Shown here: positions 1 to 64,000 of the stretch, piece after piece
Position numbering within the stretch: the stretch's first letter is position 1
Layout: each line of letters opens with the position of its first letter
Source: Aeromicrobium choanae
GTDB lineage: Bacteria > Actinomycetota > Actinomycetes > Propionibacteriales > Nocardioidaceae
Assembly: GCF_900167475.1 (NCBI RefSeq)
Contig: NZ_LT796768.1
Location: 3,286,001 to 3,350,000 of the forward strand
Direction of reading: 5' to 3'
DNA length: 64,000 nucleotides
Translations under genes and position numbers: made by a program
The notes under the pieces: model-generated
The model's database searches: none
What the model saw: only the letters and a program-made list of their open reading frames with translations
Told to the model about the DNA's origin: nothing

Positions 1-297
1 TACCTGTGGCCCGGCTACAGCGAGAACCTGCGCGCCCTGCTGTGGATGATGGACTTCCGCGAGGGTCGTGTCACCGGCACGAAGACCCCCGTCGGCATCG
101 TCCCCACCAAGGACGAGCTGAACCTCGAGGGCCTGGAGATCGACGACGCCATCCTCGACCAGCTGCTGGCGATCGACGTCGACCGCTGGAAGCAGGAGAT
201 CGGCCTGCGCGAGGAGCACCTCAAGCAGTTCGGCGGACTGCCCGAGCGCATCTGGGAGGCGCACCGCCGCGTCGCCCAGGACCTCGACGAGGCCTGA
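1..297 (+). CDS. pckG: Phosphoenolpyruvate carboxykinase (GTP), C-terminal part
   Basis: Frame 1 is open from the first base, so the gene begins outside the window and only the last 98 residues are visible. They start with a YLWPGYSEN stretch, which corresponds to the conserved FWPG(F/Y)xxN segment near the C-terminus of GTP-dependent PEP carboxykinases, and continue with the usual LDGLE/WxxE-like helical tail. The enzyme converts oxaloacetate and GTP to phosphoenolpyruvate, CO2 and GDP in gluconeogenesis and anaplerosis, in the cytoplasm. The nucleotide-binding and metal-binding parts are not in view. A strong hairpin follows the stop codon. Confidence 0.9.
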   Translation, partial: YLWPGYSENLRALLWMMDFREGRVTGTKTPVGIVPTKDELNLEGLEIDDAILDQLLAIDVDRWKQEIGLREEHLKQFGGLPERIWEAHRRVAQDLDEA

Positions 298-308
298 CGC
301 ACCGAACG

Positions 309-341
309 AAGGGGCCCCACCGCATCGCGGTGGGGCCCCTT
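309..341. terminator. Bidirectional terminator hairpin between pckG and EamA gene
   Basis: A perfect 15-bp stem (309-323 with 327-341) closes a 3-base loop. It lies between two convergent genes that end at 297 and 344, so it can stop transcription from both sides. There is no long T tract, as is usual in high-GC actinobacteria. Confidence 0.85.
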
Positions 342-343
342 CC

Positions 344-1267
344 TCATGCCGGCCGGGGCCGCTCGGCCCGCACCACCAGGGCGACCCCCACGACGACGAT
401 CGCGCCACCGGCGACGATCGCGCCGGTGAGCGGCTCGGCCAGGATGAGGGCGCCGAGGAGCACGGCGACCACGGGGTTCACGTAGGCGTAGGTCGACACG
501 AGCGAGAGCGGCGCGTTCTGCAGCAGCCACACGTACGCCGAATAGGCCACGATCGACCCGAACACCACGAGGTACCCCAGCGCGATCCACGAGGACGTGG
601 AGGCGTGGCCGAAGTCGCTCAGGCGCTCCCCGCTCACCGTGCCGATCACCAGGAGGGTGATCGCAGCGGCCAGCATCTCCCAGACCGTGGCGACGAACGG
701 GTTCGCCGGCATCGGCATCCGCTGGGACATGAAGGAGCCGACCGACCAGGACAGGGATGCGCCGACGATGATCAGGATGCCGGCGGTCGTCCCGCCGGAG
801 CCGCCACCGGGCAGCACGAGCACGGCGAGACCGACGAAGCCGACCAGGACCCCGGCCCAGGTGAGCAGCCGCGGGCGGGCACCACTGGCGAAGCGGAGCA
901 GGATCAGCCAGAGGGGAACCATCGCGACGAGCAGCGCCGCCATGCCCGACGGCACCGTGCGCTCGCCGAGCACCACGCCGCCGTTGCCGCCGGCGAGCAG
1001 GAGGATGCCCACGATCGCCGATCCTCGCAGCTCGCGGGGTCGGACCTGCAGCACCCGCGGCCCCGACCGCACCGCCAGGAACGTCCCCATCAGGACGGCG
1101 GCGGTCAGGAAGCGGGCGCCGGCCGAGATCAGCGGCGGCATGTCCTCGACGACGACTCGGATCCCCAGGTAGGTCGATCCCCACGCGACGTAGACCAGCA
1201 CGAGCGCACACCACAGAGCGCCGGTGGAGGCGCCCGTTCGCTGGCTGGTGGCTGGCTGTGCTGTCAT
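344..1267 (-). CDS. EamA/DMT-family exporter (YedA/RhaT-like)
   Basis: A 307-residue integral membrane protein of the drug/metabolite transporter superfamily. The hydrophobic profile supports about ten membrane segments arranged as two EamA repeats. Repeat 1 opens with YVAWGSTYLGIR and repeat 2 contains SWSVGSFMSQR, both typical of YedA-like exporters. Such proteins expel amino acids or small metabolites across the cytoplasmic membrane; the substrate cannot be read from sequence. The ATG at 1267 is preferred over an upstream in-frame ATG at 1363, because the extra residues have no membrane character and a GAGGAC-type ribosome site lies before 1267. It stands alone, transcribed toward pckG. 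Confidence 0.85.
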   Translation of the reverse strand: MTAQPATSQRTGASTGALWCALVLVYVAWGSTYLGIRVVVEDMPPLISAGARFLTAAVLMGTFLAVRSGPRVLQVRPRELRGSAIVGILLLAGGNGGVVLGERTVPSGMAALLVAMVPLWLILLRFASGARPRLLTWAGVLVGFVGLAVLVLPGGGSGGTTAGILIIVGASLSWSVGSFMSQRMPMPANPFVATVWEMLAAAITLLVIGTVSGERLSDFGHASTSSWIALGYLVVFGSIVAYSAYVWLLQNAPLSLVSTYAYVNPVVAVLLGALILAEPLTGAIVAGGAIVVVGVALVVRAERPRPA

Positions 1268-1379
1268 GACCGTCCTGTCCTCGTGGTCCTGACACCCATC
1301 CAACCCGGACGCGCTGACAGAACTCCAGCGGATCACCGCCATCACCCGCAGGGATCCGGCCAAACCCTCCGCGGCGGCG

Positions 1380-3353
1380 TCAGGCGGTGGGCAGGGACCA
1401 GGCGTTGCCGCCCTCGGCCTTGAGCCCCAGGGCGCGGGCGCGCTTGGCGACCCAGGCCTGCTCGGCCTTCTTCAGCGAGCCGAGCTCGAAGCGCGTGCCC
1501 CAGCCGAAGGGGGACGTGCCCGGGATGTCGACGAGCGTGCCCTCAGGGCCGCGCTGGATCTGGCCGACGATGTCGCGGTACCCGGCGCGGAACTCCAGCC
1601 GCTCGCCGAACCTGCCGCGGAAGTCGGCCGCGAGCCGCTTGGCGCGCTTGGCCACGTCGCAGCGCAGCATCGCGTCGCCGGTGGCGCACAGGACGCCGCG
1701 GGGGACCTGGCCGTTGCTGTAGCCGCCCCAGCCCTTGCCGGCGCCGCTGTTGGTCAGGTACTGCACGAGCACCGGCATCGGGTCGATGAACTTGCCGTCG
1801 ACCTGGATCTCGAAGTGCAGGTGCGGCCCCGTGGAGTTGCCGCGTGAGCCGACCAGCGCGATCTCGTCACCGGCGTTGACGGTCTGACCGTCCTGCACGA
1901 GCACCTTGGAGGAGTGCGCGTAGCGCTCGGCCGTGCCGTCGGGGTGCGACACCGTGACGAGGGTGCCGGCCCAGCCGACCTCCTGCAGGCTCACGACGCC
2001 ACCGCGCGAGGCGTAGATCGGGGTGCCGGCGGGTGCGGCGAGGTCCTGGCCGGTGTGGGTGGACTGCCACATGCTGCCGCCCATGCCGAAGCCCGCCGAG
2101 ATCGAGTACGTGCCCTGCTTGAGGGGGAAGGTCCAGCCCTGGCGCGTCGCCGCGGTCGCCTTGGTGGCGTTGCAGACGGTGGTGGGGGAGGAGGCGGTGC
2201 CCTTCGGCGGGGTGTTGCGGCCCGTGCCGAGCGAGGGGCGGGTGACGGCGAAGGGCTTGGCCGGCACGAGCGAGACGCCCACCTGGGCCCGCGTGGCCGG
2301 AGCGTCGATCATCCGGCCGTCGCCGATGTAGACGCCGACGTGGTGGACGCCGGAGGCCTTGGTCGCCGAGAAGACGAGGTCACCCCGGAGCAGCTGCTCC
2401 TTCGGGACCTTCACCGTGCGGGCGTACAGCTGGGCGGGGGTGCCGGTCAGGTCGTAGCCGCCCTTGACCCGCAGGAGGCCGCCACAGCTCCAGGCGCCGG
2501 AGGCGTTCCTGGCGGCGTAGTCGTCGCCGATCCGGCCGACCAGCGCGTCGATCATGCGGATGGTCTGCGCGGGCAGCACCTGGACGGTGGTGGAGCCGAC
2601 CGTGGCCCTGCCGACGCCGCGCCGGGCCTTGAGACGTGCGGCCGGCGGGGCCTTGACGCCGAGCCGGGCCAGTCGCTTGGTGTAGCGCTTCCACGACGTG
2701 GTCACCGAGGAGTTCCACGACTCCTGCTCGACCCGGGTCGGGGGCAGGCCCTCGGGCGTGGACGAGGCGCCGAGGCCGAGCTGCTTCGCGATCTGGCCGA
2801 CCTGCTTGAGCTGACGGGCCGCGCTGGCCTCGGCCTTCTCCGCGATCTTGGTGGCGCGGTCGGCGCGGGCCTGGAGCACCTGCGCCGCGTCGAACGCCCG
2901 CTTGGCGTCGCCGAGGTGTCCCTCCTGGGCCTCGGTGACCTGCTCGGTGCTGAAGATCCCGGTGATGAGGTCCTCGGGGTTCTCCGCCGCGGCGAGCGCC
3001 GTGAGCTTCTGGGCGAAGGGGTCGCCGTTCGGGGACATCGCGTACTCGACCACCTGGGCCACGTACGCCCGGGCGATGGTGCGCTGCCGGTCGGCGTCGC
3101 GCTGGCGCTCGACGGCCTCCTTGCGGCGGTCCTCGGCCACGCTGAGATTGGCCTCGTAGCGCAGGGCGAGCGTGGTCAGCTCGGTGACGGCGCTGGGGGC
3201 GATCGCGAGCGGATCGGGGACGTCCATGGACGGCGTGGAGGAGCTCGCCCCGGTGGTCGGGGGAGTCGTGGGGTCCACGGCGTGAGCGGCGGTCGGAACC
3301 GCCAACGCGGCGATCGTGACCGTCACTGCCGCGAAGACCCGAGTCAGACGCAC
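1380..3353 (-). CDS. Secreted peptidoglycan hydrolase: coiled coil, NlpC/P60, M23 and degenerate M15 domains
   Basis: A 657-residue exported wall hydrolase. Residues 1-25 form a signal peptide ending AHA. Residues 60-190 are a charged coiled coil as in RipA-like proteins. Residues 265-365 match NlpC/P60, with Cys290 (in SCGGL, a variant of the usual DCSG) and His337/338 as catalytic candidates. Residues 415-530 are an M23 endopeptidase with the zinc residues His433, Asp437 (HxxxD) and His511/His513 (HLH). Residues 550-657 resemble a VanY/D-Ala-D-Ala carboxypeptidase fold, but the PGTSxHGxGxAxD motif reads PGTSPFGWGTRFE, so a ligand His is Phe616 and the Asp is Glu623. The GTG start at 3353 is placed by a GGAGG eight bases upstream. 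Inferred role: cleavage of septal or lateral murein. Confidence 0.85.
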   Translation of the reverse strand: MRLTRVFAAVTVTIAALAVPTAAHAVDPTTPPTTGASSSTPSMDVPDPLAIAPSAVTELTTLALRYEANLSVAEDRRKEAVERQRDADRQRTIARAYVAQVVEYAMSPNGDPFAQKLTALAAAENPEDLITGIFSTEQVTEAQEGHLGDAKRAFDAAQVLQARADRATKIAEKAEASAARQLKQVGQIAKQLGLGASSTPEGLPPTRVEQESWNSSVTTSWKRYTKRLARLGVKAPPAARLKARRGVGRATVGSTTVQVLPAQTIRMIDALVGRIGDDYAARNASGAWSCGGLLRVKGGYDLTGTPAQLYARTVKVPKEQLLRGDLVFSATKASGVHHVGVYIGDGRMIDAPATRAQVGVSLVPAKPFAVTRPSLGTGRNTPPKGTASSPTTVCNATKATAATRQGWTFPLKQGTYSISAGFGMGGSMWQSTHTGQDLAAPAGTPIYASRGGVVSLQEVGWAGTLVTVSHPDGTAERYAHSSKVLVQDGQTVNAGDEIALVGSRGNSTGPHLHFEIQVDGKFIDPMPVLVQYLTNSGAGKGWGGYSNGQVPRGVLCATGDAMLRCDVAKRAKRLAADFRGRFGERLEFRAGYRDIVGQIQRGPEGTLVDIPGTSPFGWGTRFELGSLKKAEQAWVAKRARALGLKAEGGNAWSLPTA

Positions 3354-3402
3354 GTGTGACACCTCCACGGGTGAGTGAACCACGTGCTCCAACCCCCTGT
3401 TC

Positions 3403-3408
3403 ACGCTA
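3403..3408 (-). promoter_or_regulatory. Predicted -10 box of the peptidoglycan hydrolase gene
   Basis: TAGCGT on the minus strand, which would start a roughly 43-base leader carrying the GGAGG ribosome site. The leader is too short for a c-di-AMP (ydaO) riboswitch, which often controls such genes in actinobacteria. Confidence 0.4.
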
Positions 3409-3482
3409 TCCCCATCAGTCACTCCTGTGGTGCCATCGGCTCTGGTCCCGAAGGGCCAGAAACCCTCCGAACAACCGCCGGA

Positions 3483-3488
3483 TAGGCT
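3483..3488 (+). promoter_or_regulatory. -10 box of copC, predicted leaderless
   Basis: TAGGCT ends exactly six bases before the copC GTG at 3495, so transcription should begin on the start codon. No ribosome site is present. Confidence 0.6.
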
Positions 3489-3494
3489 GATGGA

Positions 3495-4079
3495 GTGCGT
3501 CTGACTTCTCTTGTGCTCCTCGTCACTGCGGTCCTCGTGGGATGGTCGATGCCTGCCCAAGCGCACACCTCCCTGATCTCCTCGGACCCCACGGAAGGGG
3601 CTCGACTGGAGTCGGTTCCCGAGCGGGTCGTGCTGACCTTCACCGAGAACCTGCGCGAGCCGTCGGAGGCCGGCGTGATCGTCGACGGGAAGGCCATCGA
3701 CTCCAAGGTGCAGGTCGACGGTCCGCGTGTCGTCGTCACGCCGTCGGCCGATGCACCCGATGGCGCGTACGAGGTCAATTATCGCGTCGTCTCGGCCGAT
3801 GGCCACCCCATCACCGGAACCATCGCCTTCACGGTGACCAATCCCGACGCGGTCGCCAACGAGGCGCCGGCCGACGAGGGGACCCCCACGACCGTTCCCT
3901 CCGAGCAGATCTCGGCCGATCCGGCCGATCCCACCGAGACCGCGGCCGACGCGAAGGACGACTCCGTCTGGTCCTCGCCCCTCGTGCTCGGCGCGCTCGT
4001 GGTCGTCGTGGTGCTCGCCATCGGCGGCGCCACCGTGCTCCGCCGCCGCTCGACGTCGCCGGACGATGACCGCTCCTGA
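3495..4079 (+). CDS. copC: CopC-type periplasmic copper-binding protein
   Basis: 194 residues. A signal peptide (1-23, ending AQA) should be cut to expose His24 as the new N-terminal residue, the histidine-brace copper ligand of CopC proteins (mature start HTSL). The later DGHPITGTIAF motif supplies the second conserved His. The middle is the CopC beta-sandwich. A Pro/Thr/Asp-rich linker leads to one membrane helix (about 155-178) and a basic tail, so the domain stays anchored outside the cell. It overlaps the next gene by 14 bases and should be co-expressed with it. Together they resemble the CopC-CopD/CtaG copper acquisition system linked to cytochrome oxidase assembly. Confidence 0.9.
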   Translation: MRLTSLVLLVTAVLVGWSMPAQAHTSLISSDPTEGARLESVPERVVLTFTENLREPSEAGVIVDGKAIDSKVQVDGPRVVVTPSADAPDGAYEVNYRVVSADGHPITGTIAFTVTNPDAVANEAPADEGTPTTVPSEQISADPADPTETAADAKDDSVWSSPLVLGALVVVVVLAIGGATVLRRRSTSPDDDRS

Positions 4080-6027
4080 CCGCCCCGGGCTCCCGTTCGC
4101 CGCTGCGGTCGGCGGCCTGGGCCTGCTCGCGCTCGTCGCCGTCGTCGTCCTGAGCGGTGCCACGCCGCAGCCCGCGCCGGCGGGCCTGCCCGACCCCGGG
4201 CCCGTCGTCGGCTGGGCCATCCCGATCTCCCGCTTCCTGTCCAACCTGCTCGCCACCGCCACGGTCGGCTTCCTGCTCGTGGCGGTGGTGCTGCTGCCCT
4301 CGGGCGAGCGGCTCGAGGGTCTCGCCGTCCAGGCGGTGCGGATCGCGTCGCGCACGGCCTGGGGCTGGCTCGCCGCGTCGCTCGTCTTCTACTGGGCCAA
4401 CGTCGCCGACCTCTACGCCCGTCCGATGCACGACGTGGGGATCGGGCAGCTCTGGGACTTCGCCTCGGTCTTCGCCACCGGTCGCGGCCTGCTCGTCCAG
4501 GCGCTCGCGGCACTCGTCGTGGCGCTGTGGACCTCCTGGACCTTCTCGGTGCGCCAGCTCGCGATCTGCGTGGGAGTGGCACTGCTGGGCATCTCCGCGG
4601 TCGGGCTCACCGGACACTCGGCCTCGTCCGGCTCGCACATGCTCGCCACCGCCAGCCTCGTGCTGCACCTGGTCGGCGTCGTGCTGTGGGTGGGCGGCCT
4701 GATCGCTCTCGGCTGGGTGGCGCTGCGCCGCAGCCGCCGCCTCGAGGACGCCGTCGCCCGCTACTCGACCCTCGCGGCCTGGTGCTTCGTCGTGGTCGCG
4801 GTCTCCGGCGTGGTGAGCGCCTCGGTGAACCTCGGCTCGCTCGGGGGACTGGACTCCACGTACGGCCTCCTGGTGGTCCTGAAGGCCGTCGCGCTCATCG
4901 GGCTCGGGGCCATCGGCGTCGCCCAGCGGCGGCGGTTGCGCTCGCGGGGCGCCGGCTTCGCGCGCTTCGCGATCCTCGAGGTCGCGCTGATGACCGTGAC
5001 CTTCGCGCTGGCGGTCGTGCTCGGACGCACGGCCACGCCGGTGGGGGAGGACGTGCTCACCACGCCGGCCGAGCTCCTGCTGGGTCGCTCGCTGCCGCCC
5101 GAGCCCACGGTGACGCGGGTCCTGTTCGGCTTCTACCCCGACGGCATCGGCCTGGCCGTGGTCGGCTTCGGCACGGCGCTCTACGTCACCGGCCTGCTGG
5201 TGATGCGCCGACGCAATGACGCATGGCCGATCGGCCGCACGATCAGCTGGTTCCTCGGCCTGACCATCGTCGCGTGGGCGACGTTCGGCGGCCTGGGGCA
5301 GTACTCCAGCGTCGCCTTCAGCCTCCACATGGTGTCCCACATGATGCTGTCGATGGTGGCGCCGATCTTCCTGGTGCTGGGCGCGCCGATGACCCTCGCC
5401 CTGCGCACGCTGCCCGGACCGCGACGCCCCGGCGAGCACTCGCCCCGGTCGCTGCTGCGCGACGCCCTGCACTCGCGGGTGTCCCGCTTCTACACGAACC
5501 CGATCGTGGCCGCGGTGATCTTCCTCGGCACGCTGTACGCCGTCTACTACTCCGGCCTGTTCGAGTCGATGATGCGCACGCACTCCGGCCACGCCTTCAT
5601 GGAGCTGCACTTCCTGCTCTCGGGCTTCCTGTTCTACTACGTCATCATCGGCGTCGACCCGTCGCCGGTGCGGCTCAGCCCGCTGGCCCGATTCGGCGTG
5701 CTGATGCTCTCGGTGCCGTTCCACGCGTTCTTCTCCGTGGCACTCATGTCCGCCGACGTCGTGATCGCCGAGTCGTACTACCAGGCGCTCGAGCGGCCCT
5801 ACCTCACCGATCTCGCGCAGGACCAGTACCTCGGCGGCGGCATCGCTTGGGCGATGGGCGAGATCCCGCTCCTGCTGGTCATCGGGGCGATCTTCGTCCA
5901 GTGGTTCCGGTCCGACTCGCGCGAGGCCACCCGATCGGACCGGGCCGCCGACCGCGACGACGACGCGGCCCTCGAGCAGTACAACGCCTACCTCGCCGGC
6001 CTGAGCGACGACGCCTCGCGTCGCTGA
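4066..6027 (+). CDS. CopD-CtaG fusion, copper import and cytochrome c oxidase assembly membrane protein
   Basis: A 653-residue polytopic membrane protein. The N-terminal half (about 10-325) matches CopD, with the SGSH and HLVGVVLWVGG segments carrying potential copper-binding histidines. The C-terminal half (about 340-620) matches caa3-type CtaG, with SLHMVSHMMLSMVAP, the MELHFLLSGFLFYY helix and a VPFHAFF motif. CopD is thought to move copper inward and CtaG delivers it to CuB of the heme-copper oxidase. The fused form is widespread in actinobacteria. Translation is coupled to copC through the 14-base overlap. The charged C-terminal tail (RSDRAADRDDD) should be cytoplasmic. Confidence 0.88.
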   Translation: MTAPDRPGLPFAAAVGGLGLLALVAVVVLSGATPQPAPAGLPDPGPVVGWAIPISRFLSNLLATATVGFLLVAVVLLPSGERLEGLAVQAVRIASRTAWGWLAASLVFYWANVADLYARPMHDVGIGQLWDFASVFATGRGLLVQALAALVVALWTSWTFSVRQLAICVGVALLGISAVGLTGHSASSGSHMLATASLVLHLVGVVLWVGGLIALGWVALRRSRRLEDAVARYSTLAAWCFVVVAVSGVVSASVNLGSLGGLDSTYGLLVVLKAVALIGLGAIGVAQRRRLRSRGAGFARFAILEVALMTVTFALAVVLGRTATPVGEDVLTTPAELLLGRSLPPEPTVTRVLFGFYPDGIGLAVVGFGTALYVTGLLVMRRRNDAWPIGRTISWFLGLTIVAWATFGGLGQYSSVAFSLHMVSHMMLSMVAPIFLVLGAPMTLALRTLPGPRRPGEHSPRSLLRDALHSRVSRFYTNPIVAAVIFLGTLYAVYYSGLFESMMRTHSGHAFMELHFLLSGFLFYYVIIGVDPSPVRLSPLARFGVLMLSVPFHAFFSVALMSADVVIAESYYQALERPYLTDLAQDQYLGGGIAWAMGEIPLLLVIGAIFVQWFRSDSREATRSDRAADRDDDAALEQYNAYLAGLSDDASRR

Positions 6028-6043
6028 CGCACCCGGACACACC

Positions 6044-6075
6044 ACTGCCCGGCCACCTCACGGTGACCGGGCAGT
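6044..6075. terminator. Bidirectional terminator between copD-ctaG and sodA
   Basis: A 14-bp stem (6044-6057 with 6062-6075) with one mismatch and a 4-base loop lies between convergent genes. The mismatch becomes a G-U pair in minus-strand RNA, so it should work slightly better for sodA. Confidence 0.85.
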
Positions 6076-6105
6076 CGTGTGGTTCGCCCCGGCCGGGGCA
6101 GGAGG

Positions 6106-6723
6106 TCAGAAGAGGATCTGACCGCCGCTCGTGGCCGCGGTGAAGCGCTCCTGGGCGTCGGCCCAGTTCGCGATGTTCCAGAACGCCTTGACGTAGTCGC
6201 CCTTGACGTTGAGGTAGTCGAGGTAGAACGCGTGCTCCCACATGTCGAGCTGGGAGATCGGGATCAGGGTCGCCGGGATGTTGGACTGCTGGTCGTAGAG
6301 CTGGACGATGACCAGCCGCTGACCCAGCGTGTCCCACGCGGTGATGGCCCAACCCGAGCCCTGGATGCCGAGGGCGACCTGCTCGAACTGCGCCCGGTAG
6401 GCGTCGAACGAGCCGAAGTTGTCCTCGATGGCGGCAGCCAGCTCACCGGTCGGCTTGTCGCCGCCGTCCGGCGAGAGGTTCTTCCAGAAGATGGAGTGGT
6501 TGATGTGGCCGCCGAGGTTGAACGCGAGGTTCTTCTCCAGCAGGTTGATCGTGCCGAACTCCTGGACCGAACGCGCTTCCTCGAGCTTCTCGAGGGCGGT
6601 GTTGAGGCCGTTGACGTAGTTCTGGTGGTGCTTGCTGTGGTGCAGCTCCATGATCTTGCCGGAGATGTGGGGATCGAGTGCCCCGTAGTCGTAGGGCAGG
6701 TCGGGCAGGGTGTAGTCGGCCAC
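6106..6723 (-). CDS. sodA: Superoxide dismutase, predicted manganese form
   Basis: 205 residues, the usual length of Fe/Mn superoxide dismutases. It converts two superoxide ions to O2 and H2O2. The metal ligands are His28, His76 (in [10 protein letters not shown]), Asp160 and His164 ([11 protein letters not shown]). Residue 145 is Gln (YDQQSN). In mycobacterial enzymes the equivalent position is His in the iron enzyme of M. tuberculosis and Gln in manganese enzymes, so manganese is predicted here. No signal peptide is seen. The start is a GTG with AGGAGG four bases upstream. It is monocistronic, ending at a strong terminator. Confidence 0.95.
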
Positions 6724-6829
6724 GCGTCCTCCTGGTCGTTGTGGATGAAGTACTCGTTGGGTTCAAGCCTCAGTCTGTCAGTTGTGTTCCCCGAGGCAAG
6801 GTCAGCCCGGATCGCGGGACCGCCGCCGG

Positions 6830-6835
6830 TAGGCT
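6830..6835 (+). promoter_or_regulatory. -10 box of pgsA, predicted leaderless
   Basis: TAGGCT ends six bases before the GTG at 6842. This favours 6842 over the in-frame GTG at 6836, which would lie upstream of the transcription start. Confidence 0.55.
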
Positions 6836-6841
6836 GTGGCC

Positions 6842-7594
6842 GTGGCAGGCAAGCGCGTTCGCCGGATCGAGGGCGAGGAGGAACTCGAGGTCGCTCCGAC
6901 CTCCGAGGCCGACTCGCGCTCCGAGCGAGCCGTTCCCGTGCCCGAGCCGGTGGAGCCCTCGGTCGATCCGCGGCCCGACCCTCGGCCGAAGGCCACGGAG
7001 GAGTCCACCCCCGAGAAGCCCTCGCTCAGCGGCGAGCTCTTCACGGTGCCGAACCTGCTGAGCGCCATCCGGATCCTGCTGGTGCCCGTCTTCCTGTGGC
7101 TCGTGCTCGTCCCGGAGGCCGACCTGCTCGCGATCGGCGTGCTCGTCGTCTCCGGCATCACCGACTACCTCGACGGCAAGATCGCCCGCGCCACCGGCAA
7201 GACCACCCGGCTCGGCGCGGTCCTGGATCCGGTGGCCGACCGGCTCTACATCCTCGCGGTCGTCGTGGGCCTGGGCCTGCGCGACATCATCCCGTGGTGG
7301 CTGGCCGTGATCCTGCCGCTGCGCGACGTGGTGCTGTTCTCCCTCGTCCCGTTCCTGCGCACGCGCGGCTTCAGCGCCCTGCCGGTGCACTTCCTGGGCA
7401 AGGCCGCCACCGCCGGACTGCTCTACGCCTTCCCGCTGCTGCTGCTCGGCGACGGTGACGGCGCCGTCGCCAACCTCGCCCGCGTCTTCGGCTGGGCGTT
7501 CACCATCTGGGGCGTCAGCCTCTACTGGTGGGCCGGCATCCTCTACGCCGTCCAGGTGCGGCGTCTGCTGACCTCGACCCCGCGGGTGCGATGA
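6842..7594 (+). CDS. pgsA: CDP-alcohol phosphatidyltransferase (PgsA2-like)
   Basis: 250 residues. A disordered acidic N-terminal 60 residues precedes about six membrane helices. The catalytic CDP-alcohol phosphotransferase motif DxxDGxxAR...GxxxDxxxD is complete: DYLDGKIAR, then GAVLDPVADR. Such enzymes transfer a phosphatidyl group from CDP-diacylglycerol to an alcohol acceptor; in this conserved neighbourhood the mycobacterial gene is called pgsA2 and its exact lipid product is uncertain. It is the first gene of a tight operon with two DUF881 genes and sbp. The stop codon overlaps the next ATG as ATGA. Confidence 0.85.
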   Translation: MAGKRVRRIEGEEELEVAPTSEADSRSERAVPVPEPVEPSVDPRPDPRPKATEESTPEKPSLSGELFTVPNLLSAIRILLVPVFLWLVLVPEADLLAIGVLVVSGITDYLDGKIARATGKTTRLGAVLDPVADRLYILAVVVGLGLRDIIPWWLAVILPLRDVVLFSLVPFLRTRGFSALPVHFLGKAATAGLLYAFPLLLLGDGDGAVANLARVFGWAFTIWGVSLYWWAGILYAVQVRRLLTSTPRVR

Positions 7595-8394
7595 GCGAGC
7601 GGACCGAGGAGGCCTCCTCGGTGCGGGAGGCCGAGTCGATCCTCGACCGGCTCGCGGCCACGGCTCTCGACGACGACTACTACGTCGCCCACGACACCCC
7701 TCCCGGGCAGGTCTCCAGGCTGCTCGCCGGCGTCGCGGTGGCGGTCTTCGCGCTCATGATCACCGTGGCGGCCGTCCAGACCCGCATCGACCGGCCGGCC
7801 ACCGAGGTCGAGCGCAACGCGCTGATCGAGAACATCCGCGTGCGCGAGGACCTGGTCGCGAACAAGCAGGAGACGGTCGCCGGCCTGCAGGGCGAGATCG
7901 CCGACCTCCAGGCCGAGTCCATCGTCGACGGCCCCGGCACGGAGGCGCTGCGCGTCGCGGCCGGGTCCACGGCGGTCGCCGGCCCGGGCGTCGAGCTGAC
8001 GGTCGAGTCGTCCGCCAACGAGGACCGTCCCGGCGGGCAGCTCACCGACAGCGACGTGCAGCTCATCGTGAACGGCCTGTGGCTCGCCGGCGCGGAGGCC
8101 GTGGCCGTCGGGGGACACCGGCTCACGTCGACGTCGGCGATCCGCTCGGCGGGCGAGGCGATCACCGTGAACTACCGATCCGTCACCGAGCCGCTCGTGA
8201 TCGCGGCGATCGGTGACCCGGACTCCCTGCAGAACCAGTGGGAGCAGGGGCCGTCGGGCCGCTACCTCGCCGCGCGCGCCGAAGCCGATGGCATCAGGTT
8301 CGCCGTGCGAGGATCAGACGACGTCGAGCTGCCCGCCGCCCCTGAGTCGCGGCTGACGGTCTCGGCCGAACCCTTGAGGAGGAGCGTCTCGTGA
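7591..8394 (+). CDS. DUF881 membrane-anchored protein, first copy
   Basis: 267 residues. A cytoplasmic N-terminus of about 48 residues, one membrane helix (LLAGVAVAVFALMITVAAV), then an extracytoplasmic coiled coil (IENIRVREDLVANKQETVAGLQ) and the DUF881 domain (GPGVELTVESS... to AIGDPDSL). The family pairs with small basic protein in actinobacteria and firmicutes near division genes; the biochemical role is unknown. The start ATG overlaps the pgsA stop, and its own stop overlaps the next GTG, so the operon is translationally coupled. It is homologous to the second DUF881 protein two genes downstream. Confidence 0.85.
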   Translation: MSERTEEASSVREAESILDRLAATALDDDYYVAHDTPPGQVSRLLAGVAVAVFALMITVAAVQTRIDRPATEVERNALIENIRVREDLVANKQETVAGLQGEIADLQAESIVDGPGTEALRVAAGSTAVAGPGVELTVESSANEDRPGGQLTDSDVQLIVNGLWLAGAEAVAVGGHRLTSTSAIRSAGEAITVNYRSVTEPLVIAAIGDPDSLQNQWEQGPSGRYLAARAEADGIRFAVRGSDDVELPAAPESRLTVSAEPLRRSVS

Positions 8395-8723
8395 TCCCGG
8401 TCATCGGTCTCGTGGTGGGTGTCACGATCGGCCTCGTGCTGCAGCCCACGGTGCCCACCGCGCTCCAGCCGTACGTGCCGATCGCCATCATCGCCGCGCT
8501 CGATGCCGTGCTCGGTGCCGCGCGCGCGTTCCTCGAGGGCCGTTTCGACGACCGTGTCTTCGTGGTCTCGTTCGTGTCCAACGTGGCCATCGCGTCGGTG
8601 ATGGTGTTCCTGGGCGACCAGCTCGGCGTGGGCTCGCAGCTGTCCACCGGCGTCATCGTCGTCCTGGGCATCCGGATCTTCGCCAACTCCGCCGCCATCC
8701 GCCGGCTGATCTTCCATGCGTGA
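8391..8723 (+). CDS. sbp: Small basic protein, DUF1290 membrane protein
   Basis: 110 residues with about three membrane segments, matching the Sbp/DUF1290 family (start IPVIGLVVGVTIGL, middle YVPIAIIAALDAVLGAARAFLEGRFDD, end GIRIFANSAAIRR). The function is unknown, but the gene is nearly always set between two DUF881 genes. The GTG start overlaps the upstream stop (GTGA), and the last eight bases overlap the next gene. Confidence 0.88.
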   Translation: MIPVIGLVVGVTIGLVLQPTVPTALQPYVPIAIIAALDAVLGAARAFLEGRFDDRVFVVSFVSNVAIASVMVFLGDQLGVGSQLSTGVIVVLGIRIFANSAAIRRLIFHA

Positions 8724-9405
8724 CCTCCGCAGCCGCTCGGCCTGGGTCGTGGCGCTGCTCGTGGGTCTGCTCGCGTTCACCATGACGGTGCAGTGGAGCC
8801 AGGACGACGAGACCGACGACTTCAGCGGGGTCCGAGGCGTCGAGCTGGCCGAGCTGCTGAAGTCGCTCGACGCGACGAACACCCGCCTGTCACAGCAGAT
8901 CGAGACCCTGCGCGCCTCGCGGGACGACCTGCGCGACTCCAGCGAGAGCTCGGCCGAGGCCCGCAAGGCCGCGGTCGAGCGGGCCAACTCGCTGGCGATC
9001 CTCGCGGGCACCGTCGGCGCCGAGGGGGCGGGCATCGAGATCTCGATCACCGCACCCCCGGGGGCCGTCACAGCCTCGGTGCTGCTCGACGCGGTGCAGG
9101 AGATGCGTGACGCGGGCGCCGAGGTCATCGCCCTGAACGGCGTGGCTCGCGTGGTGGCCCAGACGTGGTTCCTCGACGACGACGCCGGGGTCCGCGTCAG
9201 CGGCCGGGTGCTCAAGCCCCCGTACGTGATGGAGGTGATCGGGGACCCCGAGACGCTCGCCGACGCCGTCACCTTCCGCGGCGGGCTCGCCGATCGTGTC
9301 GAGAGCCGCGGGGGAGACGTCTCGGTCGAGGAGCGGCAGCGCATCCGTGTGACCGCTGTGGCTGACACCCCCGAGCCCCAGTACGCTCGACCCGCGAACG
9401 ACTGA
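8716..9405 (+). CDS. DUF881 membrane-anchored protein, second copy
   Basis: 229 residues. A short basic N-terminus, one membrane helix (AWVVALLVGLLAFTMTVQW), a coiled coil (ELLKSLDATNTRLSQQIETLRASRDDLRD) and the DUF881 domain (GAGIEISITAPPG ... PPYVMEVIGDPETLADAV). It shares the same plan as the first copy but has a shorter cytoplasmic head, so the two may form a hetero-oligomer around Sbp; that is inference. It begins inside the end of sbp. gcvH follows after 23 bases with its own strong ribosome site. Confidence 0.85.
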   Translation: MRDLRSRSAWVVALLVGLLAFTMTVQWSQDDETDDFSGVRGVELAELLKSLDATNTRLSQQIETLRASRDDLRDSSESSAEARKAAVERANSLAILAGTVGAEGAGIEISITAPPGAVTASVLLDAVQEMRDAGAEVIALNGVARVVAQTWFLDDDAGVRVSGRVLKPPYVMEVIGDPETLADAVTFRGGLADRVESRGGDVSVEERQRIRVTAVADTPEPQYARPAND

Positions 9406-9428
9406 TCGCCTGAAGATGGAGGACGACC

Positions 9429-9806
9429 ATGATTCCTGAGGACCTGTTCTACAGCGCCGAGCACGAGTGGGTGCGCGTCGAGGGCGACGTCGCCATCATC
9501 GGCATCACCGACTTCGCACAGGACCAGCTCGGCGACATCGTCTACGTCGACCTGCCCGCCGAGGGCGACTCCGTGGATGGGGGCACCGTCGTGGGCGAGC
9601 TGGAGTCCACGAAGTCGGTGTCCGACGTCTTCACGCCGGTCTCCGGCGAGGTCATCGCGCGCAACGACGCGCTCGAGGCGACCCCCGAGGTGATCAACTC
9701 CGATCCCTACGGCGAGGGCTGGCTGCTGAAGGTCCGTACGAGCGAGGACGACGTCACGTCGGGCCTGCTCACGGCCGAGGCGTACTCGGCTCTGGTGACC
9801 GGCTGA
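9429..9806 (+). CDS. gcvH: Glycine cleavage system H protein
   Basis: 125 residues, the normal length. H protein carries the lipoyl arm that shuttles the aminomethyl group between P, T and L proteins in glycine decarboxylation. The lipoylated lysine is Lys62 in GELESTKSVSDV. A GGAGGAC ribosome site lies just before the ATG. The gene sits in the conserved pgsA-DUF881-sbp-DUF881-gcvH-garA order. The P protein is encoded 2.6 kb downstream on the same strand under a glycine riboswitch; T protein is not in the window. Confidence 0.95.
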   Translation: MIPEDLFYSAEHEWVRVEGDVAIIGITDFAQDQLGDIVYVDLPAEGDSVDGGTVVGELESTKSVSDVFTPVSGEVIARNDALEATPEVINSDPYGEGWLLKVRTSEDDVTSGLLTAEAYSALVTG

Positions 9807-9832
9807 CCGGTCGGGCCACGGGTGTTAGGTTT

Positions 9833-9855
9833 GGGTTCGAAGGAACTTTGAACCC
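9833..9855. promoter_or_regulatory. Inverted repeat upstream of garA
   Basis: GGGTTC and GAACCC arms (9833-9838 and 9850-9855) are extended by matching AAG/CTT inside, giving a 23-bp imperfect palindrome. A -10-like TAGGTT (9826-9831) lies just upstream. Candidate operator; protein unknown. Confidence 0.4.
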
Positions 9856-9858
9856 CCA

Positions 9859-9887
9859 CTTGAGCAAACCTTCAAGCTCTACTTGAG
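9859..9887. promoter_or_regulatory. Triple CTTGAG/TTCAAG motif upstream of garA
   Basis: CTTGAG at 9859-9864, TTCAAG at 9871-9876 and CTTGAG at 9882-9887 alternate in orientation with 6- and 5-base spacers, directly before the garA ribosome site. Related ACTTGAGGG/CCCTCAAGT sequences precede the MerR gene at 11671. Candidate binding sites for one of the two MerR-type regulators of this block. Confidence 0.4.
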
Positions 9888-9902
9888 ACGGAGTTGATCG
9901 CG

Positions 9903-10328
9903 GTGACGACGCCGGACGGTTTCGATGAGACCAACTTCATCCCGGTCATCGACGCCGACACCGAGGAGATGTCGGCCGGCGACGTGTTCGCGGTCGAGAA
10001 CCTGCAGGTCGGCAACGCGATGCTCCTCGTGCAGCGCGGGCCCGACGCCGGCTCGCGCTTCCTGCTCGACCAGGACGTCGTCTCGGCCGGCCGGCACCCC
10101 TCCAGCGACATCTTCCTCGACGACATCAGCGTCTCCCGCCGCCACGCGACCTTCTCGCGCCGCGGGAGCGGGTACGTCGTCACCGATCTGGGCAGCCTGA
10201 ACGGCACCTACGTCAACCGCGACCGTATCGACGGGGACATCCCGCTCGCGGGCGGCGACGAGGTCCAGCTCGGCAAGTACCGCCTCATCTACTTCCCCGG
10301 CACCGTGGCCTCCGAAGGTGGTCAATGA
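9903..10328 (+). CDS. garA: GarA/OdhI-like FHA-domain protein
   Basis: 141 residues. The C-terminal 90 residues are a forkhead-associated domain with the phosphothreonine-binding motifs GRHPSSDIFLDD, SVSRRHA and GSLNGTYVNR. In mycobacteria and corynebacteria the family binds and inhibits 2-oxoglutarate dehydrogenase and regulates glutamate dehydrogenase, switched off by kinase phosphorylation of an N-terminal ETTS-type motif. That motif is not visible here: the N-terminus reads VTTPDGFDETNFIPVIDADTEE. GTG at 9903 is chosen because GGAG (9890-9893) is nine bases upstream; the TTG at 9894 abuts the ribosome site. Its stop overlaps the ftsR start as ATGA. Confidence 0.88.
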   Translation: MTTPDGFDETNFIPVIDADTEEMSAGDVFAVENLQVGNAMLLVQRGPDAGSRFLLDQDVVSAGRHPSSDIFLDDISVSRRHATFSRRGSGYVVTDLGSLNGTYVNRDRIDGDIPLAGGDEVQLGKYRLIYFPGTVASEGGQ

Positions 10329-11041
10329 CCACGAGTGAGGCCGGGCGCGAACCGCTGCTCGGCATCTCCCAGGTGATCGCCGAGCTCTCCGGCGAGTTCC
10401 CCGACATCTCGCAGAGCCGGATCCGGTACTACGACGAGCAGGGCCTCGTCGAGCCGCGCCGCACGCCCTCGGGCTACCGCAAGTTCAGCTACGGCGACGT
10501 CGAGCGGCTGCGGTTCGTGCTGCGCATGCAGAAGGACCGCTACTGGCCGCTGAGCCACATCCGGCAGGTCCTCGACCAGATGGACTCCGGCGAGGTGCCC
10601 GACACCGAGCTTCGGGCCACCCTGCGCGTGCCGCAGGTGACGCTCGCCGCCGACGGCACGCCCACGCCGCAGTCGATCACCGAGGGCGGCGGGTCCACCC
10701 GCATGACCCGCGACGAGCTGATGGACGCGGCCGGGATCGACGCCCAGACCCTCGACCAGGTCGAGGAGTTCGAGCTCATCCGGCGCCGTCCCAATCAGCG
10801 GTACTACGACACCGACGACCTCGTCGTCGCGTCCCTCGTCGGCCAGCTGGCCGAGCTGGGCCTCGAGCCGCGTCACCTGCGCGGCTTCCGCAGCGCCGCC
10901 GACCGCGAAGTGGGCCTGCTCGACCAGGTCGTCCCGCCGGCCACCCGCCAGCAGTCCGGGGCCGCCGCGAACCTCGCCGAGCTGGCCGCGCTCAACGTGC
11001 GCCTGCACACGGTGCTCGTCCGCGCCGGCCTGCGCACCTGA
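10325..11041 (+). CDS. ftsR: MerR-family transcription factor, FtsR-like
   Basis: 238 residues. An N-terminal winged helix-turn-helix of MerR type (ISQVIAEL...SRIRYYDEQGLVEPRRTPSGYRKFSYGDVERLRFV) is followed by a linker and a second MerR-like module (YYDTDDLVVASLVGQLAELGLEPRHLRGF). This double arrangement and the place after garA match Rv1828/FtsR, which in corynebacteria activates ftsZ. No cysteine-based effector site is seen, so it is not a metal or redox sensor of the classical type. Translation is coupled to garA by an ATGA overlap. Confidence 0.85.
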   Translation: MTTSEAGREPLLGISQVIAELSGEFPDISQSRIRYYDEQGLVEPRRTPSGYRKFSYGDVERLRFVLRMQKDRYWPLSHIRQVLDQMDSGEVPDTELRATLRVPQVTLAADGTPTPQSITEGGGSTRMTRDELMDAAGIDAQTLDQVEEFELIRRRPNQRYYDTDDLVVASLVGQLAELGLEPRHLRGFRSAADREVGLLDQVVPPATRQQSGAAANLAELAALNVRLHTVLVRAGLRT

Positions 11042-11053
11042 CAGGAGGTCGCC

Positions 11054-11533
11054 GTGCGCGAACTCGACATCGTCGGAGTCCGGGTGGAGATGCCCACCAA
11101 CCAGCCGCTGATCCTGCTGCGCGAGCGCGAGGGCACGCGGTACCTGCCGATCTGGGTCGGCGCGATCGAGGCCTCGGCCATCGCCTTCGCCCAGCAGGGC
11201 ACCGTGGCCCCACGACCTCCGACGCACGCCCTGATGGCCTCGATCATCGAGGGCCTGGGGGACGAGCTGACCGAGGTCCGGATCGTCGACGTGCGCGACG
11301 GGGTCTTCTACGCCGAGCTCGCGTTCGCCGGGGGAGCGGTCGTCGACGCCCGCCCGTCCGACTCGATCGCCCTCGCCCTGCGAACGGGAGTCCGCGTGGT
11401 GTGTGCCGAGGACGTGCTCGACGTCGCCGGCTTCGCCCAGACGCCCGACGAGGACGAGCAGGTCCAGCAGTTCCGCGAGTTCCTCGACCACGTCGACCCC
11501 GAGGACTTCGAGAAGCCCTCAAGTGAGGGTTGA
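11054..11533 (+). CDS. Bifunctional nuclease (BFN, DUF151) domain protein
   Basis: 159 residues. The whole protein is a BFN/DUF151 domain: it begins MRELDIVGVRVEMPTNQPLILL and contains RYLPIWVGAIEASAIAF and ARPSDSIALALRTGV, the family landmarks. Plant members show DNase and RNase activity, while the bacterial role is unproven. The acidic tail (DEDEQVQQFREFLDHVDPEDF) is typical of actinobacterial forms. AGGAGG lies five bases before the GTG start. It is 12 bases after ftsR and probably in the same transcript. Confidence 0.85.
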   Translation: MRELDIVGVRVEMPTNQPLILLREREGTRYLPIWVGAIEASAIAFAQQGTVAPRPPTHALMASIIEGLGDELTEVRIVDVRDGVFYAELAFAGGAVVDARPSDSIALALRTGVRVVCAEDVLDVAGFAQTPDEDEQVQQFREFLDHVDPEDFEKPSSEG

Positions 11534-11599
11534 GAGTTTTTGCCGGCCGACACGCGCGCCGGTGCGTGCGTCGAGAGACTCTCACGTCTAACTTGAGGG
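11516..11599. promoter_or_regulatory. Paired CCCTCAAGT / ACTTGAGGG repeat before the MerR gene
   Basis: Two perfect 9-base inverted arms at 11516-11524 and 11591-11599 flank 66 bases that also hold GTTGAGAG and GAGAGACTCTC elements. The core CTTGAG is the one repeated before garA. Candidate looping operator of the downstream MerR gene; one arm lies inside the end of the BFN gene. Confidence 0.45.
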
Positions 11600-11670
11600 T
11601 ACGCAAGACCACAGTGGTGTGGTTCTCTTGTTGTGGGAGGCCGTCCACCGGCCGCCAGGAAGGCGTGATC

Positions 11671-12243
11671 ATGATCGAACCTCGTGACGAGGCAGCGGAG
11701 GCGCGGGCACAGGCCAGCGCCCAGGGCCTGCTGTTCGACGACGACCTCGCCCCCATGCCCCAGGACACGGGCTTCCGCGGCCCCACCGCCTGCAACGCCG
11801 CCGGCATCACCTACCGCCAGCTCGACTACTGGGCCCGCACCGGCCTGGTCGAGCCCACGGTCCGCTCGGCCACCGGCTCGGGCACCGCGCGCCTGTACTC
11901 CTTCAAGGACATCCTGCTGCTCAAGATCATCAAGCGTCTCCTCGACGCCGGTGTCTCGCTCCAGCAGATCCGCACCGCGATCGACCACCTCCGCGAGCGC
12001 GGCACCGAGGACCTCACGCAGGTCACCCTCATGAGCGACGGCGCCAGCGTCTACGAGTGCCGCTCCGCCACCGAGATCGTCGACCTGCTCCAGGGTGGTC
12101 AGGGCGTCTTCGGCATCGCCATCGGCGGTGTGTGGAAGGAGATCGAGGGCTCGCTCCACGAGCTGCCCACCGAGCGCGCCGAGGCCGACGTCCCCGTCGC
12201 CGGCGACGAGCTGTCGCAGCGCCGCGCCCGCAAGGCCAACTGA
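11671..12243 (+). CDS. MerR-family regulator, ResR/McdR-like (Rv1830 orthologue position)
   Basis: 190 residues with one MerR DNA-binding domain (TACNAAGITYRQLDYWARTGLVEPTVR ... YSFKDILLLKIIKRLLDAGVSLQQIRTAI) followed by a short effector domain without the cysteines of metal sensors. By position before gcvP and by domain layout it corresponds to Rv1830, known as ResR or McdR, linked to growth and division control in mycobacteria. ATG 11671 is chosen because AGGAAGG lies seven bases upstream; the nearer GTG (11665) overlaps that site. A 130-base leader with inverted repeats suggests autoregulation. Confidence 0.85.
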   Translation: MIEPRDEAAEARAQASAQGLLFDDDLAPMPQDTGFRGPTACNAAGITYRQLDYWARTGLVEPTVRSATGSGTARLYSFKDILLLKIIKRLLDAGVSLQQIRTAIDHLRERGTEDLTQVTLMSDGASVYECRSATEIVDLLQGGQGVFGIAIGGVWKEIEGSLHELPTERAEADVPVAGDELSQRRARKAN

Positions 12244-12276
12244 CGGACGCTCCGCCCGCCCCGACATCGCTCGGGG

Positions 12277-12282
12277 TAGGCT
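12277..12282 (+). promoter_or_regulatory. -10 box of the gcvP transcript
   Basis: TAGGCT lies about 20 bases upstream of the riboswitch P1 stem, placing the transcript start near 12289. Confidence 0.55.
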
Positions 12283-12300
12283 GGTCACGCCGTTCGACCC

Positions 12301-12423
12301 GTACGGGAGAGTCCCGTCCCAGGGCGCCGAAGGGGCAATTCCTCCCCGGAACCTCTCAGGCCACAGGACCGTACGTCACAGGCGACTCTGAAGGCGTGCC
12401 GCTGGCGCGACGACAGAGGGGGA
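12301..12423 (+). ncRNA. Glycine riboswitch, single aptamer with vestigial second aptamer
   Basis: The aptamer carries the family signature GGGAGAG (12305-12311), CGCCGAAGGGGCAA, and CTCTCAGG (12353-12360) followed by ACAGGACCG. The GTACGG/CCGTAC ends (12301-12306 and 12369-12374) form P1. In the usual tandem form a second aptamer would come next. Here only a short CTCTG (12386-12390) pairing with CAGAG (12414-12418) remains before the typical GACAGAGGGGGA end, which looks like a ghost aptamer stem. It should turn gcvP on when glycine is abundant. Confidence 0.88.
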
Positions 12424-12444
12424 GGGCCTTGTCGTCGAGCCCTC
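12422..12444 (+). promoter_or_regulatory. Hairpin between riboswitch and gcvP ribosome site
   Basis: GAGGGC (12422-12427) can pair with GCCCTC (12439-12444) just before the GGAG ribosome site at 12445. Likely part of the riboswitch expression platform. Confidence 0.45.
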
Positions 12445-12456
12445 GGAGTCCCGCCC

Positions 12457-15312
<2,856 letters not shown>

Positions 15313-16055
15313 TCGGTCCACCAGCGCACCACGCGGTCGACGACGGGTCCGGGGTGCTTCGCCCACAGCACGTGGTGGGTGGAGCCGCCCTCGGGCACGA
15401 GGTCGCGGGTGTACTCCCAGGTGGTCAGCGCGTCGGGCTCGACGAGTGTCCGCTCGAACCGGTGCGCGGCCGCCTCGATCGAGAATCCGTCGCCCGCCAG
15501 GTGCACGGCGAGTGTGGGGCGCGTGATGCGCCGTTCCACCGCGTAGGGCGGGCGACCGGTGCGGACCACACGGGCCCATTCCCTCATGAGGGTGCGCGCG
15601 CCGGGGCCGCCGAACCACGGCTTGGGAACGTATCCGCGCACGAGCCCGACCAGCGGGACGGTCGACGCCATGACGGCGAGCGGCAGCCCGATCCGGGGGT
15701 AGTGGCGGAAGTGGGGGAGGGACACGCCCACGAGCACCAGCGCATCGGCGGGACGCGCTCCGATCTGGATCGCGCCGCCGAGCTGGCCGCCGAGACTGTG
15801 CCCGAACAGCACGACCGGCCGCCCGGGGTGCTCGTTCCGCGCGGCATCGATGGCGGCCTGGGTGTCGGCGATCTCGTCGGCGTACGACCAGTCGTGGCGG
15901 CGCGAGGCCCGTGGGAGATCGCGCTCGAAGCCGCGTCGAGGGAGGGCGCGCGCCTCCCAGCCGCGTTGCTCGAAGGCCGCCACGAGCGGCGCGTAGAAGG
16001 ACGAGGGGACCGCCATCGCGGGGGAGATCAGGACGACCGGGGTGCTCACCGGACC

Positions 16056-16061
16056 ATCCTG
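16056..16061 (-). promoter_or_regulatory. Putative leaderless -10 box of the 16049 hydrolase
   Basis: CAGGAT on the minus strand, six bases before GTG 16049; a weaker match than the TAGGCT boxes. Confidence 0.35.
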
Positions 16062-16086
16062 CCAGCGTGAAAGACTCACGTCTGAC

Positions 16087-16449
16087 ATGCCTGACGCCCT
16101 GGTCTACCTGACCTCCGCCGCCGCCCTCGCCGCCGCCGTGTTCGCGGGGTGGCACACGGCGAGGTCGTACCGCTTCAGCAACCCGCTCTTCTATGCCGTG
16201 GCGGTCGTCGAGGTGCTGCTCGTGGTGTGCCTCGTCTGGGGGATCGTCGCCGTCACCGGCACCGATCGCGACGTCGAGAAGGCGCTGTACGTGTCGTACC
16301 TGCTGACCACCGTCCTCATCCCGCCCGCCTCGGTGCTGTGGGGGATCGGCGACAAGACCCGCTGGGGCACCGGCGTGGTCGCGGTGGCGCTGTTCACGGT
16401 GTCGGTCATGCTGATCCGTACGCACCAGATCTGGGTGGGACATGGCTGA
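16087..16449 (+). CDS. Small integral membrane protein, four predicted helices
   Basis: 120 residues, mostly hydrophobic, with about four membrane segments (ALVYLTSAAALAAAVFAGW, LFYAVAVVEVLLVVCLVWGIVAV, YLLTTVLIPPASVLWGIGD, GVVAVALFTVSVMLI). I recognise no characterised family; such proteins are annotated as hypothetical membrane proteins in actinobacteria. Its end overlaps the next gene by eight bases, and the pair probably functions together. It starts 37 bases from the divergent hydrolase gene. Confidence 0.7.
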   Translation: MPDALVYLTSAAALAAAVFAGWHTARSYRFSNPLFYAVAVVEVLLVVCLVWGIVAVTGTDRDVEKALYVSYLLTTVLIPPASVLWGIGDKTRWGTGVVAVALFTVSVMLIRTHQIWVGHG

Positions 16450-16834
16450 GCACGACACCGAGACACAGCACGGCTTCGGACGCGCCCTCGTGGCGGTCTA
16501 CGCCGTCTTCGCCGTCGCGGCGACCGCGCGGTCGGTCTACCAGCTCGTGACGAAGGCCGACGAGGCCCCGGTCGCCTACGCGCTGTCGGCCGTGGCCGGC
16601 GTCGTCTACGGCATCGCGACGTGGGCGCTGGCCACCGGCAACCGCCGGGTCGCGACGGCGGCGATCGGCTTCGAGCTGATCGGCGTGCTGGGTGTCGGGC
16701 TGCTGAGCGTCGTGGACTCCGAGCTGTTCCCCGACGAGACGGTGTGGTCGGGCTTCGGCGCCGGCTACGGCTTCATCCCGCTCGTGCTGCCCTTCGTCGG
16801 CCTGTGGTGGCTGCGCCGCACCCGAGGAAAGTGA
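16442..16834 (+). CDS. Small integral membrane protein, partner of the preceding gene
   Basis: 130 residues with about four membrane helices. A short charged N-terminus (MAEHDTETQHGFGR) precedes ALVAVYAVFAVAATARSVYQL, and the last helix ends in RRTRGK. The core resembles uncharacterised actinobacterial membrane proteins with a VYQL...APVAYALSAVAGVVYGIAT pattern. It overlaps the upstream membrane-protein gene by eight bases, so the two are translationally coupled. A good terminator starts two bases after the stop. No function can be assigned. Confidence 0.7.
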   Translation: MAEHDTETQHGFGRALVAVYAVFAVAATARSVYQLVTKADEAPVAYALSAVAGVVYGIATWALATGNRRVATAAIGFELIGVLGVGLLSVVDSELFPDETVWSGFGAGYGFIPLVLPFVGLWWLRRTRGK

Positions 16835-16835
16835 G

Positions 16836-16864
16836 AGCCCCGTGCGCTCATACCGCGCGGGGCT
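16836..16864 (+). terminator. Terminator hairpin after the membrane protein pair
   Basis: An 11-bp GC-rich stem (16836-16846 with 16854-16864) with one G-U pair and a 7-base loop. Confidence 0.75.
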
Positions 16865-16920
16865 GATCCCATTGAAACCCGCCTGGTGCCCGAATCCCGG
16901 CAGCGACACGGCCCGATGAG

Positions 16921-16939
16921 CAGCGAGCGCCAGCGAGCG
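16921..16939. repeat. Tandem CAGCGAGCG repeat in an intergenic region
   Basis: Two copies of CAGCGAGCG (16921-16929 and 16931-16939) lie in the 167-base gap between 16835 and 17001. Otherwise the gap holds a terminator and a -10-like TACTCT at 16973-16978 for the next gene. The repeat resembles dispersed GCGAGC-rich extragenic sequences of high-GC genomes. Confidence 0.35.
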
Positions 16940-17001
16940 AGCCGTCCAACACCACGAATCGCGCCACCGACCTACTCTGCTTCTCCTCAGGTGATGGCGC
17001 G

Positions 17002-17457
17002 ATGAGTGATCGCGCGTACGAGTTCCGCTCGGTCTGGGACGTCGAGGAGCCGCCTGAGCGGCTCTGGCGCACGCTGGAGCAGTTCCTGGAGCAGGACGAC
17101 CCGCTGCCGTGGTGGGACGCGGTCAGCGTGACCGCCCACCGGGGCGAGGAGATCGATCTCGTCGCACGCAGCGCCTTCGGCTACCGGCTGCGCTTCACGG
17201 TGCACGACCTCGACCTGCAGCCCACCACCACGATGCGGTTCCGCTCGCGCGGTGACCTCGAGGGGTCCGCGCACCTGGACTTCGCACCGGGTCGCCCCGG
17301 GCGGACCCTGCTGACCATCGACTGGCACGTGGACACCACCGCGCCGTGGATGCGCCGCTCGGAGCGGTTGCTGCGACCGGCGTTCGTGCTGGCGCACGGC
17401 CTGGTCATGAGGTCGGGAGAGCGGCGTCTGAACCGGTGGTTGCGGCAGCGAGGCTGA
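17002..17457 (+). CDS. SRPBCC/polyketide-cyclase-like protein
   Basis: 151 residues with the START-like SRPBCC pattern: an N-terminal strand (AYEFRSVWDVEEPPERLWRTLEQ), the helix-strand WWDAVSVTAHRGEEIDLVAR, a GYRLRFTVHDLDLQPTTTMRFRSRGDLEGSAHLDF sheet and a long C-terminal helix. The fold makes a hydrophobic pocket for small ligands; no catalytic role is evident. It is a single gene with a possible TACTCT -10 box. Its last 53 bases overlap the convergent siroheme synthase gene. Confidence 0.75.
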   Translation: MSDRAYEFRSVWDVEEPPERLWRTLEQFLEQDDPLPWWDAVSVTAHRGEEIDLVARSAFGYRLRFTVHDLDLQPTTTMRFRSRGDLEGSAHLDFAPGRPGRTLLTIDWHVDTTAPWMRRSERLLRPAFVLAHGLVMRSGERRLNRWLRQRG

Positions 17458-18610
17458 CGACGTCGCCGATCACGGTGATCGCGGGGGCCTGCGCGTGGGC
17501 CGCGTGGTCGGCGATCGTGCCGAGGGTGGCGATCGTGGTGCGCTGGTCGGGGGCGAAGCCTCGCTCGATGACGGCAGCGGGCGTGTGCGGGTCGTGACCT
17601 GCCGCGATGAGCTCCTCGGCGGTGCTGCGCAGCCGCTTGACGCCCATCAGGAGCACCAGGGTGTGGTCGCCGCGGCGCGGCAGCTCACCGACGGCCTCGT
17701 GCCCGGTGAGCACCGAGAAGCCGCGCGCGACGCCGCGATGGGTGACCGGAATGCCCGCCGCCGCGGCCACGGCGATCGCCGACGTGACGCCGGGGACCAC
17801 CTCGACCTCGACGCCGGCCGCGCGACACGCGAGCAGCTCCTCGCCTCCGCGCCCGAAGACGTAGGGGTCGCCGCCCTTGAGCCGCACGACGACCTTGCCC
17901 TGCTGGGCGCGGTCGACGAGGAGCTCGTTGATGCGCTCCTGCGGGATGGGGTGGTGGTCGGGCTGCTTGCCGACGTCGATCACCTCGACGTCGGGCGCGA
18001 GCTCGGCCAGGACGGACTGGGGGGCGAGCCGGTCGAACACGACGACGTCGGCCTCGGCGAGCAGTCGCCGGCCTCGAGTGGTGAGCAGGCCGGGGTCGCC
18101 CGGCCCCGCGCCGACGAGGGCAACGAGGCCCTTCGCGTGGGTGCGGTGGCGCAGCGGCAGGTCGCCGGTCTGCAGGGCCGTGGCCACCGCGTCGCGCAGG
18201 GCCGCGGCGCGCCCGGCATCGCCGCCGCCGCTGACCGCGATCGTGATGTCGTCCACGCGGGCCACCGCGGGGGTCCAGGCCGTGGCGTGCTCGGGATCGC
18301 CGCCCTTGAGGCAGAAGATCTGCGCCGCCTCGGCATCGTCGGCGACGAGGTCGTCGACCGGCGGGACGTCGGTGGCGGTCTGCACGAGCCAGGCACCGTC
18401 GAGGTCACCCGTGCGGTAGGTCCGCTCGTGCCACGTGATCGTGCCCCGGCCGATGGCCGAGGCCAGGGAGTCGGAGACGGCGGGGGAGACCACGTGGACG
18501 TCGGCGCCGGCCTCGAGGAGGGCGAAGGCGCGACGGGTGGCGACGTGACCTCCGCCGACGACGACCACGCGGCGACCAGCGATCCTCAGGCCGAGGGGGA
18601 AGGTGCTCAC
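17405..18610 (-). CDS. cysG: Siroheme synthase: precorrin-2 dehydrogenase/ferrochelatase plus uroporphyrinogen-III methyltransferase
   Basis: 401 residues with two modules. Residues 1-150 are a CysG-type precorrin-2 dehydrogenase/ferrochelatase with the NAD-binding GGGHVATRRA motif. Residues 165-395 are a SAM-dependent uroporphyrinogen-III C-methyltransferase with GAGPGDPGLLTTRG, VVRLKGGDPYVFGRGGEE and PGVTSA. Together they make siroheme, the cofactor of sulfite and nitrite reductases. The GTG start overlaps the cysH stop (GTGA), so the operon serves assimilatory sulfate reduction. The enzyme is shorter than E. coli CysG (about 457 residues). Its 3' end overlaps the SRPBCC gene on the other strand. 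Confidence 0.92.
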   Translation of the reverse strand: MSTFPLGLRIAGRRVVVVGGGHVATRRAFALLEAGADVHVVSPAVSDSLASAIGRGTITWHERTYRTGDLDGAWLVQTATDVPPVDDLVADDAEAAQIFCLKGGDPEHATAWTPAVARVDDITIAVSGGGDAGRAAALRDAVATALQTGDLPLRHRTHAKGLVALVGAGPGDPGLLTTRGRRLLAEADVVVFDRLAPQSVLAELAPDVEVIDVGKQPDHHPIPQERINELLVDRAQQGKVVVRLKGGDPYVFGRGGEELLACRAAGVEVEVVPGVTSAIAVAAAAGIPVTHRGVARGFSVLTGHEAVGELPRRGDHTLVLLMGVKRLRSTAEELIAAGHDPHTPAAVIERGFAPDQRTTIATLGTIADHAAHAQAPAITVIGDVVSLAAATTGSDAALPTS

Positions 18611-19392
18611 GTGTGCAGGCCGCACTCCGACTTGTCCAGGCCGGCCCAGCGCCCGGCCCGGGGGTCCTCGCCGGGCGCCACGCGGCGCGTGCAGGGCGCG
18701 CAGCCGATCGACGGGTAGCCGTCGTTCAGCAGCGGGTTGAGGATCACGTCGTGCTCGTTCGCGTAGTCGAGGACCTGGTCGAAGGTCCAGTCGGCCAGCG
18801 GGTTGATCTTCACCAGACCGTTCTTCTCGTCCCACGTCACGAAGGGCGTGTCGGCGCGCAGGGGGCTGTCGTCGCGCCGGACGCCGGTGATCCAGGCCTC
18901 GTAGCCGCCAAGGGTCTCGGTGAGCGGCTCGACCTTGCGCAGCTGGCAGCACAGCGCGGGGTCGCGCTCGTAGAGCCGCTCGCCGTACTGGGCGTCCTGC
19001 TCGGCGACGCTCTGGCGCGGGGCGACATCGACGATCGTGAGCTGCATCGACGACTCGACCGCGTCGCGCGTGCCCACGGTCTCGGCGAAGTGATAGCCGG
19101 TCTCGAGGAAGAGCGTGTCGACCCACGGGAGGTGGCGGGCGACCACGTGCGGCAGCACGGCGTCGGCCATCGAGCACGCCACCGCGGTCAGGTGGCCGAA
19201 CTCCTCGGCGACCCACGCCAGCAGGTCGTCGGTCTGTCCGTCGGAGAACTTCGTCGACGCTTCCAGCGCGACGGCGCGGAGCTCGTCGGCGGACCGGCGT
19301 GGACGCGCGATGCGCCCGGCCAGGTGGTCGCTGCGCTCGCGGTCGTGGGCCAGCTGGCGCTCGCGCCGTTCGGCCAGGGTCGGGCTGCTCAC
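18607..19392 (-). CDS. cysH: APS/PAPS reductase, Fe-S type
   Basis: 261 residues. It reduces adenylylsulfate to sulfite in sulfur assimilation. Two cysteine pairs, CC in ALCCQLRK and CxxC in IGCAPCTR, are the ligands of the [4Fe-4S] cluster that marks APS-type reductases, so APS rather than PAPS is the likely substrate. The catalytic cysteine is in the C-terminal ECGLH motif. ETGYHF and TGVRRDDSPLR bind the nucleotide substrate. It is the first gene of an operon with cysG. The GTG start follows TAGGTT by six bases, so the message is predicted leaderless. Confidence 0.93.
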   Translation of the reverse strand: MSSPTLAERRERQLAHDRERSDHLAGRIARPRRSADELRAVALEASTKFSDGQTDDLLAWVAEEFGHLTAVACSMADAVLPHVVARHLPWVDTLFLETGYHFAETVGTRDAVESSMQLTIVDVAPRQSVAEQDAQYGERLYERDPALCCQLRKVEPLTETLGGYEAWITGVRRDDSPLRADTPFVTWDEKNGLVKINPLADWTFDQVLDYANEHDVILNPLLNDGYPSIGCAPCTRRVAPGEDPRAGRWAGLDKSECGLHT

Positions 19393-19398
19393 TCCACC

Positions 19399-19404
19399 AA
19401 CCTA
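19399..19404 (-). promoter_or_regulatory. -10 box of cysH, predicted leaderless
   Basis: TAGGTT on the minus strand ends six bases before GTG 19392. Confidence 0.55.
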
Positions 19405-19500
19405 GTTCGCGACGCCTGCAGGACCACGAAGCGTCCAACATGCGAACATCGCCAACTCACGGCAAGGTGGAGTCGTTAACCAACGAAGGGAGTCACCCCC

Positions 19501-19647
19501 ATGTGGGACACCATCTTGTGGATTGCTGCAGTGATCATCGCGATCTTCGGCATCATCCGTCTCGTCCAGCGCGACTTCGTGATGGGCGCAGTGCTCATCG
19601 TCATCGCACTTCTCGTCGGACCGGGCGGCGTGAGTCTCTTCACGTAA
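19501..19647 (+). CDS. 48-residue membrane protein with GPGG motif
   Basis: A short protein beginning MWDTILWIAAVIIAIFGIIR. It has two hydrophobic stretches separated by RLVQRDFVMG and ends in GPGGVSLFT. The GPGG(V/Y)S ending is shared by small actinobacterial membrane peptides of unknown role, as I recall. A GGGAG ribosome site lies nine bases before the ATG, and the neighbouring gene begins 23 bases after the stop, so the reading frame is plausible although short. Confidence 0.6.
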   Translation: MWDTILWIAAVIIAIFGIIRLVQRDFVMGAVLIVIALLVGPGGVSLFT

Positions 19648-19658
19648 GCAAAGACGCC

Positions 19659-19664
19659 TAGGGT
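19659..19664 (+). promoter_or_regulatory. -10 box of the YciO-family gene, predicted leaderless
   Basis: TAGGGT ends six bases before ATG 19671. Confidence 0.55.
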
Positions 19665-19670
19665 AGCGGC

Positions 19671-20294
19671 ATGGTTCGCTATCTCGACATTCATCCCGTC
19701 GACCCGCAGCAGCGCACCGTCGAACAGGCGGTCGCGTTGCTGCGGGGAGGCGGGATGATCGCTTATCCCACCGATTCGGGCTACGCCCTCGGCGCGCAGG
19801 TCGGCAACGCCGACGCCCTGCAGCGCATCCGGTCCATCCGTGACCTCGACGACAAGCACCACTTCACCCTCGTCTGCCGCGACTTTGCCCAGCTGGGCCA
19901 GTTCGTGCACGTGGACAACGCCGTGTTCCGCGCCATCAAGGCGGCGACCCCCGGCCCCTACACCTTCATCCTCCCGGGCACCCTCGAGGTGCCCAAGCGC
20001 CTGCTCCAGGCGAAGAAGAAGACCGTCGGCGTCCGCATCTCCGACCACCGGATCACCCGGGCCCTCGTCGAGGAGCTCGGCGAGCCGATCCTGACCTCCA
20101 CGCTGATCCTGCCCGGCGAGACCGAGGCGATGACCCAGGCCTGGCAGATCGGGGAGGAGCTGGGCGACCGCGTGGACGCGATCGTCGACTCGGGCGAGGA
20201 GATCCTCCCGCAGCCCACCACGGTCGTCGACCTCTCCGAGGGCTACGCCGAGATCATCCGCGTCGGCGCAGGCGATCCCACGCCCTTCGAATAG
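19671..20294 (+). CDS. YciO/YrdC/Sua5-family protein, threonylcarbamoyl-AMP synthase-like
   Basis: 207 residues, the YrdC fold. The N-terminal GGGMIAYPTDSGYALG and the KHHFTLVCRDFAQL, PGPYTFILPGT and KKTVGVRISDH segments line the ATP and threonylcarbamoyl site. Sua5/YrdC makes threonylcarbamoyl-AMP for the t6A modification of ANN-decoding tRNAs. The YPTDSGYALG form and the SIRDLDDKHHFTL region are closer to the YciO subgroup, whose activity is lower or uncertain, so a second Sua5/YrdC elsewhere is likely. The 3' end overlaps the convergent DUF1992 gene by 41 bases. Confidence 0.85.
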   Translation: MVRYLDIHPVDPQQRTVEQAVALLRGGGMIAYPTDSGYALGAQVGNADALQRIRSIRDLDDKHHFTLVCRDFAQLGQFVHVDNAVFRAIKAATPGPYTFILPGTLEVPKRLLQAKKKTVGVRISDHRITRALVEELGEPILTSTLILPGETEAMTQAWQIGEELGDRVDAIVDSGEEILPQPTTVVDLSEGYAEIIRVGAGDPTPFE

Positions 20295-20835
20295 GTCCCG
20301 GTCCGGTCGGCTCGGACGGATCCGCCGCCAGGCGCTCCCTGGCGCGCGCCGCACGGCGCTGGTGCCAGGCCGCGGCCTCCACCTCGATGTCGCGCAGCTG
20401 GGTCACGACCGGCGGGCCGCCCTGCAGCTGCCGTCGCGCGGCAACGATCCTGCGGTTGAACTCCTCCACCGCCTCGCGCACGGCGCGCTCCGACCTCAGC
20501 GTGTCGAGCACGTCGCGCAGCACGGCGTCGTCCTTGCGCAGCTGAAGCGCCTCGGGCAGGACCCCGGTGATGTTCTCGCGCTCGATGAACCGCTTCAGCC
20601 ACCAGTCGGGCTCCGCCGCGGTGTCGATGTGGGGGAGAGGCTTCCCCGCGAGCGGCAGGTCGTCGAACTCGCCTCGCGCCATCGCCGCGCGGATCTGCTG
20701 GTCGACCCAGAGCGTCTGGTCCTCCGGGAGCCGTCTGGGCGGGGGAGCGTCGTCCTCGGTCTCGTCCGGACCCGCCGTGTCCGCACCCGGTTCCAGTCGG
20801 TACCGGGCGGCGCGGCTGCGGGCGTCCTCGTTCAT
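20254..20835 (-). CDS. DUF1992, DnaJ-homologue C28-like protein
   Basis: 193 residues. The core LWVDQQIRAAMARGEFDDLPLAGKPLPH is the hallmark of DUF1992 proteins (YhdN/DNAJC28-like); the function is unknown. An acidic, proline-rich N-terminus (1-38) and an Arg-rich C-terminal tail frame a helical middle. There is no membrane segment. The last 41 bases lie antisense to the YciO-family gene. It is separated from the next upstream gene on the same strand by only four bases, so the two are probably co-transcribed. Confidence 0.82.
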   Translation of the reverse strand: MNEDARSRAARYRLEPGADTAGPDETEDDAPPPRRLPEDQTLWVDQQIRAAMARGEFDDLPLAGKPLPHIDTAAEPDWWLKRFIERENITGVLPEALQLRKDDAVLRDVLDTLRSERAVREAVEEFNRRIVAARRQLQGGPPVVTQLRDIEVEAAAWHQRRAARARERLAADPSEPTGPGPIRRAWDRLRRRG

Positions 20836-20839
20836 CGGC

Positions 20840-21082
20840 TCAGCGTGGGTTCTTGATCCCCAGCACCTGGTGCGACGTGCAGGCCATGACGAGCGCGATG
20901 ATCCAGCCCACGACCGTCCATCCCAGCAGCAGGTTGAGCCAGAAGATGGCGCCGGTGTTGGACTTGCCGCGCGTGGCGGCGATCGCCCACGGCAGCATGT
21001 AGCCGGCCGTGGCGATGGCGATGATCCAGCCGAACACCGTCTGGAACGGTCGGCCGCGCTGGTCGGTGATCAGGTCGTTCAC
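20840..21082 (-). CDS. Superinfection-immunity-family small membrane protein
   Basis: 80 residues with two membrane helices. The pattern YMLPWAIAATRGKSNTGAIFWLNLLLGWTVVGWIIALVMAC matches the T4 Imm-like superinfection immunity family (LPwxIAxxR...NxxLGWTxxGWxxAL), widespread in bacterial genomes outside phages. In T4 the protein blocks entry of phage DNA; in chromosomal copies the role is unproven. It starts at a GTG with TAGGCT six bases upstream, and DUF1992 follows four bases after its stop. Confidence 0.75.
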   Translation of the reverse strand: MNDLITDQRGRPFQTVFGWIIAIATAGYMLPWAIAATRGKSNTGAIFWLNLLLGWTVVGWIIALVMACTSHQVLGIKNPR

Positions 21083-21088
21083 GGTCCC

Positions 21089-21094
21089 AGCCTA
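21089..21094 (-). promoter_or_regulatory. -10 box of the Imm-family gene, predicted leaderless
   Basis: TAGGCT on the minus strand ends six bases before GTG 21082. It overlaps the last codon of the upstream DUF1905 gene (ends 21092). Confidence 0.55.
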
Positions 21095-21379
21095 CGACTG
21101 AACCGCGAGTCCCACGTGGATTCGATCGCCCTCCGAGCACCCGGCGGCCTCCCGGACCGCCTTCTTGATCGGCAGGACGAACGAGCGCTGCTCCTTGCTG
21201 GGGAAGACCGAGGTGCTCCACGTCTGGGACCCCACGGTCACCTCGACCTTGACCGAACCGAACCCGGCACGCACCGGGGTGCGGTCGTCGATGTCGTCGG
21301 CGACGTCCTCCGGCAGCGTGACGAAGTGCCACGCGCCGTCCTCGCGCCACCGCCACAGCGTCGCCTCGAACTCGTACAC
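21092..21379 (-). CDS. DUF1905 domain protein
   Basis: 95 residues forming one DUF1905 domain: YEFEATLWRWREDGAWHFVTLPEDVADDI at the start, then GFGSVKVEVTVGSQTWSTSVFPSKEQRSFVLPIKKAVR and GDRIHVGLAV at the end. The fold is a small beta barrel of unknown function, often adjacent to YdeI-like domains in other bacteria. The GTG start follows a CAGGCT box by six bases. It lies between the Imm-family gene and the end of rskA. Confidence 0.8.
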   Translation of the reverse strand: MYEFEATLWRWREDGAWHFVTLPEDVADDIDDRTPVRAGFGSVKVEVTVGSQTWSTSVFPSKEQRSFVLPIKKAVREAAGCSEGDRIHVGLAVQS

Positions 21380-21385
21380 GGCACG

Positions 21386-21391
21386 AGCCTG
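21386..21391 (-). promoter_or_regulatory. -10 box of the DUF1905 gene, predicted leaderless
   Basis: CAGGCT on the minus strand ends six bases before GTG 21379. Confidence 0.4.
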
Positions 21392-21404
21392 CCCGATCGA
21401 GGGG

Positions 21405-22106
21405 TCAGAACGCGAACAGCGCGATCGGGTCGCTGGTGGGCTCGGTCGTGTCGGGGTCCTCCTCGACCGTGACGCCGGCCGCGGACGCCGTGAGTGCGTC
21501 GCCCTCGAGCAGGACGGTGTTGTCCGGGCCCTGCGGCATCGTCGCGGCCCTGACCATCTCGTCGCCCTGCTGGAGCCAGACCACGTAGGAGTGACCCTCG
21601 GGCGCCGCGGGCATGTCGTGCGTGACGATCACGGCACGCTTCTCGCCGGGCGATCGCACCACCGTGGCGCTCGCGCCGTCGTCGAACGTCTGCGTCACCC
21701 GCTGCGCCTGCGGGTCCTCCAGGACACGGTCGGTGGCCGTGAGCACCTGGGAGGTCCCGTCGTTCCAGGGCTGGGTGATCGCGACGCCGACGCCGGCGGC
21801 CAGGACCACGGCGGACGCGGCGGCCACGAGCAGCAGGCGCGGATCGAAGCGGAGCCGGCGCGGACGATGGGCCGGCTCGGGGGGCAGCTGACGCACCTCG
21901 GTGATGGCGGCGAGCACGGACCCGCGCAGGGCCGGGGGCGGCTCCTCCAGGCTGAGCTCGGTCAGCACGGCGGCCGTCTCGCGGAGGCTGGCCACCTCGG
22001 CCTGGCAGGCCTCGCAGCCGGCCAGGTGGCGTTCGAAGCTCTCACGCTCGGCGTCGGTGACGGCGTCGAGAGCATAGGCGCCGGACAGCGCGTGCACGTC
22101 GCTCAT
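21405..22106 (-). CDS. rskA: Anti-sigma-K factor
   Basis: 233 residues. The N-terminal 70 residues hold the zinc-containing anti-sigma motif HxxxCxxC (His27, Cys31, Cys34), which binds SigK. One membrane helix (LLLVAAASAVVLAAGVGVAI) follows at about residue 90, then the extracytoplasmic RskA domain (SYVVWLQQGDEMVRAATM and a C-terminal FxxxDPIALF-type end). Regulated intramembrane proteolysis of such factors releases the sigma factor. The ATG overlaps the sigK stop (ATGA), the normal coupled arrangement. Confidence 0.92.
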   Translation of the reverse strand: MSDVHALSGAYALDAVTDAERESFERHLAGCEACQAEVASLRETAAVLTELSLEEPPPALRGSVLAAITEVRQLPPEPAHRPRRLRFDPRLLLVAAASAVVLAAGVGVAITQPWNDGTSQVLTATDRVLEDPQAQRVTQTFDDGASATVVRSPGEKRAVIVTHDMPAAPEGHSYVVWLQQGDEMVRAATMPQGPDNTVLLEGDALTASAAGVTVEEDPDTTEPTSDPIALFAF

Positions 22107-22693
22107 CTTTCTGCTCCCATCGCGTCACGAAGTCTGATCAGGCCGTCCCGGATGCGGGACTTCGCCGTGCCCACGGGCACGTCCAGCATCGTGGCGACCT
22201 CGGTGTGTGTACAGCCTCTGAAGTAGGCCAGGTCGATGGCCTCCCTCTGTGTCTCGGTGAGGCCGGCCAGGGCCCGGCGGACGCGCTGGGCGTCCAGCCG
22301 GGCCTCGACCATCTCACTCGTCGAGTCATGCGCCACCGCGACGTCCCGCAGGACGTGCTGCGTGTCGCGTGCCGTGGCGGCCTCCGCGCTGCGGACCCGA
22401 TCCACCGCGCGGCGGTGCGCGATCGTCATGAGCCAGCTCAGGGCGGACCCGCGATCGGGGTCGAACCGTGCTGCCTGTCGCCACACCTCGAGGTAGACCT
22501 CCTGCGTGACCTCGTCGCTCTGGGCGCGATCCCGCACGATCCGCCGGACGAGTCCGTGGATGCGGGCGGAGGTCTCGTCGTACAGCGTGGCGAACGCGGC
22601 CTCGTCGCCGCGTCCGCACCGCCTCAGGGTGTCGGCCAGCGCCTCGGACGGCGACTCTTCGCCGCCCGAGGGCACTGCTCGCAGGTGGTTCAC
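22103..22693 (-). CDS. sigK: ECF RNA polymerase sigma factor SigK
   Basis: 196 residues with sigma region 2 (AAFATLYDETSARIHGLVRRIV...DEVTQEVYLEVWRQAARFDPDRGSALSWLMTIAHRRAVDRVR) and region 4 (LTETQREAIDLAYFRGCTHTEVATMLDVPVGTAKSRIRDGLIRLR). The pairing with RskA and the fasciclin and molybdoenzyme genes upstream match the mycobacterial SigK regulon (mpt70/mpt83). It starts at a GTG 24 bases after the fasciclin gene and is probably read from the two SigK-type promoters upstream, giving positive autoregulation. Confidence 0.92.
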   Translation of the reverse strand: MNHLRAVPSGGEESPSEALADTLRRCGRGDEAAFATLYDETSARIHGLVRRIVRDRAQSDEVTQEVYLEVWRQAARFDPDRGSALSWLMTIAHRRAVDRVRSAEAATARDTQHVLRDVAVAHDSTSEMVEARLDAQRVRRALAGLTETQREAIDLAYFRGCTHTEVATMLDVPVGTAKSRIRDGLIRLRDAMGAER

Positions 22694-22717
22694 CGGAGTT
22701 GTCCCGTCAGTCGCAGG

Positions 22718-23335
22718 TCAGGGCATCAGGACGGAGTCGACGACGTAGACCTTGGCGTTCGCCGTGTCGACGTTGCCGCACACGACGGCAGCCTCGCCGA
22801 TCGTGAACTCCTCGCCGGAGCCCTCCACGGTGATCGTGTCACCTGCGAGGGTCTCGTGCTCGCCGGCGACCTCGTCAGGAGCGAGCTGCCCCTCCACGAC
22901 GTGGTGCGTCAGGACCTTGGTCAGCGCGTCCTTGTCGGCCAGCAGGGCGTCCAGGTCGGCAGCGGGGATCTTGGCGAACGCGTCGTCGGTCGGCGCGAAC
23001 ACCGTGAGCGCCTCGGCGCTGTTCAGCGTGTCCACGAGGTCGGCGGCGGTGACAGCCTTGACCAGCGTGGTGAGCAGGGGGTTGTTGGAGGCGGCGGTGG
23101 CGACCGGGTCGTCGGCCATGCCCTCGACGGAGCCCTCACCCTCGGTGGGGACGCCGGCGCAGCCGGCGCCGAACGGGCCGGTCGCCATGTCCTCGGACAT
23201 CGACTCGGACGCGGAGGGCGTCGTCGACTCGCTGCTGCTGGAGTCGTCGCCACTGCTGCTGCAGGCGGCCAGGCCGAAGCACATGACGACGGCGGCAGCG
23301 CCTGCTGCGGTACGGCGGGGGAGCAAGCGGTTCAT
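22718..23335 (-). CDS. Fasciclin-domain lipoprotein (MPT83/MPT70-like)
   Basis: 205 residues. The signal peptide ends in the lipobox LAAC with Cys25 as the lipidated residue. A low-complexity Ser/Glu/Asp linker (26-55) leads to a FAS1 domain (about 68-205) with the landmarks LVDTLNSAEALTVFAPTDDAFAKIP and LTHHVVEGQL. It is a surface or membrane-bound adhesion-type protein, like the SigK-controlled antigens MPT70 and MPT83. ATG 23335 has GAGAGG seven bases upstream. A SigK-type promoter lies 36-63 bases upstream. Confidence 0.9.
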   Translation of the reverse strand: MNRLLPRRTAAGAAAVVMCFGLAACSSSGDDSSSSESTTPSASESMSEDMATGPFGAGCAGVPTEGEGSVEGMADDPVATAASNNPLLTTLVKAVTAADLVDTLNSAEALTVFAPTDDAFAKIPAADLDALLADKDALTKVLTHHVVEGQLAPDEVAGEHETLAGDTITVEGSGEEFTIGEAAVVCGNVDTANAKVYVVDSVLMP

Positions 23336-23370
23336 GATCGTGCCTCTCATTGGGTGACGAAGTTGTCAGT

Positions 23371-23398
23371 CATTCGGTGCGGCGGCGCATCCGGATGG
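23371..23398 (-). promoter_or_regulatory. SigK-type promoter of the fasciclin-sigK-rskA operon
   Basis: On the minus strand CCATCC (23393-23398), a spacer of 16 bases, then CGAATG (23371-23376). The M. tuberculosis SigK consensus, as I recall it, is CCATCC-N16/17-CGAATA. The predicted start near 23364 gives a 29-base leader with a ribosome site. Confidence 0.8.
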
Positions 23399-23404
23399 GT
23401 CGGA

Positions 23405-24904
23405 TCATGTGACCTGCACCACGATCTGCTGGTATCCGCTGGAACCGTCGGGAAAAGGCGCTGCCCGCTTCTCGGTCTGGACCTCACCTTCGAGGCTCTT
23501 GGCGCGCACGGTGAGCGTGTGACGGCCGGGCTCGGCGTCCCACAGCAGGTACCACTGGCGCCAGTAGTCCACGCCCGCGTCGGGGCCGAACTCCGCGGGC
23601 TTCCAGTCGCCGTCGTCGACCTTGACCTCGACGGCGCCCACCCCGCGTCCCTGCGCCCAGGCGACGCCCGCGACCACGATGCGGCCGGCCTCGACGGGCT
23701 TCAGCGCCGCGGGGGTGTCGATGCGCGAGGAGATCTTGATCGGCCCGTCGATGGCCCAGTCGCGGTCGGTCCAGTAGGCCGTCTTCTTCTCGTACGTGGT
23801 GACGGTGAGCCGGGTCAGCCACTTCGTCGCGCCGACGTACCCGTACAGCCCGGGAGTCACGAGGCGGGCCGGGAATCCGTGGTCGCGGGGGAGAGCCTCA
23901 CCGTTCATCGCCACCGCGACGATCATGTCCCGGCCGTCCTGGGCGGCCGTCAGGGGAGTGCTGATCGTGAAGCCGTCGACCGCCGTGCTCAGGATCTGGT
24001 CGGCACCGTCGCGCACCCCGGCCCGCTCCAGCAGGTCGGACACCCGCACCCCCAGCCAGCGGGCCGCACCGACGTATGGGCCGCCCACCTCGTTGGAGAC
24101 GCAGGTCAGGGTGATGTCGCACTCGACGAGTGGGAGCTCGAGCAGCTCGTCGAAGGTCAGCTCGAACGGCCGGTCGACCATGCCGTCGATGCGCAGCGTC
24201 CAGGTCTCGTGGTCGACCACGGGGACCGTCAGGTTGATGTCCACGCGGTAGAAGTCGTCGCGATCGGTGCGGAACGGCGAGACGCCGCGGTACTGGGCCT
24301 CGAGGCCACGGGGGAGGGGAGGCAGGGGCTTGCGCGCGCGGGGAAACACGATGTTGGTCACGTCACGTGCTCGCACCGTGAGCCACTGACCCACCGATCC
24401 GACGACCACCGCGGCGCCCACGATGACTCCGGTCCTGGCCAGCAGGCGGCGGCGTCCGGGACCGTCGACGGGCTCACCGGGCTCGGGGGTGAGCCACCGC
24501 AGGACGACGAGCGCCACGATCGCGGTCACGGCCGCGGGCAGCACGTCCACCGGGCGCGCCGCAGGCCGCGCCAGTGCGGCCCAGCCGGCGGCGGCCACGA
24601 GCCCGAGCACGACGGCGGCGCCGGCGAGGAACGATCTGCGGGCGAGCAGGCCACCGATCGCCGCGAGCAGCAGCGTCACGACGAGCACGGTTCCGAGCAG
24701 GATCGGCTTGTCGGCGGTGCCGAACCTCTCGATGGCGAACTGCTTGAGGGCTGTCGGCGTCCGGTCGATCACCGCGCTCCCGACGGAGAGCACGGGGGAG
24801 GAGGCCGGCGCGATCAGGGCGGCGGCGAGGTGCCCGGTGGCGAGCCCCGCGAGGGCTGCGGTGAGTCCGGCGGTGACTCCCGAGACGGCTTCGTGGCGAT
24901 TCAT
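23405..24904 (-). CDS. Membrane-anchored molybdopterin oxidoreductase, sulfite-oxidase family
   Basis: 499 residues. About five membrane helices occupy residues 10-175, then a sulfite-oxidase-like molybdenum cofactor domain (about 200-390) and a C-terminal Mo-co dimerisation immunoglobulin-like domain. The molybdenum-ligating cysteine is Cys268 in ECDITLTCVSNEVGG. GFPARLVTPGLYGYVGATKWL is another family landmark. Substrate unknown; relatives include YedY-like and nitrate-reductase-like enzymes, here facing the outside. ATG 24904 lies exactly six bases after a SigK -10 box, so it is chosen over ATG 24949, which is upstream of that promoter. It heads the SigK cluster. Confidence 0.88.
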   Translation of the reverse strand: MNRHEAVSGVTAGLTAALAGLATGHLAAALIAPASSPVLSVGSAVIDRTPTALKQFAIERFGTADKPILLGTVLVVTLLLAAIGGLLARRSFLAGAAVVLGLVAAAGWAALARPAARPVDVLPAAVTAIVALVVLRWLTPEPGEPVDGPGRRRLLARTGVIVGAAVVVGSVGQWLTVRARDVTNIVFPRARKPLPPLPRGLEAQYRGVSPFRTDRDDFYRVDINLTVPVVDHETWTLRIDGMVDRPFELTFDELLELPLVECDITLTCVSNEVGGPYVGAARWLGVRVSDLLERAGVRDGADQILSTAVDGFTISTPLTAAQDGRDMIVAVAMNGEALPRDHGFPARLVTPGLYGYVGATKWLTRLTVTTYEKKTAYWTDRDWAIDGPIKISSRIDTPAALKPVEAGRIVVAGVAWAQGRGVGAVEVKVDDGDWKPAEFGPDAGVDYWRQWYLLWDAEPGRHTLTVRAKSLEGEVQTEKRAAPFPDGSSGYQQIVVQVT

Positions 24905-24910
24905 GCTGGG

Positions 24911-24938
24911 GGTTCGTTGCGGACCGCCGAACGGATGG
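24911..24938 (-). promoter_or_regulatory. SigK-type promoter of the molybdoenzyme gene, predicted leaderless
   Basis: Minus-strand CCATCC (24933-24938), 16-base spacer, CGAACC (24911-24916). The -10 box ends six bases before ATG 24904, so transcription should begin on the start codon. Confidence 0.75.
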
Positions 24939-24944
24939 GACCCG

Positions 24945-24966
24945 AACATGAGAGCTCTCTCATGTT
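24945..24966. promoter_or_regulatory. Perfect 9-bp-arm palindrome between molybdoenzyme and repeat-protein genes
   Basis: AACATGAGA (24945-24953) and TCTCATGTT (24958-24966) are exact inverted arms around GCTC. It lies seven bases behind the -35 box of the SigK promoter and 69 bases before the divergent gene. Candidate operator for either direction; the binding protein is unknown. Confidence 0.55.
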
Positions 24967-25034
24967 TCGTTCACCTCCGGCTCACTTCGCCTCTGCACGA
25001 TGGAGTCATCACTCACCGAACGAAGGAGCGCACG

Positions 25035-25562
25035 ATGAAGACCACCAAGAGCCTCGCCCTCGCCCTGACGGGCGGCGTCCTGCTGGCCGGCCTGCCCGCG
25101 ATGGCCTCCGCGGATGATGACGACAACCGCAACATCAACCGCAAGGGCAACTACACGGTGAAGAAGGACCGTGACATCGACGGCAACATCAGCATCCGCA
25201 AGGGCAACCTGGTGGTCAACGGCGACGTCGACGGCAACATCACGGTGCGCCACGGCAACATCGTGATCCGCGGTGACGTGGACGGCAACGTCCGCCAGCT
25301 GGGTCGGGGCTCCGTCACGGTCACGCCCTCCGGCTCCGTCGACGGCAACATCACCGAGCGCGACAGCGGCAACGTGCACATCGCCGGCGACGTGGACGGC
25401 ACCGTCACCGAGCTGCACCGCGGCCACGTCCGCATCTTCCGCGCGGCCGAGATCGACGGCAGCGTCCGTGAGCGCGGCGCCGGCCACCTGCTGATCTGGC
25501 GTGGCGCCGACGTCGAGGGCTCGCTCAGCGAGGGCGGCGCGGGTCGCCTCGTGCGCCGCTGA
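25035..25562 (+). CDS. Secreted polymer-forming repeat protein (bactofilin-like beta-solenoid)
   Basis: 175 residues. A signal peptide (1-26, ending ASA) is followed by a short DDDDNRN stretch and then a chain of about 18-20-residue repeats built on (D/S)(V/I)DGN(I/V): DIDGNIS, DVDGNIT, DVDGNVR, SVDGNIT, DVDGTVT, EIDGSVR, DVEGSLS. Each repeat alternates GN(I/L/V)xVxG turns, which fits a right-handed beta-helix like polymer-forming cytoskeletal proteins, but here exported. No cysteine or catalytic motif is present. A GGAG ribosome site precedes the ATG and a strong terminator follows. Role unknown; a surface filament or scaffold is inference. Confidence 0.7.
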   Translation: MKTTKSLALALTGGVLLAGLPAMASADDDDNRNINRKGNYTVKKDRDIDGNISIRKGNLVVNGDVDGNITVRHGNIVIRGDVDGNVRQLGRGSVTVTPSGSVDGNITERDSGNVHIAGDVDGTVTELHRGHVRIFRAAEIDGSVRERGAGHLLIWRGADVEGSLSEGGAGRLVRR

Positions 25563-25577
25563 CGCACCTCGCCCGGA

Positions 25578-25609
25578 ACGGCCCCTGGAGCACCCGCTCC
25601 GGGGGCCGT
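25578..25609 (+). terminator. Terminator after the repeat-protein gene
   Basis: A 14-bp stem (25578-25591 with 25596-25609) with one G-U pair and a 4-base loop. It could also stop the convergent gene ending at 25678. Confidence 0.85.
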
Positions 25610-25677
25610 CCGCGTCCCCGGGGGACGGATCCTTCTACCTTCGGGTCGTCCCAGCGACACCTTGGTACCACGATGCG

Positions 25678-25935
25678 TCAGCTGGCGGGCTTGAGCCGTG
25701 CCGCGGGCAGCCACCCGGTGTGGACGACCCCGTCTGGTGAGGCCCACGTGCACAGCGCCTCCCACCCCTTCACCACCGGACGCCACTCCACGAGCACCCC
25801 GGGGTACACCGCCGGAGCGTGCTGGACGGTGGACAGATTGACCCACACGTGCTGGGGCCGGATGCGCGGCGGGGGAGTCACGGCCGGAGGGTCCAGCGCC
25901 GACAGGCGCTCGCCGTACCTCCGGTTGTGGCCCAT
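25678..25935 (-). CDS. Conserved hypothetical protein, 85 residues
   Basis: A small soluble protein with no membrane segment or cysteine-rich motif (one Cys only). It begins MGHNRRYGERLSALDPP and has a tryptophan-rich core (HVWVNLSTV, VEWRPVVKGWEALCTWASPDGVVHTGWLPAARL) that looks like a compact beta-barrel of SH3 type; this is inference. TAGAGT lies six bases before the ATG, which supports the start and a leaderless message. No family name is recognised. Confidence 0.65.
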   Translation of the reverse strand: MGHNRRYGERLSALDPPAVTPPPRIRPQHVWVNLSTVQHAPAVYPGVLVEWRPVVKGWEALCTWASPDGVVHTGWLPAARLKPAS

Positions 25936-25941
25936 GGGACC

Positions 25942-25947
25942 ACTCTA
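25942..25947 (-). promoter_or_regulatory. -10 box of the 85-residue protein gene, predicted leaderless
   Basis: TAGAGT on the minus strand ends six bases before ATG 25935. Confidence 0.5.
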
Positions 25948-25983
25948 GAACGCGTGTTCGACGTACGGCGTGTTTGGTCTGGA

Positions 25984-26802
25984 TCAGCGGTCGATGTGAC
26001 GGGCCCAGGCAAAGCAGAAGAGTCCGAACGCCGCGAACCCGACGCCGACGAGGGCGATCGCAACGGGCCCGAGTGGCTGGTCCAGCACCGCGAGGAGTGC
26101 CTCGTCGATGCCGCCGGACTTGTCCGGCTCGTGGGTGATCGCCGCGTAGCCGAAGAGCGCGGCAACGCCCAGGACCGCGACACCCTTGGCGACGTACCCG
26201 ATCTTGCCCAGCCAGACGTAGGCCGAGCCGACGCGCCCGCTGGCACCGCCGGCCTCGATGTCCTTGAGGAAGCGCTCGGTCAGACCCTTGAAGATGAGGT
26301 AGGCCCCGACGGCGGCGATCCCGAGAGCGACCAGTCCCACGAGCGCCTGACCGAGGGGGAGGTCCATGAGCTTCGCGCTGAACGACGCCGTGCCGTCCTT
26401 CTTGGAGGAGCTGGATCCGGTGACGACCTTGAAGGCCGTGGCGGCGATCGCGACGTAGAGGACGACCTTGCCGAGACTGGTCAGGCGTTTGCGCAGCCGC
26501 GTGGCACCGTCGTCGCTGCGGTGACCGACGGCGGCCTCGATGGCCTGCCACACCGCGAGGAGGACCATGCCGATGCCGACGGCCCACACGATCGGCTCAC
26601 CGAACGGCTGCTGGGCGAGCTCACGCACCGCACCGGTGCTGTCGGCCTTGTTCTCCCGGTCGCCGAACGCGAGCTGCAGGGTGAGCCAGCCCATCATCAG
26701 GTGGACCACGCCGAACGCGACCAGGCCGGCACGTGCCACGTAGTCCAGCGCGGGATGGTCGTCCACCGCGCGCGCGGCGGACTTAGCAGATCGGGGGGCC
26801 AT
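25984..26802 (-). CDS. DUF1206 integral membrane protein
   Basis: 272 residues with six membrane helices forming three DUF1206 repeats, each with a Gly-rich first helix: YVARAGLVAFGVVHLMMGWL, LGKVVLYVAIAATAFKV and IGYVAKGVAVLGVAALFGYAA. The matching second helices carry the PxGxxxxxxVGxG pattern (PFGEPIVWAVGIGMVLLAVW, PLGQALVGLVALGIAAVGAY, PLGPVAIALVGVGFAAFGLF). The family is common in actinobacteria and cyanobacteria and has no known function. TAGGCT lies six bases before the ATG. It is a single gene. Confidence 0.85.
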   Translation of the reverse strand: MAPRSAKSAARAVDDHPALDYVARAGLVAFGVVHLMMGWLTLQLAFGDRENKADSTGAVRELAQQPFGEPIVWAVGIGMVLLAVWQAIEAAVGHRSDDGATRLRKRLTSLGKVVLYVAIAATAFKVVTGSSSSKKDGTASFSAKLMDLPLGQALVGLVALGIAAVGAYLIFKGLTERFLKDIEAGGASGRVGSAYVWLGKIGYVAKGVAVLGVAALFGYAAITHEPDKSGGIDEALLAVLDQPLGPVAIALVGVGFAAFGLFCFAWARHIDR

Positions 26803-26808
26803 GAAACG

Positions 26809-26814
26809 AGCCTA
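26809..26814 (-). promoter_or_regulatory. -10 box of the DUF1206 gene, predicted leaderless
   Basis: TAGGCT on the minus strand ends six bases before ATG 26802. Confidence 0.6.
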
Positions 26815-26858
26815 GGGTGTCCGAGGCGGCCCGGCCCGTCCACGTCCGCTGGGCCCGT

Positions 26859-27428
26859 TCAACCGCCCAGGATCCGGCGCGCCAAGGTCTCGACGAGCGC
26901 GTCGACGTCCGCACTGTCGTCGAGCGGGACGGTCAGTCGGTCGAACACCAAGCCGTCGATCGCGTAGTGGAACAGCGTGATGTCCGAGGCGTCACCAGGC
27001 AAGCCCATGGACGTGTTGAACTCCACGTCGGCCGCCAGCCCGTTGCGGCGCCAACTCGCAAGGGCATCGGCGACGTGAGGGCGGCGCGTGGCCTCCAGGC
27101 GCAGCTCGAACAGCGCGATCATGACGTCGGACTCCGCGGTGAGCCGGTAGACGATGTCCTTCAGGTAGTCCGTGAACAGATCGATGCCCGGAGTGCGCGC
27201 AGCGAGTGCGGCGTGGATGTCGGGGTCGGGGGAGAGGCGCTCCCCGATGCGGACGAGGATCGCGTCGATGATGTCGTCGCGCGAGGCGAAGTAGTTCGAG
27301 GCCGTGCCCTTCGGCACCTTGGCCTCGAGGTCGATGGCGCGGTGCGTCAGCCCCCGCGAACCCTGCTGGGCGAGGACGCTGACAGCGGCGTCGGAGAGGA
27401 GGGTGCGGCGCTCGAGATTGCGGACCAT
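26859..27428 (-). CDS. TetR-family repressor
   Basis: 189 residues. The N-terminal TetR helix-turn-helix is RRTLLSDAAVSVLAQQGSRGLTHRAIDLEAKVPKGTASNYFASRDDIIDAIL; the rest is an all-helical ligand domain. It stands divergent to a dihydrofolate-reductase-family gene 75 bases away, and a perfect palindrome lies between them, so it probably represses itself and that gene. The ATG at 27428 is six bases after a TACCCT box. The ligand is unknown. Confidence 0.85.
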   Translation of the reverse strand: MVRNLERRTLLSDAAVSVLAQQGSRGLTHRAIDLEAKVPKGTASNYFASRDDIIDAILVRIGERLSPDPDIHAALAARTPGIDLFTDYLKDIVYRLTAESDVMIALFELRLEATRRPHVADALASWRRNGLAADVEFNTSMGLPGDASDITLFHYAIDGLVFDRLTVPLDDSADVDALVETLARRILGG

Positions 27429-27434
27429 GGCCTC

Positions 27435-27440
27435 AGGGTA
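27435..27440 (-). promoter_or_regulatory. -10 box of the tetR gene, predicted leaderless
   Basis: TACCCT on the minus strand ends six bases before ATG 27428. Confidence 0.5.
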
Positions 27441-27445
27441 TCGGC

Positions 27446-27465
27446 ACCACGACGTCTGTCGTGGT
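27446..27465. promoter_or_regulatory. TetR operator palindrome
   Basis: ACCACGAC (27446-27453) and GTCGTGGT (27458-27465) are perfect arms around GTCT. The site lies in the -35 region of both divergent promoters. A second 10-bp palindrome, TGTTCGAACA, follows at 27467-27476. Confidence 0.7.
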
Positions 27466-27470
27466 ATGTT
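27465..27470 (+). promoter_or_regulatory. -10 box of the reductase-family gene
   Basis: TATGTT overlaps the edge of the TetR operator, so bound repressor would block it. The predicted leader is about 27 bases. Confidence 0.5.
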
Positions 27471-27503
27471 CGAACAACAACATCTGTAGTGAATGGAGAG
27501 ATG

Positions 27504-28106
27504 ATGCGCGAACTCGTCTACTACGTCGCCGTCTCGATCGACGGCTTCATCGCCGAACCCGACGGCACGTTCGACGCATTCCCCGTCACGGGCGACCACG
27601 CCGCCGTCCTCACGAGCGACTTCGCGGACGCCGTCCCGACGCAGTTCCTGGAGATGCTCGGAGTCGCCCCGCCGCGCAGCCGGTTCGACACGGTGATCCA
27701 GGGGAGCAGGAGCTACCGGATCGCGCTCGACGAGGGCAACGAGCATCCGTACGCCCACCTGCGCGAGTACGTGGCGACCCGCTCCGGGGCCACGCCGCCG
27801 GACGGTGTCACCTACACGGCCGACCCGCTGGCGACGATCCGGGATCTGAAGCAGGAGGACGGCCTGGGCATCTACCTGTGCGGTGGCGGCGTGCTCGCCG
27901 GCTCGCTGCTGTCCGAGATCGATCAACTGGTGCTCAAGCGCTATCCCATCGTCCTCGGCGACGGCATCCGCATGTTCGCCGGCGCCGACCCGACGGTCGC
28001 ACCGTTCAACCTCGTCAGCACGCGACGGTTCGAGTCCGGTCTGGTGATCGAGGAGTACCGCAGACCAGATGAGGGGAGCCCCTTTCGCGGCCCGTCCCGT
28101 GCGTAA
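27504..28106 (+). CDS. Dihydrofolate-reductase-family (RibD C-terminal-like) protein
   Basis: 200 residues of DHFR/RibD reductase fold: RELVYYVAVSIDGFIAEPDGTFDAFP at the start, an IQGSRSYRIAL segment, YLCGGGVLAGSLL (the dinucleotide-binding glycine-rich loop), and KRYPIVLGDGIRMFAG near the end. Such YwjB/YyaP-like proteins bind NADPH but their substrates are unknown. ATG 27504 has GGAG five bases before it; ATG 27501 is too close to that site. The gene is divergent from tetR and probably repressed by it. Confidence 0.82.
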   Translation: MRELVYYVAVSIDGFIAEPDGTFDAFPVTGDHAAVLTSDFADAVPTQFLEMLGVAPPRSRFDTVIQGSRSYRIALDEGNEHPYAHLREYVATRSGATPPDGVTYTADPLATIRDLKQEDGLGIYLCGGGVLAGSLLSEIDQLVLKRYPIVLGDGIRMFAGADPTVAPFNLVSTRRFESGLVIEEYRRPDEGSPFRGPSRA

Positions 28107-28111
28107 CTGAC

Positions 28112-28125
28112 ATAATGTGCATTAT
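28112..28125. repeat. AT-rich palindrome in a convergent gap
   Basis: ATAATG (28112-28117) and CATTAT (28120-28125) form a perfect inverted repeat around TG, within the 52-base gap between two convergent genes. Each strand also shows a -10-like (C/G)ATAAT. Too AT-rich and tight-looped for a normal terminator. Confidence 0.5.
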
Positions 28126-28158
28126 CGGACAACCGTGGACACCGCGGGAAGGGGCCCC

Positions 28159-28707
28159 TCAGGCGCTCACCTCGAAGATCGTCTCCAGCCCGTCGACGTC
28201 GTCCCACTGCTCGCCGACCTCGCGAAAGCCGTACTGATCGAGCAGCGCGCGGGACGCCAGGTTGTCGGGACTGACGGTCGCGCGGACGACGTCGACCCGC
28301 GGATCGGCGCGTGCGATCGCGAGCAGCACCTGCAGGGCCGACCGCGCATAGCCGCGCCGGCGCCGGTCCGGGTCGATCCGGTAGCCGATCTCGACCATGC
28401 CGCGGCGGTCCGGCGCTCCGTGAAAGCCGGCCACGCCGACGACGTCACCTGAAGGTCCGTCGACGATCAGGCGGGTGACCCACTCGTGGTCGTCGGGACT
28501 CGCCACGAGTTGCTCGCTGCGTATCTGCCAGAGCCAGAGACAATCGGGTCCGACGACGTACCGACCGAGCTCCACGTCGGTGAGACGCTCGGCCGTCTCG
28601 CTGTCACCGCGGGCGAGCGCGTCCAGCACCGGCAACGGGATCCGTACGAGGCTCACGTCCTGCGGCCAGGCCGCCGAGTCCGTCCATGGCGCCTCGGTGC
28701 GTGTCAC
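28159..28707 (-). CDS. GNAT acetyltransferase (RimJ/RimL-like)
   Basis: 182 residues. The acetyl-CoA-binding motif A is MVEIGYRIDPDRRRRGYARSALQVLL with the RRRGYA pyrophosphate loop; motif B follows as VVRATVSPDNLASRALLDQYGFREVG. It resembles RimJ/RimL-type N-acetyltransferases acting on amines or protein N-termini; the substrate is unknown. GTG 28707 follows the stop of the upstream VOC gene by seven bases, and GAGGGA overlapping that stop is the ribosome site, so the two genes form an operon. Confidence 0.82.
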   Translation of the reverse strand: MTRTEAPWTDSAAWPQDVSLVRIPLPVLDALARGDSETAERLTDVELGRYVVGPDCLWLWQIRSEQLVASPDDHEWVTRLIVDGPSGDVVGVAGFHGAPDRRGMVEIGYRIDPDRRRRGYARSALQVLLAIARADPRVDVVRATVSPDNLASRALLDQYGFREVGEQWDDVDGLETIFEVSA

Positions 28708-28714
28708 GTCCCGG

Positions 28715-29119
28715 TCATCCCTCGCCGGACGAAGCTGACCACAGGTGGCCGTCCGGGTCGGCGAACGTTCCGGCGTAGCCCCAGGGCAGCTGGGCGGCCT
28801 CGGTGACGATCTCGGCACCGGCGGACCGCGCCCGCTCCATCAGCGCGTCGACCTCGGCCTCCGACGGCACGGCCAGCGTGAACACCGTCTCGTGCTGACC
28901 GGCAGGCGCCACGGGACGACCACCGATCGCCCACCCGAATCCCCCGGTCGGCACGAGCATCACGCTCACCGTGTCCGACAGCGCGAACTGCAGCGGCTCG
29001 GGAACTCCGTCGTCGGCCGGCTCGCCCGACGCCTCGAATCCGAGGACGTCGCGGTAGAAGTCGCGGGATGTGGGGCGGTCGGCGATCGGCAGCCCGATGA
29101 CGATGCTCTGCGGAGTCAT
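28715..29119 (-). CDS. VOC-family (glyoxalase/dioxygenase fold) protein
   Basis: 134 residues forming one vicinal-oxygen-chelate domain with two beta-alpha-beta units: SIVIGLPIADRPTSRDFYRDVLGFEAS and HETVFTLAVPSEAEVDALMERARSAGAEIV, ending FADPDGHLWSASS. Metal-site residues are not clear, so enzyme or ligand-binding roles are both possible. The ATG at 29119 faces the divergent two-domain VOC gene with only 19 bases between start codons. The GNAT gene follows in the same operon. Confidence 0.82.
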   Translation of the reverse strand: MTPQSIVIGLPIADRPTSRDFYRDVLGFEASGEPADDGVPEPLQFALSDTVSVMLVPTGGFGWAIGGRPVAPAGQHETVFTLAVPSEAEVDALMERARSAGAEIVTEAAQLPWGYAGTFADPDGHLWSASSGEG

Positions 29120-29125
29120 GAGGTC

Positions 29126-29131
29126 TAGCGT
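29126..29131 (+). promoter_or_regulatory. -10 box of the two-domain VOC gene
   Basis: TAGCGT ends seven bases before ATG 29139, so the message is leaderless or nearly so. Confidence 0.5.
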
Positions 29132-29138
29132 GGCACTC

Positions 29139-29876
29139 ATGAGCAGTCGACTGGAAGCCCTCGTCATCGACGCCAACGAGCCGGCGCGGCTCGCCACCTT
29201 CTGGGGACGCGTCCTGGGACGCGAAGTCGTCGACACCCACGACGAGGGCGTCCTCACGCTGCCGTCCCCCGACGCGCTCGGGTTCGCGATCGACATCCAG
29301 CCCACGCGCCACGCCAAGACGCTGCCCAACCGCATGCACTTCGACCTCACCAGTGCGTCCTTCGACGACCAGGAGGCGATCGTCGCGCGTGCCTTGGAGC
29401 TCGGCGCCCGCCACCTCGACATCGGGCAGGGCGCCGACGCCGAGCACGTCGTCCTGGAGGATCCGGAGCGCAACGAGTTCTGCGTCATCGAGCCGGGCAA
29501 CAGGTTCCTCGCGGGCTGCGGCACGATCGGCGCCCTGTCCTGCGACGGCACCCGCGAGGTCGGCCTGTTCTGGAAGGCGGCACTCGACTGGCTGCTCGTC
29601 TGGGACGAGGACGACGAGACGGCGATCCAGTCACCGCACGGCGGCACCAAGATCTCGTGGGGCGGTCCCCCGCTCCTGGAGAAGCCGCCGAAGAACCGCT
29701 GGCACTTCGACCTGCGTCCCACCGGCGACCAGCAGGCCGAGGTCGGGCGCCTCGAGCGGCTCGGCGCGACCCGCACCGACATCGGCCAGGGCACGGTGGA
29801 CTGGGTCGTCATGCGCGACCCCGACGACAACGAGTTCTGCGTCCTGTCCTCCCCCGACTCAGCCGGACGCGGGTGA
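29139..29876 (+). CDS. Two-domain VOC-family protein (glyoxalase-like)
   Basis: 245 residues made of two glyoxalase-like domains (about 5-118 and 125-240). Each has a PxRLATFWGRVLG or REVGLFWKAALDW start, an N/K-R-(M/W)HFDL strand (NRMHFDLTS and NRWHFDLRP) and a D(P)xxNEFCV end (LEDPERNEFCVIEP and RDPDDNEFCVLSS). Histidine and glutamate in HFDL and NEFC are usual metal positions, but an enzyme activity cannot be assigned. It is divergent from the single-domain VOC gene. The last 18 bases overlap the convergent hydrolase gene. Confidence 0.83.
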   Translation: MSSRLEALVIDANEPARLATFWGRVLGREVVDTHDEGVLTLPSPDALGFAIDIQPTRHAKTLPNRMHFDLTSASFDDQEAIVARALELGARHLDIGQGADAEHVVLEDPERNEFCVIEPGNRFLAGCGTIGALSCDGTREVGLFWKAALDWLLVWDEDDETAIQSPHGGTKISWGGPPLLEKPPKNRWHFDLRPTGDQQAEVGRLERLGATRTDIGQGTVDWVVMRDPDDNEFCVLSSPDSAGRG

Positions 29877-30716
29877 GGTCGTGGCGATGAACCGGGCCAG
29901 GACGTCGGCGAAGCGGTCGGGGTCGTCGAGGTGCGGGAAGTGCCCCGCCCCCTCGAACAGCTCGACCTGACAGCCCGGCACCGACTCCTGGGCCTTGATC
30001 GCGTGCCAGGCCGGGATCATCCGGTCCCTGGTCCCCCAGACCAGCAGCACCGGGATCGGACCCACGTCGCCGAGGTGGTCGTGCGCGCTGACCGTCTGGC
30101 CGCCGGGGTCGATCACCGCTCTGGTGGTCGCCAGGAACGCCTTGCGGCTCTCCCGGTCGCCCAACGAGGTGAAGCCACGCCAGATCGCACCGACGTCGGC
30201 ACCCGGCTTCCAGCCGATCCTGGCCGCCGTGCGTCCGGCGGTCTCCACCCGGCCGAGCACCCATCCGGAGGCGACGACGCTCAGCACCTGCTCGGCGCCC
30301 GGCAGGGTCGCGGCGCGCAGCAACGGGCTCACCTCGCGACCCAGCCCGCCGCTGGCCACCAGGACGAGACGCTCGACCCGCTCGGGGAACAGGTAGTAGA
30401 ACTGCATCGCGATGCCACCGCCGAGCGAGTGGCCCACCACCGTGACGGTGTCGACGCCGAGCCGGTCGAGCAGGTCACGCAGGGTCGCCGCGTGCGAGCT
30501 CAGGGAGTAGTCCCCCATCGGCTTCGCCGACGCGCCGTGCCCGAAGAGGTCCGGGACGATCACCCGCTGGGTGTCGTCCATCCGGTCCACGAGGTGCTTC
30601 CAGTTGTGCTGGGAGCCGAGGATCCCGTGGACGAACAGGACCACCGGCCCGTCTCCACGGTCGAGGAACGAGAGCTCGTGACCGTGCAGGACCATCGTCT
30701 GCGCTGAGCTGGACAC
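29859..30716 (-). CDS. Alpha/beta-fold hydrolase
   Basis: 285 residues. Family landmarks are VVLFVHGILGSQHNW (oxyanion region), the nucleophile elbow GHSLGGGIAMQ, a VLLVWGTRDRMIP loop carrying the acid, and GAGHFPHLDDPDRF with the catalytic His. This is a soluble esterase, epoxide-hydrolase-like or haloperoxidase-like enzyme; the substrate is unknown. The GTG start has AGGAGG seven bases upstream. It is transcribed from the gap after the P-loop/GNAT gene and ends 18 bases inside the VOC gene on the opposite strand. Confidence 0.85.
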   Translation of the reverse strand: MSSSAQTMVLHGHELSFLDRGDGPVVLFVHGILGSQHNWKHLVDRMDDTQRVIVPDLFGHGASAKPMGDYSLSSHAATLRDLLDRLGVDTVTVVGHSLGGGIAMQFYYLFPERVERLVLVASGGLGREVSPLLRAATLPGAEQVLSVVASGWVLGRVETAGRTAARIGWKPGADVGAIWRGFTSLGDRESRKAFLATTRAVIDPGGQTVSAHDHLGDVGPIPVLLVWGTRDRMIPAWHAIKAQESVPGCQVELFEGAGHFPHLDDPDRFADVLARFIATTSPASG

Positions 30717-30743
30717 GTGCAGCCTCCTGAGCCTGGTCGGGTG

Positions 30744-31655
30744 TTACTCCACGGTAGCCCCGGCGGCGGCCTCCTGCGGGCCGACCGGCTTGACCCACCG
30801 GCTCCACTCCCCCTGCGGTGCGTACCCCGCAGCGCGCCAGACCGCGGCTCCCGCCTCGTTCCCGTCCAGGACCATCGCGTCGAGACGGGTCGCACCCAGG
30901 TCGACCAGTCGATGCTCGGCGTGCCGCATCAGCCGGCGCGCGATGCCGCGGCCACGCGCCTCGGGCCCGACCGCCAGCCGGTAGAGATGGGCCCGCCAGC
31001 CGTCCCAGCCCGCGATCACCGTGCCCACGATCCGGTCGTCGAGCTCGGCCACGATGACGGCCGCCGGATCGCGCACGAGCAGCCGCTGCACCGCGGCCTC
31101 GGAGTCCTGCGGCCTCGACGCGTTCTCGGCCGAACCTGACCAGAACTCCAGCAGCTCGTCCACGTCGGCGAGGCATGCGTGGCGCAGCGCGAGGTCGCCG
31201 TCGACGACCTGCAGCGGATGCTCGGCGAACGTCGGGGCTTCGAAGCCCTCCACGTGGGCCCTCACGGCCTCGTCGGTGAGCCGGTAGTCGTCCGGCCCGG
31301 TGTTGCGTCGCTGACGGACGCGCTCCACCGCGGTCGACATGTCGACCGGGAGGTGGACGGTGCCGGCCACGATCCCGAGGTTGGCGACGAGCTCGCGGTA
31401 GGCGTCGCGCAGCTCGCGGGTGGAGAACGAGAGGTCGACCACGACGTCACGGCCCGCGGCGACGGCCTCGACGAGGCGGACCCGGAGCTCGTCCTCGATC
31501 TCGCCCAGGATCTCGGGCGGCGCTGGAAGCGACCTGACGCCGCGACGCCACGTCTCGACGTCGAATGACAGCCGGATCCAGCCGTCGTCCTCGAGGCGGC
31601 GGGCGTACGTGGACTTGCCGGACCCGGCCGCACCGCACAGCAGGATCACGGTCAC
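30744..31655 (-). CDS. P-loop kinase-like domain fused to GNAT acetyltransferase
   Basis: 303 residues with two catalytic domains. Residues 1-165 are an AAA_33/zeta-toxin-like P-loop kinase or phosphotransferase fold: VTVILLCGAAGSGKST (Walker A 8-16), LSFDVETW, a DVVVDLSFSTRELRDAYRELV Walker-B-like segment and VRQRRNTGPDDYRLTDEAV as lid. Residues 170-295 are a GNAT domain with RLAVGPEARGRGIARRLMRHAE and DAMVLDGNEAGAAVWRAAGYAPQGEWSRWVKP. The combination suggests a resistance or small-molecule modifying enzyme that both phosphorylates and acetylates, but this is inference. GTG 31655 is chosen because it directly starts the P-loop strand. Confidence 0.8.
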   Translation of the reverse strand: MTVILLCGAAGSGKSTYARRLEDDGWIRLSFDVETWRRGVRSLPAPPEILGEIEDELRVRLVEAVAAGRDVVVDLSFSTRELRDAYRELVANLGIVAGTVHLPVDMSTAVERVRQRRNTGPDDYRLTDEAVRAHVEGFEAPTFAEHPLQVVDGDLALRHACLADVDELLEFWSGSAENASRPQDSEAAVQRLLVRDPAAVIVAELDDRIVGTVIAGWDGWRAHLYRLAVGPEARGRGIARRLMRHAEHRLVDLGATRLDAMVLDGNEAGAAVWRAAGYAPQGEWSRWVKPVGPQEAAAGATVE

Positions 31656-31688
31656 GAGCGTCGGTCCTGTCTGCCGGATGCATGACGA

Positions 31689-31712
31689 AGGGAAGGGCGT
31701 TCGCCCTTCCCT
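31689..31712. promoter_or_regulatory. Perfect 11-bp inverted repeat in a divergent promoter region
   Basis: AGGGAAGGGCG (31689-31699) and CGCCCTTCCCT (31702-31712) are exact arms around TT. It lies upstream of both divergent genes, so an operator, or an attenuator in either leader, is more likely than a gene-end terminator. Confidence 0.55.
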
Positions 31713-31732
31713 CTCCAACGTATATCGCGGAT

Positions 31733-31753
31733 GGGGGCTTGCCACAAGCCCCC
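31733..31753. promoter_or_regulatory. Rifamycin-associated element (RAE)-like inverted repeat
   Basis: GGGGGCTTG (31733-31741), CCA, CAAGCCCCC (31745-31753). This closely matches the actinobacterial RAE, recalled as GGGGCTTGCGGCAAGGCCC, which mediates rifamycin-induced expression of resistance genes. It ends 10 bases before the predicted -10 box of the HelR-type gene. Confidence 0.8.
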
Positions 31754-31763
31754 CGACAGGGTC

Positions 31764-31769
31764 CAGAAT
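31764..31769 (+). promoter_or_regulatory. -10 box of the helR-like gene
   Basis: CAGAAT eight bases before ATG 31778; the RAE sits where the -35 region would be. Confidence 0.45.
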
Positions 31770-31777
31770 CGTCGGTC

Positions 31778-33916
31778 ATGGCAGCCGTATTCGCACTTCC
31801 CGACCATCTCCGGCACAAGGCCGAGCCCTCGATGATCGACCGCGACGCCCGGCACTTCGCCGCGATGGCGGCGCGGCTGGACCACGCCATCGCCCAGACG
31901 TCGGACGAACTGACCGAGGTGCTGCGCCGGCCGGGCGGCACCGGCCAGCAGGCCCTCGATCGCGACCAGGACGTGCACCGGCTCGAGGCCCGCCTGCGCC
32001 TGCTCCGGCGGTACAGCCTCGACCTGTGCCTGGGCCGGGTCGTGGGCACCGACGGCACCGTCACCTACGTCGGTCGCCTCGGGCTCAGCGACGGCTCCGG
32101 CGACCGGCTCCTCGTGGACTGGCGCTCCCCCGCCGCGGCGCCGTTCTTCGCGGCGACCCCGGCGCGGCCGATGGACGTCGAGAGCCGGCGTCGTTACCGC
32201 TGGCAGGGTGGGTACGTCGTGGACTACTGGGACGAGGTCCTCTCCCCCGGCGCCGCCACCGCCCACCTGGCGCTCGACGACGACTCGGCGTTCCTCACGG
32301 GGCTCGCCGCCAGCCGCTCCCCCGCGATGCGCGACGTCCTGGGCACGATCGCCGCCGACCAGGACGCGATCATCCGGGCCGACTCGGCTGGCGCGCTCGT
32401 CGTCGACGGCGGTCCTGGCACCGGCAAGACCGTGGTGGCGCTCCATCGTGCGGCGTACCTGCTGTACGCCGACCCGCGACTGTCGCAGGGCCACGGCAGC
32501 ATTCTCTTCGTCGGCCCGCACGACCCCTACCTCGCGTACGTGGCGGACGTGCTGCCGAGCCTGGGCGAGGACGGCGTGCTGACCTGCACCCCTCGCGATC
32601 TCGTCCCCGAGGGTGCGTCGGCCGTGGCCGAGCGTGACCCGCGGATCGCCGAGCTCAAGGCCGGCACCGCTCTCGTGAACGCGATCGAGCCGGCGGTCGC
32701 CCTCTACGAGGAGCCGCCGAAGGTGGAGTGCACCGTCGACACCCCGTGGGGCGAGGTGGACCTCACCGCTCCCGACTGGGCCGAGGCCTTCGCGGCGCCC
32801 GGCCCGCACGTGCCGCACAACGAGGCGCGGGGCCTCGTGTGGGAGGCCCTCGCCGAGATCGTCGCGGACCGGCTGTCCCGAGAGGAGGTCGACCTCGACT
32901 CCCTCGTGACGGCACTGCGGCGCGACGCCGAGCTCGTCGACACACTCGAACGGTCGTGGGTGATCCTCGAGCCCACCGACGTCGTGGCGGACCTCTGGGC
33001 CGTTCCCGCCTACCTGCGCCGATGCGCTCCGGGGCTGCGCGACGAGGACCTGCGCCTGCTGCGACGGGACGAGTCGGTCTCGTGGACGGACGCGGACCTG
33101 CCGCTGCTCGACGCCGCGCATGCGCGGCTCGGCGACCCGGGCCACGACCGGACGGAGCAGCGCCGGCACGACGCCCTGGTCGAGCAGCGGACGTCGATGG
33201 ATCGCGTCGTCGACGACCTGCTCGCCGCGATGGAGCACGACGACGGTGAGGGCTTGTGGAGCTCGCTCCGTCAGGAGGGCCTCCGGGAGGCGCTGGTCGA
33301 CGAGTCCGCCGTCATCTCGGCCTCGTCCGACGTCCTGTCCGGTCCGTTCGCCCACGTCGTCGTGGACGAGGCCCAGGAGCTGACCGACGCGCAGTGGGCG
33401 ATGCTGCTGCGCCGCTGCCCCTCGCGCAGCCTCACGGTGGTGGGCGACCGCGCCCAGGCGCGTCGTGGCTTCACCGAGTCCTGGGCCGAGAGGCTCGCGC
33501 GGGTCGGCGTTCCGGACGTGCGCGAGTCCACCCTCACCCTCAACTACCGCACGCCGCGCGAGGTCATGGCCGAGGCCGGCCCGGTGATCCGTGCCGCGAT
33601 CCCCGACGCGAACGTGCCCGAGTCGATCCGCGCCAGCGGCTCCCCCGTCGTCCGCACGAAGGTCAGCGACGTCCCGGCCCTCGTGGATCGGTGGCTGTCC
33701 GAGCACGAGGAGGGCGTCGCGTGCGTCATCGGCGACCCGTCGTTCCCCGAGGAGTCGCGCGTGCGCTCACTCTCGCCGACGCTGGTCAAGGGGCTGGAGT
33801 TCGACCTCGTCGTGGTGGTCGACCCGGACGGCTGGGGTGAGGACGTAGCGTCGGCCGTCGACCGCTACGTCGCCATGACCCGGACGACGCGCGACCTGGT
33901 GATCGCGCGACCGTGA
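31778..33916 (+). CDS. helR: HelD-family ATPase, RNA polymerase recycling motor HelR-like
   Basis: 712 residues, UvrD/Rep-like superfamily 1 ATPase of the HelD group. Walker A is GGPGTGKTVVALH (211-218), Walker B FAHVVVDEAQELTDAQW, with later motifs GDRAQARRGF, TLNYRTPREV and VKGLEFDLVVVVDP plus YVAMTRTTRDLVIA. The N-terminal 1-100 coiled-coil arm (RLDHAIAQTSDELTEVL...) is the part that enters the RNA polymerase secondary channel in HelD. Actinobacterial HelR displaces rifamycins and frees stalled polymerase. The RAE-like repeat just upstream strongly supports that role. An MFS exporter converges from the other side. Confidence 0.85.
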   Translation: MAAVFALPDHLRHKAEPSMIDRDARHFAAMAARLDHAIAQTSDELTEVLRRPGGTGQQALDRDQDVHRLEARLRLLRRYSLDLCLGRVVGTDGTVTYVGRLGLSDGSGDRLLVDWRSPAAAPFFAATPARPMDVESRRRYRWQGGYVVDYWDEVLSPGAATAHLALDDDSAFLTGLAASRSPAMRDVLGTIAADQDAIIRADSAGALVVDGGPGTGKTVVALHRAAYLLYADPRLSQGHGSILFVGPHDPYLAYVADVLPSLGEDGVLTCTPRDLVPEGASAVAERDPRIAELKAGTALVNAIEPAVALYEEPPKVECTVDTPWGEVDLTAPDWAEAFAAPGPHVPHNEARGLVWEALAEIVADRLSREEVDLDSLVTALRRDAELVDTLERSWVILEPTDVVADLWAVPAYLRRCAPGLRDEDLRLLRRDESVSWTDADLPLLDAAHARLGDPGHDRTEQRRHDALVEQRTSMDRVVDDLLAAMEHDDGEGLWSSLRQEGLREALVDESAVISASSDVLSGPFAHVVVDEAQELTDAQWAMLLRRCPSRSLTVVGDRAQARRGFTESWAERLARVGVPDVRESTLTLNYRTPREVMAEAGPVIRAAIPDANVPESIRASGSPVVRTKVSDVPALVDRWLSEHEEGVACVIGDPSFPEESRVRSLSPTLVKGLEFDLVVVVDPDGWGEDVASAVDRYVAMTRTTRDLVIARP

Positions 33917-33919
33917 CGC

Positions 33920-35122
33920 TCAGTCCGGGGAGCCGAACTTCCGCAGTAGCGCGGCCAGCGCCGAGAGAGCCACCACGACCCCGCCGTAGACCATCGCGGT
34001 GGGCGTCAGCCCGAACTCCCCCACGGCGAATCCGGCCAGGACCGCCGGGACACCGAAGGCGACGTAGCTGGCCACGAAGACCGCGGCGAACAGCTCGCCG
34101 CGGCGCTCGGGCGGCGCCAACGGCGTGATCGAGCGCATGACGCCCATGAACGAGGCGCCGAAGCCCGTGCCCGCGAACACGGCGGCCGCGAGGAACCAGG
34201 GCAGGCTGCCGGCGGCGAGCGCCACGAGCGTCAGTGCCGTGCCGACCGCGAGGGTGGTGGTGCCGTACAGCGTGACGCGGCGGCCGGACCACCCGCGGGC
34301 GACGAAGCACATCGCGGCGCCCGCGCCGTTGATCGCGGTGATGGCCACGCCCTGCGCGACGTGGCTGTCGCCGCCGAGCTCCTGGGCGACCAAGGGGGCG
34401 CCGAGCGAGAGGTAGAAGCCGCTCGTGGCCCACCCGGCGATGAGGGCGGGAAGCGCGCGGAGGAACGCGGCGCGGGCCTCGGGAGGCACGCCCACGTTGG
34501 GCCGGAGCGAGGCCCAGACGCCCGCTCGCCGGGCCGACGTCTCGGGCGCCACCCACACCAGCAGCGCCATCAGAACGAACAGGCCCGTGAGCACGCCGAA
34601 GACCGCGGTGAACGGATCCTCGTCCACGTACTCGAGGACGAGGCCGGCGATCAGGCCTCCCGCGGCCAGTCCGGCCAACGGCGTGACCGAGTTCGCGATC
34701 GCACCCCAACCGGGCCGGCTGACGGGCTCGAGGTCGACCACCGCGGCGGACATCGAGGACATCAGGAGCCCGGCGCCGAAGCCCTGGACGACGCGCGCGG
34801 CGATGAGCAGGCCGACGGTCTCGGCCTGCCAGAACGCCGTCATGCTGACCGCCAGGACGAGGAGTCCAGCGGTGATGACCGGCCGCCGGCCGAGGTGATC
34901 GGACAGGGATCCGGTGAGCAGCAGCGTCACGAGCATCGACACCGCGTAGACCGCGAAGATCAGCGTCATCGTGACCGAGGAGAACCCGATGCGCTCCTGG
35001 AGCACCGGGTAGAACGGCGAGGGAGCGCTCGCACCGATCAGGAAGACCGTCAGCGCGACCAGCACCACGACGAACCCCACCTGGCGGCGAACTCGGGTCC
35101 GTTCGGTGGGCAGCGCTCTCAT
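33920..35122 (-). CDS. MFS transporter, drug-exporter-like
   Basis: 400 residues with 12 predicted membrane helices. The cytoplasmic loop 2-3 motif is GSLSDHLGRRPVITAG, typical of MFS, and helix 5 carries PLAGLAAGGLIAG. The sequence resembles drug-efflux MFS proteins of about 400 residues (FLIGASAPSPFYPVLQERIGFSS at the first helix). It ends four bases from the end of helR on the opposite strand. A TACACT box (35132-35137) lies nine bases before the ATG. The neighbours on both sides are antibiotic-response types, so drug export is a fair guess. Confidence 0.85.
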   Translation of the reverse strand: MRALPTERTRVRRQVGFVVVLVALTVFLIGASAPSPFYPVLQERIGFSSVTMTLIFAVYAVSMLVTLLLTGSLSDHLGRRPVITAGLLVLAVSMTAFWQAETVGLLIAARVVQGFGAGLLMSSMSAAVVDLEPVSRPGWGAIANSVTPLAGLAAGGLIAGLVLEYVDEDPFTAVFGVLTGLFVLMALLVWVAPETSARRAGVWASLRPNVGVPPEARAAFLRALPALIAGWATSGFYLSLGAPLVAQELGGDSHVAQGVAITAINGAGAAMCFVARGWSGRRVTLYGTTTLAVGTALTLVALAAGSLPWFLAAAVFAGTGFGASFMGVMRSITPLAPPERRGELFAAVFVASYVAFGVPAVLAGFAVGEFGLTPTAMVYGGVVVALSALAALLRKFGSPD

Positions 35123-35181
35123 GATGGGCCGAGTGTAGGACAGGTCACACCCGGCCCCACCAGCCCCATCCCGCGCGACGC

Positions 35182-37536
<2,355 letters not shown>

Positions 37537-37564
37537 GCGAAGGTCCTCTCCTGTTCCCTCGCAG

Positions 37565-37570
37565 AACCTA
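37565..37570 (-). promoter_or_regulatory. -10 box of the uvrA-like gene
   Basis: TAGGTT on the minus strand, giving a leader of about 22 bases with AGGAGAGG before ATG 37536. Confidence 0.5.
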
Positions 37571-37614
37571 TACCGTGGCCCGGACGAGATTCGACGAAGT
37601 TTTTTCTCGAAGGC

Positions 37615-37641
37615 TGTCGATCTCGGCCGACGCCGTTCGAC
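37615..37641 (+). promoter_or_regulatory. Putative ECF42-type promoter of the DGPF-sigma operon
   Basis: TGTCGA (37615-37620), about 16 bases, then TTCGAC (37636-37641). The ECF42 group is recalled to use a TGTCGA -35 and a CGA-containing -10 in front of DGPF genes. It lies 48 bases before the ATG of the DGPF gene. Confidence 0.55.
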
Positions 37642-37688
37642 GTCATGGTGAGAGGACGCAGGGTGCGTCCGGTGAGAGGACCGAAATC

Positions 37689-38114
37689 ATGAAGAAGTAC
37701 ATGCTGATCATGCGGACGACCGACGAGGCCCTCGCGGCGTCGAAGGAGATGGACTTCGAGGAGATCATCAACGCGATGGGCGCCTACAACGAGGCGCTCA
37801 TGAACGCGGGCGTGATGGCCGGGGGTGACGGTCTCTCCGACCCGTCCGAGGGCTTCGTGGTCGACTTCTCCGCCGAGGAGCCGATCGTCACCGACGGTCC
37901 CTACGGCGAGACGCACGAGCTGTTCAACGGCTTCTGGGTCCTGCAGGTCGCCTCGCGCGAGGAGGCCATCGAGTGGGCCAAGCGCTGCCCGCTGGGCCCC
38001 GGGTCGAAGCTCGAGGTGCGCCGCGTCACCGACGAGTCCGACTTCGAGGGCTTTGCCGACAACGAGTACGTGCAGAAGGAGGCCGGCTGGCGCGAGCAGC
38101 TCGGCAACGCCTGA
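37689..38114 (+). CDS. YCII-related DGPF-domain protein
   Basis: 141 residues. Starts KKYMLIMRTTDEALAAS and carries the eponymous motif as VTDGPYGETHELFNGFWVLQVASREEAIEWAKRCPL. The YCII fold is ferredoxin-like; DGPF members are the conserved neighbours and targets of ECF42 sigma factors, with unknown chemistry. GAGAGGA lies before the ATG. The sigma gene starts one base after the stop codon, so they form one operon. Confidence 0.87.
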   Translation: MKKYMLIMRTTDEALAASKEMDFEEIINAMGAYNEALMNAGVMAGGDGLSDPSEGFVVDFSAEEPIVTDGPYGETHELFNGFWVLQVASREEAIEWAKRCPLGPGSKLEVRRVTDESDFEGFADNEYVQKEAGWREQLGNA

Positions 38115-38115
38115 C

Positions 38116-39360
38116 ATGGACGATCTCGCCGCGACCCTCGATGCCGTCTGGCGCATCGAGGGTCCGCGGGTCGTCGCCACGCTCGCCCGCATGACCGGCG
38201 ACCTCTCCGAGGCCGAGGACCTGGCCCAGGACGCGGTCGCAGAGGCGTTGCGCGTCTGGCCCGAGTCGGGCGTCCCCCGCAACCCGGGTGCCTGGCTCAC
38301 CACGGTGGCCCGGCGTCGGGCGGTCGACGGCTGGCGGCGCAGGGCGGCCCTCGACGAGCGTCACCACGCCATGGCCCACCAGCTCGAGCAGGACGACGAC
38401 ACGGCGTGGGCGCCGATCGAGGACGACCTGCTGCGCCTCGTCTTCACCGCGTGCCACCCGGTGCTCGCGCGGGAGGCCCAGGTCGCGCTGACCCTGCGCG
38501 TCGTGGCCGGCCTGTCCACCACCGAGATCGCGCGCCTGCTGCTCTCCAGCGTCCCGGCGGTGCAGCAGCGCATCGTCCGCGCCAAGCGGACCCTCAGCGA
38601 GGCGCGCGTGCCGTTCGAGGAGCCCGACCACACCGAGTGGTCCGCCCGGCTCTCGGCGGTGCTGACCGTGATCTACCTGCTCTACACCGAGGGCTACGCC
38701 GCGAGCGCCGGCGACCGCTGGGTCCGCCGCGACCTGGCCCAGGAGGCCCTGCGCCTCGGCCGCGTCGTCGGCCGGCTGCTGCCCGGCGAGCCCGAGATCC
38801 ACGGGCTCGTCTCACTGATGGAGCTGCAGTCGTCGCGCTTCGCGGCCCGCACGGACCGCCACGGCGATCCGGTGACCCTCGCCGAGCAGGACCGCCGGCT
38901 CTGGGACCGCACGCAGATCGCCCGCGGCATCGCGGCGCTCGAGCGTGTCGACGAGCTGGGACGCGGCCGGGGCCCCTACGCGCTGCAGGCCGCCATCGCC
39001 GCGTGCCACGCGACGGCCCCGTCGTTCGCCGCCACGGACTGGGAGCGGATCCTGGTGCTCTACGACGCGCTCTCCGCGCTGGTCCCCGGGCCCGTGGTCC
39101 GGCTGAATCGGGCTGCCGCGCTCTCGATGACCGAGGGCGGCCTGGAGCCCGCGCTGGCCGAGATCGACCGGATCGACGCCGAGGGCTCGCTCTCGCGCAG
39201 CCACCTCGTGGCCAGCACGCGCGCGGACCTCCTGCTCAGGCTGGGACGCACCGCCGAGGCACGCGGCCAGTTCATCGCGGCAGCCGAGCTCGCCGGCAAC
39301 GACCTGGAGCGGGCCTGGCTGCAGGCGCGCGCCGCGTCGCTGGAGTTCGGCTCCTCCTGA
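38116..39360 (+). CDS. ECF42-type RNA polymerase sigma factor with C-terminal helical extension
   Basis: 414 residues. Sigma regions 2 (LDAVWRIEGPRVVATLARMTGDLSEAEDLAQDAVAEALRVWPESGVPRNPGAWLTTVARRRAVD) and 4 (REAQVALTLRVVAGLSTTEIARLLLSSVPAVQQRIVRAKRTL) occupy the first 170 residues. The remaining 240 residues are a TPR-like helical domain (ARLSAVLTVIYLLYTEGYAAS, RGPYALQAAIAACHATAP, LNRAAALSMTEGG). This extension replaces an anti-sigma factor in the ECF42 group and is needed for activity. The adjacent DGPF gene confirms the assignment. Its signal is unknown. Confidence 0.9.
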   Translation: MDDLAATLDAVWRIEGPRVVATLARMTGDLSEAEDLAQDAVAEALRVWPESGVPRNPGAWLTTVARRRAVDGWRRRAALDERHHAMAHQLEQDDDTAWAPIEDDLLRLVFTACHPVLAREAQVALTLRVVAGLSTTEIARLLLSSVPAVQQRIVRAKRTLSEARVPFEEPDHTEWSARLSAVLTVIYLLYTEGYAASAGDRWVRRDLAQEALRLGRVVGRLLPGEPEIHGLVSLMELQSSRFAARTDRHGDPVTLAEQDRRLWDRTQIARGIAALERVDELGRGRGPYALQAAIAACHATAPSFAATDWERILVLYDALSALVPGPVVRLNRAAALSMTEGGLEPALAEIDRIDAEGSLSRSHLVASTRADLLLRLGRTAEARGQFIAAAELAGNDLERAWLQARAASLEFGSS

Positions 39361-39373
39361 CCGGGTCGGTCGA

Positions 39374-40027
39374 TCAGCTGCGATCCATCACGGTGCAGAG
39401 GCAGGCCTTGTTGCCCTCGGCGTCCTCCAGCACGACGAAGGACGGCGACTCGGAGTCGTCGAAGACGCGCCCACCCGCAGCCACGCCGGCCTCGATCCGG
39501 GAGGGAAGCTGGCCCACCGGAATCCAGATGTCGAGGTGGAAGCACATCGACGGAGCCTCGTTGCGACGCTCGGTGGGCTGGAACCACAGCAGCGGAACCT
39601 GGCCCGTGTCGTCGGTGACCTGCTCACCGTCGTAGGCGTTCGCGTCACCGGTGAGCATCGCGGCCCAGAACGGGCCGATCGCGTCCTTGTCCTGGGCGTT
39701 GAGCGCGATCTCGACGATGGCCAGGCGCGCGGGATCGGACTCGAACCCCCGCTCCCCCGCCAGGTCGCTGATCGTGCGCGCGAGGTCGAGGTCCCGGTCG
39801 GTGATGCCACCGGAGTCGTGGCTGATCAGCGTGATGTCGACGTGGGTGTAGGTGAGCTTCACGTCCGGGTGGTGGTTCGCCGCCTCGGCCGCGGCACCGA
39901 TGTCGACGACGAACTCCAGGCCCTGGGCGAAGTCGCCGGTGCGGAACCGGGCGTGCAGGCTGTGGACGAGGGGGCGCCAGTCATCCAGGCCGGCGGCGAT
40001 GATCGTCGGGACGTCGAGCGTGCTCAT
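39374..40027 (-). CDS. Pterin-4a-carbinolamine dehydratase-like domain fused to VOC domain
   Basis: 217 residues with two modules. Residues 1-95 match pterin-4a-carbinolamine dehydratase (PCD/DCoH), including the active-site pattern NHHPDVKLTYTHVDITLISHDSGGITDRDLDLA. Residues 100-217 are a glyoxalase-like VOC domain (IVEIALNAQDKDAIGPFWAAMLTG ... MCFHLDIWIPVGQLPSRIEAGVAAGGRV ... FVVLEDAEGNKACLCTV). PCD recycles the oxidised pterin cofactor of aromatic hydroxylases, yet none is in the window. GATGCT ends six bases before the ATG. The LLM monooxygenase gene lies 26 bases upstream. Confidence 0.82.
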   Translation of the reverse strand: MSTLDVPTIIAAGLDDWRPLVHSLHARFRTGDFAQGLEFVVDIGAAAEAANHHPDVKLTYTHVDITLISHDSGGITDRDLDLARTISDLAGERGFESDPARLAIVEIALNAQDKDAIGPFWAAMLTGDANAYDGEQVTDDTGQVPLLWFQPTERRNEAPSMCFHLDIWIPVGQLPSRIEAGVAAGGRVFDDSESPSFVVLEDAEGNKACLCTVMDRS

Positions 40028-40033
40028 GAGGAC

Positions 40034-40039
40034 AGCATC
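40034..40039 (-). promoter_or_regulatory. Putative leaderless -10 box of the PCD-VOC gene
   Basis: GATGCT on the minus strand ends six bases before ATG 40027; weak consensus match. Confidence 0.3.
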
Positions 40040-40053
40040 GACCCGTGTCGCGA

Positions 40054-41073
40054 TCAGCGCCAGCCCAGTGCGGGAGCCACGTGCGTCAGCAGGCTCTCGA
40101 TCACGTGGGCGTTGTAGTCGACCCCGAGCTGGTTCGGGACGGTCAGCAACAGCGTGTCGGCGGCCGCGATCGCCTCGTCCTCGGCGAGCTCCTTCACCAG
40201 CACGTCCGGCTCGGCCGCGTAGGAGCGTCCGAACCGCGCCGAGCCTCCGTCGAGGAAGCCGACCTGGTCGGTGCTGCGCGACTCGTGGCCGAAGTAGGCC
40301 CGGTCGAGGTCGGACACCAGCGGGAAGATGCTGCGGCTCACCGAGACGCGGGGCTCGCGCTCGTGGCCGGCCTCCTTCCACGCGTCGCGGAAGCGCTGGA
40401 TCTGCTCGGCCTGGAGCTGGTGGAACGGCACGCCCGTGTCCTCGGTGAGCAGGGTCGAGCTCATCAGGTTCATGCCCTGCTCGGCGGTCCACTCGGCGGT
40501 CGCGCGCGAGCCGGCGCCCCACCAGATGCGGTCGCGGAGTCCGGGCGAGTGCGGCTCCAGCGGGAGAGGGCCCGGAGGGTTCGGGAACATCGGCCGTGGG
40601 TTCGGCTCGGCGAAGCCCTCCCCCTTGAGCACCTCCATCAGCACCTGCGTGTGACCGCGGGCCATGTCGGCGTCGCTCATGCCCTCGGGCGGCTCGAATC
40701 CGAAGTACCGGTAGCCGGCGATGACCTGCTCCGGTGATCCCCGGCTGATGCCCAGCTGCAGCCGTCCGCCGGAGATGAGGTCGGCGGCGGCGGCGTTCTC
40801 GGCGAAGTACAGGGGGTTCTCGTACCGCATGTCGATGACGCCGGTGCCCAGCTCGATCCGGCTCGTGCGTGCGGCCGCCGCGGCGAGCAGCGGGAACGGC
40901 GACGCCAGCTGCCGGGCGAAGTGGTGCACGCGGAAGTACGCGCCGTCGGCGCCCAGCTCCTCGGCCGCGACCGCGAGGTCGATCGACTGCAGGAGCGTGT
41001 CCCGGGCCGAGCGGGTCGCCGACTGGGGCGAGTCGGACCAGTGCCCGAACGACAGGAAGCCGATGTTCTTCAT
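40054..41073 (-). CDS. Luciferase-like flavin-dependent monooxygenase (LLM class)
   Basis: 339 residues of bacterial-luciferase-like TIM barrel: IGFLSFGHWSDSP at the first strand, AEELGADGAYFRVHHFARQLASPFPLLAAAAARTSRIELGTGVIDMRYENPLYFAENAAAADLISGGRLQLGISRGSPE, and IWWGAGSRATAEWTAEQGMNLM. Such enzymes use reduced FMN or F420; F420 is common in actinobacteria, but the cofactor cannot be fixed here. The substrate is unknown. It lies just upstream of the PCD-VOC gene, so the two could share a transcript. Confidence 0.88.
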   Translation of the reverse strand: MKNIGFLSFGHWSDSPQSATRSARDTLLQSIDLAVAAEELGADGAYFRVHHFARQLASPFPLLAAAAARTSRIELGTGVIDMRYENPLYFAENAAAADLISGGRLQLGISRGSPEQVIAGYRYFGFEPPEGMSDADMARGHTQVLMEVLKGEGFAEPNPRPMFPNPPGPLPLEPHSPGLRDRIWWGAGSRATAEWTAEQGMNLMSSTLLTEDTGVPFHQLQAEQIQRFRDAWKEAGHEREPRVSVSRSIFPLVSDLDRAYFGHESRSTDQVGFLDGGSARFGRSYAAEPDVLVKELAEDEAIAAADTLLLTVPNQLGVDYNAHVIESLLTHVAPALGWR

Positions 41074-41100
41074 GTCCTGGTCAACGCTGCGCGGCGCCGA

Positions 41101-41325
41101 TCATTCCGCGATCACCAACAGATCGCCGATCTCGCAGTCGAGCGCCTCGCAGACGGCCGTCAGGGTGGTGAACCGGATGGCGCGGGCGCGATCGTTCTTC
41201 AGCACCGACAGGTTGACCACGGTGACGCCGACGATCTCGGCCAGCCGGGTGAGCGTCATCCCCCGCTCGGCCAGCAGCTCGTCGAGCCGGCAGTGCACCC
41301 GGTGCTCGTCGTCCTCCGGCGGCAT
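41101..41325 (-). CDS. XRE-family helix-turn-helix regulator (Cro/CI-like)
   Basis: 74 residues, essentially one HTH domain: HCRLDELLAERGMTLTRLAEIVGVTVVNLSVLKNDRARAIRFTTLTAVCEALDCEIGDLLVI. The compact form is the YozG type that commonly accompanies DUF2975 membrane proteins. Its ATG overlaps the stop of the DUF2975 gene (TGATG), so the two are translated together. A long palindrome upstream of the pair is the likely autoregulatory operator. Confidence 0.88.
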   Translation of the reverse strand: MPPEDDEHRVHCRLDELLAERGMTLTRLAEIVGVTVVNLSVLKNDRARAIRFTTLTAVCEALDCEIGDLLVIAE

Positions 41326-41930
41326 CAGACCAGCCCTTCGGCGTCCCGCTGCATCCGCTCCCCCGCGTGGAACGCCGCGGCCAGGCTGCCCACGACGATC
41401 GCGATGAACAGGTACATCGGCGAGAACTGCATCGATACCGAGACGTCGGCCGCCTCGGGCGTGACCGTGGCCAGCGCACCGTTGCTGGCCATCGTCCGCG
41501 CCAGGGAGCTCACGAGCCAGCCCCCGACGATCAGCAGGGACGTCGTCGTGACCAACCGGGTGTTCGTCCTGCTGAAGAACACGCCACCGGCGAGGTTCCG
41601 GCACAGCCACGAGATGCACACCATGACCCCGATGACTGCCACGGCCGGGACGACGACGGCGGCGATCGCCGAGACGTAGCTCGCCGGCGCGAGGTCCGAG
41701 ACCCGGATCGTCGCATGGTCCAGATCGACCCGGACGGGCTCGGCCAGCCCGGCGATCGCGATCGCCTGCTGCTGGCTCTCGAAGTACACCTCGACCGGGA
41801 CGTCCTGGTTGGGCAGGATCTGCAGGACCCGGCGCACCGCGCCGATCGCCGTGCCCACGATGACCGCGGCCGCGAGGGCGACGGCGAGCCAGAGGTCCGA
41901 ACGGGTGGCGGTGCCGAAGGGCGCTTTCAT
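41325..41930 (-). CDS. DUF2975 membrane protein
   Basis: 201 residues with four membrane helices (SDLWLAVALAAAVIVGTAIGAV, VSAIAAVVVPAVAVIGVMVCISW, TTTSLLIVGGWLVSSL, FSPMYLFIAIVVGSLAAAFHAGERM). Between helices 1 and 2 is an 80-residue outside loop. The cytoplasmic GGVFFSRTNTRLV pattern and the final HAGERMQRDAEGLV tail are typical of DUF2975 proteins, which pair with a small XRE regulator in an operon. They may sense membrane or peptide stress, but the function is unknown. Confidence 0.87.
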   Translation of the reverse strand: MKAPFGTATRSDLWLAVALAAAVIVGTAIGAVRRVLQILPNQDVPVEVYFESQQQAIAIAGLAEPVRVDLDHATIRVSDLAPASYVSAIAAVVVPAVAVIGVMVCISWLCRNLAGGVFFSRTNTRLVTTTSLLIVGGWLVSSLARTMASNGALATVTPEAADVSVSMQFSPMYLFIAIVVGSLAAAFHAGERMQRDAEGLV

Positions 41931-41943
41931 GGGAACCTCGCTC

Positions 41944-41978
41944 CATATCGTTTGTCGATGTTATCGAAACACGATATG
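41944..41978. promoter_or_regulatory. Extended palindromic operator upstream of the DUF2975-XRE operon
   Basis: Outer arms CATATCGT (41944-41951) and ACGATATG (41971-41978) enclose a second inverted pair TCGAT/ATCGA. The 35-bp region is strikingly AT-rich for this genome. It begins 14 bases upstream of the start codon, as expected for autoregulation by the XRE protein. Confidence 0.7.
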
Positions 41979-42020
41979 TGACCCGCGTCAAACGTCCGGC
42001 GCCGCACCGCCCGCGCCTGA

Positions 42021-42026
42021 CATGAT
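42021..42026 (+). promoter_or_regulatory. Putative leaderless -10 box of the 42033 GNAT gene
   Basis: CATGAT, preceded by TGA, ends six bases before ATG 42033. Confidence 0.4.
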
Positions 42027-42032
42027 TCCGGC

Positions 42033-42551
42033 ATGGCCGTCACCCGTCTCGTCGCCACGACCGACGCCGAGGCGCTCGCCGACGTCCTGCGCCGCAATCG
42101 CCGCGCCATGGCCGCCCTCGAGCCGAAGCGACCCGAGATCTACTTCACCGAGAAGGGGCAGCGCGCGATCATCCAGGACGCGCTGCGGCGGTACGAGGAG
42201 GGCGTGTCGTTCCCTCGCGTGATCCTCGGTCCCGACGACTCCGTGGTCGGGCGGGTCAACCTCAACGAGATCGTCCGCGGCCCCTCGATGAAGGGCGTGC
42301 TCGGCTACTACGTCGACGAGGCGCACCAAGGCCGTGGGCTGGCCAGCGCCGCGGTGGACGAGATCGTGCAGCTGGCGTTCGTGCGCCTCGGACTGCACCG
42401 GATCGAGGCCGGGACACGCCTGGACAACCACTCCAGCCAGCGCGTCCTGGAGAAGAACGGCTTCGTCCGATTCGGCGTGGCGCGCGACTACCTGCGTCTC
42501 GCCGGCACGTGGCACGACCACGTCCTCTACGAGCGCATCTTCGGCGACTGA
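42033..42551 (+). CDS. GNAT acetyltransferase, RimJ/RimL-like
   Basis: 172 residues of RimJ-type GNAT fold. The acetyl-CoA motif is KGVLGYYVDEAHQGRGLASAAVDEIVQLAF with the QGRGLA loop, followed by GLHRIEAGTRLDNHSSQRVLEKNGFVRFGVARDYLRLAGTWHDHVLYERIF, the typical C-terminal end of ribosomal-protein or aminoglycoside-like N-acetyltransferases. The substrate is unknown. It is followed after 14 bases by the DoxX gene, which has its own leaderless-type promoter. Confidence 0.87.
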   Translation: MAVTRLVATTDAEALADVLRRNRRAMAALEPKRPEIYFTEKGQRAIIQDALRRYEEGVSFPRVILGPDDSVVGRVNLNEIVRGPSMKGVLGYYVDEAHQGRGLASAAVDEIVQLAFVRLGLHRIEAGTRLDNHSSQRVLEKNGFVRFGVARDYLRLAGTWHDHVLYERIFGD

Positions 42552-42553
42552 CC

Positions 42554-42559
42554 TAGCGT
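42554..42559 (+). promoter_or_regulatory. -10 box of the DoxX-family gene, predicted leaderless
   Basis: TAGCGT ends six bases before ATG 42566 and sits just after the GNAT stop codon. Confidence 0.55.
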
Positions 42560-42565
42560 CGGAGC

Positions 42566-42976
42566 ATGAAGACGATCGGCAGGATCCTGCTCGGGGGCAT
42601 GCTCGCGTTCGCGGGCGTCGGCCACCTGACCTTCGCCCGCGACGAGTTCGACGCGCAGGTGCCGAACAGCATCCCGTTCGACGAGGAAGTCGTCGTGGTC
42701 GTCTCCGGCGTCGTGGAGATCGCCCTCGGCGCGGCGCTCATGGCGGTGCCCCGCCACCGCCGGCTGATCGGCCTGGTGGCGGCCGCGTTCTTCGTCGCCG
42801 TCTTCCCGGGCAACGTCTCGCAGTACCTCAACGGCGTGGACGCGTTCGGGCTCGACAGCGACCGGGCCCGCCTCGTCCGCTTGTTCTTCCAGCCGGTGCT
42901 CGTGGTGTGGGCCCTGTGGTCGACCGACGCGCTCGAGCTGGTCAGAGAACGCCGGCGACGCGGAACTGCACGCTGA
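42566..42976 (+). CDS. DoxX-family membrane protein
   Basis: 136 residues with four membrane helices. IGRILLGGMLAFAGVGHLTFARDEFDAQVPNSIPFDEEVVVVVSGVVEIALGAALMAVPRHR is a DoxX-like first half, followed by GLVAAAFFVAVFPGNVSQYLNGVDAFGLDSDRARLVRLFFQPVLVVWALW. DoxX proteins lie in membranes and take part in redox chains or thiosulfate oxidation in some organisms; here the role is unknown. The last 35 bases overlap the end of the convergent alkB gene. Confidence 0.83.
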   Translation: MKTIGRILLGGMLAFAGVGHLTFARDEFDAQVPNSIPFDEEVVVVVSGVVEIALGAALMAVPRHRRLIGLVAAAFFVAVFPGNVSQYLNGVDAFGLDSDRARLVRLFFQPVLVVWALWSTDALELVRERRRRGTAR

Positions 42977-43562
42977 TCCTGGGCCCGACCGCACGCGCCG
43001 TCTTGAGGATCGCGTGCTCCCACGTGCGCTGGCAACTGCCGCCCATGACAGAGAGGTCGCCGTGGCCGAGGCTGAATCCGGTCTGCGGACCTCCCCCGGC
43101 GGGCCGCAGGCTGAGCTTGCGCTCGGCCCCCAGGGACAGGATGGCCACCATGGTGTCCTCGGTGCGGCTGCGGCCGATGCGGTCGCCGTGCCAGGCCACC
43201 GAGTCGTTGCCGTCGCGGTAGAAGCACAGTCCGGCCGTGACGAAGGGCTCGCCGAGCTCGTCGGCATAGTGCGCCGAGAGCGCGTCGCGCGCCTCCTCCA
43301 GCGCGGGATGCGGCAGCGGGCGGCGCGGTCCGTAGAAGCAGAGCAGCCGCGGCACGTCGACGACGCGCTCGTACATCTCGCGGCGTTCCTCGCGCCACGG
43401 CACCTCCGTCCGCAGCGTCTCGAACAGCTCATCAGAGCCGCTCACCCACCCGGGCAGCGTGTCGACCCAGGCCCCTTCGGAGAGCGGGTGGCGCTGCACG
43501 CGATCGAGCGCGCCGACGCGCACGCCGGCGTCACCGTCGAGCAGGGAGCCTTGGAACCACAT
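42942..43562 (-). CDS. alkB: AlkB-family 2-oxoglutarate/Fe(II) dioxygenase
   Basis: 206 residues. The AlkB family removes alkyl groups from DNA or RNA by oxidative demethylation. The iron ligands are the HxD pair in AWHGDRIGR and the distal His in RTWEHAILK. The arginine for 2-oxoglutarate is in RISVQFR. The N-terminal nucleotide-lid region (PGWVSGSDELFETLRTEVPWREERREMYERVVDVPRLLCFYG) is present. TAATCT ends six bases before the ATG. Its 3' end overlaps the DoxX gene by 35 bases. Confidence 0.9.
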   Translation of the reverse strand: MWFQGSLLDGDAGVRVGALDRVQRHPLSEGAWVDTLPGWVSGSDELFETLRTEVPWREERREMYERVVDVPRLLCFYGPRRPLPHPALEEARDALSAHYADELGEPFVTAGLCFYRDGNDSVAWHGDRIGRSRTEDTMVAILSLGAERKLSLRPAGGGPQTGFSLGHGDLSVMGGSCQRTWEHAILKTARAVGPRISVQFRVAGVL

Positions 43563-43568
43563 GCCTGT

Positions 43569-43574
43569 AGATTA
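43569..43574 (-). promoter_or_regulatory. -10 box of alkB, predicted leaderless
   Basis: TAATCT on the minus strand ends six bases before ATG 43562. Confidence 0.5.
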
Positions 43575-43613
43575 CGCCGCTTTCCCGAACATGTGTTCAC
43601 GTCGGGCGGCGTG

Positions 43614-44756
43614 TCATGCGTGGACGGCGCCCCAGAAGGCCTCGAGGTACTCGGGCGGCTCGGGCGTGCCCATCCCCTGCCTCGTCAGCAGCACACCGCC
43701 CACGCCGGAGACCGGGTCGACCCACAGGCTCGTGCCGGTGCCGCCGTCCCAGCCGAAGCGGCCGGGATGCGAGCCCGGGTACCGCGCGTCGAGGTCCAGT
43801 CCGACACCCAGGCCCCAGCTGAGGTTCGGCTCCAGGAACTCGCGGGCCATGGAGTTCGCGGGCTGGGCCACGGAGTCGGTGGTCAGTGCCGCGAACGATG
43901 CCCGCGAGATCACCCGTCCGCGCGGTCCTCGGCCTTCGCGCAGGAGCATCTGCACGAACTTCGCGAGGTCGCCGGCGGTCGAGAGCAGCCCCGTGGCACC
44001 CGATCGGAAGACCGGGACGTTCATCAGCCTCGGATCGCCGGTGGGAGCCACCTCGACGAAGTCGCCCCGCCGGTTCGGGAACCAGGCGGACGGCACCCGG
44101 TCGACGTCCTTCATGTCCACCGCGTAGCCCGTGTCGTCCATGTCGAGCGGCGCGAAGACCTTGTCCCGCAGCAGGAGATCGAGCCGCCGCCGGGTGGCTC
44201 GCTCGATCAGCACCGTGAGGACGTCGTAGGAGTACTGGTACATCCAGCCCTCGCCGGGCTGGTGCGCCATCGGCAGCGAGCCCGCGAGCTGGGCCCAGCG
44301 GTCGGGGCGCACCACGGGCGGCTCCCAGCCCGAGCCCAGCTCGCGGGCGTCGAACTCCCGCGCGAGCGGGTCGTCCGGTGCCGCCTTCATGTCCCAGCCG
44401 AGACCCGAGCCCATCGCCAGCACGTCGTGGACGGTGGTCGGCCGGGAGGCCGGGACGGTGTCGGAGAGCGAACCACCACGCTCGCGCAGGACACGACGAT
44501 CGGCGAACTCCGGCAGCCAGGCGTCGATCGGGTCGTCGAGGGCGAAGACCCGATCGTCCACGAGCCGCAGGGCCAGCACGGCGACGATCGGCTTCGTGAT
44601 CGAGGCGATGCGGAAGACGGTGTCGTGACCCAGGGGTCCCGCGGACCCGATCTGAACGGTCTGGCGCGGGCCGGCGACCGTGGCCCAGGTGAGGCCCGGA
44701 ACGGCCATGCGGGTGGCGACGTCGCGCATGGTCGCGGCGACCCGGTCGGTGCTCAC
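43614..44756 (-). CDS. Serine hydrolase, beta-lactamase class C / esterase family
   Basis: 380 residues. The SxxK motif is FRIASITKPIVAV, the YxN-type motif is YQYSYDVLTVLIERAT (YSYD), and WDGGTGTSLWVDP takes the place of the KTG box. The lack of a signal peptide and the weak YxN suggest an esterase or peptidase of the EstB/LACTB type rather than a true beta-lactamase. GTG 44756 starts seven bases after the stop of the phosphoribosyltransferase gene, so they are one operon. An in-frame extension further upstream overlaps that gene and is not used. Confidence 0.85.
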   Translation of the reverse strand: MSTDRVAATMRDVATRMAVPGLTWATVAGPRQTVQIGSAGPLGHDTVFRIASITKPIVAVLALRLVDDRVFALDDPIDAWLPEFADRRVLRERGGSLSDTVPASRPTTVHDVLAMGSGLGWDMKAAPDDPLAREFDARELGSGWEPPVVRPDRWAQLAGSLPMAHQPGEGWMYQYSYDVLTVLIERATRRRLDLLLRDKVFAPLDMDDTGYAVDMKDVDRVPSAWFPNRRGDFVEVAPTGDPRLMNVPVFRSGATGLLSTAGDLAKFVQMLLREGRGPRGRVISRASFAALTTDSVAQPANSMAREFLEPNLSWGLGVGLDLDARYPGSHPGRFGWDGGTGTSLWVDPVSGVGGVLLTRQGMGTPEPPEYLEAFWGAVHA

Positions 44757-44763
44757 CAGCGCC

Positions 44764-45255
44764 TCAGGCGTCCAGCACGCCGGTGCGCGAGATGATGACG
44801 GGCTCGCTGGACCACGGGAAGTTGATCCACTTGTCCGTGCGGCGCCAGGCGTAGTCGGGCGCGAGGATCGTGCGGGGCTTCTCGTAGATGACCGCGGAGC
44901 GCACCTCGCCCGCGTGCTCGGAGCACACGCGCGCCACGAGCTCGAGGGTCTTGCCACTGTCGGCGACGTCGTCGACCACCAGCACCGACAGGTCGTTCAG
45001 CTCGGCGAGATCGAGGAACGGCGGCAGGAGCGTGGGCTCGTCGCGCGTGGTCCCGACGCCGGTGTAGAACTCCACGTTCATGGTGAACAGGTTCTTGCAG
45101 TCCAGCGCGTAGGCCACGGAGCCGGCCGGGATCAGCCCGCCGCGGGCGATGCCCAGGACGATGTCGGGCGCGAAGCCGGAGTCGGCCACCGCCTGCGCCA
45201 GCTCGCGGACCGCCGTGCCGTAGGTGTGCCAGGTCAGGATCTCGCGGTCGTCCAT
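44764..45255 (-). CDS. Phosphoribosyltransferase (purine PRT-like)
   Basis: 163 residues of type I phosphoribosyltransferase fold. The PRPP-binding motif is LSVLVVDDVADSGKTLELV, and DIVLGIARGGLIPAGSVAYAL is the pyrophosphate loop. The general form suits xanthine or hypoxanthine salvage, but relatives named only as phosphoribosyltransferase are common in actinobacteria. It carries a C-terminal KWINFPWSSEPVIISR segment typical of the group. It is divergent from the metallo-hydrolase gene, with a 17-bp palindrome in the 26-base gap. Confidence 0.87.
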   Translation of the reverse strand: MDDREILTWHTYGTAVRELAQAVADSGFAPDIVLGIARGGLIPAGSVAYALDCKNLFTMNVEFYTGVGTTRDEPTLLPPFLDLAELNDLSVLVVDDVADSGKTLELVARVCSEHAGEVRSAVIYEKPRTILAPDYAWRRTDKWINFPWSSEPVIISRTGVLDA

Positions 45256-45260
45256 GCGCC

Positions 45261-45277
45261 CATCGTGGCACGATGGC
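45261..45277. promoter_or_regulatory. 17-bp palindrome holding two divergent -10 boxes
   Basis: The region 45260-45276 (CCATCGTG, G, CACGATGG) is a perfect palindrome. On the minus strand CACGAT (45262-45267) ends six bases before ATG 45255; on the plus strand CACGAT (45269-45274) ends seven bases before ATG 45282. The two promoters overlap and must compete. Confidence 0.5.
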
Positions 45278-45281
45278 GGAC

Positions 45282-45920
45282 ATGGACGTCACCCGTTTCG
45301 GGCACGCCGCCGTCCTCGTCGAGGCCGCCGGGTCCCGCACCCTCATCGACCCGGGTGCCTTCAGCCTCCCGGCCACCTTCGCCCTGACGGATCTCGACGC
45401 GGTCGTGGTGACACACCAGCACGCCGATCACGTCGACCGCGACCGGATCGGCGATCTCGTCGCGGCCAACCCGCGGGCGCGACTGCTGGCGGAGCCCGAG
45501 ACGGCCGCCGAGCTCGACGGCTTCGAGCCCACGGGCGCCGGCGCGTCCTTCGAGGTCGGCGGAGTCACCCTCACCGGCGTGGGTTCGCGGCACGCCGAGA
45601 TCCTGCCCTCGCTCCCCCGCGTCGGGAACGTCGGCGTCCTCGTCACGGCCGACGGCGAGCCGACGCTCTTCCACCCCGGCGACACGTACGAGTACCGGCC
45701 GAGCGGCGTCGACGTCCTCGCGCTGCCCCTGTCGGCGCCGTGGGCCAAGGTCAGCGAGACCGTGGAGTTCCTGCGCGCCGTGGCGCCCCGCACCGCCTTC
45801 CCCATCCACGACTGCACGATCTCCGAGATCGCCTACGCGATCTACTGGACCCACGTGGAGAGCCACGGTGGCGTCGATGACCTCCAGCGGCTCGCCCAGG
45901 ACGGGTCGCTCGCCCACTGA
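45282..45920 (+). CDS. Metallo-beta-lactamase-fold metal-dependent hydrolase (UlaG-like)
   Basis: 212 residues of metallo-beta-lactamase fold. The first strand pair reads DVTRFGHAAVLVEAAGSRTLIDPGAF; the metal motif is VVVTHQHADHVDRDR (HxHxDH); GSRHAEI and FHPGDTYEY supply further ligands, and FPIHDCTISEIAY the last. It resembles UlaG-like L-ascorbate-6-phosphate lactonase relatives, but no ascorbate genes are nearby. ATG 45282 is preferred to ATG 45273 because the latter lies inside the -10 box. Confidence 0.87.
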   Translation: MDVTRFGHAAVLVEAAGSRTLIDPGAFSLPATFALTDLDAVVVTHQHADHVDRDRIGDLVAANPRARLLAEPETAAELDGFEPTGAGASFEVGGVTLTGVGSRHAEILPSLPRVGNVGVLVTADGEPTLFHPGDTYEYRPSGVDVLALPLSAPWAKVSETVEFLRAVAPRTAFPIHDCTISEIAYAIYWTHVESHGGVDDLQRLAQDGSLAH

Positions 45921-45987
45921 CGGTGCGGTGTCGACACTCACAGCGTCGAGGCTGGCTTTATCTCACAACTGATATACGCTGGAGCAT

Positions 45988-47526
45988 ATGACCCAGAGCG
46001 ACTCCTACCTCGCCCGGATCGGCACCCTGATTCGCGACGCGCGCCAGCACTCCGGCCTCACCCAGGCACAGCTGGCCACCGAGCTCAAGACCAGCCAGAG
46101 CGCCATCAACCGCATCGAGAAGGGCCAGCAGAACCTCACGCTGGACACCCTGGCCCGCATCGGGTCGGCCCTGGACTCCGAGCTCGTGAGCGTCGCACCC
46201 GTCGCCGGCCCGAGCCACCTGCGGGTCAAGGGCGGCACCACGCTCTCCGGCAGCATCGACGTCAAGTCGAGCAAGAACGCCGGCGTCGCGCTGCTGTGCG
46301 CGGCCCTGCTGAACACCGGCACCACGGTCCTGCGCAAGGTCGCCCGGATCGAGGAGGTCAACCGCCTGCTCGAGGTGCTGGAGTCGATCGGCGTCCGCAC
46401 CACGTGGCTCAACGAGCAGAACGACCTCCAGCTCGTCGTCCCCGAGCGGCTCGACCTCGCCCGGATGGACGCCGACGCGGCCCGCCGCACCCGCAGCATC
46501 ATCATGTTCCTCGGCCCGCTGATGCACCGGGTCGACGAGTTCGAGCTGCCCTACGCGGGCGGCTGCGACCTCGGCACGCGCACCGTCGAGCCACACATGA
46601 CCGCCCTGCGGCCGTTCGGTCTCAAGGTCCTGGCCACCGAGGGCAGCTACCACGCCTCCGCCGCGCGGGGCGTCTCCCCCGAGCGCCCGATCGTGCTGAC
46701 CGAGCGCGGCGACACCGTCACCGAGAACGCCCTGCTGGCCGCGGCGCGCAACGAGGGCACCACCGTCATCCGCAACGCGAGCCCGAACTACATGGTCCAG
46801 GACCTGTGCTTCTTCCTGGAGAAGCTCGGTGTCCAGATCGAGGGCATCGGCACCACCACACTGCGCGTCACCGGCAAGCGCGACATCCGCGGCGACGTCG
46901 AGTACGCGCCCAGCGAGGACCCGATCGAGGCGATGAGCCTGATCACCGCCGCGATCGTCACCGGCTCGGAGATCACCGTCCGGCGCGTCCCGATCGAGTT
47001 CATGGAGATCGAGCTCGCCCTGCTCGAGGAGATGGGCTTCGCCTACGACCGCTCGGAGGAGTACCTCGCCGAGAACGGCCAGACGCGGCTCGTCGACATC
47101 ACCACGTACCCGTCCACCCTGCGGGCGCCGATCGACAAGATCCACCCGATGCCGTTCCCCGGCCTCAACATCGACAACCTGCCCTTCTTCGCCGTCATCG
47201 CGGCGACGGCCGAGGGCCAGACGATGCTGCACGACTGGGTCTACGAGAACCGCGCGATCTACCTGACCGAGCTGAACAAGCTCGGCGGCAAGGTCAAGCT
47301 GCTCGACCCGCACCGCGTGCTGATCGACGGGCCCACGCACTGGAGCGGCGCCGAGCTGGTGTGCCCGCCCGCGCTGCGACCCGCGGTCGTCATCCTCATC
47401 GCGATGCTCGCCGCCAAGGGCACGTCGGTGCTGCGCAGCGTCTACGTGATCAACCGCGGCTACGAGGACCTGGCCCTGCGACTCAACGCCCTCGGCGCCG
47501 AGATCGAGACCTTCCGCGACATCTGA
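45988..47526 (+). CDS. MurA paralogue with N-terminal XRE-type DNA-binding domain
   Basis: 512 residues with two modules. Residues 8-68 are an XRE helix-turn-helix (IGTLIRDARQHSGLTQAQLATELKTSQSAINRIEKGQQNLTLDTLARIGSALD). Residues 75-512 are a full UDP-N-acetylglucosamine 1-carboxyvinyltransferase fold. The MurA residues are retained: Lys96 (SSKNAG), the catalytic Cys193 in GGCDLGTRTVEPH, Arg198, and Asp396 in FPGLNIDNLPFF. An active enzyme that also binds DNA, or an enzyme-derived sensor of UDP-sugars, are both possible. A TACGCT box (45977-45982) and GGAG lie before the ATG. It stands apart from division genes. Confidence 0.87.
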   Translation: MTQSDSYLARIGTLIRDARQHSGLTQAQLATELKTSQSAINRIEKGQQNLTLDTLARIGSALDSELVSVAPVAGPSHLRVKGGTTLSGSIDVKSSKNAGVALLCAALLNTGTTVLRKVARIEEVNRLLEVLESIGVRTTWLNEQNDLQLVVPERLDLARMDADAARRTRSIIMFLGPLMHRVDEFELPYAGGCDLGTRTVEPHMTALRPFGLKVLATEGSYHASAARGVSPERPIVLTERGDTVTENALLAAARNEGTTVIRNASPNYMVQDLCFFLEKLGVQIEGIGTTTLRVTGKRDIRGDVEYAPSEDPIEAMSLITAAIVTGSEITVRRVPIEFMEIELALLEEMGFAYDRSEEYLAENGQTRLVDITTYPSTLRAPIDKIHPMPFPGLNIDNLPFFAVIAATAEGQTMLHDWVYENRAIYLTELNKLGGKVKLLDPHRVLIDGPTHWSGAELVCPPALRPAVVILIAMLAAKGTSVLRSVYVINRGYEDLALRLNALGAEIETFRDI

Positions 47527-47566
47527 CGGTTCCACGCACCTGCCTCCCCCGCCCTCACGGGTGCCC

Positions 47567-47572
47567 TAGGTT
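47567..47572 (+). promoter_or_regulatory. -10 box of the GDPD-MFS operon, predicted leaderless
   Basis: TAGGTT ends six bases before GTG 47579. Confidence 0.6.
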
Positions 47573-47578
47573 GGTCGC

Positions 47579-48340
47579 GTGAGGACACCGCCGTACCTCG
47601 AGCCGGCCCCGCCGATCGCCTTCGCGCACCGCGGGGGCGCCACCGTCGAGGAGAACCTCGGGATCGAGAACTCGCTCGCCGCGTTCACCCACGCCTACGA
47701 CCTGGGCTACCGCTACATGGAGACCGACGTACGCTGCAGCCGCGACGGTGTCGTGTACGCGTGCCACGACGCGAAGCTGGACCGGCTGCTCGGCCGGGAC
47801 ACCGCCATCGCCGAGCTGACGTCGGCCGAGATCGACGAGGCCCTGCTCGGCGACCGCGAGCCGATCGTGCGTCTGCAGACCCTCGTCGAGGCGCTCCCCG
47901 AGGCCCGCTGGAACATCGACGTCAAGGCCGACGACGCCGTGGACGCCACCACCGACCTCGTCGAGCGGCTCGACATCCTCGACCGCATCTGCCTCGCCTC
48001 GTTCTCCCACGCACGCCTCGTGCGGATGCGGGCCCGACTCCCCCGGGTCGTCACGTCGGCGTCCTCGCGGGAGGTCGCCCAGATGGTGCTGACCGGACGC
48101 GTTCCGGCGGCCCCGCTGATCTTCCAGGTGCCGGTCCGTCACGGCCGCGCCCGCGTCATGACACCCCGATTCCTGCGCCGGGCCCACCGCGCGGGCAAGT
48201 TCGTGCACGTGTGGACCGTCGACGAGCCCGCCGAGATGCACCGCCTCGCCGACCTGGGCGTCGACGGGATCATGACCGACCGCACCGACCTGCTCAGGCA
48301 GGTGCTGCAGGAGCGCGGCCAGTGGAAGGAGCACGCATGA
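47579..48340 (+). CDS. Glycerophosphodiester phosphodiesterase
   Basis: 253 residues, GDPD TIM-barrel. Active-site motifs are IAFAHRGGA, GIENSLAAF, METDVRCSRDGVVYACHD and WNIDVKAD; the C-terminal VHVWTVDEPAEMHRLADLGVDGIMTDRTDLL is a family hallmark. It hydrolyses glycerophosphodiesters to glycerol 3-phosphate and an alcohol. No signal peptide is seen, so it acts inside the cell. It overlaps the downstream MFS gene (ATGA), and the transporter may bring in or expel its substrates. Confidence 0.93.
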   Translation: MRTPPYLEPAPPIAFAHRGGATVEENLGIENSLAAFTHAYDLGYRYMETDVRCSRDGVVYACHDAKLDRLLGRDTAIAELTSAEIDEALLGDREPIVRLQTLVEALPEARWNIDVKADDAVDATTDLVERLDILDRICLASFSHARLVRMRARLPRVVTSASSREVAQMVLTGRVPAAPLIFQVPVRHGRARVMTPRFLRRAHRAGKFVHVWTVDEPAEMHRLADLGVDGIMTDRTDLLRQVLQERGQWKEHA

Positions 48341-49683
48341 GCGAGGAGATCGTGGCCACCCGGCGTGACCGGGGACGCGTCGTCGCCTGGGGACTGTGGG
48401 ACTGGGGCTCCGCGGCGTTCAACGCCGTGATCGTCACCTTCATCTTCTCGGTCTACCTGGTCGACGGCGTCGGCGACGACGTCCCCGGCCCCTTCCGGGC
48501 GGCCACCTGGCTCGGCCTGTCGAGCGCCGCCGGGGCCGTGCTGATCGCCGTGATCGCGCCCGCCCTCGGTCGCCGGACCGACGCTGGCGGCGCACGCAAG
48601 AAGAGCCTCTTCTGGCTCACCCTCGCGGTGGTCGTCATCACCGCGTCGCTGTTCTTCGTCGAGAACGACTGGCACTTCCTGTGGCTCGGCCTCACGCTCA
48701 TGGCCGCCGGCTCGGTGATCTTCGAGCTCACCCAGGTCCCCTACTTCGCGATGATGCGCCAGGTGTCCACACCGGACGACGTCGGGCGGGTCTCCGGCTT
48801 CGGCTGGGCCATGGGGTACTTCGGCGGCATCGTCCTGCTGCTGATCTGCTACTTCGGCTTCGTCACCGGCGACGGCGACACCCGCGGCCTCTTCGGCGTC
48901 TCGTCGGAGAACGGGCTGAACATCCGGGTCATCGCCCTCGTCGCGGCCGTGTGGTTCCTGGTCTTCGCCATCCCGCTGTTCCTGAAGGTCCCCGAGCTGC
49001 CCGCCACTGCCAACCCCGACTCCCCCAGGGCCGGCATCCTCGACTCCTACCGCGGCGTCTGGAACGACGTCACCACGATGTGGCGCGAGGACCGCGACAC
49101 GCTGAGGTTCCTCATCGCCAGCGCCTTCTTCCGCGACGGCCTCGCCGGCGTGTTCGCCTACGGGGCCGTGCTGGCGGTCTCGGTGTACGAGATCACGAAG
49201 GACGACGTGATCCTGTTCGGCATCGCGGCGAACGTCATCTCCGCCGCCGGCGCCCTCCTCGCGGGCCGCTACGACGACCGGATCGGCCCACGCGCCGTGA
49301 TCGTGTTCTCCCTCGCCTCGATGCTCGTGTGCGGCGTCATCCTGCTGTTCGTCGAGGGTCCCCGCATGTTCTGGATCTTCGGCCTGGGCCTGTGCCTGTT
49401 CGTCGGCCCGGCGCAGTCGGCGTCGCGCACCTACCTGACCCGCATCACCGAGCCGGGGCGCGAGGGCCAGAACTTCGGCCTGTACGCCATGACCGGCCGT
49501 GCGGTCTCGTTCATGGCGCCGCTGCTGTTCGCGCTGACCATCTGGGCCGGCAACCTGCTGCTGGACACCTCGACGGACCGCTGGGGCATCGTCGGGATCA
49601 TGATCGTGCTCGCCGCCGGTCTCGCCCTGCTGCTGCGCGTCCCGGCGCACATCGAGGACCGTGCCCGGAGTCTCACCCGCTAA
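48337..49683 (+). CDS. MFS transporter, UMF1/Atg22-like
   Basis: 448 residues with 12 predicted helices. The N-terminus WGLWDWGSAAFNAVIVTFIFSVYL is characteristic of the UMF1/BtlA-like branch that includes yeast Atg22. Further landmarks are ELTQVPYFAMMRQVSTPDDVGRVSGFGWAMGYFGGIVLLLICYFGF and GLYAMTGRAVSFMAPLLFALT. Substrates in bacteria are not established. The ATG overlaps the stop of the GDPD gene, so the two are translationally coupled. Confidence 0.88.
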   Translation: MSEEIVATRRDRGRVVAWGLWDWGSAAFNAVIVTFIFSVYLVDGVGDDVPGPFRAATWLGLSSAAGAVLIAVIAPALGRRTDAGGARKKSLFWLTLAVVVITASLFFVENDWHFLWLGLTLMAAGSVIFELTQVPYFAMMRQVSTPDDVGRVSGFGWAMGYFGGIVLLLICYFGFVTGDGDTRGLFGVSSENGLNIRVIALVAAVWFLVFAIPLFLKVPELPATANPDSPRAGILDSYRGVWNDVTTMWREDRDTLRFLIASAFFRDGLAGVFAYGAVLAVSVYEITKDDVILFGIAANVISAAGALLAGRYDDRIGPRAVIVFSLASMLVCGVILLFVEGPRMFWIFGLGLCLFVGPAQSASRTYLTRITEPGREGQNFGLYAMTGRAVSFMAPLLFALTIWAGNLLLDTSTDRWGIVGIMIVLAAGLALLLRVPAHIEDRARSLTR

Positions 49684-49703
49684 GGCCGAAACCTCGCTCT
49701 CAG

Positions 49704-49731
49704 GGGAATCTCACGGATCTGGCGTACGTTG
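49704..49731 (+). promoter_or_regulatory. SigR/SigH-type promoter of rbpA
   Basis: GGGAAT (49704-49709), an 18-base spacer, then GTTG (49728-49731). This is the consensus of Streptomyces SigR and mycobacterial SigH thiol-stress promoters (GGGAAT-N18-GTT), and rbpA is a known SigR target in S. coelicolor. A TACGTT at 49725-49730 could also act as an ordinary -10 box. Confidence 0.75.
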
Positions 49732-49765
49732 GAATGGACGGACACCACCTGAAGGGGGACCGACC

Positions 49766-50155
49766 ATGGCAGAACGAGCCCTGCGCGGAGCGCGGCTGGG
49801 AGCCCAGAGCTTCGAGGACGAGCGCGGAGTCGAGATGGCACCGCGTCAGCAGATCGAATTCGTGTGCGCCGACGGCCACACGTTCACGGTGACGATGTCG
49901 GAAGAGGCCGAGGTTCCGGCCGAGTGGGAAGACCCGAAGACCGGCCAGATGGGACGTCGCGTCGGCGGCGCCGAGCCGGACCGCAAGGAGGAGAAGCCCG
50001 TGCGCACGCACTGGGACATGCTTCTTGAGCGGCGTTCGGAGGAAGAGCTGGAGGAGATCCTCACCGAGCGGCTGGAGATGCTGCGCGGTGGCGAGATCGG
50101 CCCCCCGCACCTGCACCGCAAGAGCAAGTCGCGGAAGAAGTCCGTCAGCGCCTGA
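49766..50155 (+). CDS. rbpA: RNA polymerase-binding protein RbpA
   Basis: 129 residues. RbpA binds the sigma-A/RNA polymerase complex, stabilises open promoters and modulates rifampicin response. The sigma-interacting C-terminal segment RTHWDMLLERRSEEELEEILTERLEMLR is intact. The core domain keeps FVCADGHTF (Cys34, His38), but the second cysteine pair of zinc-binding homologues is replaced by EWEDPKTGQMGRR, so zinc binding is doubtful. A basic C-terminal tail (HRKSKSRKKSVSA) is longer than usual. The SigR-type promoter lies 35 bases upstream. Its end overlaps ppm1 by 11 bases on the other strand. Confidence 0.95.
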   Translation: MAERALRGARLGAQSFEDERGVEMAPRQQIEFVCADGHTFTVTMSEEAEVPAEWEDPKTGQMGRRVGGAEPDRKEEKPVRTHWDMLLERRSEEELEEILTERLEMLRGGEIGPPHLHRKSKSRKKSVSA

Positions 50156-50864
50156 ACGGATTCATCCGCTGGAGGCCCCACACGGTGACCCGTGTGAGGG
50201 CCTCTTTCACGATGTCGAGGCTCATCTTCGACTGACCGTGCACCCGCTCGACGAACGTGATGGGCACCTCGGCGACCTGGAGCCCGGCGAGGCGGGTCTG
50301 GCGGGTCATGTCGATCTGGAAGCAGTAGCCCTGCGACTCCACGGCGTCGAGGTCGATCGCCTCCAGCGTCTCGCGGCGGAAGGCGCGGAAGCCGGCGGTG
50401 GCGTCCCTGACGCCCAGGTCGAGCATCAGCCGGGCGTAGAGCGACGCCCCGCGCGAGAGGGCCTCGCGACGCTTGGGCCAGTTCACGACCGAGCCGCCGG
50501 GCACCCAGCGCGAGCCGAGCGTGAGCGGCGCACCGGAGCGGGCCGAGTCGAGCAGCTTGCCGAGGTCCTCTGGGCGGTGGGAGCCGTCGGCGTCCATCTC
50601 GACCAGCACGTCGTAGTCGCGCGCGAGGCCCCACGCGAAGCCGGCGCGGTAGGCGGCGCCGAGGCCCTCCTTGCCCTGCCGGTGCAGGACGTGCACCCGG
50701 GGGTCGGCCTCGGCCAGCTTGTCGGCGATCTCGCCGGTGCCGTCGGGTGAGTTGTCGTCGGCGACCAGGATCTCGACCTCGGGCTGCTGCTCCAGGACAC
50801 GGTCGGTGATCCAGCCGACGTTGTCCGCCTCGTTGTAGGTCGGGATGATGACCAGCGTCTTCAC
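50145..50864 (-). CDS. ppm1: Polyprenol-phosphate mannose synthase
   Basis: 239 residues, GT-A fold of family GT2: TLVIIPTYNEADNVGWI, the metal-binding VADDNSPDGTGEIAD and LVEMDADGSHRPEDLGKLL, and the ATAGFRAFRRETLEAIDLDAVESQGYCFQIDMT region. It transfers mannose from GDP-mannose to polyprenyl phosphate, the donor for lipoprotein glycosylation and lipomannan. GTG 50864 overlaps the lnt stop (GTGA) and has GGAG before it, so it is chosen over ATG 50888. In mycobacteria the two enzymes are often one polypeptide; here they are separate genes. Confidence 0.9.
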   Translation of the reverse strand: MKTLVIIPTYNEADNVGWITDRVLEQQPEVEILVADDNSPDGTGEIADKLAEADPRVHVLHRQGKEGLGAAYRAGFAWGLARDYDVLVEMDADGSHRPEDLGKLLDSARSGAPLTLGSRWVPGGSVVNWPKRREALSRGASLYARLMLDLGVRDATAGFRAFRRETLEAIDLDAVESQGYCFQIDMTRQTRLAGLQVAEVPITFVERVHGQSKMSLDIVKEALTRVTVWGLQRMNPFRR

Positions 50865-52318
50865 GGCCGCTCCGTTCGTAACTTCCATTTACCGAGGGCC
50901 CATCCTGCCACGGACATGACGTAGATCACCATGGTCAGTCCAGATCCCCAGCGCGTGGCGGGTGTCGTGCCGTGCGCGGCCTGCACCTCGGCGACGACGG
51001 TGGCGGGCTCCTTCACGGGTGCCTTGCCCTCCACGCGGCCATGTGGGTCGACGATCCCCGAGATGCCGTTGGTGGACGCGACGGTCACCCAGCGCCCCGT
51101 CTCGATCGCACGCAGACGCGAGATCGCCCACTGCTGCTGCGGCTGCACGCCCCGGCCGAAGTCCATGAAGCTCGCGTTGCTGGTCTGGACGGCCAGCACC
51201 TCGGCACCGAGGTCGACGGCGCCGTGCACCGCCCCGTCGTACGCGATGTCCCAGCAGATCGTCAGGCCGATCGTGAGGCCGTCGAGCGTCATGGCGCCCG
51301 CCTCGTCGCCGGCCACGATGTCGCGCGGGATGTCGCGGTCGAACCGCGGCACGAGTGAGCCCAGCTGGGCGCGGAACGGCACGTACTCGCCGTACGGCAC
51401 GGGGTACTGCTTGAGGTACAGGTCGTCCCTCGGGCCGTTCTCGTCGACCAGGACCGACGCGTTGTAGGCGGTGTCGTCGGTGGGCCCGTCGAGGATCGCG
51501 CCCACCAGGATCGGCGCGCCGAGCCGCCGCGACAGCGCGGTGACCTCGTCGCGGGCGTACTCGTTGGTGCGGACGTCGAGGTCGGACCCGTTCTCCGGCC
51601 AGATGACCACGTCGACCGGCTGGTCGATCCGCTCGGTCTCGGCCACGTGCAGGCGGAAGATCGCCGCTCGGGGCCACTGCAGGAACGGACCCGGGGTGTT
51701 GCCCTGGACGACCGCCACGGTCTTGGTCTCTCCGCCGTCGGCGATGCCGACGGGCAGCACCGCGCCGATGGCCGGGATCGCGATGGCAGCCACCAGCAGC
51801 AGGATGCGGCGCTCGGTGACCACGACCACGAGCAGCCCGGCCAGCAGGGCCATCAGCCACGACGTCGCGGGCAGGGCTACCAGCCGCACCCAGCCCTCGA
51901 GCGGCGTGTCGATGGCGGTGTGCGCGAGGCGTCCCCACGGGAACCCGCTCAGCGGGAACGCGCCGCGGACCTGCTCGCCCGCGGTCCACACCGCCGCCGT
52001 CCACACGGGCCACCAGGGCGCCCAGACGGCCGCGCGCAGCGCCCACGTGATCAGCGCCAGGAAGAGCGCCTCGATCGCGACGAGGGTCACCCACGCCCAC
52101 GGGTCGACGGCGTTCATCCACCAGATCAACGGACCCATGAACGCCAGGCCGAACACGAAGCCGACCGCCAGGACTCGGCGCACCGACTCGTCGCGCAGGG
52201 TGCGCACGACGTACAGGTATCCGGCGACGGTGACCACCATCAGGCCCGGGATCGCGAGCGGCTCGAAGGCCGCCGCCGACGCGGCGCCGAGGAGGGCCGC
52301 CGCGAGGAGCTGTCTCAC
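50861..52318 (-). CDS. lnt: Apolipoprotein N-acyltransferase
   Basis: 485 residues. About eight membrane helices (residues 1-195 and one at the end) flank a nitrilase-like domain. The catalytic triad is present: Glu in VVIWPENGSD, Lys in LYLKQYPVPYGEYVPF, Cys in GLTICWDIAYDG. It adds the third acyl chain to lipoproteins in the membrane. The window encodes several lipoproteins, so substrates are at hand. The GTG start overlaps the stop of the M24 peptidase gene (GTGA), and its stop overlaps the ppm1 start. Confidence 0.92.
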   Translation of the reverse strand: MRQLLAAALLGAASAAAFEPLAIPGLMVVTVAGYLYVVRTLRDESVRRVLAVGFVFGLAFMGPLIWWMNAVDPWAWVTLVAIEALFLALITWALRAAVWAPWWPVWTAAVWTAGEQVRGAFPLSGFPWGRLAHTAIDTPLEGWVRLVALPATSWLMALLAGLLVVVVTERRILLLVAAIAIPAIGAVLPVGIADGGETKTVAVVQGNTPGPFLQWPRAAIFRLHVAETERIDQPVDVVIWPENGSDLDVRTNEYARDEVTALSRRLGAPILVGAILDGPTDDTAYNASVLVDENGPRDDLYLKQYPVPYGEYVPFRAQLGSLVPRFDRDIPRDIVAGDEAGAMTLDGLTIGLTICWDIAYDGAVHGAVDLGAEVLAVQTSNASFMDFGRGVQPQQQWAISRLRAIETGRWVTVASTNGISGIVDPHGRVEGKAPVKEPATVVAEVQAAHGTTPATRWGSGLTMVIYVMSVAGWALGKWKLRTERP

Positions 52319-53394
52319 AGTCGGACGAGATCGCGCGGGGTGTCGTTGAGGACCTCGATGCCGTCCTCGGTGCAGACCACGATGTCCTCGATGCGGGCAC
52401 CCCACTGGCCCTCGACGTAGATCCCCGGCTCGATGGAGAACGCCATCCCGGGCTCGAGCTCGAGGGTGTTCCCCTCGACGATGTAGGGCTCCTCGTGCGT
52501 CTCCTGGCCGATGCCGTGGCCCGTGCGGTGGATGAACAGGTGGCCGTAGCCCGCGTCCGCGATGACCTGGCGGCCTACGGCGTCGACGGACTCGGCGGTG
52601 ACGCCGGGACGCGCGTACTCGCGCTGGACCTGCTGGGCGCGCTGGAGCACCTCGAGCATCGCGATGTAGCCCGGGTCGGGCTCGCCCCCGGCGACGTAGT
52701 TGCGGGTGGAGTCCGAGCAGTACCCGGCCGCGGTGGTGCCGCCGATGTCGACCACCACCGGCTCGCCGGCACCGATGACGCGGTCGGAGACCTCGTGATG
52801 GGGGGACGCGCCGTTCGGGCCCGAGCCCACGATCACGAAGTCGACCTGCTCGTGACCCTCCTCGACGATGGCGCGTGCGATGTCGGCACCGACCTCGCGC
52901 TCAGTGCGGCCGGGGCGCAGCCACTCCCCCATGCGCGCGTGGACGCGGTCGATCGCGGCACCGGCGTCGCGCAGGGCGTCGACCTCCGCGGGCTCCTTGA
53001 CGGTGCGCAGCGCGGAGACCAGCTCGCCGCCGAGCACGAAGCCGGACTCGGGCAGCGCCTCCTGGAGGGCGAACACGCGCGAGGCCCACATCTGGTCGTC
53101 GACCGCCACCACGTCGGGCGACCCGAGCAGCTCGGCGACGAGCGCGTACGGGTCCTCGGTCTCGGACCAGGTGACGATGGGCATGGTCACGCCCGCGGCC
53201 TCCGCGGCGGCGCGCTCGAGGCCGGGCACGACGAGATGGGAGCCCAGCTGGGTCACCACCAGGCAGGTCAGGCGTTCCAACGGCTTGGCGGCGTAGCCGG
53301 TCAGGTAGCGCAGGTCGGCCCCCGGGGTCACGAGAAGGGCGTCGATTCCCTGCTGTCCGGCGAGGAGGCGGGCGCGGTCGAGGCGTTCAGTCAC
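52315..53394 (-). CDS. M24 metallopeptidase, Xaa-Pro aminopeptidase-like
   Basis: 359 residues. A creatinase-like N-terminal domain (1-130) and a pita-bread M24 domain (135-359). The metal ligands are in VVVDIGGTTAAG (Asp), YCSDSTRN (Asp), HRTGHGIGQETHEEPYI (His), MAFSIEPGIY (Glu) and ARIEDIVV (Glu). It removes N-terminal residues ahead of proline or cleaves proline dipeptides in the cytoplasm. TAACCT ends six bases before the GTG start. It leads an operon with lnt and ppm1. Confidence 0.92.
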   Translation of the reverse strand: MTERLDRARLLAGQQGIDALLVTPGADLRYLTGYAAKPLERLTCLVVTQLGSHLVVPGLERAAAEAAGVTMPIVTWSETEDPYALVAELLGSPDVVAVDDQMWASRVFALQEALPESGFVLGGELVSALRTVKEPAEVDALRDAGAAIDRVHARMGEWLRPGRTEREVGADIARAIVEEGHEQVDFVIVGSGPNGASPHHEVSDRVIGAGEPVVVDIGGTTAAGYCSDSTRNYVAGGEPDPGYIAMLEVLQRAQQVQREYARPGVTAESVDAVGRQVIADAGYGHLFIHRTGHGIGQETHEEPYIVEGNTLELEPGMAFSIEPGIYVEGQWGARIEDIVVCTEDGIEVLNDTPRDLVRL

Positions 53395-53400
53395 AGGACG

Positions 53401-53406
53401 AGGTTA
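53401..53406 (-). promoter_or_regulatory. -10 box of the M24-lnt-ppm1 operon, predicted leaderless
   Basis: TAACCT on the minus strand ends six bases before GTG 53394. Confidence 0.5.
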
Positions 53407-53477
53407 CCTAGCGCTCCCGACGATCCTGTGTGAACGTAGGGCGTATCTGCTCCACACCCTTAAGGATCGGGGGATCC

Positions 53478-55040
53478 ATGAAGAAGGCAGTCATCGCCGC
53501 ATCCGCGGCAATCCTCACGGCAGGACTGGTCACCGCGTCACCCGCAGTGGCCAAGTCCGGCCCGACGGCACCGAAGGGTCAGACCACCAAGCTGACCAAG
53601 GCGGTCACCGTCAACGGCATCCTGAAGCACCTGCGCCAGTTCCAGGCCATTGCGAACGCGAACGGCGGGAACCGGGCGTCCGGCCTCCCTGGCTACGACA
53701 CCTCGGCCGCCTACGTCGCGCGCGAGCTGAAGAAGGCCGGGTACGACGTCACGGTCCAGGAGTTCACGTTCCCGTTCTTCCAGGAGCTCACTCCGGCCAC
53801 GCTCACCGTGGGCGGGGAGTCGATCGAGACCTCCGTGTTCACGTACTCCTCGAGCGGCAGCGTGACCGGGCCGATCGTCCCGACCAACGATGTCCAGATC
53901 CCACCGGGCCCCGAGGCGGGGAGCAGCAACTCGGGCTGCGAGGCGGCGGACTTCGATCCGGCCCCGGCCGAGGACGCGATCGCACTCGTCCAGCGCGGCA
54001 CGTGCGACTTCGCGGTGAAGGTCGACAACGCCGTGGCCGCGGGCTACGACGCGGTGCTCGTCTTCAACGAGGGCCAGCCCGGCCGCACCGACGTGGTCGC
54101 GGGCACCCTCGGCACGCCGAAGACCGTCCCCGTGTCGGGCCTCAGCTACGAGCAGGGTGCGGAGTTCGTCGCGGCCGGCACGCCCACGGGCACGCTGACC
54201 ACCGACGTCGAGTCCGACCTCGAGCGCAGCACCTACAACGTGATCGCCGACGTGCCGAAGTCGGTGCTCAAGAAGATCAAGAACCCGGACCAGGTCGTCG
54301 TGGTCGGAGCACACCTCGACAGCGTCGCCGAGGGCCCGGGCATCAACGACAACGGCACCGGCTCCGCCGGAATCCTCGAGATCGCCAAGCAGCTGAGCAG
54401 CACCGGCGTCTACAAGGGACTCCAGCGTCCAGTCCGCTTCGCCTTCTGGGGTGCGGAGGAGCTGAGCCTGCTCGGCTCGGAGCACTACGTCGCCACCCTC
54501 CCCGAGGACGAGCTGTCGAGGATCTACGCCAACCTGAACTTCGACATGATCGGCTCGCCGAACTACGCGCGGTTCGTGTACGACGGTGACGGGTCCGACG
54601 GAGATCCCGGCCCGGCCGGGTCCGGTGAGATCGAGAAGGTCTTCACGGACTACTTCGACAGCAAGGGGCTCGCCAGCGAGCCCACCGCCTTCGACGGACG
54701 GTCGGACTACGGCCCGTTCATCGCGGTCGGCATCCCGGCCGGTGGTCTGTTCACCGGTGCTGAAGGGGTCAAGACGCCCGAGCAGGTCGCGCTCTACGGC
54801 GGCACCGCCGGCGTGGCGTACGACAAGTGCTACCACCAGGCGTGCGACGACATGACGAACATCAATGTCAACGCGCTGAACGAGATGGGCGACGCCGCGG
54901 CCTTCGCGGTGGCGACGCTCGGTCTGTCCAAGGCCGGCCTCTACCCCGACGGCAGCCGCAAGGCCGCCAAGCAGGGCAAGGCCAAGGCTCACGGAAAGGC
55001 GCACGGCCACCACAAGCACGGCCACCTCACGCAGCGCTGA
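53478..55040 (+). CDS. Secreted M28 aminopeptidase with PA domain
   Basis: 520 residues. A signal peptide (1-24, ending VAK) directs export. The M28 catalytic core is interrupted by a protease-associated domain (about 130-250, IALVQRGTCDFAVKVDNAVAAGYDAVLVFNEGQPGRTD). Zinc ligands and catalytic residues are VVVGAHLDSVAEGPGINDNGTG (His, Asp), FWGAEELSLLGSEHYV (Glu-Glu), NLNFDMIG (Asp) and CYHQACDD (His). It resembles Streptomyces griseus-type leucine aminopeptidase. The tail KAKAHGKAHGHHKHGH is His/Lys-rich and could bind metal or the wall. A strong terminator follows. Confidence 0.93.
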   Translation: MKKAVIAASAAILTAGLVTASPAVAKSGPTAPKGQTTKLTKAVTVNGILKHLRQFQAIANANGGNRASGLPGYDTSAAYVARELKKAGYDVTVQEFTFPFFQELTPATLTVGGESIETSVFTYSSSGSVTGPIVPTNDVQIPPGPEAGSSNSGCEAADFDPAPAEDAIALVQRGTCDFAVKVDNAVAAGYDAVLVFNEGQPGRTDVVAGTLGTPKTVPVSGLSYEQGAEFVAAGTPTGTLTTDVESDLERSTYNVIADVPKSVLKKIKNPDQVVVVGAHLDSVAEGPGINDNGTGSAGILEIAKQLSSTGVYKGLQRPVRFAFWGAEELSLLGSEHYVATLPEDELSRIYANLNFDMIGSPNYARFVYDGDGSDGDPGPAGSGEIEKVFTDYFDSKGLASEPTAFDGRSDYGPFIAVGIPAGGLFTGAEGVKTPEQVALYGGTAGVAYDKCYHQACDDMTNINVNALNEMGDAAAFAVATLGLSKAGLYPDGSRKAAKQGKAKAHGKAHGHHKHGHLTQR

Positions 55041-55053
55041 GCCATCCCGCGTC

Positions 55054-55083
55054 GTCCCCGTCACCGTTCGCGGTGGCGGGGAC
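55054..55083 (+). terminator. Terminator after the aminopeptidase gene, TTCG tetraloop
   Basis: A 13-bp stem (55054-55066 with 55071-55083) with one G-U pair and a TTCG loop closed by a C-G-rich stem, a very stable form. Confidence 0.85.
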
Positions 55084-55119
55084 GTTGCACGTCCGGCGAT
55101 CGGTGTCCGACGGGCGTGC

Positions 55120-55125
55120 CATCAT
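55120..55125 (+). promoter_or_regulatory. Putative leaderless -10 box of the exonuclease gene
   Basis: CATCAT ends six bases before ATG 55132; weak consensus match. Confidence 0.35.
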
Positions 55126-55131
55126 GGCGCC

Positions 55132-56031
55132 ATGTCCTCGCGACTGCTCCTGCTCGACACCGCCAGCCTCTACTTCCGCGCCTTCTACGGGGTGCCCGAC
55201 ACGATCAAGGCCGCCGACGGCCGCCCCGTGAACGCCGTGCGCGGGATGCTCGACTTCCTCGCCACCCTGCAGGAACGGTACGAGCCCGCCGCCGTCGTGG
55301 CCGCGTGGGACGACGACTGGCGTCCCGCCTGGCGGGTCGAGCTGCTCGACACGTACAAGACCCACCGCGTCGCCGACCCCGAGGCCGGCATCGAGGAGAC
55401 GCCCGATCTCCTGGCGCACCAGGTGCCGCTCATCGCCGAGGCGCTCACGCTGGCCGGCGCCACGGTCGTGGGCGCGCCCGAGGCCGAGGCGGACGACGTG
55501 ATCGGCACTCTGGTCCACCGCTGGGAGAACGGGATCGACGTCGTCACCGGCGACCGTGACCTGTTCCAGCTCGTCGACGACGCCCGCGACGTCCGCGTGC
55601 TCTACACGGCGCGCGGCGTCGGCAAGCACGACGTCGTCGATGCGGCGTGGGTCCGCGAGAAGTACGGCGTCGAGCCCAGCCAGTACGTCGACTTCGCCGT
55701 GATGCGCGGCGACGCCTCCGACGGCCTTCCGGGCGTCAAGGGCATCGGCGACAAGACCGCCGCGGCCTTGCTCGACGCGTACGCCGACCTCGACGGGATC
55801 CGGGCGGCCGCCGCCGACCCGTCGTCCACGTTGCGCCCGCGGATCCGCCAGTCGCTCCTGGACAGCTCGGACTACATCGACGCGGCGGTCCAGGTGGTCA
55901 CCGTGCTCCCCGACCTCGACCTGGCCGATCCGGTGACCGGAGTGATCGACGAGCCCGCCCTGCGGGCCTTCGGCCAGCAGTGGAACGTGGCGGGGCCGGT
56001 CGACCGGCTGCTCGCGTCCGTCACGACGTGA
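55132..56031 (+). CDS. 5'-3' exonuclease, DNA polymerase I N-terminal type
   Basis: 299 residues, a stand-alone FEN-type nuclease. Acidic metal ligands lie in LLLLDTASLYFRAFYG, AAWDDDW, EAEADDVIGTL, VVTGDRDLFQLV, MRGDASDGLPGVKGIGDKTAAALL. The last is the helix-hairpin-helix that grips DNA. It resembles the N-terminal domain of DNA polymerase I and acts on 5' flaps, in primer removal or repair, as a backup to the polymerase domain. Its 3' end overlaps helY by 11 bases. Confidence 0.9.
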   Translation: MSSRLLLLDTASLYFRAFYGVPDTIKAADGRPVNAVRGMLDFLATLQERYEPAAVVAAWDDDWRPAWRVELLDTYKTHRVADPEAGIEETPDLLAHQVPLIAEALTLAGATVVGAPEAEADDVIGTLVHRWENGIDVVTGDRDLFQLVDDARDVRVLYTARGVGKHDVVDAAWVREKYGVEPSQYVDFAVMRGDASDGLPGVKGIGDKTAAALLDAYADLDGIRAAAADPSSTLRPRIRQSLLDSSDYIDAAVQVVTVLPDLDLADPVTGVIDEPALRAFGQQWNVAGPVDRLLASVTT

Positions 56032-58741
56032 CGCTGGAGTAGGCCACCACGCCCGTGCGGAGCTCGTCGAGCGCCGACCGCGCGGTGTCGCGCAGGGGCC
56101 CGGGGCCCGCTGCGTCGGCGATCTGGGCCACGGTGTCGATGAGCTGCTTCATGGCGCGCACGAAATCGCCCGCGGCCATCTCGGCCGACCCCAGCACGAG
56201 GTCGAGACTGGTGCCCTCGCACCACATCCACACGGCGTAGGCGAACCCGAAGTCGGGCTTGCGCAGGAACGACAGCCGGTGGTCGCGCTCGAGCTGGTCG
56301 AGCTGGAGCCACAGCAGGCCCATCGACTCGGCCGCCTGCGCCACCGCCTTCGTGGGGAAGCGCGGCGGCGGTGCCTCGTCGGAGTTGCGCGCCTCGTACG
56401 TGAGCCCACTCGCGACCGCGGCGAACTCGGCGGGCGACAGGGCCCCCCACACGTCGTGGCGCAGCGACTCGCTCACCACGAGATCGGACTCCCCGTAGAT
56501 GCGCTGCAGGCGCCGGCCCTCCGGCGTGACCTCGTCGCCGCTCAGGTAGCCGAGCGAGTCCAGCACCTCGCACACGCGGTCGAACTGGCGCGCGACGCTG
56601 TTCGTGCGCTGCTCCACCCGCCGGCGCATGCTGTCGGTCTCGCGGTCGAGCTTGAACGCGCGCTCGGCCCAGCGGGCGTGCGACTCGCGGTCGGGGCAGC
56701 CGTGGCACGGGTGGTCGCGCAGCTCGCGCTTCAGCTCGGTGATCCGCGGGTCCTCCGCCGTGGGGCCCTCGCGGTACGCCACCGGGTACTCGGCCAGGTG
56801 GCCCGCCCGGTTGCGCAGCGACGACGCGAGGTCGCGCCGCGACTGGGCGTCGCGCGGGTTGAACGACTTCGGGATCCGCATCTGCATGAGCGAGTCGACG
56901 GGAGTCGGGAAGTCCACGAGCGCCAGCCGGCGAGCGTGCCGGTTGGCGGTCAGCACCATCGGGCGCGGGCCCTCGCGGTTGCCGGTGTCGGGATCGAGCA
57001 CGACCGCCAGCCCGGAGAACTTGCCCGCCGGCACGTTGATGACGTCGCCGCGCTTGAGCCGCGTGAGGGACTCCATCGCCTCCTCCCGCTTGGCCGCGCG
57101 ACGCGACTTCGATCCGGCCGACTCGAGCTCACCGAGCCGGCGACGGATGCGCATGTACTCCATGAAGTCGCCGCGCTCACAGCTGACGGACTCGCGGTAG
57201 CCCTCGATCGCCTCGTCGGCCTTGCGCACCTTGCGGGCGAGTCCGACGACGGCGCGGTCGGCCTGGAACTGGGCGAACGACATCTCGAGCAGCTCACGGG
57301 CACGGGCGCGCCCGACCTGGTGCACGAGGTTGACCGCCATGTTGTACGACGGGCGGAACGAGGAGTTGAGCGGATACGTGCGCGTGGACGCGAGGCCGGC
57401 CACGTGACGCGCGTCCAGACCCGGCTGCCACAGCACCACGCCGTGACCCTCGACGTCGATGCCGCGGCGCCCGGCGCGGCCGGTGAGCTGGGTGTACTCC
57501 CCCGGCGTGACGTCGACGTGGTTCTCGCCGTTCCACTTCGTGAGCCGGTCGATCACCACGGAGCGAGCGGGCATGTTGATGCCCAGGGCGAGCGTCTCGG
57601 TGGCGAACACGACCTTCACGAGGCCGGCGCTGAACAGGTCCTCCACGCACTCCTTGAAGGTGGGCAGCATGCCGGCGTGATGCGCGGCGATGCCACGCCC
57701 GATCCCTTCGCGGAACTCGTGGAACCCCAGCACGGCGAGGTCGTCCTCGGGCAGGTGCGCGCAGGCTGCGTCGACGTGCTCGTGGATCGCCTCGCGCTCC
57801 TCCTGTGAGGTGAGGATGAGGCGCGCGGCCAGGCACTGCTCGACCGCGGTGGCGCAGCCGGCTCGGCTGAAGATGAAGACGATCGCCGGCAGCAGCCCCT
57901 CGGACTCCAGCTTGAGGACGATGTCGATGCGGTCGGGGGTGCGATGGCGGCTGCGCGGACGGCGGCCGCCCTTCTGCGGACGGCGGGACCGGTTCTTGGC
58001 GAACGCGCGGTTCCACTGGGCGTCGTCGCGGGCCATCTGCTCGAGCGTGTGGTTGACCTCGGTGGAGTTCGGCTCGAACAGGTCGAACATCTTGCGTCCG
58101 ACGAGCACGTGCTGGTGCAGCGGCACGGGCCGCTTCTCCTCCACGATGGTCTCCGTCTCGCCGCGCACCTCGTGCAGCCAGGCGCCGAACTCCTCCACGT
58201 TGGACACGGTGGCCGAGAGCGACACGATCGAGACCGACGGAGGCAGCCCGATGATGACCTCCTCCCACACCGCGCCACGGAACCGGTCGGCGAGGTAGTG
58301 GACCTCGTCCATCACGACGTGGCCGAGGTTGGTCAGAGTCGACGAGCCGGCGTAGATCATGTTGCGCAGCACCTCGGTCGTCATGACGACGATGGGCGCC
58401 TCACCGTTGATGGTGTTGTCGCCGGTCAGCAGGCCCACGTTCTCGGCGCCGTACCGGTCGGCGAAGTCGCTGAACTTCTGGTTCGACAGCGCCTTGATCG
58501 GGGTGGTGTAGAAGCACTTGCGCCCGGTGGCCAGCGACAGGTGGACCGCGAACTCGCCCACGAGCGTCTTGCCCGAGCCGGTGGGGGCCGCCACGAGCAC
58601 GCCGTGGCCGTCCTCGAGGGCCTCGCAGGCGCGCACCTGGAAGTCGTCGAGCCCGAACGGGTAGAGGTCCCGGAAGGCCGCGACGTGCGGGTGCTGCTGG
58701 TCCTTGCGGAATCGGGCGTACTGCTCGGCCGGGGTGGACAT
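56021..58741 (-). CDS. helY: HelY-type DEAD/DEAH-box RNA/DNA helicase (Ski2-like)
   Basis: 906 residues of Ski2-like superfamily 2 helicase. Motif I is VAAPTGSGKTLVGEFA, motif II GHVVMDEVHYLADRFRGAVWEE, motif III SLSATVSNVEEFGAW, and motif [20 protein letters not shown]. The C-terminal third carries the DSHCT domain. Actinobacterial HelY is conserved beside tatC; the function is unproven, but related proteins act in RNA decay. TAGGCT ends six bases before ATG 58741. Transcription continues from the same strand as the tat and paf genes. Confidence 0.93.
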   Translation of the reverse strand: MSTPAEQYARFRKDQQHPHVAAFRDLYPFGLDDFQVRACEALEDGHGVLVAAPTGSGKTLVGEFAVHLSLATGRKCFYTTPIKALSNQKFSDFADRYGAENVGLLTGDNTINGEAPIVVMTTEVLRNMIYAGSSTLTNLGHVVMDEVHYLADRFRGAVWEEVIIGLPPSVSIVSLSATVSNVEEFGAWLHEVRGETETIVEEKRPVPLHQHVLVGRKMFDLFEPNSTEVNHTLEQMARDDAQWNRAFAKNRSRRPQKGGRRPRSRHRTPDRIDIVLKLESEGLLPAIVFIFSRAGCATAVEQCLAARLILTSQEEREAIHEHVDAACAHLPEDDLAVLGFHEFREGIGRGIAAHHAGMLPTFKECVEDLFSAGLVKVVFATETLALGINMPARSVVIDRLTKWNGENHVDVTPGEYTQLTGRAGRRGIDVEGHGVVLWQPGLDARHVAGLASTRTYPLNSSFRPSYNMAVNLVHQVGRARARELLEMSFAQFQADRAVVGLARKVRKADEAIEGYRESVSCERGDFMEYMRIRRRLGELESAGSKSRRAAKREEAMESLTRLKRGDVINVPAGKFSGLAVVLDPDTGNREGPRPMVLTANRHARRLALVDFPTPVDSLMQMRIPKSFNPRDAQSRRDLASSLRNRAGHLAEYPVAYREGPTAEDPRITELKRELRDHPCHGCPDRESHARWAERAFKLDRETDSMRRRVEQRTNSVARQFDRVCEVLDSLGYLSGDEVTPEGRRLQRIYGESDLVVSESLRHDVWGALSPAEFAAVASGLTYEARNSDEAPPPRFPTKAVAQAAESMGLLWLQLDQLERDHRLSFLRKPDFGFAYAVWMWCEGTSLDLVLGSAEMAAGDFVRAMKQLIDTVAQIADAAGPGPLRDTARSALDELRTGVVAYSSVTS

Positions 58742-58747
58742 GTCCCC

Positions 58748-58753
58748 AGCCTA
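58748..58753 (-). promoter_or_regulatory. -10 box of helY, predicted leaderless
   Basis: TAGGCT on the minus strand ends six bases before ATG 58741, in the 19-base gap after tatC. Confidence 0.6.
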
Positions 58754-58760
58754 CGGAGGA

Positions 58761-59603
58761 TCAGTCGTCGAGGCCCCGGGGAGCGTCGAGTGTCGACGCT
58801 TCCTCGTCGTCGACCTGCTCGCCCGAACGGCCCCGGCGGCGGTCGGTGACGCGCGCGATGATCTCGGAGACGAAGTACAGGACGCTCATCGGGATCGCGA
58901 GGAACAGGAAGGTCACGGGGTCCACGGTCGGCGTGGCGATCGCCGCGAACACGAAGATGCCGACGATGATCCACGGGCGTGCCCGGATGAGCTGCTCGCC
59001 GCTGACGGCTCCGATCCGGTTGAGGATCACCACCACCACGGGGATCTGGGCGCCGACGCCGAACAGCAGGATCATGCGGGTGGCGAAGCTGAGGTAGTCG
59101 GCGCCGTTCAGCAGGTTCGTCCAGCCCTCCGGGGCGAAGCCGACGAGCAGCTCGATCGCCTTCGGGAAGGTCCAGTACCCGATCCACGCACCGCCGAGGA
59201 AGAGCGGGAGGCAGGTGGCGGTGAGCAGCAGCGCGGCACGCTTCTCGTGGCGGTGCAGCGCCGGCAGCACGAAGGCCCAGACCTGCCAGAGCCACACCGG
59301 GCTGGAGAGGACCAGGCCCGCGACCACGCTGGTCTTGAGCTGGAACTGGAAGGCTCCACCGATGCCGCTCACGACGAGCTCGGTGTCGATGCCCTCGTCC
59401 TCGAGGGCGGGGCGGACCTGCTCGTACGGCGCGGTCAGCCAGTCGAGGATCTCGGGATAGAAGTACCAGGCGATGGCGACGCCGATGACGACGGCGGCCA
59501 GCGCCTTCATCAGGCGGGAGCGCAGCTCGGCGAGGTGGTCGAACAGCGGCATCTCACCGCCGGGGACGGACTGACGTCCGGCCCGACCGAATCCCAGGGC
59601 CAC
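58761..59603 (-). CDS. tatC: Sec-independent translocase TatC
   Basis: 280 residues, six membrane helices. The family start MPLFDHLAELRSRLMKAL gives the twin-arginine signal-peptide contact region. PVWLWQVWAFVLPALHRHEKR is the conserved loop after helix 2, with a Glu (HEK) that contacts the signal peptide, and ATPTVDPVTFLFLAIPMSVLYFVSE the later conserved helix. It receives folded substrates such as molybdoenzymes. The start could be GTG 59603, five bases after tatA, or ATG 59552 (MPLFDHL) with GGCGGTGAG before it; the longer form is given but the shorter is equally likely. Confidence 0.93.
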   Translation of the reverse strand: MALGFGRAGRQSVPGGEMPLFDHLAELRSRLMKALAAVVIGVAIAWYFYPEILDWLTAPYEQVRPALEDEGIDTELVVSGIGGAFQFQLKTSVVAGLVLSSPVWLWQVWAFVLPALHRHEKRAALLLTATCLPLFLGGAWIGYWTFPKAIELLVGFAPEGWTNLLNGADYLSFATRMILLFGVGAQIPVVVVILNRIGAVSGEQLIRARPWIIVGIFVFAAIATPTVDPVTFLFLAIPMSVLYFVSEIIARVTDRRRGRSGEQVDDEEASTLDAPRGLDD

Positions 59604-59608
59604 CCGGG

Positions 59609-59827
59609 TCAGCGGGTGGGGTCGTCGCGGCGTTCGGTGGCGGCCGGGTCGATCGAGCGGGGAGTCTCGGCCTGCTTCTCCTCCTGCTCGCTCTCGCGGA
59701 TCTCGGACTTGAAGATGCGCAGGGCTCGGCCGGAGCCGCGAGCCAGTTCGGGGAGCTTGCGACCGCCGAACAGCAGAATCACGATCCCCAGGATGATGAG
59801 GATCTCCGTGGCACCGAGATTGGGCAT
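59609..59827 (-). CDS. tatA: Sec-independent translocase TatA
   Basis: 72 residues. One membrane helix ([16 protein letters not shown]), then the [24 protein letters not shown] hinge and amphipathic helix that define TatA, and an acidic tail ([26 protein letters not shown]). TatA polymers form the variable pore for folded proteins recruited by TatC. AAGGAG lies before the ATG at 59827; further in-frame ATGs upstream are unlikely. It starts two bases from the end of pafC, so it is co-transcribed. No separate tatB is in view. Confidence 0.94.
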
Positions 59828-59828
59828 G

Positions 59829-60800
59829 TCAGGCTCCTTGATCGGAAGTGACTCCATCGTACGCGGCCAGTGCTGAGCGGGCGGCCTCCCGTACCTCTCG
59901 GGAGAACTCCCCCGGCTCCATGACGCGCATCCGGCCGCCCGCGCGCATCACCACGCGACGCAGCCACGCCGGGTCGCTGCCGAACAGCCGGGCCCGCACG
60001 GCGCCGTCGGGGCGCTGCTCCACCACGTCCATCCGGTACTGGCCCAGCAGCCAGTCGGCGCCCGGCTCGATCTCGACGAGCACCGAGGGCGTGTGGGGTC
60101 CCTGCGGGAAGAGGTCCTCGAGCCGCGTGCGCTGGTCGGCGTCGGTGGTGACCGGCGCGTCGAGCACCGCGGCCGCGACGATGCGGTCCACGCGGAACAG
60201 CCGGTCGGCCTCCACCTTGTGGCACCACGCGGAGAGGTAGCGGTGCCCGTCCTGGGTGAAGGCGCGGTGCGGGTCGACCACGCGCTCGGTCTGCTCGTCG
60301 CGGGTCTCGTTGGCGTAGACCATGTGCAGCTGACGCTTGCCGGCCAGGGCCTCGGCCACCGCCGCCTGGACGCCGGCGTCGACCTCGGGCAGCAGGACGT
60401 CCACGGGGGTGTCCAGCTCGGTGCCGGCGGCCTCGGCGAGCTTCGCCAGCGCCGAGTCGATCAGGGCGGCCTGGTCGCCCGCGGCGGACTGGCGCAGCGT
60501 GCGCAGCGCGACCATCAGCGCGGCCGCCTCGCTGCGGGAGATCCGCAGGGGGCGTGCCATGAACTCGGCGTCGCGGATGTAGACGACGCCCTCGTCCTGC
60601 AGCGCGGTGACGTCGAAGTCGATCAGCTCGCCGTGGTACTCGCCCCAGCCCGTGAGCATCATGATCTCGAGCTCGCGCTGGGCCTGGGCGGGCTTGATCT
60701 TGAACTCGCGGGCGAGGTCGGCCAGCGGGATGCCCTGGTTGCTCTGCAGGTACGGGACCATCGCCAGCATCCGGACGACCTGCTTCAGGGACGGGTTCAC
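59829..60800 (-). CDS. pafC: WYL-domain transcription regulator PafC
   Basis: 323 residues. An N-terminal winged helix ([43 protein letters not shown]) and a WYL domain ([61 protein letters not shown]), then a C-terminal extension. With PafB it forms PafBC, the mycobacterial activator of the RecA-independent DNA damage response, presumed to bind single-stranded DNA. The GTG start overlaps the pafB stop (GTGA). It lies beside tatA and the Pup ligase gene. Confidence 0.92.
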
Positions 60801-61753
60801 GCGTGGACCTCCGCGACGGTGCGCAGCCGCGCGACGACGGCGTCGCGCAGCTCGGGCGGCGACGCGACGATCGCGTCGGCGCCGTAGGAAGCGATCTCGT
60901 CGGCGAGGTCGCCGATCACCGCGTAGGCGACCTCGACCTCGTCGATGCCCGCGTCGATCCGGTCGACGCGAACGGCGTGACGACGCAGCGACTGGGCGCG
61001 GCCGGCGGTGACCCGCAGGACGGCGGTGGCGTCGGGCTCGGGTGGGTGGAGGGCGCGGGCGACCTTCTTCAGGTCGACGTCGTCGGGCACCTCGTACTCC
61101 CCCGGCTCGCCGTCGGGCTTCACATCGCCGACGATCCGTGACAGGCGGAAGAGGCGCGGCCGCTCGCGGTCGCGGTCGTGGCCACCCACGTACCAGTGCT
61201 CACGGAACGAGGTCATGCTCCACGGCTCGAGGTGGCGGACCGTGGTCTCGCCGCCGGGGCGGCGGTACTCGAACGCGATCGGCATCCGGCGGCCCGTGGC
61301 GTCGAAGACGGCGTCGAACGCGGGCTCCTCGGCGCGCAGCCGCGCCTCGGTCATCCGCAGGACCGACGGGTCGAAGTCGTGGCCGATCGCCTTGAGCTTG
61401 GCCAGGGCGGTGGTGGTCTCGGCGGCCATGCCGGCGTGGTCCCACAGCTGACCGGCCAGGCCGATCACAGCGGCCTCCTCGACCGTGAGGTCGATCTGGG
61501 GCAGCTCCACCTCGGCACGCAGCAGCCGGTAGCCGGTGACGCCGCCGAGGGCGTCGAACGTGCCGGTCTCGATCTCGAGGCCGAGGTCGCGCAGCTCCTG
61601 CTTGTCGCGCTCGAACTTGCGCTCGAACGCCACGTCGGTGTCCTCGCGGTACTCCGCGATCGAGGAGCGGATCTGTTCCTTCGTCAGGTACTGGCTGGTG
61701 GCCAACAGGGTGAAGACGAGGTTCATCAACCGTTCGGTCTTCCGCTGGGCCAT
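60797..61753 (-). CDS. pafB: WYL-domain transcription regulator PafB
   Basis: 318 residues. The N-terminal winged helix reads KTERLMNLVFTLLATSQYLTKEQIRSSIAEYREDTDVAFERKFERDKQELRDLGLEIETG; the WYL domain contains IAFEYRRPGGETTVRHLEPWSMTSFREHWYVGGHDRDRERPRLFRLSRIVGDVKP. It pairs with PafC as PafBC. TAGTCT (61761-61766) lies seven bases before the ATG, so the message is leaderless or nearly so. The genes pafB, pafC, tatA and tatC run without gaps over ten bases. Confidence 0.92.
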   Translation of the reverse strand: MAQRKTERLMNLVFTLLATSQYLTKEQIRSSIAEYREDTDVAFERKFERDKQELRDLGLEIETGTFDALGGVTGYRLLRAEVELPQIDLTVEEAAVIGLAGQLWDHAGMAAETTTALAKLKAIGHDFDPSVLRMTEARLRAEEPAFDAVFDATGRRMPIAFEYRRPGGETTVRHLEPWSMTSFREHWYVGGHDRDRERPRLFRLSRIVGDVKPDGEPGEYEVPDDVDLKKVARALHPPEPDATAVLRVTAGRAQSLRRHAVRVDRIDAGIDEVEVAYAVIGDLADEIASYGADAIVASPPELRDAVVARLRTVAEVHA

Positions 61754-61760
61754 GAGCGAA

Positions 61761-61766
61761 AGACTA
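61761..61766 (-). promoter_or_regulatory. -10 box of the pafBC-tatAC operon
   Basis: TAGTCT on the minus strand, seven bases before ATG 61753; it lies in the 10-base gap after the FKBP gene. Confidence 0.5.
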
Positions 61767-62672
61767 GCTGGCGTCGAGCAGGTCCACGACGAAGATCAAC
61801 GGCCCGTCGGGCTGTCCGTTCTTCTTCGCGTCCTTGCCGTACGCGTCGTCGGACGAGCAGGTGACGACGACGCGGCTGCCGAGCGTGTGGCCGGGGATCT
61901 GGTCGCTCCAGCACGGGATGGCCGAGCCCTCGGCGATCGAGATCTGGCGCGGGCCGGTGGCCCAGGACTGGTCGAACACCTCGCCGTCGGGGTACTGCTG
62001 GCCGACGTACTGCACGCTGAGCGTGGCGCCCTTGGCGACCTTCTCGCCGCTGCCCTTGATCAGGACGGCCGAGTCGGACTTCGCCACCTTCGCCGGGGTC
62101 TTCTTCGTCTTGGCGAACTTGGCCGGGTGCTTGTCCTTGTCATACGTCAGCTTCGGCAGCGAGGCGGGCGCCTTCATGGCCTTGCCGCTGGCCTCGGTGG
62201 GCACCTTGGAGACCAGGTCGAAGAGGAACACCATGGTGTCGTCCTTCTCCAGGCCGAGCGAGTCGGCGCTCTGCAGGAGCGAGACGCCGTCCTTGGCCGG
62301 CACCGACACGAGGACACGCGAGCCGATGTCCTGGCCCACGAGGCCCTTGTAGAAGCCCGGCAGCGCGGTCTTCTCGTTCAGGGTGAGCGTCATCGGGGTC
62401 TCGTTCTCGAAGGAGTTGTCGAACTCCTTGCCCGTACGGCCGTTGACCGCGACGTAGTTGATCTTGATCGTGTCGCCGTCGGCCACCTCGTCGCCGCCAC
62501 CCTCGGTGACGACGCGGGACTCGGTCTTCTCGGTGGTGTAGTCCTGCTCGACCGTGACCTTCGGCGTGCTGCCCTTGGAGACCTCGATCCCGTCGAGGTC
62601 GGTGCCGCCGCCACAGCCGGCGAGAACGAAGGATGCAGTGGCCATGGCGGTCACGAGAGCGGTACGACGCAC
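61764..62672 (-). CDS. FKBP-type peptidyl-prolyl isomerase lipoprotein, two FKBP domains
   Basis: 302 residues. The signal peptide ends in the lipobox FVLAGC, so the protein is lipid-anchored outside the cell. Two FKBP domains: one about 55-150 (GDTIKINYVAVNGRTGKEFDNSFENETPMTLTLNEKTALPGFYKGLVGQDIGSRVLVSVP) and one about 200-300 (GATLSVQYVGQQYPDGEVFDQSWATGPRQISIAEGSAIPCWSDQIPGHTLGSRVVVTCSSDDAYG). It speeds proline isomerisation in exported proteins. GTG 62672 has AGGAGG nine bases before it. It lies between pafA and pafB, as in related genomes. Confidence 0.9.
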   Translation of the reverse strand: MRRTALVTAMATASFVLAGCGGGTDLDGIEVSKGSTPKVTVEQDYTTEKTESRVVTEGGGDEVADGDTIKINYVAVNGRTGKEFDNSFENETPMTLTLNEKTALPGFYKGLVGQDIGSRVLVSVPAKDGVSLLQSADSLGLEKDDTMVFLFDLVSKVPTEASGKAMKAPASLPKLTYDKDKHPAKFAKTKKTPAKVAKSDSAVLIKGSGEKVAKGATLSVQYVGQQYPDGEVFDQSWATGPRQISIAEGSAIPCWSDQIPGHTLGSRVVVTCSSDDAYGKDAKKNGQPDGPLIFVVDLLDAS

Positions 62673-62741
62673 GGTGATGTTCCTCCTGGGGATCGATGCC
62701 GTGGCCACACTAACGGCCGATCCCAAGGAACGTCTGAGAGA

Positions 62742-64000
62742 TCACATGGAGTCGATGAGGCGCTGGACCCGGTCGTCCTCGGACCGGAACGGGTCCTTGC
62801 ACAGCACCGTGCGCTGGGCCTGGTCGTTGAGCTTCAGGTGGACCCAGTCCACGGTGAAGTCGCGGCGCCGTTCCTGCGCCCGCGCGATGAAGTCGCCGCG
62901 CAGCCGGGCCCGCGTGGTCTGCGGCGGGACCGACTTGGCGGTGAAGACGTCGAGGTCCTTCGTGACGCGCGCGACCGCCCCCTTGCTCTCGAGCAGGTAG
63001 AACAGCCCGCGGTCGCGGCGGATGTCGTGATAGGCCAGATCGAGCTGGGCGATGCGCGGATCGGCCCACGAGAGCCCGCGCTGCGTGCGGTAGCGGTCGA
63101 GCAGCCGGTACTTGATGACCCAGTCGATCTCGCGCTCGATGAGGCTCAGGTCCTCGCTCTCGACCGCCTTGAGCGTGCGCTCCCACAGGTCCATCGTGCG
63201 ATCGATCGTGGGGGTGCGCAGGCCGTTGCGGTCGATGAAGTCGGCGGCCTTGGCGAAGTACTCGGCCTGGATCTCCAGGGCCGAGAGCTCGCGGCCGTTG
63301 GCCAGCTGCACCTTGCGTCGCCCGGTCATGTCGTGCGAGATCTCGCGGATCGCCCGGATCGGGTTCTCCAGCGTGAGGTCGCGCATCGTGACGCCGCCCT
63401 CGATCATCCGCAGCACGAGGTCGGTGGTGGCCACCTTGAGCATCGTGGTGGTCTCGCTCATGTTCGAGTCGCCCACGATCACGTGCAGCCGCCGGAAGCG
63501 CTCGGCGTCGGCGTGGGGCTCATCGCGGGTGTTGATGATCGGCCGCGAGCGAGTGGTGGCGCTCGAGACGCCCTCCCAGATGTGCTCGGCGCGCTGGCTG
63601 ACGCTGAAGACGGTGCCGCGCGGCGTCTGCTGCACCTTGCCCGCGCCGCAGATGATCTGGCGCGAGACCAGGAACGGGATCAGGACGTCGGCCAGGCGGC
63701 TGAACTCGCCGCCGCGGCTGACGAGGTAGTTCTCGTGGCAGCCGTACGAGTTGCCCGCGGAGTCGGTGTTGTTCTTGAACAGGTAGATGTCGCCCTCGAC
63801 GCCGTCCTCGGCGAGGCGCTGCTGCGCGTCGAGCATGAGGCCTTCGAGGATCCGCTCCCCCGCACGGTCGTGGGTCACCAGGTCGACGATGTCGTCGCAC
63901 TCGGGCGTCGCGTACTCGGGATGACTGCCGACGTCGAGGTAGAGCCGGGCGCCGTTGCGCAGGAACACGTTGCTGCTGCGTCCCCACGAGACCACCCGCC
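62742..64000 (-). CDS. pafA: Pup--protein ligase PafA, N-terminus cut by window end
   Basis: At least 418 residues are visible; the reading frame stays open to base 64000, so the start and about 30-35 residues are outside (the full family length is about 450). The carboxylate-amine ligase fold is clear: [65 protein letters not shown]. PafA couples the prokaryotic ubiquitin-like protein Pup to lysines of proteins for the mycobacterial-type proteasome. The [28 protein letters not shown] segment is the typical N-terminal core. The C-terminal [16 protein letters not shown] ends the gene 69 bases before the FKBP gene. Confidence 0.95.

Follow-up and report, generated by a model that had tools for sequence, protein, structure and literature searches.

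A putative autoregulated SigK-RskA stress regulon in Aeromicrobium choanae, headed by a molybdoenzyme gene and extending to a distant lipid operon

Published accounts describe the stimulus of SigK as obscure and say that little is known of its role (PMC9861118, PMC5547695). A gene cluster in Aeromicrobium choanae raises the same issue outside the pathogens: does SigK here control a regulon that includes its own gene, and if so, what might that regulon answer to? In the window (the whole stretch of 64,000 nucleotides analysed) genes for a molybdoenzyme (mo), a fasciclin lipoprotein (fas), SigK and RskA follow one another on the reverse strand (Table 1). sigK starts 24 bases 3' of the fasciclin stop, and the start of rskA overlaps the end of sigK by 4 bases. 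Judged from sequence, the arrangement is very probably that of an autoregulated SigK-RskA stress regulon with this layout, an assessment that excludes the nature of the signal. A DUF1905 gene lies 25 bases 3' of rskA and is possibly a fifth gene of the transcript; its homologs occur in 5 of 147 loci, every one from Aeromicrobium, and two of these (L006 and L124) probably represent one species.

Table 1. Positions in the window of the genes and putative SigK promoters of the cluster.
Feature	Position	Strand	Details	Basis
mo promoter, SigK-type	24911..24938	-	CCATCC (24938-24933), 16 bases, CGAACC (24916-24911)	Sequence read; motif comparison across loci
Fasciclin promoter, SigK-type	23371..23398	-	CCATCC (23398-23393), 16 bases, CGAATG (23376-23371)	Sequence read; motif comparison across loci
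Molybdoenzyme gene (mo)	23405..24904	-	499 aa, sulfite-oxidase family, membrane-anchored	Pfam, hydropathy, solved relatives
Fasciclin lipoprotein gene (fas)	22718..23335	-	205 aa, MPT70/MPT83 relative	Pfam, solved match, lipobox
sigK	22103..22693	-	ECF sigma factor, 196 aa	NCBIfam SigK model
rskA	21405..22106	-	Membrane anti-sigma factor, 233 aa	Pfam domains, motif, hydropathy
DUF1905 gene	21092..21379	-	95 aa	Pfam DUF1905, 103.4 bits

Re-reading of the window sequence places both CCATCC-N16-CGAA sites where the initial annotation had put them; its description of the spacers as identical holds for their length, 16 bases in each, and fails for their letters, which differ. That both sites are real promoters, as had been proposed, is supported by their conserved placement across relatives. 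With the window included, the mo promoter shows the exact motif at a spacing of 16 or 17 in 33 of 64 loci and lies within one mismatch in 55, and 17 other spacings summed over the same loci gave a single exact match; no site within one mismatch was found in 9 of the 64, where some of the starts are extrapolated. Before the fasciclin gene, a site with at most one mismatch is present in 67 of 68 loci, again counting the window (11 exact, 55 with CAATCC and 1 with CCGTCC), and each wrong spacing accounts for no more than 5 of the 68. Hexamer identity in the relatives' loci is 94-97% versus 46-48% for the spacer, a contrast that arises partly by construction because the loci were chosen within one mismatch; comparison with wrong spacings tests the sites better. 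The mo start codon falls 6-7 bases 3' of the -10 element in 32 of the 33 exact-motif loci (6 bases in the window), and this kept position makes the leaderless mo message that was predicted earlier likely. A leaderless start retained in some thirty loci would provide a clean natural case for the study of leaderless translation.

The position of sigK itself speaks to autoregulation. A site of its own precedes sigK in 23 of 29 testable Aeromicrobium loci, exactly in 22 of them; the other 6 are precisely those in which mo-fas precedes sigK, and each of these has an exact site before fas. sigK lies downstream of a SigK-type site in 29 of 29, and this placement favors the positive autoregulation suggested at the outset. 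At one mismatch, wrong spacings are matched often in the sigK scan (in 17 of 29 loci for spacing 25, and in 8 each for spacings 12 and 20), and consequently only the 22 exact sigK sites carry weight. Conceivably the sites are promoters of another ECF sigma factor, with sigK behind one of them by coincidence: ECF factors are numerous in Actinobacteria, the -35 elements of some are related, and the SigK consensus used here is the one quoted in the initial annotation. Against such a coincidence stand not only the placement of sigK throughout Aeromicrobium but also an exact site at the start of the fasciclin reading frame in a Mycobacterium locus (L084) and exact sites before both sigK and the molybdoenzyme gene in Glycomyces (L082), where gene order is different. 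High conservation of SigK sites across the Actinobacteria has, in addition, been reported (PMC7509140), and control of the sites by another ECF factor is very improbable.

It is the conserved placement of sites in relatives that rises above chance, rather than their number in the genome. The plain motif, searched at spacings 16 and 17 across 3.42 Mb, has 5 matches, all at spacing 16; the same hexamers match 119 times at spacings 0-15 (7.4 per spacing) and 157 times at spacings 18-47 (5.2 per spacing). Because wrong spacings equal or exceed 5 matches, the raw number of sites does not exceed chance and was dropped as evidence. A refined motif, derived from relatives' loci that include the window itself, has 3 matches at N16 and none at N17 in the 3.42 Mb, and its reversed pattern has none in the same genome. 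The three matches are the mo promoter, the fasciclin promoter and a site about 0.5 Mb from the cluster, before a leaderless lipid operon. The initial annotation had looked to such a search for further sites before exported proteins. One further site does precede a gene for a small exported protein, likely another SigK target with a weaker site; the other is that of the lipid operon, whose products are not exported. The proposal of a regulon of four genes stands as regards its members and not as regards its limits. Of other matches, one (L001) was set aside as lying inside a long reading frame, as was one common to G001 and G014 (L117, L118), close downstream of which there is no convincing same-strand gene start. 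A conserved match before a thrS-like gene in other Aeromicrobium (L094, L107) was not counted because its spacer sequence is conserved too.

By Pfam domains, the first gene of the lipid operon encodes a fusion of a flavin desaturase with DUF1365; two CMAS methylases and one protein with DUF1295 are encoded by the others. An exact C(A/C)ATCC-N16/17-CGAA lies upstream of the flavin desaturase gene in 42 of 69 loci, and also in the window genome; 17 wrong spacings gave no exact match over the 69 loci. In 25 of the 27 loci lacking the site the gene stands directly behind sigK-rskA, and in 2 of the 69 neither a site nor sigK-rskA is shown in front. By domains and site, this is an Rv0449c-type operon under a predicted SigK promoter, as in the mycobacterial regulon; the genes of the M. 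tuberculosis operon presumably encode a flavin oxidoreductase, DUF1365, CMAS and DUF1295 proteins. UfaD has been described as an NAD/FAD desaturase, UfaO as a DUF1365 protein and UfaM as a methylase (PMC7380195), and the Pfam domains found together here fit a UfaD-like desaturase, UfaO and a UfaM-like methylase, the Rhodobacter proteins being matched by domain only. We infer that the product is a furan or methyl-branched fatty acid. One account of a furan fatty acid in the actinobacterium Agrococcus mentions that no UfaO-like gene was found (PMC9323897). Alternatively, the operon might alter the membrane through cyclopropane or methyl-branched fatty acids, with no furan involved and with general envelope damage as the signal. 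The two CMAS-type methylases would suit such a product, and a 2-aminoimidazole, which makes the envelope more permeable, has been reported to induce the M. tuberculosis SigK regulon (PMC5547695). The fusion of flavin oxidoreductase and UfaO domain in the first gene is nonetheless the pairing expected for furan ring formation, and this alternative seems rather unlikely, if the least so of those weighed here.

The sigma factor and its partner are clearly of the SigK-RskA kind. The SigK identification made earlier is borne out by the NCBIfam SigK model (265.6 bits against a cut-off of 226, which places the protein within the subfamily), and the M. tuberculosis SigK structure 4nqw_A matches it at E 5.3e-47. 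The adjacent rskA encodes RskA_N and RskA_C domains, as is characteristic of the SigK subfamily, with Pfam scores above cut-off throughout (RskA_C 66.8, RskA_N 36.8 and zf-HC2 34.1 bits). RskA has a single membrane segment at 87-112 by hydropathy, and its N-terminal domain bears H-x21-H-x3-C-x2-C, an instance of the ZAS motif (H...Hx3Cx2C). This zinc motif may be structural only; zinc and non-zinc anti-sigma factors have been described as intermixed within the group of RskA (PMC7406223).

Whether the M. tuberculosis switch operates here is a separate matter. For M. tuberculosis a disulfide between two SigK cysteines is described as tightening the SigK-RskA complex and reducing conditions as freeing SigK (PMC7509140, PMC8103513), and a regulon controlled in this manner would answer extracytoplasmic or thiol redox change, with SigK itself as the sensor. 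The window proteins are clear relatives of that pair, yet alanine occupies both positions equivalent to C133 and C183, and among 80 named loci plus the window cysteine is found at the former in 1 of 81 and at the latter in 3 of 81. Given that the window SigK is without these cysteines, such a switch is highly unlikely, and the extracytoplasmic redox signal of the initial annotation is left without direct support. The redox pair has been reported as not universal in the SigK family, in a study that also counted CXXC motifs (PMC7509140). In a wider tally both cysteines are present in 5 of 141 loci, every one with an RskA that lacks the zinc motif (some RskA neighbors being assigned by position only, and none found in 4 of the 141). 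Four of the five come from one family and one from Mycobacterium. A reciprocal pattern between SigK cysteines and RskA zinc is suggested as a lead only, because the five cases come nearly all from one family and the mixed group is already published.

What do the exported products indicate? The molybdoenzyme scores 153 bits against Pfam PF00174, and its solved relatives are sulfite dehydrogenases and oxidases. Several N-terminal hydrophobic segments, with a twin arginine before the last and the molybdopterin domain next, suggest that it is probably exported. Curated cut-offs rule out the names SorA and MsrP: the protein scores 113.6 bits against SorA (cut-off 600), 106.3 against SoxC (420), 91.6 against SorT (570) and 40.7 against MsrP (207), below the cut-off of each. 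The molybdopterin domain is shared with the SorA and MsrP families, and an aligned cysteine with SorA; the additional N-terminal membrane segments set the window protein apart. The fasciclin protein (Pfam Fasciclin, 107.6 bits) has a lipobox, LAAC, and its best solved match is MPT70 (1nyo, E 2.3e-41). An ATG at 23350, upstream of 23335, is a possible alternative start. Together the two proteins could serve the repair of exported proteins oxidised by reactive chlorine or at methionine, with an MsrP-like molybdoenzyme and the lipoprotein as client or sink, a scheme for which SigF-NrsF of Azospira is the model. Membership of the sulfite oxidase superfamily, the weak MsrP match and probable export are in keeping with it. 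The molybdoenzyme is, however, nearer the sulfite dehydrogenases, the fasciclin protein, at 2.9%, is not rich in methionine and the lipid operon would be left unexplained, and oxidised-protein repair is thus an unlikely purpose of the regulon.

For the SigK-RskA regulon itself, we propose that membrane-held RskA would bind SigK via its N-terminal domain until a signal removes or loosens it, and that free SigK would then direct RNA polymerase to promoters of the form CMATCC-N16/17-CGAA. From the first, the leaderless mo message and perhaps downstream genes would be transcribed; from the second, fas together with sigK and rskA, which would raise the sigma factor and its anti-sigma factor in parallel. 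The third, leaderless promoter would serve the lipid operon and the fourth, weaker site the small exported protein. The signal that we tentatively favor is photo-oxidative or lipid-oxidation stress. Furan-lipid genes are reported as core targets of sigma-E/ChrR, and a fasciclin gene also appears in a table of that regulon (PMC6852236); R. capsulatus RpoE-ChrR, induced by singlet oxygen, has been placed nearer to SigK-RskA than to R. sphaeroides RpoE-ChrR (PMC7074977), and the fasciclin genes mpk83 and mpk70 of M. kansasii are reported as light-induced, dipZ not (PMC9861118). A bolder and slightly more doubtful proposal is that SigK-RskA is the actinobacterial counterpart of sigma-E/ChrR, in which a zinc anti-sigma factor senses photo-oxidative or lipid-peroxide stress and the output comprises furan fatty acid, fasciclin protein and molybdoenzyme. 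The M. tuberculosis disulfide switch would then be a lineage-specific replacement that followed loss of the RskA zinc site.

The evolution of the SigK regulon has reportedly been studied by Veyrier et al. in 2008, and the core cassette is already known. Mycobacteria carry it as mpt83-sigK-rskA and as an operon from Rv0449c to sigK-rskA, sharing the SigK and RskA families, the fasciclin target and the autoregulatory layout that promoter position suggests here. The mycobacterial consensus CCATCC-N16/17-CGAA, as quoted in the initial annotation, is exact before the window fasciclin gene, the CCATCC-N16-CGAA promoter is seen in Mycobacterium L084, and the lipid gene set appears to be the same by domain. 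What is different in Aeromicrobium is the molybdoenzyme that leads the cluster, the zinc-type RskA and the SigK without C133/C183, together with a lipid operon that lies some 0.5 Mb away, has its first two genes fused and contains two CMAS genes. In M. tuberculosis and M. bovis the sigK operon is described as autoregulated from the Rv0449c promoter and as including UfaA1 (PMC7509140, PMC10540498), and rv0449c appears among the genes given as under SigK control (PMC5547695). Among the literature matches listed, none connects SigK with either a molybdoenzyme or furan fatty acids, the nearest being the likening of R. capsulatus RpoE-ChrR to SigK-RskA (PMC7074977). With the same kind of promoter, the same lipid genes and a simple target layout outside the pathogens, Aeromicrobium makes the question of the SigK stimulus testable. 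The R. sphaeroides sigma-E/ChrR system likewise combines an ECF sigma factor with a two-His, two-Cys anti-sigma motif, and its regulon holds furan-fatty-acid genes, which the Aeromicrobium lipid genes resemble, and a fasciclin protein. Its sigma-E nevertheless belongs to another ECF group than SigK, and ChrR is cytoplasmic with a cupin-like domain, whereas the Aeromicrobium RskA combines an RskA_C domain with a membrane segment. If true, the furan-fatty-acid link would bring together two stress regulons usually considered in isolation from each other.

The SigK cluster of Aeromicrobium choanae is real, and the core of its initial reading, as a molybdoenzyme gene, a fasciclin lipoprotein gene, sigK and rskA served by two SigK-type promoters, is right. 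Reading the window sequence confirmed both CCATCC-N16-CGAA motifs at the positions claimed, as well as the 24-base gap between the fasciclin gene and sigK; the two spacers, described in the initial annotation as identical, agree in length but differ in sequence. The sigma factor clears the curated NCBIfam SigK cut-off, has M. tuberculosis SigK as its nearest solved sequence and is 72% identical to SigK of Aeromicrobium flavum, whose locus (L006) and another genome of the genus (G008) carry an identical pair of promoter sequences. RskA clears Pfam RskA_N, RskA_C and zf-HC2, and the nearest solved sequence to the fasciclin protein is MPT70. The molybdoenzyme is a member of the sulfite oxidase superfamily for which curated cut-offs rule out SorA, SoxC, SorT and MsrP. 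Given that its N-terminus holds several hydrophobic segments, with twin arginines ahead of the last, the molybdopterin domain probably lies outside the cell.

Genes of the SigK cluster and its immediate neighbours (window positions)
Feature	Position	Strand	Remark
molybdoenzyme	24904-23405	minus	first gene of cluster
fasciclin lipoprotein	23335-22718	minus	second in order
sigK	22693-22103	minus	third in order
rskA	22106-21405	minus	fourth in order
DUF1905 gene	21092-21379	minus	starts 25 bases past rskA
bactofilin-domain gene	25035-25562	plus	divergent, beside molybdoenzyme

Because of its short distance from rskA and its homologs at 5 of 147 loci, every one Aeromicrobium, the DUF1905 gene is a candidate fifth member of the transcript. 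The divergent gene encodes an exported protein with many DGN repeats, and homologs were found at 3 of the 147 loci.

The bare genome-wide count of the promoter motif is not above chance, whereas its conserved placement among relatives is. Across the 3.42 Mb genome (a single contig) the plain motif has 5 matches at spacings 16-17, all at 16, and the same hexamers match 119 times over spacings 0-15 and 157 times over 18-47. Placement was compared at 141 loci, comprising 80 SigK loci (the best 80 of 95), 60 chosen from 123 SigK family matches across 396 genomes, and the window; the 80- and 60-locus sets may share species. With the window counted in, the molybdoenzyme is present at 65 loci (64 testable) and the fasciclin gene at 70 (68 testable). 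The exact motif precedes the molybdoenzyme at spacing 16 in 16 loci and at spacing 17 in 17, against 1 exact match altogether for the remaining 17 spacings in the range 8-26; with at most one mismatch, 55/64 loci have the site and 9/64 lack it, wrong spacings each reaching no more than 5/64. Before the fasciclin gene the site is exact at spacing 16 in 11/68 loci (2 exact matches for the wrong spacings together), and 67/68 have it with at most one mismatch, 55 of these as one consistent variant, CAATCC; any single wrong spacing gives at most 5/68.

The proposal that sigK sits inside its own regulon, and would thus be positively autoregulated, gains from the rest of the genus, where SigK occurs in 44 of 49 genomes (47 matches). 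Thirty of these matches were scanned upstream, 29 with enough sequence. A spacing-16 site lies directly before sigK in 23 of the 29 (22 exact, 1 with one mismatch); 17 other spacings yielded 1 exact match, although one-mismatch matches at wrong spacings were common, up to 17/29. The 6 loci without such a site are precisely the 6, window included, with the fasciclin and molybdoenzyme genes ahead, and all 6 have an exact spacing-16 site before the fasciclin gene. Consequently, a SigK-type promoter position precedes sigK in 29/29. The suggestion of a leaderless molybdoenzyme message likewise finds positional support: the first in-frame start falls 6 or 7 bases past the -10 hexamer in 32 of the 33 loci with an exact site, which would leave no room for a leader. 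The exception, L175, has one in-frame ATG overlapping the hexamer and a second ATG 6 bases past it.

A refined motif read from the compared loci, CMATCCR-N11-GYNM-CGAA, has 3 matches in the whole genome at spacing 16, none at 17 and 0 for the reversed pattern. These are the two cluster sites and one at 2,802,393, with an ATG 6 bases downstream and another in-frame ATG within the -10 hexamer. An operon follows, whose first gene encodes a 668-residue fusion of a flavin oxidoreductase with DUF1365; two CMAS methylases and a DUF1295 protein are its other products. Rv0449c, Rv0448c and Rv0446c presumably share the domains of this lipid operon. The M. tuberculosis sigK operon is described as autoregulated from the Rv0449c promoter, and the M. 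bovis sigK locus as encoding two uncharacterised proteins, UfaA1, a third such protein, SigK and RskA (PMC7509140, PMC10540498). Of 196 genomes in the family, 153 have a relative of the fusion gene or of its flavin half alone. Among 69 loci with such a relative (the top 30 and a selection of 39 from the remaining list), C(A/C)ATCC-N16/17-CGAA precedes the gene in 42, with 0 matches for 17 other spacings, and the first in-frame start lies 6 bases past the site in 30 of the 42. Of the 27 without a site, 25 (L226-L250) follow sigK-rskA immediately, which removes the need for one; 2 (L263, L265) are left over. The window genome has a fourth site that departs from the refined motif at one base and precedes a 186-residue exported protein with no Pfam match; among 9 homologs of this protein in the genus, the 5 nearest ones have the exact site at spacing 16 in front. 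Further sites ahead of exported proteins had been sought; one fits that description, and the other leads into the lipid operon. Remote homologs of the small protein at L326, L328 and L329 are preceded by GCATCC-N17-CGAA, one base off the motif.

Other occurrences vary in setting. Glycomyces sambucus (L082, 4874-8617) has a rearranged cluster, sigK-rskA-molybdoenzyme-fasciclin, with exact sites ahead of sigK and of the molybdoenzyme. In Metallococcus carri (L069), three exact sites (820, 4901 and 9754) surround a sigK-rskA pair inside 10.6 kb, in a locus with no molybdoenzyme or fasciclin match. At position 1501 of L094 and L107, CCATCC-N16-CGAA with a conserved spacer stands just before a threonyl-tRNA synthetase-like gene, and near-identical sites occur in other Aeromicrobium genomes too. 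Two Aeromicrobium genomes (L117, L118) conserve CCATCC-N16-CGAACC with no convincing same-strand gene start close downstream.

In M. tuberculosis a disulfide between two SigK cysteines is reported to stabilise the complex (PMC7509140). The window SigK has alanine at both positions, and across 81 SigK sequences cysteine occurs once at the first and three times at the second. The H...Hx3Cx2C motif is intact in the window RskA, with Hx3Cx2C in 78/80 RskA of the same set. Over the 141 loci, both cysteines occur in 5 (4 from one family, 1 Mycobacterium), all lacking the zinc motif; the 109 loci with that motif never have both; 23 have neither the motif nor the cysteine pair, and 4 have no RskA neighbour found. 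With so few double-cysteine cases, and those related to one another, this reciprocal pattern is no more than a lead. The group is described as a mixture of zinc and non-zinc anti-sigma factors in which the zinc may be structural (PMC7406223).

Photo-oxidative or lipid-peroxide stress may be the likeliest signal, a tentative candidate favoured because of parallels with furan-lipid genes, sigma-E/ChrR and light responses in M. kansasii. Rhodobacter furan fatty acids are reportedly made by UfaD (desaturase-like, with an NAD-FAD-binding domain), UfaO (DUF1365) and UfaM (PMC7380195); their genes are given as core targets of the singlet-oxygen system sigma-E/ChrR, in which the ChrR anti-sigma domain binds zinc through two His and two Cys (PMC6852236). 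One regulon table for sigma-E/ChrR includes a fasciclin gene, and according to the same source the singlet-oxygen-induced RpoE-ChrR of R. capsulatus resembles SigK-RskA more than it resembles RpoE-ChrR of R. sphaeroides (PMC7074977). Light is reported to induce both fasciclin genes of M. kansasii, and not dipZ (PMC9861118). Against such a signal, another inducer, a 2-aminoimidazole, is reported for M. tuberculosis (PMC5547695), and an account of an actinobacterial furan fatty acid states that a UfaO-like gene was not found (PMC9323897).

The mpt83 (fasciclin)-sigK-rskA cassette with a conserved SigK site is already published (PMC7509140). To it are added a leading, putatively leaderless molybdoenzyme, the comparison over many loci, a lipid operon far from the cluster, a small exported protein, and what appears to be a zinc-type RskA next to a SigK without the redox cysteines.
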